From Candidatus Fermentithermobacillaceae bacterium (GTDB lineage: Bacteria; Bacillota; Sulfobacillia; Fermentithermobacillales; Fermentithermobacillaceae), in the NCBI GenBank assembly GCA_012841375.1, contig DUUV01000102.1:1-32473 (forward strand): a stretch of DNA of 32,473 bases. The letters are read 5' to 3'. The position numbers and the translations under genes are program-made. The notes beneath the pieces were generated by a model that saw nothing but the letters and a program-made list of their open reading frames with translations, ran no database searches and had not been told where the DNA came from. Below, one piece after another: positions 1-32,473 of this stretch (position 1 is the first letter of the stretch; the number at the start of each line of letters is the position of its first letter).

Positions 1-300
1 CCCTTCTCCCAGACGAATGAGCAGCGCTTCCCTGTCATCCAGATCGGCGACCATGACCTTGAGCGACCGGGCGCCTCTCTTCACGGCGACCAGGAACTCA
101 AGGTCTCCGGCGACAATCTCCAGTCCCAAACCCAAACGCCGCGCAAGCACCGGTTCAGATGTCCCCCGCACCAGGTTCTGCAGGAGCTTCTTTGAGACCA
201 AATCGTTACCGCCCGGAACCATTGCCCCCGGGCGCATAGATAGCTCTTCGACCATCACCTCGGAAGGTCGGAACTTGTCCAATGTCATAACTTGAGACAT
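1..300 (-). CDS. ParB/Noc-like protein, N-terminal part (cut by window edge)
   Basis: The first 100 residues of a leftward gene are visible and the rest lies outside the window. Residues about 20-100 follow the ParB N-terminal fold, ending in EIVAGDLEFLVAVKRG, then VMVADLDDREALLIRL, which matches the ParB pattern of 'VAGERR.RAA..AG', 'VPAIVRELDD..AL' in spacing. Its place next to rsmG is where noc or parB sits in many Bacillota, so a role in chromosome segregation or nucleoid occlusion is inferred. The odd point is that the GERR motif, which contacts CTP in ParB and Noc, reads GDLE here, and the following EN box reads EG. The start is ATG at 300 or the second ATG at 288; a GGGAGG tract abuts the first, so the second may be better placed. 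Confidence 0.7.
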   Translation of the reverse strand, partial: MSQVMTLDKFRPSEVMVEELSMRPGAMVPGGNDLVSKKLLQNLVRGTSEPVLARRLGLGLEIVAGDLEFLVAVKRGARSLKVMVADLDDREALLIRLGEG

Positions 301-353
301 CCTCCCACCCCCATCGGAGAAGGTTCTCTTTTCAGGCAAACTTTTCCTGCGGG

Positions 354-1103
354 CTAGAACAGAGGTCGCGCCTTAATGGCGGACAAAGACCGGGGAAAAC
401 CTCTGGCCAAGTCACCGGTGCGTGTATAGACGGCAAGGAGACGCCGCCCCTTGCCGCCTGCAAGTACATATTCATGGACGTCGCCAAGCCAGACGCCCAA
501 CTCGGGTATCTCGGTCTTTTGCCCGATCTGCGCCGCATCTTCGGGCCCTAACCATAGAGCCACCTTGCCCTGCTGACGGCAAAAGGGAACCGACAGTTCC
601 AACGATACCCCCGGACGGGCCATGGCCCTAGTGGTCACCAGGTCGTACTTCCCAGAGTATTCCGCCTGCTTAGCCGCTTTCTCAGCCCGCCAGGGCACTA
701 TTTCCACGTCTCGTAGTCCGGCGTATTCCACGAACCCTTCAAGAAACCGGCATGCTCCCAGCCTGGAGTCAAGAAGTGCCAACTGAGCGCGGGGTCGTAA
801 GGCCTTCACCGCCAGACCGGGCCAACCGTTGCCGCTGCCTAGATCGATGGCTCTCATTCCTTCATCTGTATAAGGACAGTCAATGGCTCTCTCTATCGCA
901 AGAGAGTCGGCGATCAGCTTGACGGCAATGTCACGGACATCGGAAAATCCTACGACCCGACGGCCGGGCCAACTTTCATAGAAGTGGAACCATGCCTCCA
1001 CCGTGCCGGCAACACCCGGCCCGTGGCCAACTCCCATCTCCCCGGCCGCTTCCAGGAAAGCCTCTACTCCGGATGTCACGAAAGACCTGCCCTCGTCACC
1101 CAT
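354..1103 (-). CDS. rsmG: 16S rRNA (guanine-N7)-methyltransferase RsmG
   Basis: This 249-residue cytoplasmic enzyme methylates N7 of a guanine in the 530 loop of 16S rRNA (G527 in E. coli numbering) with S-adenosylmethionine. The SAM-binding loop is visible at residues 87-100 as DLGSGNGWPGLAVK, the RsmG form of the class I methyltransferase motif, with Trp where Phe is more usual. A second conserved stretch reads VTTRAMARP. The length is slightly above the usual 210-240 residues. The ATG start overlaps the end of mnmG by 8 bp, which indicates translational coupling in the leftward operon mnmE-mnmG-rsmG-parB-like. This neighbour order is typical of bacterial origin regions. Confidence 0.93.
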   Translation of the reverse strand: MGDEGRSFVTSGVEAFLEAAGEMGVGHGPGVAGTVEAWFHFYESWPGRRVVGFSDVRDIAVKLIADSLAIERAIDCPYTDEGMRAIDLGSGNGWPGLAVKALRPRAQLALLDSRLGACRFLEGFVEYAGLRDVEIVPWRAEKAAKQAEYSGKYDLVTTRAMARPGVSLELSVPFCRQQGKVALWLGPEDAAQIGQKTEIPELGVWLGDVHEYVLAGGKGRRLLAVYTRTGDLARGFPRSLSAIKARPLF

Positions 1104-2925
1104 CTCCGCCCTGCCCTCCCCTCGCGCCCAAATCCTTCATATATGCCAGCAAGATGAGGACGTCTGAGGGGGAAACTCCGACCTCAAGCGCTCTCCCGAT
1201 GGTGGAAGGGGCATACTTCTCCAGCTTGTCTCTGGCTTCGCGGGAGAGGCCCGGCACGTCAGCCGGAGAGAGGCGGGCCGGTATCCTTTTGGAGGAGTAA
1301 CGGCGAAGCCGCTGGGCCTCTCGCTCTTGCCGCTTGATAAAACCGCTGTACTTGGCCTCCAGCTCAACTTCCGCCTTGATGTCCTCGGGGAGCCCCGCCA
1401 AGCCCGGGAGCACCGGGGCGAAATCTTCAAGGTGGACGTCGGGCGTCCTGAGCCTATCTCGGACCTCGATTCCGTCTACCTTCGTTCCAAGAAGCTCTCT
1501 GCCTCTATCTAGCATGGTTTTCTTTTCCTGGAACACTCGCCACCTCCGGTCGCTCACCAGTCCGACCCGCCTCCCGAGAGGGGTGAGCCTTTGGTCGGCG
1601 TTATGCTGCCGGAGGAGCAATCTGTACTCACACCTGGAAGTGAGCATGCGATACGGCTCGTCGATCACGTTCGTCACCAGGTCATCGATTAGGACTCCTA
1701 TGTAGGCCTCGTGGCGTTCCAGAACCACCGGGTCGCGACCTTCCAGCGTAATGGCCGCGTTGATACCGGCAATAAGGCCCTGAGCAGCTGCTTCCTCATA
1801 TCCCGATGTACCGTTTATCTGGCCTGCGCAGTACAGGCCTTTGATGGCCACCGTCTCGAGAGACGGCTTGATCTGATTGGAGGCGATGCAGTCATACTCA
1901 ATGGCGTACCCGGGCTTTATGATCCTGGCGTCCTTCATGCCCGGCAGGCTGTGCACCATAGCGACCTGCACATCCACCGGCAGGCTCGTGGACAGTCCGA
2001 GGATATAGACCTCATGCGAGTCCCTGGACTCCATCTCCAGGAAGATCTGGTGGCGCTTCCGTTCAGCGAACCTGAACACCTTGTCCTCGATGGATGGGCA
2101 GTACCTGGGGCCGGTACCCTCTATGGTACCGTTGAACATGGGAGCGCGGTGGCGATTGGCTGAGATTATGCGGTGGGTCTCCTCGTTGGTATACGTCGAG
2201 TAGCAGGCATCATTCTGCCAGACCCGTGGTCTCGATAGGAACGAGAACGCCAGCGGGATGTCCGAACCGGTCTCGCGCCTGAGCTCTTCCCAATGTATTG
2301 AATCCCTGGCTATCCGTGGGGATGTGCCCGTCTTGAATCGTCCCAAGGATATGCCGAGCCTCTTCAGAGACTCGGATAGCCCCTTGGCCGAAGGCTCTCC
2401 CAAGGGACCCGAATCCTCTACGACGTCGCCCACAATAATCCGGCTTTCGAGGTACACGCCGGTGCAGAGGACGACTCTTGGGGCGCGGACACGGTCGCCA
2501 TTGGACAACACGATCCCCTGGACAGCCCCCTCCGACACACTCAGGTCCGTGACCATGCCCTGGCGGAGAACTACGCCCGCCCTGCTAAGGGCTTCCCTCA
2601 TGTGCCGGGCGTAGGCTCTCTTGTCCACTTGGGCCCGGAGAGACTGGACCGCCGGTCCTTTGGACGCGTTGAGCACTCGGAGCTCTACGGTAGATCCATC
2701 TACGGCAAGCGCCATCTCGCCGCCCAGCGCATCGATCTCGCTCACTATCTGGGCTTTTCCAGGACCGCCAATGGCGGGATTGCACGGCATCCCGGCTATG
2801 TTCCCGGTGTCCAGGGTCACCACACAGACCGAACGCCCAAGCCTTGACCCGGCCAGCGCGGCCTCAACCGCGGCGTGACCGCTCCCGACGACCAATATGT
2901 CAAATCTCTCGCCGCTACCTGTCAT
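1096..2925 (-). CDS. mnmG: tRNA uridine-5-carboxymethylaminomethyl modification enzyme MnmG (GidA)
   Basis: MnmG is an FAD- and NADH-dependent partner of MnmE that installs carboxymethylaminomethyl groups on U34 of certain tRNAs. The FAD dinucleotide fold is seen at residues 10-19 (ILVVGSGHAA), the family motif around Cys48 reads MPCNPAIGGPGK, and the late FAD motif reads CAGQINGTSGYEEAAAQG. I chose the ATG at 2925 because it overlaps the mnmE stop as ATGA. A TTG at 2937 would add four residues inside mnmE and is less likely. From this start the protein is 609 residues, near the family norm of 610-630. Its end overlaps rsmG. Confidence 0.95.
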   Translation of the reverse strand: MTGSGERFDILVVGSGHAAVEAALAGSRLGRSVCVVTLDTGNIAGMPCNPAIGGPGKAQIVSEIDALGGEMALAVDGSTVELRVLNASKGPAVQSLRAQVDKRAYARHMREALSRAGVVLRQGMVTDLSVSEGAVQGIVLSNGDRVRAPRVVLCTGVYLESRIIVGDVVEDSGPLGEPSAKGLSESLKRLGISLGRFKTGTSPRIARDSIHWEELRRETGSDIPLAFSFLSRPRVWQNDACYSTYTNEETHRIISANRHRAPMFNGTIEGTGPRYCPSIEDKVFRFAERKRHQIFLEMESRDSHEVYILGLSTSLPVDVQVAMVHSLPGMKDARIIKPGYAIEYDCIASNQIKPSLETVAIKGLYCAGQINGTSGYEEAAAQGLIAGINAAITLEGRDPVVLERHEAYIGVLIDDLVTNVIDEPYRMLTSRCEYRLLLRQHNADQRLTPLGRRVGLVSDRRWRVFQEKKTMLDRGRELLGTKVDGIEVRDRLRTPDVHLEDFAPVLPGLAGLPEDIKAEVELEAKYSGFIKRQEREAQRLRRYSSKRIPARLSPADVPGLSREARDKLEKYAPSTIGRALEVGVSPSDVLILLAYMKDLGARGGQGGDG

Positions 2926-4301
2926 TTCCCAACACAAAACCTCGCAAAGACCTGTTCCAGGGTCTCTTCACTGACGTCTTTCCCGGTCAGTTCCGCCAGT
3001 GCCTTAAGAGCTTCTTCCAAGCAGAGGACCACTACATCCTCGGTCCAGCCCTCGCTCCTCCTCGAGAGCGCCTCACCCAAAGAGGAAGAGGCCCTTCTCA
3101 GACAGTCAACCTGGCGGGCAGAGCCCGGAGATAGGAGTCGAGGGTCTTGGCCGCGCCGGAACCAATCCGTGACCCTCTTCTTGATCTCCTCCAGTCCAGC
3201 CCCGGTCACGGCGGAGGCCAAGACAAAGGCCCCCCCTGCCACTTCGTTCATCTCGGATTCACTCACCTTGCACGCGCCGGCATCACTCTTGCCTGCAACC
3301 AGCAGCACTCGCCTTCCCTGCTTCAGCCACTTCCCTATCCAGTCTCTGTCTTCACTCCCGAGGCCCAGGGCGCTGTCGAACACGTAGATGATGACCTCTG
3401 ACTCAGATGCCGCACGCTCTGCCCTTTCCACGCCGATGATCTCTACAACGTCGGAGGTCTGACGCAGTCCTGCGGTGTCAAGCAGTATAACCGGCAGCCC
3501 GTCCCACTCGGTCGTCTCCCTGAGCACGTCTCTCGTGGTACCGGGCACTTCGGTGACAATGGCGCGATCAGCGGCAAGGAGCGCGTTGAACAACGAGGAC
3601 TTTCCCGCGTTGGGAGGTCCCACAAGGCAGGCTTCTATCCCGCAGCTGAGAGCCAAGCCAAGTGGCGCCCTGTCGAGCAACGCCGCGATCTCTTTGTGCA
3701 CTGAAAGCACTTCTCCCATGGCGTGGGATGACACTTCGTCAACATCCTCGGGGAAGTCGGCGCTTGCCTGGAGGGCCGCAAGGGCCGAGTACAATCGCGT
3801 TTCCCATTTCCGGACCCGGGCCCCCAGCTCTCCCCTCAGCCTTCTTCCTGCCTGAGAAAGGGCGTATTCGGTGGGCGCGTTCACCACTTCCAGAACCGCT
3901 TCCGCTTCCTCAAGGGTTATCCTCCCGTTCAGGAAGGCCCTCCGGGTGAACTCGCCGGGTTCGGCATGCCTGGCTCCCGCCTCCAGCACAGAGGCGAGAA
4001 CCTTCTGGCTCACGAGGCTTCCCCCGTGACACTGCACCTCAACCAGGTCTTCGCCTGTATATGACCGGGGGCCTCGCATGACCAAGACCAATGCCTCGTC
4101 GATGGCCACCCCTTCCCGGTCCACAACTGAAGCCAGCCTCACTGTCCACGGTCTCACCGACGAGAGGGGAGCTCCCGAACGAAGTCTCAGCGTCTTCCCC
4201 GCTGCCAGGACAGCATCCGGGCCGCTCACACGCACAATCGATATGCCCCCCGTGCCGGGAGGTGTCGCTATGGCAGCGATGGTTTCCTCTTTCACGTACA
4301 T
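2922..4301 (-). CDS. mnmE: tRNA modification GTPase MnmE (TrmE)
   Basis: MnmE works with MnmG in wobble-uridine modification and uses GTP hydrolysis to drive conformational change. Counting from ATG at 4301, the N-terminal folate-binding domain starts with TIAAIATPPGTGG. The G domain has G1 GPPNAGKS at 228-235, the G2 Thr region at 254-256 and G3 DTAG at 275-278. G4 reads GKSD at 337-340, where NKxD is canonical. The C-terminal catalytic CVGK box is present at 456-459. A GGAGG sequence touches the ATG at 4301 but lies 6 nt before a GTG at 4295, which would give MKEETIAAI and fits the family start better. The stop overlaps the mnmG start by 4 bp. Confidence 0.95.
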   Translation of the reverse strand: MYVKEETIAAIATPPGTGGISIVRVSGPDAVLAAGKTLRLRSGAPLSSVRPWTVRLASVVDREGVAIDEALVLVMRGPRSYTGEDLVEVQCHGGSLVSQKVLASVLEAGARHAEPGEFTRRAFLNGRITLEEAEAVLEVVNAPTEYALSQAGRRLRGELGARVRKWETRLYSALAALQASADFPEDVDEVSSHAMGEVLSVHKEIAALLDRAPLGLALSCGIEACLVGPPNAGKSSLFNALLAADRAIVTEVPGTTRDVLRETTEWDGLPVILLDTAGLRQTSDVVEIIGVERAERAASESEVIIYVFDSALGLGSEDRDWIGKWLKQGRRVLLVAGKSDAGACKVSESEMNEVAGGAFVLASAVTGAGLEEIKKRVTDWFRRGQDPRLLSPGSARQVDCLRRASSSLGEALSRRSEGWTEDVVVLCLEEALKALAELTGKDVSEETLEQVFARFCVGK

Positions 4302-4359
4302 CCTCCGTCCAAGAACAAGAGCCCCGTTTCCGGGGCTCCAAATCTGCTGTCCGGCCGGC

Positions 4360-5007
4360 TCAGCTGCCGGGCCTCTCCGGCCCCGGGTGATCCCTCAGCG
4401 AGATGACTACTCGTCTGAAAGGCTCCTCTCCTTCGCTCTGAGTGGTAACCTCGGCGCTGTCCTGAAGCGCCAGGTGTATTATGCGGCGATCTCGCGCATC
4501 TAAAGGCTCGGTGGTGACGTTCGCGCCCATGCGGATCGCCCGCCTCGCCAGACTCCTGGCCATCTCCTCGAGCTCCCGCTCGCGTCTCTTCCTGTAGCCG
4601 GCGATATCCACCACAACTCGGAGCACTTCGCCGCCACCCTTTGAAGAAGCCAGGTTCGTGAGAAACTCCAGCGCCCTTAAGGTCTCTCCCCTGCGGCCGA
4701 TCAAGAGTCCCATGTCTCTTCCAACTATATCCAGATTCAGGGTTTCACCCCTCGGCCTTACCTCGATGGCAGCTTCGGTATTCATGCGTTCCAAGACTCC
4801 CGCCACAAAGGCTTTGGCGAGTTCAACCCTGCTTTCCTTGGCGGTAACCCTCACCCTGGCATCCTTGTTCCCTAAAAGTCCCAGGAAGCCCCGGGAAGGC
4901 TCCTCGAGTACTTCCACCCGGCAATCGCTCCTGGGGACCCCCAATTCAGCGATGGCGCTCAGAACAGCCTCGTCTACCGTACGTCCGGTCTTCTCAACGC
5001 TTTTCAC
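4360..5007 (-). CDS. jag: RNA-binding protein KhpB/Jag (Jag-N, KH and R3H domains)
   Basis: This 215-residue protein has the full Jag architecture. The Jag-N domain at 1-52 ends in RGFLGLLGNKDARV. A KH domain follows with GRRG at 104-107. The R3H domain has Arg174-x3-His178 and SEGEEPFRRVVI. KhpB proteins bind RNA and affect cell elongation or division in Gram-positive bacteria. The gene starts with GTG at 5007, preceded by AAGGAG at 9 nt, and overlaps the end of yidC by 14 bp. Sitting between yidC and mnmE is its standard location. Confidence 0.93.
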   Translation of the reverse strand: MKSVEKTGRTVDEAVLSAIAELGVPRSDCRVEVLEEPSRGFLGLLGNKDARVRVTAKESRVELAKAFVAGVLERMNTEAAIEVRPRGETLNLDIVGRDMGLLIGRRGETLRALEFLTNLASSKGGGEVLRVVVDIAGYRKRRERELEEMARSLARRAIRMGANVTTEPLDARDRRIIHLALQDSAEVTTQSEGEEPFRRVVISLRDHPGPERPGS

Positions 5008-5641
5008 TGGGTCTGGCTCCTTCCGGAGTTAACTGCGGTTGCGGCACAACGTACTTCTCTAGAAGGCCCATCAGGTTGGCGGTGATAATGTAGAGCGAGA
5101 CGCCTGCCGCGTACTTCCAACCCAAATACAGCATGAGACCCACCATAAAGATGACCATGACAGTTTGACTTTGTCCTTGCGGGCCTGCTCCCATGGTGGG
5201 TGAAAACTTGAAACTCAGGTACGTGGTAAGCCCCGCTACGACGGCCATTACCCATCCCCCGGGCGCCCCAAGGGTGAGGCCTAGGAACGTTGCTCCCTTG
5301 AGGGACTCATTGAAACCCAGTGCCTGGATCATGGCCATGAGGAGCGGCATCTGTACCGCCAACCCAATGCACGAGCTCGCCGGGTTTACCTTGTACCTGC
5401 CGTAGAGATCCATTAGCTCCATTTGAAGTCTCTCGGGATCGTTTTTGTACTTCTTCCTTATCTTGTCTTCCTCGGGCTTGATGAGATTCACCATCTGAAG
5501 CGACCGGGCCTGCATGATCGATAACGGCAGGAGAACCAGCCTAAACGCCACCGTCAGGCCTATGACGGCCAGCCCGTAACTCCCGGTGAGACCTGCGAGC
5601 CAGTCGATGATGCTGCTGAGGAACCTCACTACGTACTGCAT
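4994..5641 (-). CDS. yidC: Membrane protein insertase YidC (Oxa1 family)
   Basis: This is a polytopic insertase that helps place proteins in the cytoplasmic membrane, alone or with Sec. At 215 residues it is the short Gram-positive form, without the large periplasmic domain. The conserved groove Arg of the first core helix is Arg34 in VAFRLVLLPL. The cytoplasmic hairpin with KKYKNDPERLQMELMDLY and the motif QMPLLMAMIQAL follow. No lipobox or separate signal peptide is seen, unlike SpoIIIJ of Bacillus: the protein begins almost directly with a membrane helix. ATG at 5641 overlaps the end of yidD by 13 bp, so yidD, yidC and jag are probably co-translated. Confidence 0.93.
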   Translation of the reverse strand: MQYVVRFLSSIIDWLAGLTGSYGLAVIGLTVAFRLVLLPLSIMQARSLQMVNLIKPEEDKIRKKYKNDPERLQMELMDLYGRYKVNPASSCIGLAVQMPLLMAMIQALGFNESLKGATFLGLTLGAPGGWVMAVVAGLTTYLSFKFSPTMGAGPQGQSQTVMVIFMVGLMLYLGWKYAAGVSLYIITANLMGLLEKYVVPQPQLTPEGARPSEKR

Positions 5642-5892
5642 TCACTGACCCCCTTGGCCTCTGCAAGTCGTTTCCGCGCGGGAGGAACCGGGTCGTAACC
5701 ACCGGATGAGAAAGGATTGCAGCGCAAAACCCGCCAGGAGGCCATAAGTATACCTTTCAAAGGTCCGTGGGCGAGGACAGCCTGCCTCGCGTATTCGGAG
5801 CAAGTCGGATAGTACCGGCAACACGGTCTCTTTAGAGGCGAGATATGCACTTGGTACAACCGTATGAATGAGGCTAGAACTTTCCTGACCAT
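5629..5892 (-). CDS. yidD: Membrane protein insertion efficiency factor YidD
   Basis: YidD is a small membrane-associated protein thought to assist YidC-dependent insertion. The 87-residue sequence carries the family signature: RLYQVHISPLKRPCCRYYPT followed by CSEYA, then LRCNPFSSGGYDPVPP. An amphipathic start (MVRKVLASFIRLYQ) is typical. ATG at 5892 lies one base downstream of the rnpA stop, and the end overlaps yidC. This rnpA-yidD-yidC order is widely conserved. Confidence 0.95.
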   Translation of the reverse strand: MVRKVLASFIRLYQVHISPLKRPCCRYYPTCSEYARQAVLAHGPLKGILMASWRVLRCNPFSSGGYDPVPPARKRLAEAKGVSECST

Positions 5893-5893
5893 T

Positions 5894-6211
5894 CTAAGGA
5901 TTCATCCTTCTTACCAAGTCTCTCACGGCTTTCTCAATCTCCTCATACGTTGCCTCTCTCGCCTTCTTGCGCGCAATAAACGCAAACTGGCCTCCGCCTG
6001 TGGCGGACGGCCCCAAATGCCGGAACGCTTCCTTGACTCGACGGCGAATCTTGTTTCTCTGAGTCGCCTTGCCCAGTCGAGCCGATACGCTTACCCCCAT
6101 CTTCACAGCGTCATCCGACAAGAAGTACAGCACAAGATACCTGTTCGCTACGGAACGTCCTTGTTTGTACACTTTACTATACGATGGAGCAGGTATCCTT
6201 CCTCGCGACAA
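5894..6211 (-). CDS. rnpA: Ribonuclease P protein component
   Basis: RnpA is the protein subunit of RNase P, which trims the 5' leader of tRNA precursors. The RNA-binding signature is clear in TQRNKIRRRVKEAFR, and the start region YKQGRSVANRYLVLYF fits the family. I chose TTG at 6211 (MSRGRIPAPSYSKVY, 105 residues) because GTGAGG lies 8 nt upstream and the rpmH stop is 19 bp away. The reading frame stays open upstream to a GTG at 6289, which would give 131 residues and overlap rpmH by 59 bp. That extension has no family resemblance. The gene follows rpmH and is probably co-transcribed from the same promoter. Confidence 0.92.
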   Translation of the reverse strand: MSRGRIPAPSYSKVYKQGRSVANRYLVLYFLSDDAVKMGVSVSARLGKATQRNKIRRRVKEAFRHLGPSATGGGQFAFIARKKAREATYEEIEKAVRDLVRRMNP

Positions 6212-6230
6212 GAGGAGAGCCTCACTTTGC

Positions 6231-6365
6231 TTATGCCGACAGGCGTTTCCTGCCCTTCGTCCTGCGCCGGGCAATGATTTTCCGCCCACCGGCAGTATTC
6301 ATCCTACTCAAGAACCCGTGGGTGCGAGCTCTCTTGCGCCTCTTGGGTTGGTATGTGCGCTTCAT
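6231..6365 (-). CDS. rpmH: 50S ribosomal protein L34
   Basis: L34 is a 44-residue, highly basic protein of the large ribosomal subunit. The sequence [18 protein letters not shown] continues with [16 protein letters not shown] and KGRKRLSA, all diagnostic. ATG at 6365 is preceded by AGGAGG at 9 nt. The open frame continues upstream of this ATG, but only the part from MKRTYQP matches L34. The gene starts the leftward operon, about 45 bp below a near-consensus promoter. Confidence 0.97.
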
Positions 6366-6413
6366 GGAAGATATCCTCCTAGAATTCCTGGGGCTTATCA
6401 AATGGTCCGAGAG

Positions 6414-6443
6414 ATTATATCCTGGCAAGAGTTCGAGTGTCAA
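6414..6443 (-). promoter_or_regulatory. Sigma-A type promoter for rpmH-rnpA operon
   Basis: On the minus strand a perfect -35 (TTGACA, 6443-6438) and perfect -10 (TATAAT, 6419-6414) are separated by 18 bp. Transcription would start near 6407 and give a leader of about 40 nt before the rpmH ATG. Both hexamers match consensus, as suits a strongly expressed ribosomal protein operon. Confidence 0.85.
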
Positions 6444-6586
6444 CGAAACCTGCGGGCCCCGGCATCCTGAACTTGCCTGCTAACAAGCATAATTCCCCGG
6501 GCCGGCCCCGAGGAGTCGTACAACCGTTTCGATTGCCCCTTCCGTTTCACGCCTGATATAGTCTTCACGGTAAGAGGGGTTTTACG

Positions 6587-6604
6587 GCGAAATACGCATT
6601 TCGC
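6587..6604. repeat. Inverted repeat beside DnaA boxes
   Basis: GCGAAAT (6587-6593) and ATTTCGC (6598-6604) form a perfect 7-bp inverted repeat around a 4-nt loop. No T-run follows, so it is not an intrinsic terminator. Its position 19 bp before the first DnaA box suggests a protein-binding site or cruciform in the origin, but no factor can be named. Confidence 0.6.
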
Positions 6605-6622
6605 TGCGGAATTCCCGGGACT

Positions 6623-6631
6623 TTATCCACA
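6623..6631 (+). promoter_or_regulatory. DnaA box (TTATCCACA)
   Basis: This is an exact match to the consensus DnaA-binding 9-mer TTATCCACA, about 220 bp upstream of dnaA. It is paired with a reverse-oriented box 15 bp further on. Confidence 0.85.
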
Positions 6632-6645
6632 CCTGTTGATATCTT

Positions 6646-6654
6646 TGTGCATAA
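6646..6654 (-). promoter_or_regulatory. DnaA box (TTATGCACA on minus strand)
   Basis: TGTGCATAA on the plus strand reads TTATGCACA on the minus strand, one base from the strict consensus and within the usual TTATNCACA definition. With the box at 6623 it makes an inverted pair. Confidence 0.75.
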
Positions 6655-6847
6655 CCTGTGGGTTTCATATGCGTAAGCGAAGTACCATGGGATTCGCCGT
6701 CGGGTCGTTGAAGCACCCTAGCCTACGAGCACTATCGGGCTGACAAGAGTTTCATACATAGATGCATAACGCCCTTTTTTCGGCTCCGCGGCAGAGGAAA
6801 TTCTTCAGCGAAAGCGGAATCACGCATCACTAGACAAGAACGAAACG

Positions 6848-8224
6848 GTGGTATCGGCTATGGCTCGAAATCTGGAACAGGCCTGGACTGACACGCTTAC
6901 CCGCGCCGCAGCCAGACTGTCTACGCCAAGCTTCAGCTGGCTCAAAGACACAAGACCGGCGACACTCAAGGCCAACACTCTGACAGTGACCGTACCTTCT
7001 GAGTTCGCCAGAAACTGGATTGAATCTCACTACAAAGAAGATCTCATGCGGGCATGGAAAGAAACCTGGGGCTCGTCGTGTGACATCAAGTTCACGGTTG
7101 TGGCCCAGGAGAAGATGGTGGCCAGCCTCCTTTTCCCTGCCGACGCCATTGCGCCCCGTGAGAGAAGGCGCAAGAGTTCAGAAGACATCTCCCAGTACCT
7201 CCGGGGACTGAACCCGCGGTACGTATTCGAAAACTTCATCGTCGGAGCCTCCAACCGCTTCGCCCACGCCGCGGCTCTGGCGGTATCTGAGACACCTTCC
7301 AAGGTCTACAACCCGCTCTTCATCTACGGCGGAGTGGGGCTTGGCAAGACTCACCTAATGCAGGCAATCGCCCATTACGTGTTGGCACATCACCCGGCGC
7401 TTAAGGTGTGCTACGTGTCGTCTGAGACTTTTACCAACGAACTGATTTTGGCGATCCAGGAGGGCACCACCGCTGAGTTCAGGAACCGCTACCGGGGAGT
7501 TGACGTCTTGCTCATCGACGACATCCAATTCGTCGCCGGCAAGGACGCCACCCAAGAAGAGTTCTTCCACACTTTCGACGCGCTCCACCAGGCCACCAAG
7601 CAGATCATAATCTCTTCGGACAGGCCTCCCAAGGAAATATCAACTCTGGAGGAGAGGCTGCGGACCAGATTTGAATGGGGCCTCATCTGCGATATTCAGC
7701 CCCCGGACATTGAGACAAGGATGGCCATCCTCCGCAAAAAAGCCGAGATAGAGGGCAGAGAGGTTCCAATCGAGGTGTGCCAGTACATAGCCGAGCGGAT
7801 CCCCAGCAACATCCGGGAACTGGAGGGGGCGCTCATCCGCGTCTTGGCTTTTACCGGTCTCCAGAAAAGACCGCTGACCGTCGAGGTTACCAAAGAAGTG
7901 CTTCACGATCTGTTGCCCGATAGAAGACCCGTCCCTATCACCGTCGACATGATCAAGAAGGTGGTCGCGGAGCACTACAGCATCGATTTGGCTGACTTCT
8001 CGGCCAAGCGCCGCACTCGCAATGTGGCGTTTCCCAGGCAAGTTGCCATGTATCTCTGCCGGAAGCTGACCGATTCGTCTTTACCCCGGATAGGTGAGCA
8101 GTTCGGCGGAAGAGACCATACGACCGTCCTCCATGCGTGCGATAAGGTTGACACCCAGAGAAAAGCCAATCCTGACCTGGAGGAGACGCTCAATACTCTC
8201 ATCGCCAAGATCAAAGAGGCGTAG
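6848..8224 (+). CDS. dnaA: Chromosomal replication initiator protein DnaA
   Basis: DnaA binds DnaA boxes, forms an ATP-dependent filament and opens the origin. The 458-residue protein shows domain I at the N-terminus (LEQAWTDTLTRAA...SWLKDT) and an AAA+ domain with Walker A GGVGLGKTH at 161-169 and Walker B LLIDD at 221-225. The C-terminal helix-turn-helix contains GGRDHTTVLHACDKV. The start is uncertain: GTG at 6848 has no clear ribosome-binding site, while ATG at 6860 (MARNLEQAW) has GGTGG about 9 nt upstream. It is the first rightward gene, flanked on both sides by DnaA boxes. Confidence 0.96.
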   Translation: MVSAMARNLEQAWTDTLTRAAARLSTPSFSWLKDTRPATLKANTLTVTVPSEFARNWIESHYKEDLMRAWKETWGSSCDIKFTVVAQEKMVASLLFPADAIAPRERRRKSSEDISQYLRGLNPRYVFENFIVGASNRFAHAAALAVSETPSKVYNPLFIYGGVGLGKTHLMQAIAHYVLAHHPALKVCYVSSETFTNELILAIQEGTTAEFRNRYRGVDVLLIDDIQFVAGKDATQEEFFHTFDALHQATKQIIISSDRPPKEISTLEERLRTRFEWGLICDIQPPDIETRMAILRKKAEIEGREVPIEVCQYIAERIPSNIRELEGALIRVLAFTGLQKRPLTVEVTKEVLHDLLPDRRPVPITVDMIKKVVAEHYSIDLADFSAKRRTRNVAFPRQVAMYLCRKLTDSSLPRIGEQFGGRDHTTVLHACDKVDTQRKANPDLEETLNTLIAKIKEA

Positions 8225-8482
8225 GTCGTCAGCTATGTCCTGTGCAAAAGCCTGTGGAACGACACTTACTTCCCTGTTGACAAGCTGTGAACAGGCAGTC
8301 ACGCTGCCTCTCTCGTGCGGACTTGTCCACATGCGTCCACAGTCCGTCCACAACACATCGTGGATGGAGGGAATTGCCTTTACCTGGACGAATAGAGGTT
8401 ATCAATAATTACACAGCGCCTACTGCTACTGCTGTTTGAGAGATATACACAGCTCAAATAGATATAGAAAGGGGAACCTTTC
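8225..8482. other. oriC: Predicted replication origin (dnaA-dnaN gap)
   Basis: This 258-bp gap without genes holds phased DnaA boxes (8323-8352) and several weaker box-like sites: 8241-8249 TGTGCAAAA and 8286-8294 TGTGAACAG. It then holds the order known from the Bacillus subtilis unwinding element: a box-like ACACA at 8411-8415, a GC step (GCGCC) and triplets CTA-CTG-CTA-CTG-CTG at 8420-8434. A 9-bp inverted repeat with one mismatch (8432-8440 and 8453-8461) surrounds ATATACACA. Leading-strand gene polarity switches between rpmH and dnaA, which agrees with an origin here. Confidence 0.8.
8323..8352 (+). promoter_or_regulatory. Three helically phased DnaA-type boxes
   Basis: TTGTCCACA (8323-8331), GCGTCCACA (8333-8341) and CCGTCCACA (8344-8352) share TCCACA and start 10 and 11 bp apart, close to one helical turn. 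The first is a standard GC-rich-genome DnaA box; the other two keep only the core. Same-face, same-direction boxes suit DnaA filament assembly towards the triplets at 8420. Confidence 0.75.
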
Positions 8483-9634
8483 ATGAACGTAACAATCTCA
8501 AGAGACCGTCTCCAATGGCTGGTCCAAACAGCGTCACGACCCATTCCCGCAAGGACCACTTTCAGTTCGATCAAGGGTTGCCTTCTGGAGTGCACCTCGG
8601 ATAGCCTTATCCTTTCCGGAACCAACCTTGATTGGGGAGTAAGGGTTTCTTCAGAAGCAGACGTGCGTTCTTCCGGTTCCCTCGTGGTGTCTTCAAAGAT
8701 ACTGGAAGACGTAGTGAGGACGCTCTCCACACCGGAAGTAACGCTTTCTCTCGATGAATCCGCTTGGGCCTTGACGGTCAAGTCGGGAGCATCGGAGATG
8801 GTCCTAAACGCCATCCCTGCCGACGATTTTCCGAAGTGGCCGGCGAGCCCAGACGGGCAAGAAATAGAAATCGACGGCCAGTTGTTCCGCAATCTCGTAA
8901 AGATAGGGGCTACCTGTGCCGTGTCAAACCCCGCGAGGCCTTTGTGGGGTGCGTGTCTCATCGAATTCAAGGACGGCAAAATGATAGCCGTAAGCACCGA
9001 CCAATTCGCTCTATCAAGGGCCAGGGCGGATGTGGAAGCCGATGAATGCCGCGCCATAATGTCGGCAACCATCCTGCAGGACATCGCCCGGCTGACAGAT
9101 ACCGCCGGCGGATCCAAAGTCAAGGTGAAGATATCTGACAACCACGCCTACTTCACGACGGATGACGTGTCTTGTTTCTCCCGGCTCATAGAGGGGCAGT
9201 ACTATGCATATGAACAGGTTATCCCCAGACAGTTCGTATCTTCGGTGCGCGTCCCCACTGAGGCCCTCATGCGGGCGGCATCCCGCGCGGCGATCGTGGC
9301 CTCGGAGGAAGACCGGGCTATGAGGATGATTGTCAAGAAAGAGAACGGGACACTCACGGTAAAGGCCGGCTCTCCCGACCGCGGGCGGATGGAGGAGGAC
9401 CTACCGGCCATCGTCGAAGGCGATTCGATAGAGATTTGGGTGCAACACAAGTACATTCTCCAGGCCCTCGGGAAGATCGGGTCGACCGAAACCTTCCTGG
9501 GTATGTCGGGTCAAGTGAGCGCTATGAAAGTTGAGCCCGTTCCGGAGAAAGACCCGGAGACAGAGGCAGAGGATGACAAGGTCGAAGCAGCGTACGTGAT
9601 TATGCCCATGTCGAGTCCGAGAGGAGCTTTCTGA
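8483..9634 (+). CDS. dnaN: DNA polymerase III sliding clamp (beta subunit)
   Basis: DnaN forms the ring-shaped dimer that tethers DNA polymerase III to DNA. The sequence matches the three-domain clamp throughout: MNVTISRDRLQWLVQTASRP at the start, PADDFPKWP in the first domain, and RPLWGACLIEF and STDQFALSRAR in the second. The terminal strand YVIMPM is present. At 383 residues it is slightly longer than usual because of an acidic insert (EKDPETEAEDDK) just before the last strand and a short tail (SSPRGAF). ATG at 8483 follows AAAGGGG by about 8 nt. RecF starts 4 bp after its stop. Confidence 0.96.
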   Translation: MNVTISRDRLQWLVQTASRPIPARTTFSSIKGCLLECTSDSLILSGTNLDWGVRVSSEADVRSSGSLVVSSKILEDVVRTLSTPEVTLSLDESAWALTVKSGASEMVLNAIPADDFPKWPASPDGQEIEIDGQLFRNLVKIGATCAVSNPARPLWGACLIEFKDGKMIAVSTDQFALSRARADVEADECRAIMSATILQDIARLTDTAGGSKVKVKISDNHAYFTTDDVSCFSRLIEGQYYAYEQVIPRQFVSSVRVPTEALMRAASRAAIVASEEDRAMRMIVKKENGTLTVKAGSPDRGRMEEDLPAIVEGDSIEIWVQHKYILQALGKIGSTETFLGMSGQVSAMKVEPVPEKDPETEAEDDKVEAAYVIMPMSSPRGAF

Positions 9635-9638
9635 CGCA

Positions 9639-10769
9639 GTGAACATATCGTTCCTGCTTCTTAGGGACTTTCGGAACTATCGCCATCTTGAACTCACGCT
9701 TAAGCCGGGAGTCTCCTTGTTTTTCGGCCGGAACGCGTCGGGGAAAACCAACCTCTTAGAGGCCTGTTATTACTTGTCTTCACTTAACTCGGTAAGGGCC
9801 GAACGCGACTACGACCTGGCTCGTTGGGGGACCCCGGGGTTCAGCGTGGGGTGCAGGGTAGACCACAACGGAAGCGCCAAGACGATCAAGGTCCAAGTCA
9901 GAGTAGAGCCGGCGCTCCGGAGAAAGATCACCGTGGAAGATGTGGCAGTGCGGAGAAGCGACCTGGTCCGGGTGCTCCCGTCAGTGTACTTTTCACCTGA
10001 TGACCTTTACATGGTGAAACGTGGCTCGGCCCTCAGGAGGAAGTTTCTCGACTCGTTATTGGGGAGGATCGATCCCGAGTACAGCCGCCAGCTCACCAGG
10101 TATCAGGACGCCGTGAGCCGCAGGAACAGTGTCCTCAAGAAGATACGGATGGGCTCCGAGTGGCGTACGACCTTGGAACCTCTCGACTGCATCTTAGTGG
10201 AGTCAGGGTCTGTGGTACTGGCAAAAAGGTTGGCAGCCATGCCGGACCTACGGAGGGAAGTTTCTGAGACCTATAGGTTCATTTCCGGACGGCCGTGCGA
10301 TGTAGTTTACGCCGCATCCATAGGCGAGAGCCTTCAAGAGGACCATACCGTCCGGGATATCGCGAGGCAATTTGAAGAACGCCTGGCGTCTCTCAGGGAA
10401 GAAGAAACCGTCAGGGGTATGACGTTGTCGGGCCCTCACCGGGACGATATTGTCCTCAGGCTTGACGGAAAGGCAATCAGGTACTTCGGCTCGCAAGGAG
10501 AACAGCGCAGCGCGGCCCTTGCGCTGAAGATGGCCGAGTCGAAGATGCTGGAGGCTGTCTTCGGCAGGCATCCTGTGCTCCTTCTGGATGACGTGTTCTC
10601 TGAACTGGACGAAGAGAGACGGAATAGGGTGCTCTCCCTCTGTGATTTCGGACATCAGATCCTTATGACGTCGACTGACCCGATTAAGAGCATGGTGCCG
10701 CGTGTGGCTGAGTTCCTGGTCGGCGGCGGCACCGTCGAACCCTGCGGGGAGGGGTTGAGGCGTGAGTAA
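9639..10769 (+). CDS. recF: DNA replication and repair protein RecF
   Basis: RecF is an SMC-like ATPase that acts with RecO and RecR to load RecA at gaps. The 376-residue protein has Walker A GRNASGKT at 30-37, the ABC signature LSGPHRDD from residue 263, and Walker B LLLDDVFSELDEE near 313. The start is GTG at 9639, 4 bp after dnaN. Unlike the Bacillus subtilis order, no small S4-domain gene (yaaA/rlbA) lies between dnaN and recF. The end overlaps the next gene by 8 bp. Confidence 0.95.
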   Translation: MNISFLLLRDFRNYRHLELTLKPGVSLFFGRNASGKTNLLEACYYLSSLNSVRAERDYDLARWGTPGFSVGCRVDHNGSAKTIKVQVRVEPALRRKITVEDVAVRRSDLVRVLPSVYFSPDDLYMVKRGSALRRKFLDSLLGRIDPEYSRQLTRYQDAVSRRNSVLKKIRMGSEWRTTLEPLDCILVESGSVVLAKRLAAMPDLRREVSETYRFISGRPCDVVYAASIGESLQEDHTVRDIARQFEERLASLREEETVRGMTLSGPHRDDIVLRLDGKAIRYFGSQGEQRSAALALKMAESKMLEAVFGRHPVLLLDDVFSELDEERRNRVLSLCDFGHQILMTSTDPIKSMVPRVAEFLVGGGTVEPCGEGLRRE

Positions 10770-11639
10770 GCGCGGCACCGGCGGGGCGGGCGTGGCTCCC
10801 GTCGCGCAGGTCCTCCAGAAGTCTTTGACCAACCTGGGCCTTCTCAAGAAGATGAGGAGATATCAGGTTTTCTCTGTATGGCCCAAGGTCGTAGGGGATA
10901 TCGCGCGTCACGCGAAACCAAGAAGGTTGGCCGGAGACGTGTTGTATGTGGCGACCGCCTCATCCGCTTGGTCACAGGAGCTCACCTTCATGCGCCAGAG
11001 TATCCTCGATAAGCTCAAGACCGCCCTCCAAGGCGAGTATGTCCGGGAAATACGTTTCTCAGAACATCTATGGGACCCTACCGAGCTCGAAAACGGCACC
11101 GCCGTAGACCTTCCGCTGATGGCCAAAGGCGAGGGCGAAGCCGCCATGGACGCCATTCCTGACCGGCAGCTCGCTCACTATGCCAAGCGGTTCTGTTCCA
11201 TAATGGCCAGGCGCAAGGTGTATCTCTTGAGAAAGGGATACGTTAGGTGCGCAAGATGCGGGTGCCTATATCCTTCCGCTAAGCGAGAATGCCCTTTTTG
11301 CGCAGTGGAACGGGAATGGAGAGCCAGGCGAAGAGCCATAGCTATCCTCGAAAAGGCTCCTCACCTGCCTGACGAAGAGGTCCAGAGTCTCATCGGCTCT
11401 GTTTGCCTGGAGCCGGTCCGGTCGGCAAGGCGGGAACTGGAGTCGAGATGCCTTACCATAGCGAGGAGCGCTCTTAATGCCGATGGGAAATGGGCCGCGG
11501 TAGACAGGAACGAGATTACCGGGGCCATCGAGAAGATGGCAGCCCTAAGGTCCCTGAAGCCCGCCGCTGACATGACGGCTCACGAGATTGAAAAGGCAGT
11601 AGGCAAGCGGCTCTTCCTCGCTGCGAAGAGGGGTAGCCA

Positions 11640-13855
<2,216 letters not shown>

Positions 13856-13865
13856 GAGGCCCGCC

Positions 13866-16292
13866 ATGGCAGAAGAAAACACCAGAGTAGTCCCGACACC
13901 AATAGAAGAGGAAATGCGGAGGTCGTACATTGACTACTCGATGAGCGTCATCGTCTCGCGAGCTCTCCCCGACGTTCGCGACGGGCTTAAGCCGGTGCAG
14001 AGGCGGATCATCTACGCCATGGACGAGCTCGCCTTACGCCATGACAAACCCCATAAAAAATCAGCCAGAATCGTCGGCGAGACCATGGGTAAGTACCATC
14101 CCCACGGGGAGTCGGCCATCTATGACGCCATCGTCAGGATGGCTCAGCCGTTCAACATGCGTTACCCGCTGGTTGACGGGCACGGCAACTTTGGATCGGT
14201 CGACGGTGACCCGGCGGCCGCCCAGAGGTATACCGAGGCGCGCCTGACTGCTCTTGCAGAAGAGCTGCTCACCGACATCGACAAGGATACGGTAGATTGG
14301 CTGCCCAACTTCGATGACAGCCTGCAGGAACCTGCGGTACTCCCGGCCCGCATCCCTAACCTTTTGGTGAACGGTTCGGCGGGGATCGCCGTAGGCATGG
14401 CGACCAATATCCCGCCCCATAACTTGAACGAAGTGATCGAGGCACTGAACGTCCTTATCGACAGGCCCGACGCGACGGTCGAGGAGCTCATGCAGCATGT
14501 CAAGGGACCCGACTTTCCGACAGGTGCCCTCATCATAGGCAACGACGCCATCAAGTCTCTCTACACGACCGGCCGGGGAATCCTGACTCTTCGCGCCCGA
14601 ACGCAGATCGAGAGGGAGAAGAACGGCAAGCAGGCCATCATTGTTGATGAGCTGCCTTACCAGGTGAATAAGGCCAGACTAATCGAGTCCATAGCCAACC
14701 TGGTCCGCGATAAGAAAGTCCAGGGAGTGACGGACCTCCGCGACGAAAGCGACAAGAACGAGGGCCTCAGGGTTGTCATTGAGGTCAGGCGGGACGTCGA
14801 TCCCGAGGTGGTCCTTAACCAGCTCTTCAAACATACCAGCCTTCAGACAAGCTTTGGCGGTATCTTGCTTGCCCTGGTAGACGGGCGCCCAGAGGTCCTG
14901 ACACTGAAGTCGATGCTCTGGAACTACATACTGCACCGCAAGGATGTCGTGGTAAGGCGGACCAAGTACGAACTGCGAAAGGCCGAGGAAAGAGCACATA
15001 TCCTGGCCGGCCTTGTGATAGCCCTGGATAATCTGGATGAGGTAATCGCCCTCATCAGGGCATCGGAGAATCGCGAACAGGCCCAGAAAGGCCTAATGGA
15101 GAGCTTTGGTCTCGACCAGGTACAAGCCAATGCCATCCTGGAGATGAGGCTTGAGCGCCTTACCAGGCTCGAGCGGGGCAAGATTGTGGAGGAACGTCAG
15201 AGACTGCTCAAAGAGATTGAGTACCTGAGGGCTGTTCTCTCGTCTGAGCGCATGGTGATGGGCATCGTCAAGAAGGAACTGGGCGATGTGAGGAAGTCTT
15301 TCGGAGATGCCCGCCGCACGCGCATCATCGAGCACGTGGGCGACATAAGCGAAGACGAGCTCATTATCGAGGAAGAGGTCACCGTCCTTCTCACCAATCT
15401 CGGGTTCATCAAGAGGATGCCCTTGACCGCGTACCGCAGCCAGAGAAGGGGCGGTATGGGGGCCAGCGCCATCCAGACCCGGGAAGAAGACTGGGTCGAG
15501 AAGGTAGTTGTGGCCACCACTCGCGAGTCGCTTCTCCTCTTTACCACTGAAGGAAAGGCGTACTGGCTGAAGGTCTACGACATACCTGAAGCCTCAAAGC
15601 AGGCAAAAGGGTATCTCGTTTCCCGCCTAGTGCAACTGGCCGAGAATGAGAGGGTAACGGCCATGATCCCCGTAAAGGCCGACTCTGAAGGAGACCTCTT
15701 CTTCATTACGGCCAAGGGGATATGTAAGCGTACTCCAATCTCCGAGTTCGCTTCCTACAGGAAGTCGGGTCTCCGGGCCTTGAACTTGCGGGAAGGGGAC
15801 ACTCTCATTCAAGTCCGCATGGTGCGGGACGACGACGAGGAGATCCTCATGGCCACCGATAGGGGGAAGGCCATTCGTTTCAGGGTGAGCGACGTCCGCC
15901 CAATGGGTCGAGTCGCCGCAGGCGTGAAAGGTATCACGCTCCCCAAGGGGGATACCGTGATTGGTGCTGACGCGGTCGGTCCTGAGGGGAAGGTATTGCT
16001 CGTCAGCGCCTATGGCTATGGAAAGATGACCGACGTGTCTGATTTCCCGCTCCACCGGAGAGGCGGGTCGGGCGTGATTGCGATGAAGACCGGCGAAAAG
16101 AGCGGACCGTTGGCCGTCATGCGGATCATCACAAGAGAGGACGAGATCCTGCTCCTCACCGCGGAGGGAACTGCGATACGGACCCTTATCTCCCAGATAA
16201 AGGTGCTTCGCAGGGCGTCTCTCGGTGTGAGGTTGATGAAAGTTGAGCCCCCCGATAGACTGGTTGCCTGCAGCGTCTTTGAAGGTGACTGA
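13866..16292 (+). CDS. gyrA: DNA gyrase subunit A
   Basis: GyrA breaks and rejoins DNA in the gyrase tetramer. The catalytic tyrosine is Tyr122 in [11 protein letters not shown]. The quinolone-resistance region [13 protein letters not shown] has Ser83 and Asp87, numbering identical to E. coli, so no classical resistance change is visible. The 808-residue length is normal. The C-terminal beta-pinwheel begins with the GyrA box, here QRRGGMG at 526-532, with Met where Arg or Lys is usual. ATG at 13866 has GGAGG 6 nt upstream. Six bases separate its stop from the archease gene, which implies co-transcription. Confidence 0.97.
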
Positions 16293-16298
16293 AAAAAG

Positions 16299-16733
16299 AT
16301 GGGAGACGGGCGGGGCCGGTCGGGCTACGAGTACGCCAAGCACGTCGCGGATGTCAGGATAAGGGCGTGGGGAAGCGGGCTTGAGGAGACCCTTGTGGCC
16401 GTGACCGGTGGCCTGTGGCGATACGTACTTGGAAACGCATCCGTGCCCATCACTAGGTCGTGGGAAGTATCCGCCAGAGGACAGGACCTGGAGGACGCCC
16501 TCGTAGGTTTTCTGAACGAGCAGATATTCCTGTATGAGTCGGAAGGACTCCTACCCGCCTCGGTGAAAGACTTGAGGGTCCGGGGAGAACACGGCGCCGT
16601 ATCATTGCGCGCGCTGTTCGAAGGGTGCCTTTCCAATGAAATGCCCACCGCTCCCGAGAGACAGGTGAAGGCCGCTACTTTCCACGAACTGGTGGTAAGG
16701 CCGGAACTCATAGAAGTCACGCTGGACGTGTGA
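16299..16733 (+). CDS. Archease, RtcB cofactor
   Basis: Archease speeds up guanylylation and turnover of the RNA ligase RtcB. The 144-residue sequence has the metal-binding start of the family, His15-x2-Asp18 in KHVADVRIRAWG. It ends in an archease-like stretch with Tyr replaced by Phe: ATFHELVVRPELIEVTLDV. The middle part FLNEQIFLYESEGLLP also fits. It starts 6 bp after gyrA and ends 17 bp before rtcB, which supports both the call and a shared transcript. The ribosome-binding site is weak (GAAGGTGA), so it may be translated by coupling to gyrA. Confidence 0.88.
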   Translation: MGDGRGRSGYEYAKHVADVRIRAWGSGLEETLVAVTGGLWRYVLGNASVPITRSWEVSARGQDLEDALVGFLNEQIFLYESEGLLPASVKDLRVRGEHGAVSLRALFEGCLSNEMPTAPERQVKAATFHELVVRPELIEVTLDV

Positions 16734-16750
16734 CATGGTGAGGTGAGAAC

Positions 16751-18199
16751 ATGTCGTCAATCCGCCCGGCGCGAGACACAAAGCGCGAGTTTCACTGGAT
16801 CATTGAACCCTCCGGTTCAATGCGGGTACCAGGTGTTATCTACGCCACCCAAAGCATCATCAAGGACCTTGCAGGGACCAAAGCGCTCCAGCAGGTGGCA
16901 AACGTAGCGTGCCTTCCCGGCATCCTGGAAGGTTCATTCGCCATGCCCGACATCCATGAAGGCTACGGTTTTCCAATCGGCGGAGTAGCCGCCGTCCCTG
17001 CCGGCGATGGGTTCATCACTCCCGGAGGCATCGGGTACGACATCAATTGCGGCGTCAGGGTGCTCCTTTCGCCACTTGCTCGAGACCAGGTTCAAGGCAG
17101 GCTTCCACGGCTCGTTGAGGCATTATTCCGGAAGATTCCAAGCGGTGTGGGTAAGGAAGGCCCGATCGCCCTATCGCCGGACGACTTGGAACGGGTGTTG
17201 GTCGACGGCGCGCAGTGGGCCGTGGGCAAAGGCTACGGTTCGCGAGAAGACCTGACCCACTGCGAAGAGGGCGGCGCCATGGCGGGAGCCGACCCCGGGG
17301 CCGTGTCGGAGAGGGCCCTAAGGCGGGGGAGGAGAGGGGTCGGGACTCTGGGCTCAGGTAACCATTTCATCGAGGCAGGGGCCGTATCAGAGATATTCGA
17401 CTACGAGGCCGCGAAGGCGTTCGGGCTCTTCCCGGAGCAAGTGGTCTTTTGGGTACACTCAGGCTCCCGGGGGTTAGGACACCAGGTTTGCACCGACTAT
17501 CTGGTAACCATGCGCCACGCTGTCTCCAAGTACGGTCCTCATCTGCCGGACCGGCAGCTCGACGGCGCGCCCCTTTCGTCGCCTGAAGGGCGCAAGTATT
17601 TCTCGGCCATGGCCGCCGCAGCCAACTACGCCTGGGCAAACCGCCAGGTCCTTGCCCATTATGTACGCCAGGTAGCCTGTGAGGTTTTCCCGGAAATAGG
17701 CGGGGAAGAGAACCTGCCCCTTCTCTATGACGTTGCCCACAACATAGGAAAGCTGGAGCGACACACGATTGGCGGCCGCGAGATGATGGTCTTGGTGCAC
17801 AGGAAAGGGGCAACGCGCGCTTTCCCTCCCGGCCACCCCGACATCCCCGAAGGATTTCGTACTGTCGGCCAGCCCGTGCTCGTGCCGGGCGACATGGGTC
17901 GGGCGTCTTACATCCTGAGCGGCACGCAAGAAGCAATGGGTCTGTCGTTTGGTTCTGCCTGCCATGGGGCAGGGAGGGCCAAGTCCCGGGCCGAAGCGAG
18001 AAGAGACTTGTCCCCCGAAGCGCTGCAAGGAGAGCTCAGGCAGAAGGGAATCCATGTGAGGTCAGCTTCTCTGAAGGGGCTTGTGGAGGAGGCGCCTTCG
18101 GCCTACAAAGATGTGGATGAAGTTGTCGCGGCCACTCACGGTGCCGGTTTGGCGAAGAAGGTAGCCAAGCTTAGACCGCTGGCAGTGATAAAAGGATAA
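16751..18199 (+). CDS. rtcB: RNA-splicing ligase RtcB
   Basis: RtcB is a manganese- and GTP-dependent ligase that joins RNA 2',3'-cyclic phosphate (or 3'-phosphate) ends to 5'-hydroxyl ends in tRNA splicing or RNA repair. Key residues are visible: MPDIHEGYGFPIGGVAA, then GGIGYDINCGVRVL with metal-binding Cys100, VHSGSRGLGHQV, and the guanylylated His405 in GSACHGAGR. The 482-residue length is that of the long archaeal-type form. It is preceded by archease and followed by mtnP. With no intron-containing tRNA in the window, RNA repair is the likelier use. ATG at 16751 follows GGTGAGG. Confidence 0.95.
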   Translation: MSSIRPARDTKREFHWIIEPSGSMRVPGVIYATQSIIKDLAGTKALQQVANVACLPGILEGSFAMPDIHEGYGFPIGGVAAVPAGDGFITPGGIGYDINCGVRVLLSPLARDQVQGRLPRLVEALFRKIPSGVGKEGPIALSPDDLERVLVDGAQWAVGKGYGSREDLTHCEEGGAMAGADPGAVSERALRRGRRGVGTLGSGNHFIEAGAVSEIFDYEAAKAFGLFPEQVVFWVHSGSRGLGHQVCTDYLVTMRHAVSKYGPHLPDRQLDGAPLSSPEGRKYFSAMAAAANYAWANRQVLAHYVRQVACEVFPEIGGEENLPLLYDVAHNIGKLERHTIGGREMMVLVHRKGATRAFPPGHPDIPEGFRTVGQPVLVPGDMGRASYILSGTQEAMGLSFGSACHGAGRAKSRAEARRDLSPEALQGELRQKGIHVRSASLKGLVEEAPSAYKDVDEVVAATHGAGLAKKVAKLRPLAVIKG

Positions 18200-18275
18200 G
18201 AGGACGCGCGGCCGAGGTGAAGTCTTCCCTGCCGTGTCACGTCTCAGAATTAAGGAATGGAGGAGGGGAAAGGAG

Positions 18276-19076
18276 ATGGAACGTTCGGCCGAGATCGCCG
18301 TCATTGGCGGCACCGGGTTCTACAAACTCCTTGAAGAGGCTCAAGAAGTCAAAGTCGATACGCCGTTTGGGGCTCCCAGCGACCTTATTTCCTTGGGCAG
18401 CATCGCCGGTAGAAGGGTGGCGTTCTTGCCCCGCCACGGCAGACACCACCAGTTTCCCCCCCACATGATCAACTACAGGGCGAACATATGGGCCCTCAGA
18501 GAACTAGGCGTCCAGCGGATCATTGGTCCTTGTGCGGCGGGCAGCCTGCAGCCCGAGGCAAAACCCGGCGATTTCGTGATCTGCGACCAGTTCGTCGACC
18601 GCACGACAGGCCGGAAGGATACCTTTTACGATGGGCCCAGGGCGATACATATCAGCTCGGCGGAGCCATATTGCCGGGAAATGCGAAGCGTTGCGATTCA
18701 GGCCGCCGGGACGCTGGACCTGCCGTTTCACCCCTCCGGTACCATGGTGGTCATCCAGGGTCCCAGGTTCTCTACCAAGGCCGAGTCCCGGTGGTTTTCG
18801 TCTCTAGGGTGGAAGGTAATCAACATGACCGGCTATCCCGAGGCGGTCTTGGCCAGGGAACTGGGCATGTGTTACCTGAACGTCTCTCTGATCACCGACT
18901 ACGACGCGGGACTTGAGGGCAGGGAGGATGTAGCTGCCGTAACTCAAGACGAAGTCGTAAGGGTGTTCCTGGAACATAACGAGCACCTGAAGCGCCTTAT
19001 CGGGAAGATCGTTGAGGCCCTTCCACCTGCCCGTGGCTGCTCGTGCGAGGAGGACTTGCGGAGAGCGAAGCCCTAG
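18276..19076 (+). CDS. mtnP: S-methyl-5'-thioadenosine phosphorylase
   Basis: MtnP splits methylthioadenosine with phosphate into adenine and methylthioribose-1-phosphate, the first step of methionine salvage. The 266-residue protein has the phosphate loop GGTGFY at 11-16, RHGRHHQFPPHMINYRANIW from residue 53, GPRFSTKAESRWF, and NMTGYPEA from Asn183. The later ITDYDAG keeps the Asp residues linked with 6-aminopurine preference, which favours MTA phosphorylase over a guanosine or inosine type. ATG at 18276 has AGGAGG 9 nt upstream; a GTG at 18234 would add 14 poorly matching residues. mtnA, the next pathway gene, follows after 47 bp. Confidence 0.9.
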   Translation: MERSAEIAVIGGTGFYKLLEEAQEVKVDTPFGAPSDLISLGSIAGRRVAFLPRHGRHHQFPPHMINYRANIWALRELGVQRIIGPCAAGSLQPEAKPGDFVICDQFVDRTTGRKDTFYDGPRAIHISSAEPYCREMRSVAIQAAGTLDLPFHPSGTMVVIQGPRFSTKAESRWFSSLGWKVINMTGYPEAVLARELGMCYLNVSLITDYDAGLEGREDVAAVTQDEVVRVFLEHNEHLKRLIGKIVEALPPARGCSCEEDLRRAKP

Positions 19077-19123
19077 GGTATTTGCGGGGAGACCGGTGGA
19101 CTCCGGCGTTGGAGGTGGCATAG

Positions 19124-20236
19124 ATGATACCGGCGATTGAGTGGGAAGACGGGAGGCTCGTCCTCCTCGACCAGAGGTACTTGCCTGGGCGGATAGAGTT
19201 TGTCCGTTGTAGGGATTTCCGGGAAATAGCAGGCGCCATAAAGGATATGGTAGTGAGAGGCGCCCCCGCCATAGGCATTGCCGGCGGATACGCGGTGGCC
19301 GTTGCCGTTCGAGAATGCAGAGACGGGGCGCGAGGGACCGACGGAAAGGACCGCCCTCTTGCCATAGAGGCGGATCTTGAGAAGTGCGCCGCATTCCTGA
19401 AAGAGGCAGCGGACCACATTTCGGCCGCTCGCCCTACTGCCGTGAACCTCATGTGGGCCGTGGACAGAGTTCTAGAGAAAGCACTGTCTGTACTCCGTGA
19501 CATCCTGAGGGCAGGTTCTGGACTCGAGACGGCTCTCGCGGAGGCGTACACCTCGGCGCTGGAAGAGGCCAGGGCTATCGAGAGGGAAGACCTGGAGATG
19601 AACAAGAGGATCGGGGCCAACGGCGCCCGCCTGATCCGCCCGGGTTCCCGGGTGCTCACCCACTGCAACGCCGGCGCCCTTGCCACGGGGGGTTATGGGA
19701 CGGCCCTGGGTGTTATCAGGAAGGCTTGGGAAGAGAAGAAGATATCCATGGTCTACGCCTGCGAGACACGTCCCTACCTGCAGGGCGCCCGGCTGACGGC
19801 TTGGGAACTCACTCAGGATGGTATCGACGTTACGTTGCTGGTGGACAGCGCCGCAGGGTATCTCATGTCCAAGGGAATGGTCGATTGCGTTGTAGTGGGG
19901 GCCGATCGTATCGCTCTGAACGGTGACGTAGCGAACAAGATCGGCACATACACTCTGGCGTGTCTCGCAGGCATCCACGACATCCCGTTCTACGTCGCGG
20001 CGCCCACCTCGACCTTTGACCCCACCATTAGCGATATGTCGGCGATCCCCGTAGAGGAGCGGTCACCCGAAGAAGTCCTCCATTTCAGGGGAGCGCCCAC
20101 CGGGCCGGAGGGGGTTAAGGCTGTGAACCCGTCCTTCGACCTTACACCCCACAAGCTCATTTCTGCCATAATCACGGAGAAGGGCGTCATAGAGCCCCCG
20201 ATACCCGAGAACTTACCCAGGGTCATCAAGGGATAA
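19124..20236 (+). CDS. mtnA: S-methyl-5-thioribose-1-phosphate isomerase
   Basis: MtnA converts methylthioribose-1-phosphate, the product of MtnP, into methylthioribulose-1-phosphate. The 370-residue sequence shows VVRGAPAIGIAGGY near the start, the catalytic cysteine Cys181 in THCNAGALATGGYGTALGVI, and the catalytic aspartate Asp261 in GADRIALNGDVANKIGTY. It resembles eIF2B-alpha-like regulatory folds, but these residues make the isomerase call firm. No further salvage genes (mtnB, C, D, W or K) are in the window. Two AbrB-like genes follow after 24 bp and may share the transcript. Confidence 0.94.
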   Translation: MIPAIEWEDGRLVLLDQRYLPGRIEFVRCRDFREIAGAIKDMVVRGAPAIGIAGGYAVAVAVRECRDGARGTDGKDRPLAIEADLEKCAAFLKEAADHISAARPTAVNLMWAVDRVLEKALSVLRDILRAGSGLETALAEAYTSALEEARAIEREDLEMNKRIGANGARLIRPGSRVLTHCNAGALATGGYGTALGVIRKAWEEKKISMVYACETRPYLQGARLTAWELTQDGIDVTLLVDSAAGYLMSKGMVDCVVVGADRIALNGDVANKIGTYTLACLAGIHDIPFYVAAPTSTFDPTISDMSAIPVEERSPEEVLHFRGAPTGPEGVKAVNPSFDLTPHKLISAIITEKGVIEPPIPENLPRVIKG

Positions 20237-20260
20237 CGCTGTTCTCAAGACGGAGGTACA

Positions 20261-20737
20261 ATGAACGAGAACAAAGGCCGGATCGAAGAGCGAGTCAACA
20301 ATGAGGAGCCGGAGCCGACATTGATTAAGTCCCGTTTCATAGACTCAGGCTGGCGTCTTACGATCCCGAAAGCCATAAGGGATCGCCTCGGCTGTTCCCC
20401 GGGCACCCCTATTTGCGTCAGCTATGACGGCATAGACATTATCGTGAAGTGCCCGACTACGTGCACGGATTGCCCCGATGTCGTACGCATGGGGTCGCTG
20501 GGCAAGGTTGTGTTGCCGCCCCGTGTCAGAGCGGAAGCGAACCTCTACAGGGGCCAGGTCATGACATTGAGTGTTGAAGACGGAAGAGTTCTTGTGAAGA
20601 GCGGAGATTCGCAGGTCCGCTGCAAGGCCTGCGGGTCGGAAATGGATGTCAAAGAGGAACTGGCCAACGTCCATCTCTGTCGCAGGTGCAGAGAGTCTCT
20701 GCAGAAGGCGGCAGTAAGAGCAGTAACCTGGAGGTAA
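20261..20737 (+). CDS. Double AbrB/SpoVT-like domain protein with zinc ribbon, copy 1
   Basis: This 158-residue protein is probably a transcription regulator. It has two swapped-hairpin AbrB-like units, about residues 25-62 (DSGWRLTIPKAIRDRLG) and 74-112 (GSLGKVVLPPRVRAEANLYRG). A C-terminal zinc ribbon follows, Cys121-x2-Cys124-x15-Cys140-x2-Cys143. Three more cysteines (64, 68, 71) sit between the AbrB units. ATG at 20261 has GGAGG 5 nt upstream. The next gene, 3 bp away, has the same plan. AbrB-like units usually dimerise to bind DNA, so one chain may form the unit alone. The target is unknown; I do not recognise a named family. Confidence 0.72.
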   Translation: MNENKGRIEERVNNEEPEPTLIKSRFIDSGWRLTIPKAIRDRLGCSPGTPICVSYDGIDIIVKCPTTCTDCPDVVRMGSLGKVVLPPRVRAEANLYRGQVMTLSVEDGRVLVKSGDSQVRCKACGSEMDVKEELANVHLCRRCRESLQKAAVRAVTWR

Positions 20738-20740
20738 TCG

Positions 20741-21250
20741 ATGAGACTTCAGGCCACCAAGACGCCAAGACAACATATGTCTACCTTGACCAACGGCTGG
20801 CGGTTCACGCTTCCCACGGCCATACGGAAGGCTCACGGGTGGGGTGCGGGCACAAAGCTCACTGCCATGATAAGGGGCGCAAGCCTGGTTTTCAGCACTA
20901 ACCCTCAAGTGGAAGACAGTCACACGTCCACCAATGGCAACCTGGCCAGAGAATTCGGTGACGAGATGTTCACTCCCGTCGAGTGCCATCTTGGCTCAGG
21001 CGGCAAGATTGTGTTGCCCGGTCCTATTAGGAGGCACCTGGGATGGGTCGTCGGCAAGCGCCTTGTGATTGTTGATGAGGGCGACGCTGTCGCCGCCACT
21101 CTTTGCTGTGATGCGAAGCGATGTGAATCGTGTAGAAGCATATCGGGAGTGCGGGAGGTCATCCAGAACGTCTTCCTATGCTCACAGTGTTGGGGTCAGT
21201 ACCTTCGCGAGATGAACTCCAAGCTCCGGCTTGGGAAGGTCAGGGTTTAG
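20741..21250 (+). CDS. Double AbrB/SpoVT-like domain protein with zinc ribbon, copy 2
   Basis: This 169-residue protein is a diverged relative of the gene before it. AbrB-like unit 1 is at about residues 14-52 (NGWRFTLPTAIRKAHGWGAG). Unit 2 is at about 85-118 (GSGGKIVLPGPIRRHLGW). The zinc ribbon is Cys128-x2-Cys131-x15-Cys147-x2-Cys150, with the same 15-residue spacing and an NVFLC that matches NVHLC in copy 1. The linker between the two units is longer and lacks the cysteines of copy 1. ATG at 20741 has GGAGG 6 nt upstream. Co-expression and heteromer formation are plausible but inferred. Confidence 0.72.
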   Translation: MRLQATKTPRQHMSTLTNGWRFTLPTAIRKAHGWGAGTKLTAMIRGASLVFSTNPQVEDSHTSTNGNLAREFGDEMFTPVECHLGSGGKIVLPGPIRRHLGWVVGKRLVIVDEGDAVAATLCCDAKRCESCRSISGVREVIQNVFLCSQCWGQYLREMNSKLRLGKVRV

Positions 21251-21314
21251 AGCGTCGCCCATTGATACTGTTTGTCGCAGTGTGTGCAAGCGGCGCACAG
21301 GCTGCGCGTGTGAG

Positions 21315-21343
21315 TTGCGGAGCTTGATATCCGAGGGTATAAT
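21315..21343 (+). promoter_or_regulatory. Promoter for tRNA-Gly and tRNA-Thr
   Basis: TTGCGG (21315-21320) and a perfect TATAAT (21338-21343) are 17 bp apart. Transcription would start near 21350, a few bases before the tRNA-Gly gene at 21356. Confidence 0.8.
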
Positions 21344-21355
21344 TGAGTTTGCCGA

Positions 21356-21430
21356 GCGGGAGTAGTTTAGTGGTAGAACGTCGGCTTCCCAAGCCGAAGG
21401 CCGCGGGTTCGAGCCCCGTCTCCCGCTCCA
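21356..21430 (+). tRNA. tRNA-Gly (anticodon CCC)
   Basis: This is a complete 75-base cloverleaf with encoded CCA. The acceptor GCGGGAG pairs with CTCCCGC, the anticodon stem TCGGC/GCCGA encloses TTCCCAA, and the T arm contains GGTTCGAGCCC. Anticodon CCC reads the glycine codon GGG. Confidence 0.96.
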
Positions 21431-21468
21431 GTTGATTTCCGCGGCACTCATGCGGAAAGGTCAGACGA

Positions 21469-21543
21469 GCCAGCGTAGCTCAGTGGTAGAGCAGCGGTTT
21501 CGTAAACCGCAGGCCATGGGTTCGAATCCCTTCGCTGGCTCCA
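21469..21543 (+). tRNA. tRNA-Thr (anticodon CGT)
   Basis: This is a complete 75-base cloverleaf with encoded CCA. The acceptor GCCAGCG pairs with CGCTGGC, the anticodon stem GCGGT/ACCGC encloses TTCGTAA, and the T arm contains GGTTCGAATCCC. Anticodon CGT reads the threonine codon ACG. It lies 38 bp after tRNA-Gly and shares its promoter. Confidence 0.96.
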
Positions 21544-21556
21544 TTTAATTCCTCGC

Positions 21557-23113
21557 TCAATTCTTGTGCCTTAGAACCACTCCCGGCCTCGCTCCGGTAT
21601 GCTCTCCTTCCTTCACCACGGGGACCCCGTTGACCAACACCCACTCGATTCCCGTCGGATACTGATGGGGCGCCGTGAACGTAGCGTTATCTATAACCGT
21701 ACCGGCGTCGAACAGCACGACGTCGGCCCGCATTCCTTCCCGGAGAAGGCCCCTGTCCTGCAGCCCGAGCCTCCACGCCGGGAGAGACGTCATCTTGCGG
21801 ATCGCTTCCTCGAGGCGCAGCAGATTGTGCTCTCGCACGTACCTCCCAAGGATCCGGACAAAAGTGCCGTATGAGCGGGGGTGAGGTTGGCCTTTGGCCG
21901 TCTTCACGTTATACGCCCTGCCGTCAGACCCGGCCATCACCCAGGGCTGGCGCATGACCATTCTGACGTCGTCCTCGCTCATCGCGAAATTCACGATGGA
22001 GACGACGCCGCCGTTTCTCTGCAGCAGTCCGAACGCCGCCTCTTCCGATGTTATCCCTTGCATCTTGCCGGTTTCCTCAATGCTCTTGCCGATGAATTTA
22101 TGGTCATCCGGGTTGTCCAGGGACGCGATCACGATCTTGTCCCAGTTGGCCCTCGCCCTGAGCGCATCGAGTATCTTCTCGCGCTCAACCGGGTCGGTCA
22201 GGAGCTCAGAGCCCTTCCCGCCTCTCCATGCCGATACCGGCACCGGAGAACCGAGGCCTGTCGATGACGCTATGTACGGGTATTGGTCGGCGGTTATGTC
22301 CAAGCCGGCGTCGCGCGCCTTCTCGACCATGGCTATGGAGTGTTCCACCATGCCCCAGTTGGCTTCACCCATGACTTTGAAATGGGATACCTGTACCGGT
22401 ATACCGGCGGCGAACCCGATGTCTATGGCCTCTTGCAGGGCCTCAAGCAGCCGGACTCCCTCGCTTCGAAGATGAGTGAAATAGTAGCCGCGATGCTTGG
22501 CCACGATTTTGGCCAGTTCAATGACTTCGTCTGTCTTGGAGTATCTACCCGGAACGTAGATGAGCCCCGACGACATCCCAAAGGCTCCCTGTTCCATAGC
22601 GTCGTCCACGAGTTTCTTCATTAACTTCAGCTCGCGTTCATCGGGTGCGCGGTTTTCCACGCCCATGACTTGGCGGCGAACTGTCCCGTGTCCGACAAGC
22701 GGGGCTACGTTGACGCTGATTCCCTGATCCTCAAGTATCTTTATATAGGAAGCCATGTCGGTCCACTGGTGCGTATCGACGTTTTCGTCGTCGTCCTCTT
22801 GTGCGTCTTCTGTGAGACCTAAGCCCCTCGGCGCACCCGAAGACCCGCACTGGCCGATGACTTCGGTTGTGACTCCTTGCATTATCTTGCTGTCTGCAGT
22901 CGGGTTTACTATGAGCGAGAGGTCGGAATGTGAGTGGGCATCGATGAAGCCGGGCGATAGGTACTTGCCCCCGGCGTCGACCACATTCTTGGCTTCCCCA
23001 TCAATGGATCCAATCTTGACAATGGCGCCGTCTTTGACTGCGACGTCTGCGATGAACCAAGGCGCGCCGGTTCCATCCAGGACCCGGGCTTTCTTGAAGA
23101 CTATGTCGAACAT
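21557..23113 (-). CDS. N-acyl-D-amino-acid deacylase (D-aminoacylase family)
   Basis: This 518-residue member of the amidohydrolase superfamily probably removes the acyl group from N-acyl-D-amino acids. Family residues are visible: the metal site DAHSHSD with His60 and His62, Cys89 in VIGQCGSSG, His in FTHLRSEG and in QVSHFKVMG, and Asp in AGSDGRA. An acidic segment (EDAQEDDDENVD) follows the Cys region. ATG at 23113 has AGGAGG 8 nt upstream; the frame runs 30 codons further up but without similarity. It is on the lagging strand, converges on tRNA-Thr 13 bp away, and is divergent from the por operon. Some family members act as dihydroorotase-like or D-glutamate deacylases, so the substrate is open. 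Confidence 0.85.
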   Translation of the reverse strand: MFDIVFKKARVLDGTGAPWFIADVAVKDGAIVKIGSIDGEAKNVVDAGGKYLSPGFIDAHSHSDLSLIVNPTADSKIMQGVTTEVIGQCGSSGAPRGLGLTEDAQEDDDENVDTHQWTDMASYIKILEDQGISVNVAPLVGHGTVRRQVMGVENRAPDERELKLMKKLVDDAMEQGAFGMSSGLIYVPGRYSKTDEVIELAKIVAKHRGYYFTHLRSEGVRLLEALQEAIDIGFAAGIPVQVSHFKVMGEANWGMVEHSIAMVEKARDAGLDITADQYPYIASSTGLGSPVPVSAWRGGKGSELLTDPVEREKILDALRARANWDKIVIASLDNPDDHKFIGKSIEETGKMQGITSEEAAFGLLQRNGGVVSIVNFAMSEDDVRMVMRQPWVMAGSDGRAYNVKTAKGQPHPRSYGTFVRILGRYVREHNLLRLEEAIRKMTSLPAWRLGLQDRGLLREGMRADVVLFDAGTVIDNATFTAPHQYPTGIEWVLVNGVPVVKEGEHTGARPGVVLRHKN

Positions 23114-23262
23114 CGGACGGACCTCCTCGGGGATTTCATTATATTGGTACATTTCAAGACCATAAGTGACTAATCCTGTCCGGGTGTATTTTCCAGGATG
23201 CATAAGTATTCCGATTGCCGGATCTGGTTTCCATCGGGAACCAATCCCTACCTTTACCTGCC

Positions 23263-23320
23263 TTGACGCCCACTAGCCTGTCTGTTACTTTTATGAGAGA
23301 TAGTACGTTGTTTCACGTAC
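23263..23320 (+). promoter_or_regulatory. Possible por operon promoter and operator palindrome
   Basis: TTGACG (23263-23268) lies 17 bp before a weak -10 TACTTT (23286-23291). Just downstream is a perfect inverted repeat, GTACGT (23303-23308) and ACGTAC (23315-23320) with a 6-bp spacer. A site over the transcript start would suit a repressor. The promoter assignment is weak; the palindrome itself is plain. Confidence 0.45.
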
Positions 23321-23374
23321 GTTTTGGCAGTGAGTTAAATGCATCAGGTAGATCACTTCTAGGAGGAAGGGCTC

Positions 23375-23956
23375 GTGTCAAATCTGGTTGAGATCCGCTG
23401 GCACGCAAGAGGCGGACAGGGCGCAAAGACGGCGTCGACCCTGCTCGCGGAGTCCGCTCTCAGTGCCGGGAAATACGTTCAGGGCTTTCCGGAATACGGC
23501 CCGGAGCGTATGGGGGCGCCAATTCTGGCTTTTAACAGGATTGGCGACGAGCCGATCACGATTCACTCCAACGTCGATAGTCCCGACGTTGTGATGGTCC
23601 TCGACCCGTCCCTCATCGGTCCCGTCAACGTCGCCGAAGGTCTTAAGGAAGGCGGCGTCATTGTCGTAAACACGGATCTAGATCCCGAATCAGTAAGAGA
23701 AAAACTAGGCGCAGGTGGCAACTACACGGTGGCGACTGTTGACGCCAGCGGCATCGCCGTGGCCACTATCGGTAGGGATATACCGAACACTCCAATGATT
23801 GGCGCTCTCCTCAAACTCAGGGAGTTCCTTCCGTTTGAGTCATTCATGGAACGGATGCGAATCGACTTGGAGCGGAAGTTCCAGGGGCGCAAAGGCGTAG
23901 TTGAGGGGAACATTAACGCCATGCGTAGAGCCTATCAGGAGGTGAAGCAGGCGTGA
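23375..23956 (+). CDS. porC: Pyruvate:ferredoxin oxidoreductase, gamma subunit
   Basis: This is the gamma subunit of a four-subunit 2-oxoacid:ferredoxin oxidoreductase, which in anaerobes splits pyruvate and CoA into acetyl-CoA, CO2 and reduced ferredoxin. The 193-residue sequence carries the domain signature RWHARGGQGAKTAS at 8-21 and then FPEYGPERMGAPILAFNRI. The start is GTG at 23375 with AGGAGG 8 nt upstream. Its stop overlaps the delta-subunit start as GTGA. Pyruvate is the likeliest substrate from order and sequence, but a 2-ketoisovalerate enzyme of the same layout cannot be excluded. Confidence 0.88.
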   Translation: MSNLVEIRWHARGGQGAKTASTLLAESALSAGKYVQGFPEYGPERMGAPILAFNRIGDEPITIHSNVDSPDVVMVLDPSLIGPVNVAEGLKEGGVIVVNTDLDPESVREKLGAGGNYTVATVDASGIAVATIGRDIPNTPMIGALLKLREFLPFESFMERMRIDLERKFQGRKGVVEGNINAMRRAYQEVKQA

Positions 23957-24234
23957 CCATGAAAGGATACAAGGACTTGCCGGAAGGTGGCGTCATTCCC
24001 GAGAAGGGCAACTCAGTGCTGTACAAGACCGGAGAATGGAGAAGCATGAGGCCCGTATGGCATTCCGAAGGCTGTGTGCACTGCCTCATGTGTTGGGTAT
24101 TCTGTCCCGACTCATCCATAAAGGTTGAGGACGGCAAGATGGTTGGCATTGATTACGACCACTGCAAGGGCTGCGGGATTTGTGCCCGTGAGTGTCCACG
24201 GAAAGAAAAAGCCCTTCAAATGGTCAAAGAGTAG
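23953..24234 (+). CDS. porD: Pyruvate:ferredoxin oxidoreductase, delta subunit (2[4Fe-4S])
   Basis: This 93-residue ferredoxin-like subunit passes electrons to external ferredoxin. Two [4Fe-4S] cluster motifs are complete: Cys41, 44, 47, 51 (CVHCLMCWVFCP) and Cys71, 74, 77, 81 (CKGCGICARECP). The GTG start at 23953 overlaps the porC stop; ATG at 23959 is an alternative. The stop is followed by a 40-bp gap before the alpha subunit. Confidence 0.92.
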   Translation: MTMKGYKDLPEGGVIPEKGNSVLYKTGEWRSMRPVWHSEGCVHCLMCWVFCPDSSIKVEDGKMVGIDYDHCKGCGICARECPRKEKALQMVKE

Positions 24235-24274
24235 ACCACCTAGGGCAGTTCTTTCTTAAGGAGGACACAAGAGG

Positions 24275-25465
24275 ATGGCATCAGAGAAAAAGCAGGTGGC
24301 TATGACCGGCAATGAGGCCGTAGCCAACGCTATCAGGCAAATAAACCCGGATGTCATGGCCGCTTATCCCATCACTCCGCAGACAGACATCGTACAATTC
24401 TACTCCACGTTTGCGGCGAATGGGCTCGTAGACACCCAGATGGTTACGGTGGAGAGCGAGCACTCGGCGATGTCTGCTACAGTGGGTGCTTCCGCCGCGG
24501 GTTCCAGGGCCATGACCGCGACGTCGTCTCAGGGTCTGGCTCTCATGCATGAGATCCTTCACATTGCTTCGGGATTCAGACTCCCCATAGCCATGCCCGT
24601 CGTCAACCGGGCGGTCTCGGCTCCCATCAACATCCACTGCGATCACTCGGATACCATGGCTGCGCTCACGACTGGCTGGATTCAGCTCTACGGCGAGAGC
24701 GCTCAAGAGGCCTACGACAACATGATCCAGGCAGTGAAGATCGCCGAGGACCCGAGGGTAAGGCTGCCGGTCATGGTGTGCTACGACGGCTTTATCACCA
24801 GCCACGCCGTGGAGAACCTGGTCTTGGTTCCCGATGACGCGGTGAAGGCGTTCGTGGGTGAGTACAAGTCAGAGTACGGGCTCTTCGATTTCGAAAAGCC
24901 GATTACTTTCGGTCCACTGGTCCTTCCGGATTACTTCAGTGAACTCAAGGCTCAGCAGAGCGACGCCATGCTCGCGGCCAAAGAGGTAATCCTGGAAGTT
25001 GCCGAGGAGTACGAGAAGATATCCGGCAGGAAATACGGTTACTTTGAGGCATACAAGCTGGACGACGCCGAGAGAGTCATAGTAGTCCTTTCATCGGCGG
25101 CCGGGACGACCAAAGCCGTGGTGGATGAGCTTAGGGCTGCAGGCGAGAAGGTCGGTCTCTTGAAGCCCAGGGTTCTCCGGCCGTTCCCCGCTGAGGAATT
25201 GGTGAAAGCCCTCTCGGGCGCCAAGGTCGTGGCGGTTATGGACAGGGCGGAGACCTTCTCCACTCAGGGCGGACAGCTCTTCGCCGAGATCCGCTCGGCG
25301 TTCTACGAGGCCTCAAAGAAGCCGCTCATCAAGAACTACATCTTTGGTCTCGGTGGGCGCGATACCACGACAAGCGATATACGGAAGGTCTACGAAGAGC
25401 TTAAGAAGGATCAAGAGCGCGGGTCTGTGGACCGCAAGGTCACTCACCTGGACGTCAGAGTATAG
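24275..25465 (+). CDS. porA: Pyruvate:ferredoxin oxidoreductase, alpha subunit
   Basis: The alpha subunit (396 residues) forms part of the thiamine diphosphate active site and the substrate pocket. The N-terminal pyrimidine-binding domain starts with GNEAVANAIRQI and AYPITPQT at 30-37, then ESEHSAMSATVGASAAGSRA and TSSQGLALMHE. The central RAVSAPINIHCDHSD stretch is typical of pyruvate enzymes. The C-terminal half has the transketolase C-like part with LKPRVLRPFPAEEL and VMDRAETFSTQGG. ATG at 24275 has AAGGAGG about 10 nt upstream. The beta subunit begins 14 bp after its stop. Confidence 0.92.
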   Translation: MASEKKQVAMTGNEAVANAIRQINPDVMAAYPITPQTDIVQFYSTFAANGLVDTQMVTVESEHSAMSATVGASAAGSRAMTATSSQGLALMHEILHIASGFRLPIAMPVVNRAVSAPINIHCDHSDTMAALTTGWIQLYGESAQEAYDNMIQAVKIAEDPRVRLPVMVCYDGFITSHAVENLVLVPDDAVKAFVGEYKSEYGLFDFEKPITFGPLVLPDYFSELKAQQSDAMLAAKEVILEVAEEYEKISGRKYGYFEAYKLDDAERVIVVLSSAAGTTKAVVDELRAAGEKVGLLKPRVLRPFPAEELVKALSGAKVVAVMDRAETFSTQGGQLFAEIRSAFYEASKKPLIKNYIFGLGGRDTTTSDIRKVYEELKKDQERGSVDRKVTHLDVRV

Positions 25466-25479
25466 GAGGGGAGACATAG

Positions 25480-26424
25480 ATGGCAAGCTTGAAGGAACTA
25501 TCTGCGATACCGGAAGTGCTTGCTCCAGGCCACAGGCTATGCGCAGGCTGCGGCGCTCCCATCGTAGTACGCCAGATCACCAGGGCCGCTCAAGGTCCCC
25601 TGGTTGTAACCAACGCTACCGGTTGTCTCGAGGTATCAACGACGGTATACCCGTACACTTCGTGGAATACCCCGTGGATCCATAATGCTTTTGAGAACGC
25701 CGCCGCGACGGCGTCGGGAGTCGAGGCTGCTTACCAGGCACTAAAGCGCAGGGGCAAACTCGATAAGGATGTCAAGTTCGTGGTGTTCGGCGGAGACGGC
25801 GGCACTTACGACATCGGTTTCCAGAGCCTCTCCGGAGCAATGGAGAGAAACCACAACCTCGTGTACGTTTGCTACGACAACGGAGCGTACATGAACACCG
25901 GCATCCAGAGGTCATCGGCCACCCCCAAGGGAGCCGACACGACCACCAGCCCGGTGGGCAAGCTGAGCTACGGCAAGCGGGAGAACAGGAAGGACCTCAC
26001 CCTCATCATGGCCGCTCACAACATTCCGTACGCGGCTCAGGTATCTCCTGCACACTGGAACGACCTTTACCAAAAGGCCGAGAAGGCCTTCGCAGCGGGC
26101 GGCGCCGCGTTCATCAACGCTTTGGCCCCGTGCCCCAGAGGGTGGAGGCACGATTCCAAAGACACCATCGCGATCTGCCGCTTGGCGGTTGACACCTGCT
26201 TCTGGCCTCTCTACGAAGTGGTAGAGGGCAAGACTCGTGTGACCTACAAGCCGAGAGAGAAGAAGCCCGTAACCGAGTTCCTCAAGGCTCAGGGCAGGTT
26301 CAGGCACCTGTTCCAGCCCGGCAACGAGGCCATCCTTGAGGAGATTCAGAAAGAAGTCGACCGCAGGTGGGAAGAGCTTCTGGCGCTTGAGGAGATCTCA
26401 AACCGCCAGGGTGAGACCGCTTAG
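25480..26424 (+). CDS. porB: Pyruvate:ferredoxin oxidoreductase, beta subunit
   Basis: The beta subunit (314 residues) binds thiamine diphosphate and a proximal [4Fe-4S] cluster. Cluster ligands are Cys21, Cys24, Cys49 and Cys218 (LCAGCGAP, NATGCLEV, PCPRGW). The thiamine motif is GDGGTYDIG from residue 105 followed by YDNGAYMNTG. Length and motifs match PorB. It is the last gene of porCDAB. A loose inverted repeat (GCCGAAA at 26425, TTTCGGC at 26454) follows the stop but lacks a T-run. Confidence 0.93.
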   Translation: MASLKELSAIPEVLAPGHRLCAGCGAPIVVRQITRAAQGPLVVTNATGCLEVSTTVYPYTSWNTPWIHNAFENAAATASGVEAAYQALKRRGKLDKDVKFVVFGGDGGTYDIGFQSLSGAMERNHNLVYVCYDNGAYMNTGIQRSSATPKGADTTTSPVGKLSYGKRENRKDLTLIMAAHNIPYAAQVSPAHWNDLYQKAEKAFAAGGAAFINALAPCPRGWRHDSKDTIAICRLAVDTCFWPLYEVVEGKTRVTYKPREKKPVTEFLKAQGRFRHLFQPGNEAILEEIQKEVDRRWEELLALEEISNRQGETA

Positions 26425-26492
26425 GCCGAAAGAAAGGCCCTTGTGGCGCAGCTTTTCGGCACACCACGTTGGGAGGTCAGTTGCGAACAGCG

Positions 26493-26501
26493 TGGTATAA
26501 T
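26493..26501 (+). promoter_or_regulatory. Extended -10 promoter for gltX
   Basis: TGGTATAAT is a perfect -10 hexamer with the TGn extension, which can replace a -35 box. No good -35 is found 16-18 bp upstream. Transcription would start near 26508, giving a leader of about 133 nt. Confidence 0.65.
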
Positions 26502-26511
26502 AAGGGACGCG

Positions 26512-26536
26512 GAGGGCGGGAGCCGATCCCGCCCTC
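26512..26536 (+). promoter_or_regulatory. Stem-loop at the 5' end of the gltX leader
   Basis: GAGGGCGGGA (26512-26521) and TCCCGCCCTC (26527-26536) form a perfect 10-bp GC-rich stem with a 5-nt loop. It begins within about 4 nt of the predicted transcript start. The sequence after it is CTTCGT rather than a T-run, so it is not a good terminator. A role in mRNA stability or leader regulation is inferred. Confidence 0.6.
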
Positions 26537-26573
26537 TTCGTAATCACGGATCCCTGTGGACGGAACGCGGCGG

Positions 26574-26587
26574 CCGTCGATCGACGG
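26574..26587. repeat. 14-bp perfect palindrome in gltX leader
   Basis: CCGTCGATCGACGG is perfectly self-complementary. It lies between the stem-loop and the gltX start, where it could be an operator or a second hairpin. No known regulator site is recognised. Confidence 0.5.
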
Positions 26588-26640
26588 TTGTGACCGGTGG
26601 CCGGGCCGGCAAGCAAGTGAGAAGGAACGGGGTGTTTTCT

Positions 26641-28134
26641 GTGTCAGAGGTGCGCGTAAGGTTCGCTCCCTCGCCGACCGGATACTTACATATCGGGGGC
26701 GCGAGGACTGCCCTTTTCAACTATCTTTTCGCGAGGCATCACGGAGGCAAGTTCATCCTCAGGATTGAGGACACCGATACGGAGCGGACTATCAAGGACT
26801 CTGCCGAGAAACTCATGGAAGCCTTTCGATGGCTGGGCCTTTCCTGGGATGAGGGCCCGATTGTCGGTGGGCCCAAAGGGCCTTACTACCAGTCACAGAG
26901 GCAGGACCTCTACGCCAAGTACGCTGAGGAACTGGTGGCTAAGGGCGCGGCCTACAAGTGCTATTGCACTCCCGAGGAGCTCGCCGCCGAAAGGGAGAAG
27001 GCCAGGCTTGAGAGGAAAGCCCCCCGTTACAGCGGGCGCTGTCGTTCTTTGACTCCCGACCAGGTCGCCCTTTTCGAGGGCGAAGGCAGAAAGCCCGTCA
27101 TCCGGCTTCGGACCAGGGATGAGGGAGTTACCGTCGTCCATGACTTGGTTCACGGTGATGTGACTTTCAGGAACGAAGAGATCGCAGACTTCGTGATAAT
27201 GAAGTCAGACGGGTTTCCCACATACAACTACGCTTGCGTGATCGATGACTGGCAGATGGGTCTCACCCACGTCATCCGGGCCGATGAGCATTTGTCGAAC
27301 ACTCCCAAACAGCAATGGATTTATGAAGCGCTGGGCGCACCGATGCCCAAATTCGCCCATGTGCCCATGATCCTGGCGCCTGACCGGTCCAAGCTCTCTA
27401 AGCGACACGGCGCCCAGACGGTGGAGGAGTTCATGGACAAGGGTTACTTGCCCGAGGCCATACTTAACTACATCGTGCTCTTAGGGTGGACGCCCCCTGA
27501 TGCGACCAAGGAGATGATGACTCTCAGCGAAATGGTCGAGCTCTTCGACCTTGACAGGGTCTCATCGACTCCGGCCGTGTACGATACCACGAAGATGACC
27601 TGGATGAATGGGCAGTATCTCCGGATGAAAACGCCCAAGGAACTCATGGAGATGTACATCCCGGTGGCAGAGAAGCTGGGCTTGGCTACCGAAGAAGAGT
27701 TGCGAGGGCGTGGGACCTGGCTCCGAAAAGTGATCCTGGCGCTTCGTGAGCGGAGCAAGACAATAGATGAGATGGTCGAGTCATCGGCCTTCTTCTTCCG
27801 CTCTCCTCACGAGTACGATGAGGCAGGTGTGAGAAAGCTGTTCACCAAGGCCGGCGTGACAGAACTCCTGAGAAAAGGCGCAGCAGCGCTCGACGCCGTC
27901 CAAGACTGGACTCTCGAGAACGTCGAGAGCTCGTATCGCCAGCTCATCGCGCGCGAGGGGATCAAGGGCGGAGACATCATCCACCCGACAAGGCTCGCGC
28001 TGAGCGGCAAGACTGTGGGGCCCAGCCTTTTTGACATCATCGAAATCCTGGGCAAGACCGAATCGGTTGCCAGGCTGAAAGCGGCTGCCTCTTACGTGGA
28101 GGAGAAGGGCCTCGAGGGGTCAAAGAAAGCATAG
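26641..28134 (+). CDS. gltX: Glutamyl-tRNA synthetase
   Basis: GltX charges tRNA-Glu with glutamate, and in many bacteria that lack GlnRS it also mischarges tRNA-Gln for later amidation. The class I motifs are HIGG at 17-20 (RFAPSPTGYLHIGGART) and KLSKR from Lys251. A zinc site of the Cys107-x-Cys109-x24-Cys134 type is seen. The GTG start at 26641 (497 residues) places the family start MSEVRVRFAPSPTG correctly; the frame is open further upstream from 26443 but that part is leader. Upstream GGGGTG is a modest ribosome-binding site. Genes for tRNA-Gln and tRNA-Glu lie about 630 bp downstream. Confidence 0.96.
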   Translation: MSEVRVRFAPSPTGYLHIGGARTALFNYLFARHHGGKFILRIEDTDTERTIKDSAEKLMEAFRWLGLSWDEGPIVGGPKGPYYQSQRQDLYAKYAEELVAKGAAYKCYCTPEELAAEREKARLERKAPRYSGRCRSLTPDQVALFEGEGRKPVIRLRTRDEGVTVVHDLVHGDVTFRNEEIADFVIMKSDGFPTYNYACVIDDWQMGLTHVIRADEHLSNTPKQQWIYEALGAPMPKFAHVPMILAPDRSKLSKRHGAQTVEEFMDKGYLPEAILNYIVLLGWTPPDATKEMMTLSEMVELFDLDRVSSTPAVYDTTKMTWMNGQYLRMKTPKELMEMYIPVAEKLGLATEEELRGRGTWLRKVILALRERSKTIDEMVESSAFFFRSPHEYDEAGVRKLFTKAGVTELLRKGAAALDAVQDWTLENVESSYRQLIAREGIKGGDIIHPTRLALSGKTVGPSLFDIIEILGKTESVARLKAAASYVEEKGLEGSKKA

Positions 28135-28189
28135 TCTGGCCCGCATGTGGGCTGGTCCATCCATTCTGAACTGCAAGGGGGATTCGTCA

Positions 28190-28705
28190 GTGGACGTTAT
28201 TGAAGCGATCAAGAAGCGCCGTAGCATCAGGCAATACAAGGCGCAAGAGGTGCCTGACGACGTCTTGAATTCCATCTTGGACTGTGCCAGGCTTGCGCCG
28301 AGCGCAGGCAACAGGCAGCCTTGGACGTTTGTTGCGGTAAAAACGCAGGAGATCCGCGACCAACTGGTTCAGGCTGCGGGAAACCAGCAAATGCTTGGAA
28401 AAGCTCCTGTTGTCATTGTAGTGTGCGCCGATTTGGAGGTTTCGGGAGCCAGGTATGAGGACCGGGGGAGGACGCTATATGCCTTCCAGGACACTGCGGC
28501 CGCCATCGAAAACATGATGCTGGCGGCAGTATCCTATGGTCTAGGTACATGCTGGGTGGGGTCCTTCAGGGAGACCGAAGTGCGCAAGATCTTGGAGCTG
28601 CCCGTAAACCTGAAGCCCGTGGCCATGATGCCGCTTGGTTACCCCGACCAGGAGCGCGGGCCCAGGGACCTGAAGCCAAGGGAAGAAGTGGTCTGGGTAA
28701 GATAA
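28190..28705 (+). CDS. Nitroreductase family flavoprotein
   Basis: This 171-residue protein belongs to the FMN-dependent nitroreductase superfamily. The FMN-phosphate motif RRSIRQY is at residues 10-16, PSAGNRQPW at 37-45, and GLGTCWVGSF and PLGYPDQ follow later. Such enzymes reduce nitro compounds, quinones or flavins; the physiological substrate cannot be read from sequence. The GTG start at 28190 has AAGGGGG about 9 nt upstream. It lies 55 bp after gltX and may share its transcript, while the tRNA genes downstream have their own promoter. Confidence 0.87.
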   Translation: MDVIEAIKKRRSIRQYKAQEVPDDVLNSILDCARLAPSAGNRQPWTFVAVKTQEIRDQLVQAAGNQQMLGKAPVVIVVCADLEVSGARYEDRGRTLYAFQDTAAAIENMMLAAVSYGLGTCWVGSFRETEVRKILELPVNLKPVAMMPLGYPDQERGPRDLKPREEVVWVR

Positions 28706-28720
28706 CCGTTTTCTAGTGTG

Positions 28721-28749
28721 TTGCCTGCCTAAACCGGTGATGCTATAAT
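28721..28749 (+). promoter_or_regulatory. Promoter for tRNA-Gln and tRNA-Glu
   Basis: TTGCCT (28721-28726) and a perfect TATAAT (28744-28749) are 17 bp apart. The predicted transcript start near 28756 is about 9 bp before tRNA-Gln. The design mirrors that of the tRNA-Gly promoter. Confidence 0.8.
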
Positions 28750-28764
28750 GAGAAATGCTTGTGT

Positions 28765-28838
28765 TGGGGGATCGGCTAGTGGTAGGCCAACAGACTCTGG
28801 ATCTGTCTGCGGAGGTTCGAATCCTTCTCCCCCAGCCA
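28765..28838 (+). tRNA. tRNA-Gln (anticodon CTG)
   Basis: This is a complete 74-base cloverleaf with encoded CCA. The acceptor TGGGGGA pairs with TCCCCCA, the anticodon stem ACAGA/TCTGT encloses CTCTGGA, and the T arm has GGTTCGAATCC. Anticodon CTG reads CAG. The weak U1-A72 first pair is typical of bacterial tRNA-Gln. Confidence 0.95.
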
Positions 28839-28844
28839 GTATGT

Positions 28845-28920
28845 GGCCCCATCGTCTAGTGGCCTAGGACACCGCCCTCTCACGGCGGAGACAGGGGTTC
28901 GAGTCCCCTTGGGGCTACCA
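28845..28920 (+). tRNA. tRNA-Glu (anticodon CTC)
   Basis: This is a complete 76-base cloverleaf with encoded CCA, 6 bp after tRNA-Gln. The anticodon stem CCGCC/GGCGG encloses CTCTCAC, so it reads GAG. The T arm has GGTTCGAGTCC. The acceptor GGCCCCA pairs with TGGGGCT, which leaves a G1-U72 wobble at the end of the stem. Confidence 0.95.
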
Positions 28921-28929
28921 AAGAAAAAG

Positions 28930-28950
28930 ACCCGCGAAGGCGGGTTTTTT
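28930..28950 (+). terminator. Intrinsic terminator after tRNA-Glu
   Basis: ACCCGC (28930-28935) and GCGGGT (28940-28945) form a perfect stem with a GAAG loop, followed by a run of six T (28945-28950), one G and more T. It closes the tRNA-Gln/tRNA-Glu transcript. Confidence 0.93.
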
Positions 28951-29202
28951 GTTTGTGAAGCCCAGGACCCTCGCTGAGCCTTAACGTTTTGGCCACCCCT
29001 GAGGATTGCTCCGGGACCTAGTGAATAGACTAAAAAGTGACCTAGCGACAGTCGTCACCTGCACCCACTACTTAGTCGCGTCATATCTTGAGCCTGATTT
29101 AAGGAAATCCGTCTTGCTGTGCAGGGGTTTTCTGTAATACATAGTAATATAAGCCATGGGGTAGAGAGATAATGATGACCTCAAAAGGGCGCGCGTTTTT
29201 GG
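28951..29202. other. Intergenic gap before the secreted-protein gene
   Basis: No gene is supported here. A direct repeat GACCTAGYGA occurs at 29015-29024 and 29039-29048, 24 bp apart. TTGCTG (29114-29119) and TAATAC (29135-29140) might form a poor promoter with only 15 bp between them. The composition is less GC-rich than in the flanking core genes. Confidence 0.5.
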
Positions 29203-30021
29203 GTGGGATTAGCTTTGTCTAGAAGGTCTTTATTGATCACGGCCGTGCTTATCTTCTCGTTGGTCTGCATCCACAGCGCGGTCAGCTATACCTCTGCTGC
29301 CATAGGAAATGGAGTTGAACTCACGATTACCGACCCTTATCACGGTCTGGTATCCTTTGTTGCTTGCTCCTCGGGTTCTCTTGATATAAAGCAGGGAGAA
29401 AGCAATGACGTCTTGATCGTTACAAACAACCTTGGGCAAGGCATCTATAATCTCAAAGCAACAATCTCGAGTTGCCACCCGCGAAGTGTCCGGGACTATC
29501 TATCGCTAGGATCGCTCTATCCTGACTCTCTGGCCCCCGGAAAACGCTCAGTCGTTACTCTGAGCGCTGCAGACGACTGCCCCGTGGGACCCGTGACCCT
29601 GACAGTTGCCCTTGAAGCGGAGTTCGACGGGGGTAGTGCCCGCGTACTCGCCGACCTGTCCGTTACCGTAGTGGAAGGGCAGTTGACTCTTCTTCCTGGC
29701 GATGATGGCTTTACGGCTTCCTGGAACGGCGGAGACAGTCCGGACGGCACCGTCATTCTCTATCGCTACAGACCGGTAGATGGCCAGGAGGGCGACTGGA
29801 CCGGTTGGCAGGAGATCAACGGGGCGAGTCTTGGGGAAACCCTCCCCGGGTACTATGAGTACAAGGCTGTGCTTGGGAAAACAGAATCCGAGGTCATCTC
29901 CCGATATGTCGAACCGCCCGCCGAGCCTGAAGATATTGAAGTCCTAGATGCAGACGCTTCCGCCGACGGTGGAGAAAGCGGTGGCGAAGAGAGCACGGCC
30001 GAAAACGAGACCGAAAAGTAA
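29203..30021 (+). CDS. Secreted protein of unknown function with acidic tail
   Basis: I do not recognise the family with certainty. From GTG at 29203 it has 272 residues. A typical export signal is seen: RR at 7-8, a hydrophobic run (LLITAVLIFSLVCI) and a small-residue zone near 25-34. The body looks beta-rich, with VELTITDPYHGLVSF and a LSVTVVEGQLTL stretch suggestive of an Ig-like surface domain. The C-terminus is strongly acidic and low in complexity (about 235-272, rich in E, D, G, S). No membrane anchor or sortase motif is present. TTG at 29215 with GGTGGGA just upstream may be the true start. The DUF5305-like gene 46 bp downstream suggests a surface or secretion cluster. Confidence 0.6.
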   Translation: MGLALSRRSLLITAVLIFSLVCIHSAVSYTSAAIGNGVELTITDPYHGLVSFVACSSGSLDIKQGESNDVLIVTNNLGQGIYNLKATISSCHPRSVRDYLSLGSLYPDSLAPGKRSVVTLSAADDCPVGPVTLTVALEAEFDGGSARVLADLSVTVVEGQLTLLPGDDGFTASWNGGDSPDGTVILYRYRPVDGQEGDWTGWQEINGASLGETLPGYYEYKAVLGKTESEVISRYVEPPAEPEDIEVLDADASADGGESGGEESTAENETEK

Positions 30022-30067
30022 CCACAGAAAATCCAAAGGGCTGGCTATTGCCGTGAGGGGAATATAG

Positions 30068-31185
30068 GTGAGCGCGAGAAAAGCACAAGACGATATGTCT
30101 TCTCCGTCCAAGTCAATAAGACAACCGCATGCCCTTTACCTGATTCTGCTCGGGCTCTTTACTGCGTACCTCTTGATCATGACCATCAGCACTATGCGGG
30201 TTCCAACCGTCTTGACAACCGAGGTCCCCAAAGAGAGCAGAGTCAGGCGAATAACCTATGATTATCAAGTGTACCCTTCGCCTTCCATCCTGTTTCCGCC
30301 CGGCACAGGACCTCTGCCTGCCGGAAGGACCAGTTATTTCGCCAACGTAACACGGAAAATCGACTTCGAGGTTACCGGAGAGATTGAGGTTTCTCATGCT
30401 GCGGACCGGATGGTGACTTTCACGTCGAGTTGCTTCTCCGTTCACCAGACCAGTGGGAGATCAGATTGGAGCATAGTCCCGACATTACTTTGGACAGGCC
30501 TGGCGATGGAAGACTCGTCTTCAGGTCCAGTTTCACATTACCCCTGTCCACAGCAGTCGAGGTGGGAGAGGCTATAGTAGAGGAACTGGAAATAAGGCCT
30601 CGTGATGCGTACAATCTGGTTATCAAGAGCAGTCTTGCTTGCTCACCCCTAGATGCCGACAATCCCTCGGACCCGAGTCCTCTTGTCGGCGAGTATGTGT
30701 TCGCCCTGAGGGGCAGCACAATCGATCCCACGGGTGAGTTGCTCTACGAGAAAACCGAGACCACGACGGAGACAGTAACACACACGAATTACATGAGCGT
30801 CTGGGGCTATCCCTTGGACGTACCGAATGCCAGAGCGTTCTTTCCGGCTCTCTTGACCACTTCAGTTTTGGGCTTGGCATTCTACCTCTACGAACGGCAA
30901 AAGGCGCGCTCAAGTGCCAGGGAGAAGCGCGATGCGGAACTTGACCGCATAAGGCGCCGCTACGGGGGACGGATTATCAGAGCCGGCGGGTTAAGAGATA
31001 TTCCCGCAAGCAGTCTCAAGGTTGAGATCGCGGATTTCAAAGAGTTGGCCAAGATGGCAGATGAGAGAGAAAGACCGATATTGCAGATTGATGTCCTGAC
31101 GGACGAGGGCGTTCAAACAACAGAGTTTTACGTCGTCGATGAAGATGCCCTGTATTCTTACAGGCTTTCAACCATACCGCAGTAA
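30068..31185 (+). pseudogene. DUF5305-like membrane protein, split by a frameshift
   Basis: Two overlapping frames make one protein. Frame 1 (30068-30577) gives an N-terminal membrane helix (ALYLILLGLFTAYLLIMTIS) and the start of an outer domain (YDYQVYPSPSILFPPGTGPL). Frame 2, open from 30388 to 31185, continues with FHVELLLRSPDQWEIRLE, a second helix (FFPALLTTSVLGLAFYLYE) and a cytoplasmic end with YGGRIIRAG and VEIADFKELAKMADERERPI. That layout resembles DUF5305 proteins, which often sit beside signal peptidase genes. Restoring one base near 30405-30411 would join AADR to DGDFHVE. No slippery heptamer is seen, so a real mutation or sequencing error is likelier than programmed frameshifting. 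The start is GTG at 30068 after GAGGGG. Confidence 0.65.
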
Positions 31186-31191
31186 GACAAC

Positions 31192-32433
31192 ATGGGGGCT
31201 TGTCACTTGCCTGCCGCGTACTATTTCCTTAAGAAGCGACTGTCGTGGAGAGATCTAGATCCCTCTTCGCTGCTCACCTACTACCGCTACATATCCTTGT
31301 TGGTTACTTCAGGGTTCTACTTCGTTGGTCCCCCTGTTGCCCCTATGTACCTGAAGGCCGGGGCGGTCGTCTGCCTTTTCTTGGAAGCCCGGTTCTTCAC
31401 CCGGATTTACCGCGAGAACGAAAGCGCAGGGGCAAGAAAACTGCTGATTTTCATAGAGACTCTGGGCCTTGCCTCAATACTCGTTATCACCGGCGGATTG
31501 GATAGCCCTTTCATCTGGTACGCCATCAACCCAATCTTGCTCTCCGCTACGCTCCCGCCTGCGTACTGCTGCTGGCTCATGATGACAGCCTTTCTTTCTG
31601 CGGCGATTCTCTTGCAGCGGTACAGTCTCTATACTCCCGCGGAGACTGTGCCGCTGTGGCCCGATCGTTCGTTTTTCTTAATGGTCTTTGTCTTGACTAC
31701 TTTTTCTGCTCAAATCTTCACTCACATTATCGCCCGGCTCTCCAACCAGGCCGAAACGATGAAGAAGCAGTTGGAGCATATCAAGGCTCTCTACGAGGCT
31801 ATCGAGATGCTCTCCCACTACAGCGATCCCCATGAGGTTGCCAACCTGTTTGCCTCCTATAGCCGGACGCTGACCGGGGCAGAGAAAGTCATCGTCTGGG
31901 TAGAGACGCAATCCGGCGTGAAAGACCCACGGAAAGAGAGTTTCTACGTGGTACGGGGACCCAGGGACGTCCTCTCTGAAGAAGACTGGTATCCGCATAT
32001 CAAGTCGATGTTTGAGAACAGGCGGGATGGCCCCGAGGTTCATGTCCACCAGATTGCCGGCAGCAAGGACCGACAATCCGGAAGGCTTGTCACCGTTAAG
32101 GTCAAGTCCAGTTCAACAATCTTCGGCGTTCTATCGGCTTACTATTTGGGTGACCGGCAGAGTAACGAAGAAAAGCAGACTCTCATCTTCATGGCTGACC
32201 TTTGCGCCGGGGTTCTGGAGAAGCGGTTTCTGGAGTCCTTGGCTGAGGAACTCTTGCTGATGGAAGAGAAGGACCGTATCGCAGGCGAGATCCACGACAA
32301 TGTGACTCAGAACATCTTCGGCCTCATATACGGCTTGGATACGCTCATTGTAGCCGGACAAGATAAAATCCCCACAAGTGGACAAACTTTTTCCCCACTT
32401 TCGGACAAGATCGTCCCCACTTTAGGACAATAA
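31192..32433 (+). pseudogene. Membrane sensor histidine kinase, truncated before its ATPase domain
   Basis: The 413-residue frame starts with about five or six membrane helices (roughly residues 30-185) and a coiled linker (AETMKKQLEHIKALYEAIEM). A GAF-like region follows (about 205-345). Then comes a HisKA_3-type dimerisation helix, EEKDRIAGEIHDNVTQNIFG, with phospho-accepting His368. Kinases of this NarX/LiaS type need a HATPase domain of about 90 residues next; instead the frame enters repeat DNA from about 32350 and stops at 32433. It is probably inactive as a kinase. ATG at 31192 lacks a ribosome-binding site, and TTG at 31207, with GGGGG upstream, may be used. It lies 6 bp after the DUF5305-like gene. 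Confidence 0.72.
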
Positions 32434-32473
32434 AGAAGGCCTGCTCCGAGCCGAGCAGAAGGTTTCTGTTACC
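32349..32473. mobile_element. Probable end of an insertion element (IS21-like?), continues past window
   Basis: Kinase-coding sequence gives way here to non-coding DNA with three short direct repeats (32369-32430), a stop, and a small inverted repeat (CTGCTC 32441-32446, GAGCAG 32453-32458). Multiple transposase-binding repeats near the tip are known for IS21-family ends. A TG at 32349-32350 could be the tip, but the exact border cannot be set and no transposase is visible. Confidence 0.5.
32369..32430 (+). repeat. Three direct repeats TCCCCACNNNNGGACAA
   Basis: Copies lie at 32369-32385 (centre AAGT), 32392-32408 (TTTC) and 32414-32430 (TTTA). Starts are 23 and 22 bp apart, about two helical turns. 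Each copy is itself partly symmetric (TCC...GGA), as expected of a protein-binding site. Confidence 0.85.

Follow-up and report, generated by a model that had tools for sequence, protein, structure and literature searches.

Gene pair and coding features

The analysed window of 32,473 nucleotides, part of a 2.37 Mb draft genome, carries two adjacent genes, hereafter A and B, which end the same-strand run that includes gyrB-gyrA. The open reading frame list and the translations confirmed the coordinates, the frames and the CxxC-x15-CxxC spacing that the initial annotation had given for both proteins. The start codon of B lies 3 bp past the stop codon of A. The features are as follows:

16299..20236, + strand: archease, rtcB, mtnP and mtnA, upstream of and co-directional with A and B (names by sequence recognition)
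20261..20737, + strand: gene A, tandem-AbrB zinc-ribbon protein of 158 amino acids (open reading frame, translation, profile matches, orthologues in 14/14 genomes, AlphaFold model)
20324..20449, + strand: hairpin unit 1 of A, residues 22-63 (predicted secondary structure, invariant columns)
20462..20473, + strand: linker CxxC of A (C68, C71), between units 1 and 2 (invariant in 14/14)
20480..20614, + strand: hairpin unit 2 of A, residues 74-118 (invariant K82 and R90; model)
20621..20689, + strand: ribbon of A, C121-x2-C124-x15-C140-x2-C143 (alignment, model)
20741..21250, + strand: gene B, diverged paralogue of A, 169 amino acids (open reading frame, translation, orthologues in 14/14 genomes, AlphaFold model)
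20771..20896, + strand: hairpin unit 1 of B, residues 11-52 (invariant R21 and R29; model)
20978..21103, + strand: hairpin unit 2 of B, residues 80-121 (invariant K89 and R97; model)
21104..21109, + strand: adjacent cysteines C122-C123 of B, immediately ahead of the ribbon (invariant in the family)
21122..21190, + strand: ribbon of B, C128-x2-C131-x15-C147-x2-C150 (alignment, model)

Unit 1 of A is predicted to consist of strands at residues 22-26 and 32-34, a helix at 37-43 and strands at 50-55 and 60-63, and its basic residues R25, R32 and R40 are invariant in the 14 family genomes. In the AlphaFold models the ribbon overlaps the C-terminal helix of each protein (residues 141-156 of A and 148-165 of B), and the loop 131-136 of A is of low confidence.

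Profile and fold matches

Protein A matches the AbrB domain models TIGR01439 (E=5.9e-10) and PF04014 (E=3.3e-9), each in two stretches and above the curated cut-off. Protein B also shows two AbrB stretches, which are sub-threshold: TIGR01439 at 2.1e-5 (24.1 bits versus a cut-off of 28.3) and PF04014 at 1.1e-4 (22.5 bits versus 24.7). A is thus a member of the AbrB/SpoVT-AbrB superfamily by profile cut-offs, and B through its unit-by-unit kinship to A. Both AlphaFold models contain two beta-beta-alpha-beta-beta units (mean pLDDT 78.7 and pTM 0.63 for A, 79.1 and 0.61 for B), so that a swapped-hairpin-type unit is predicted in both halves of A and B. The plan read from the sequence by the initial annotation, two AbrB-like units and a ribbon per protein, is therefore borne out by the paired Pfam and NCBIfam stretches and by the models, and, as it had supposed, the unit-unit-ribbon arrangement as a whole is not represented by any Pfam or NCBIfam model.

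Searching the PDB by sequence alone returned only weak matches. By fold, the top match was MraZ (9.4e-5 for A and 2.0e-5 for B, with a TM of about 0.46 normalised by query length), followed by PHS018 (2glw). These solved structures are precedents for two hairpin units in one chain, a feature that cannot be claimed as a novelty of the pair. We rejected as very improbable the reading of A and B as divergent MraZ proteins, which the top fold match and the shared two-unit chain would favour: on the MraZ model PF02381, A scores 12.6 bits against a cut-off of 23 and B scores nothing, contig C58 of the host genome encodes a separate MraZ whose two halves both exceed the cut-off, and the units and ribbon of A and B match AbrB profiles.

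Ribbon and additional cysteines

The ribbon cysteines, forming two conserved CxxC pairs per protein, are invariant in A and B of all 14 family genomes, and the x15 spacing is constant across the 28 proteins; the cysteine conservation on which the initial reading of the ribbon depended is thus found throughout the family homologues. The complete set of invariant cysteines is C52, C68, C71, C121, C124, C140 and C143 in A and C122, C123, C128, C131, C147 and C150 in B, where C82 is present in 13/14. Those outside the ribbons (C52, C68 and C71 in A; C122-C123, with C82, in B) had been missed.

The ribbon had also been taken as a departure from standard AbrB proteins, which proved incorrect: CxxC-x14/15-CxxC occurs in 12/12 single-unit AbrB proteins examined (the host's own and 11 from the class), with a spacing of x14 in 11 and x15 in one. 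By profile, the ribbons match the single-unit AbrB tail at 2.5e-5 (A) and 1.7e-4 (B), as compared with about 0.1-0.8 for unrelated pairs. Clostridial AbrBs are without the 10-residue C-terminal motif of Bacillus subtilis AbrB but retain Cys54, a residue conserved among them on which DNA binding by the B. subtilis protein depends (PMC9598496). This Cys54 probably corresponds to the first ribbon cysteine. The four-cysteine tail is the ordinary AbrB C-terminus in this class, which bears on AbrB assembly outside Bacillus. As far as we searched the literature, nothing relevant links AbrB with a zinc ribbon and no tandem AbrB-ribbon family has been described.

Elsewhere in the window, between recF and gyrB (10762-11676), a DciA/DUF721-like protein, named by recognition only, has an apparent CxxC...CxxC stretch (RCARCGCLYPSAKRECPFC) that could be a zinc-ribbon insertion or extension.

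Distribution and selection

Both genes are present, adjacent and in the same order in each of the 14 Candidatus Fermentithermobacillaceae genomes examined, both units are kept in A and B throughout, and all named relatives of A belong to this family. A and B are both absent from three sister-family genomes, no full-length A or B was found in 140 other genomes of the class (154 searched, family included), no full-length A was found in a 398-genome sample of the phylum queried with A, and no solo copy was found in the class or phylum sample. The class and phylum matches that we examined were single-unit AbrB proteins, or covered one unit, or unit 2 with the ribbon. One class match spanning profile positions 10-138 (genome G045) was a gapped alignment to an ordinary single-unit AbrB (L083). 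A scan of genome contigs gave only four loci, all of the same family, because its query was one single sequence. A mobile or phage origin was dismissed, as viral contigs searched with the A alignment contained no relative, and plasmids and phages none of A.

Between genomes of one genus, A and B show dN/dS values of about 0.09-0.18, near those of MtnA and with dS close to saturation, which points to purifying selection on A and B. One MtnP pair (win-L047) with a ratio of 1.1 was a frame artefact and was ignored for dN/dS; it is still part of the MtnP distances. Known so far from one family of uncultured bacteria only, the A/B pair is a real, conserved and lineage-restricted variant of AbrB-type regulators.

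Gene neighbourhood

Over the stretches covered, the genes of family members run gyrA - archease - rtcB - mtnP - mtnA - A - B - (amidohydrolase) - por genes. The core, mtnA-linked position proposed by the initial annotation holds within the family, where A and B follow mtnP-mtnA in 14/14 genomes. Beyond it, 16 genomes of the order and class (three of the sister family and 13 further class members) show no AbrB-like open reading frame closer than 1.5 kb to mtnA, so that the linkage is a trait of the family, is ruled out as a general rule and alone is no proof of a role for A and B in methionine salvage. Intergenic gaps are short in most family genomes, which is compatible with one transcription unit.

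Several variations of the locus were observed. In Candidatus Fermentithermobacillus carboniphilus (G004; L044, 5328-6602), a serS-like gene splits mtnA from A, and A and B remain together. In genome G007 (L045, 5936-9278), archease and rtcB are missing here and mtnP-mtnA-A-B directly follow gyrA. In the window, tRNA gene pairs (Rfam) lie at 21356-21540 and 28765-28917, one of them directly 3' of B. A second, distant MtnA-like gene with 36-47% identity occurs in several family genomes (for example G001, G002, G006 and G008-G012); none was found in the genome of the window at E<=1e-30.

Given that the Pfam name of the domain is MazE_antitoxin, A and B could be seen as MazE/VapB-type antitoxins of a type II toxin-antitoxin locus. 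This is highly improbable: the genes around A and B, judged by recognition, are mtnA, the respective paralogue, tRNA genes and an amidohydrolase gene, with no toxin-like gene among them, both A and B are AbrB-like, their order is fixed with core genes in 14/14 genomes, and plasmid or phage copies were not found.

The constant adjacency of A and B in one order, together with the lack of solo copies in the class and phylum samples, the start of B overlapping the stop of A or lying within 3 bp of it in five genomes, and the different invariant extra cysteines of the two proteins, would fit an obligate heteromer in which two different single-chain pseudo-dimers are joined by ribbons or extra cysteines into an assembly that would read asymmetric sites. 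We hold this as a tentative possibility, since co-occurrence with fixed gene order in one family carries little weight and the A-B distance correlation (0.896) is not above the values of 0.91 and 0.90 obtained with the adjacent MtnA, with a partial r of just 0.21 over 14 rows. The heteromer suggested by the initial annotation thus gains no support from the mirror-tree signal, which is no stronger than the one given by neighbouring enzymes. A more specific version, in which the ribbons and the differing extra cysteines would form shared zinc sites and the heteromer would be a family-specific asymmetric DNA reader tied to the gyrA/methionine-salvage region, appears quite unlikely.

Origin of the pair

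Profile comparison gave its best matches between A1 and B1 (1.7e-12), A2 and B2 (5.7e-10) and the two ribbons (8.6e-13), in agreement with the view of the initial annotation that the pair arose by duplication and then diverged strongly. Unit 1 and unit 2 of A match each other at only 0.0045, and unit 2 matches single-unit AbrB at 8.3e-8 (B2) and 1.3e-6 (A2); unit 2 and the ribbon are, from these profiles, the more AbrB-like part of A and B. In a tree of the units, built on few columns and with some forks unresolved, both unit-1 groups fall on one side of a branch supported at 100/100 and the unit-2 groups and AbrB on the other. From the profile comparison and the unit tree, it is most likely that the second unit was added first and the gene duplicated later, both before the family diversified. 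An AbrB with the usual CxxC-x14/15-CxxC tail would have gained an additional N-terminal hairpin unit, and the fused two-unit gene would then have duplicated into A and B ahead of the diversification of Candidatus Fermentithermobacillaceae.

Proposed role

We propose, with a probability of about 0.7, that A and B are paralogous, lineage-specific DNA-binding proteins of the AbrB family, each a swapped-hairpin pair in a single chain. Judging from the predicted units and from MraZ and PHS018, each chain probably packs its two units into one swapped-hairpin barrel, which ordinary AbrB forms as a dimer and which a chain of A or B would form alone; this one-barrel packing is inferred, as the pTM is just 0.61-0.63 and part of the A ribbon is of low confidence. 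AbrB dimers link through their C-termini into tetramers (PMC4022651), and the ribbon and C-terminal helix of A and B are likely to coordinate zinc and to link chains into larger assemblies in an AbrB-like manner. The AbrB-derived reading is supported by the single-unit AbrB proteins with a like tail that the host and other members of its class encode.

Across the 14 genomes, each of the four units carries an invariant basic residue at the positions equivalent to AbrB R15 and R23, and none conserves the R24 equivalent. The basic face formed by the R15 and R23 equivalents would bind DNA, and the pair would on this basis act as transcriptional or nucleoid-type regulators, expressed alongside mtnP-mtnA. 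AbrB needs R24 together with R23 (PMC9598496), and the apparent loss of the R24 equivalent and the scores of B below the AbrB cut-offs count against the proposed reading. Along with the many invariant cysteines outside the ribbons and the fixed linkage to mtnP-mtnA, that loss would suit proteins that no longer bind DNA and act instead mainly as zinc- or redox-sensing or protein-binding regulators of the methionine-salvage and RNA-repair enzymes encoded next to them. We consider this unlikely in view of the invariant basic R15 and R23 equivalents, and gyrA and the por genes are also linked neighbours.

If A and B are indeed AbrB-derived single-chain DNA-binding proteins, they would illustrate a route from a homodimeric swapped-hairpin regulator to a single-chain two-unit protein and on to a diverged pair, and would help in studying how symmetric DNA readers turn asymmetric. 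The practical weight is modest.

Comparison with known systems

The clostridial-type single-unit AbrB, represented in the host on contig C75 (L053), shares with A and B a four-cysteine tail directly after the hairpin unit, but differs in having one unit per chain, R24 in most cases and mainly an x14 tail. The host has this AbrB as a separate gene, and the plan of an AbrB orthologue, one unit with a C-terminal multimerisation domain, does not describe A or B. SpoVT, with a host copy on the same contig (L056), shares the AbrB-type N-terminal unit; it has one such unit followed by a GAF-type C-terminal domain, and no ribbon. MraZ resembles A and B in its two swapped-hairpin units per chain, whereas A and B fall outside its curated sequence cut-off and lie behind mtnA near gyrA, not in the dcw cluster upstream of mraW; to our knowledge, MraZ has no ribbon of the A/B type. 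PHS018 of Pyrococcus horikoshii (PDB 2glw) likewise places two AbrB-like units in a short chain (92 amino acids) and gives a weak match in sequence and a stronger one in fold, but is archaeal and without the ribbon. The component parts of A and B are thus already known, and what is new is their combination and the diverged pair.
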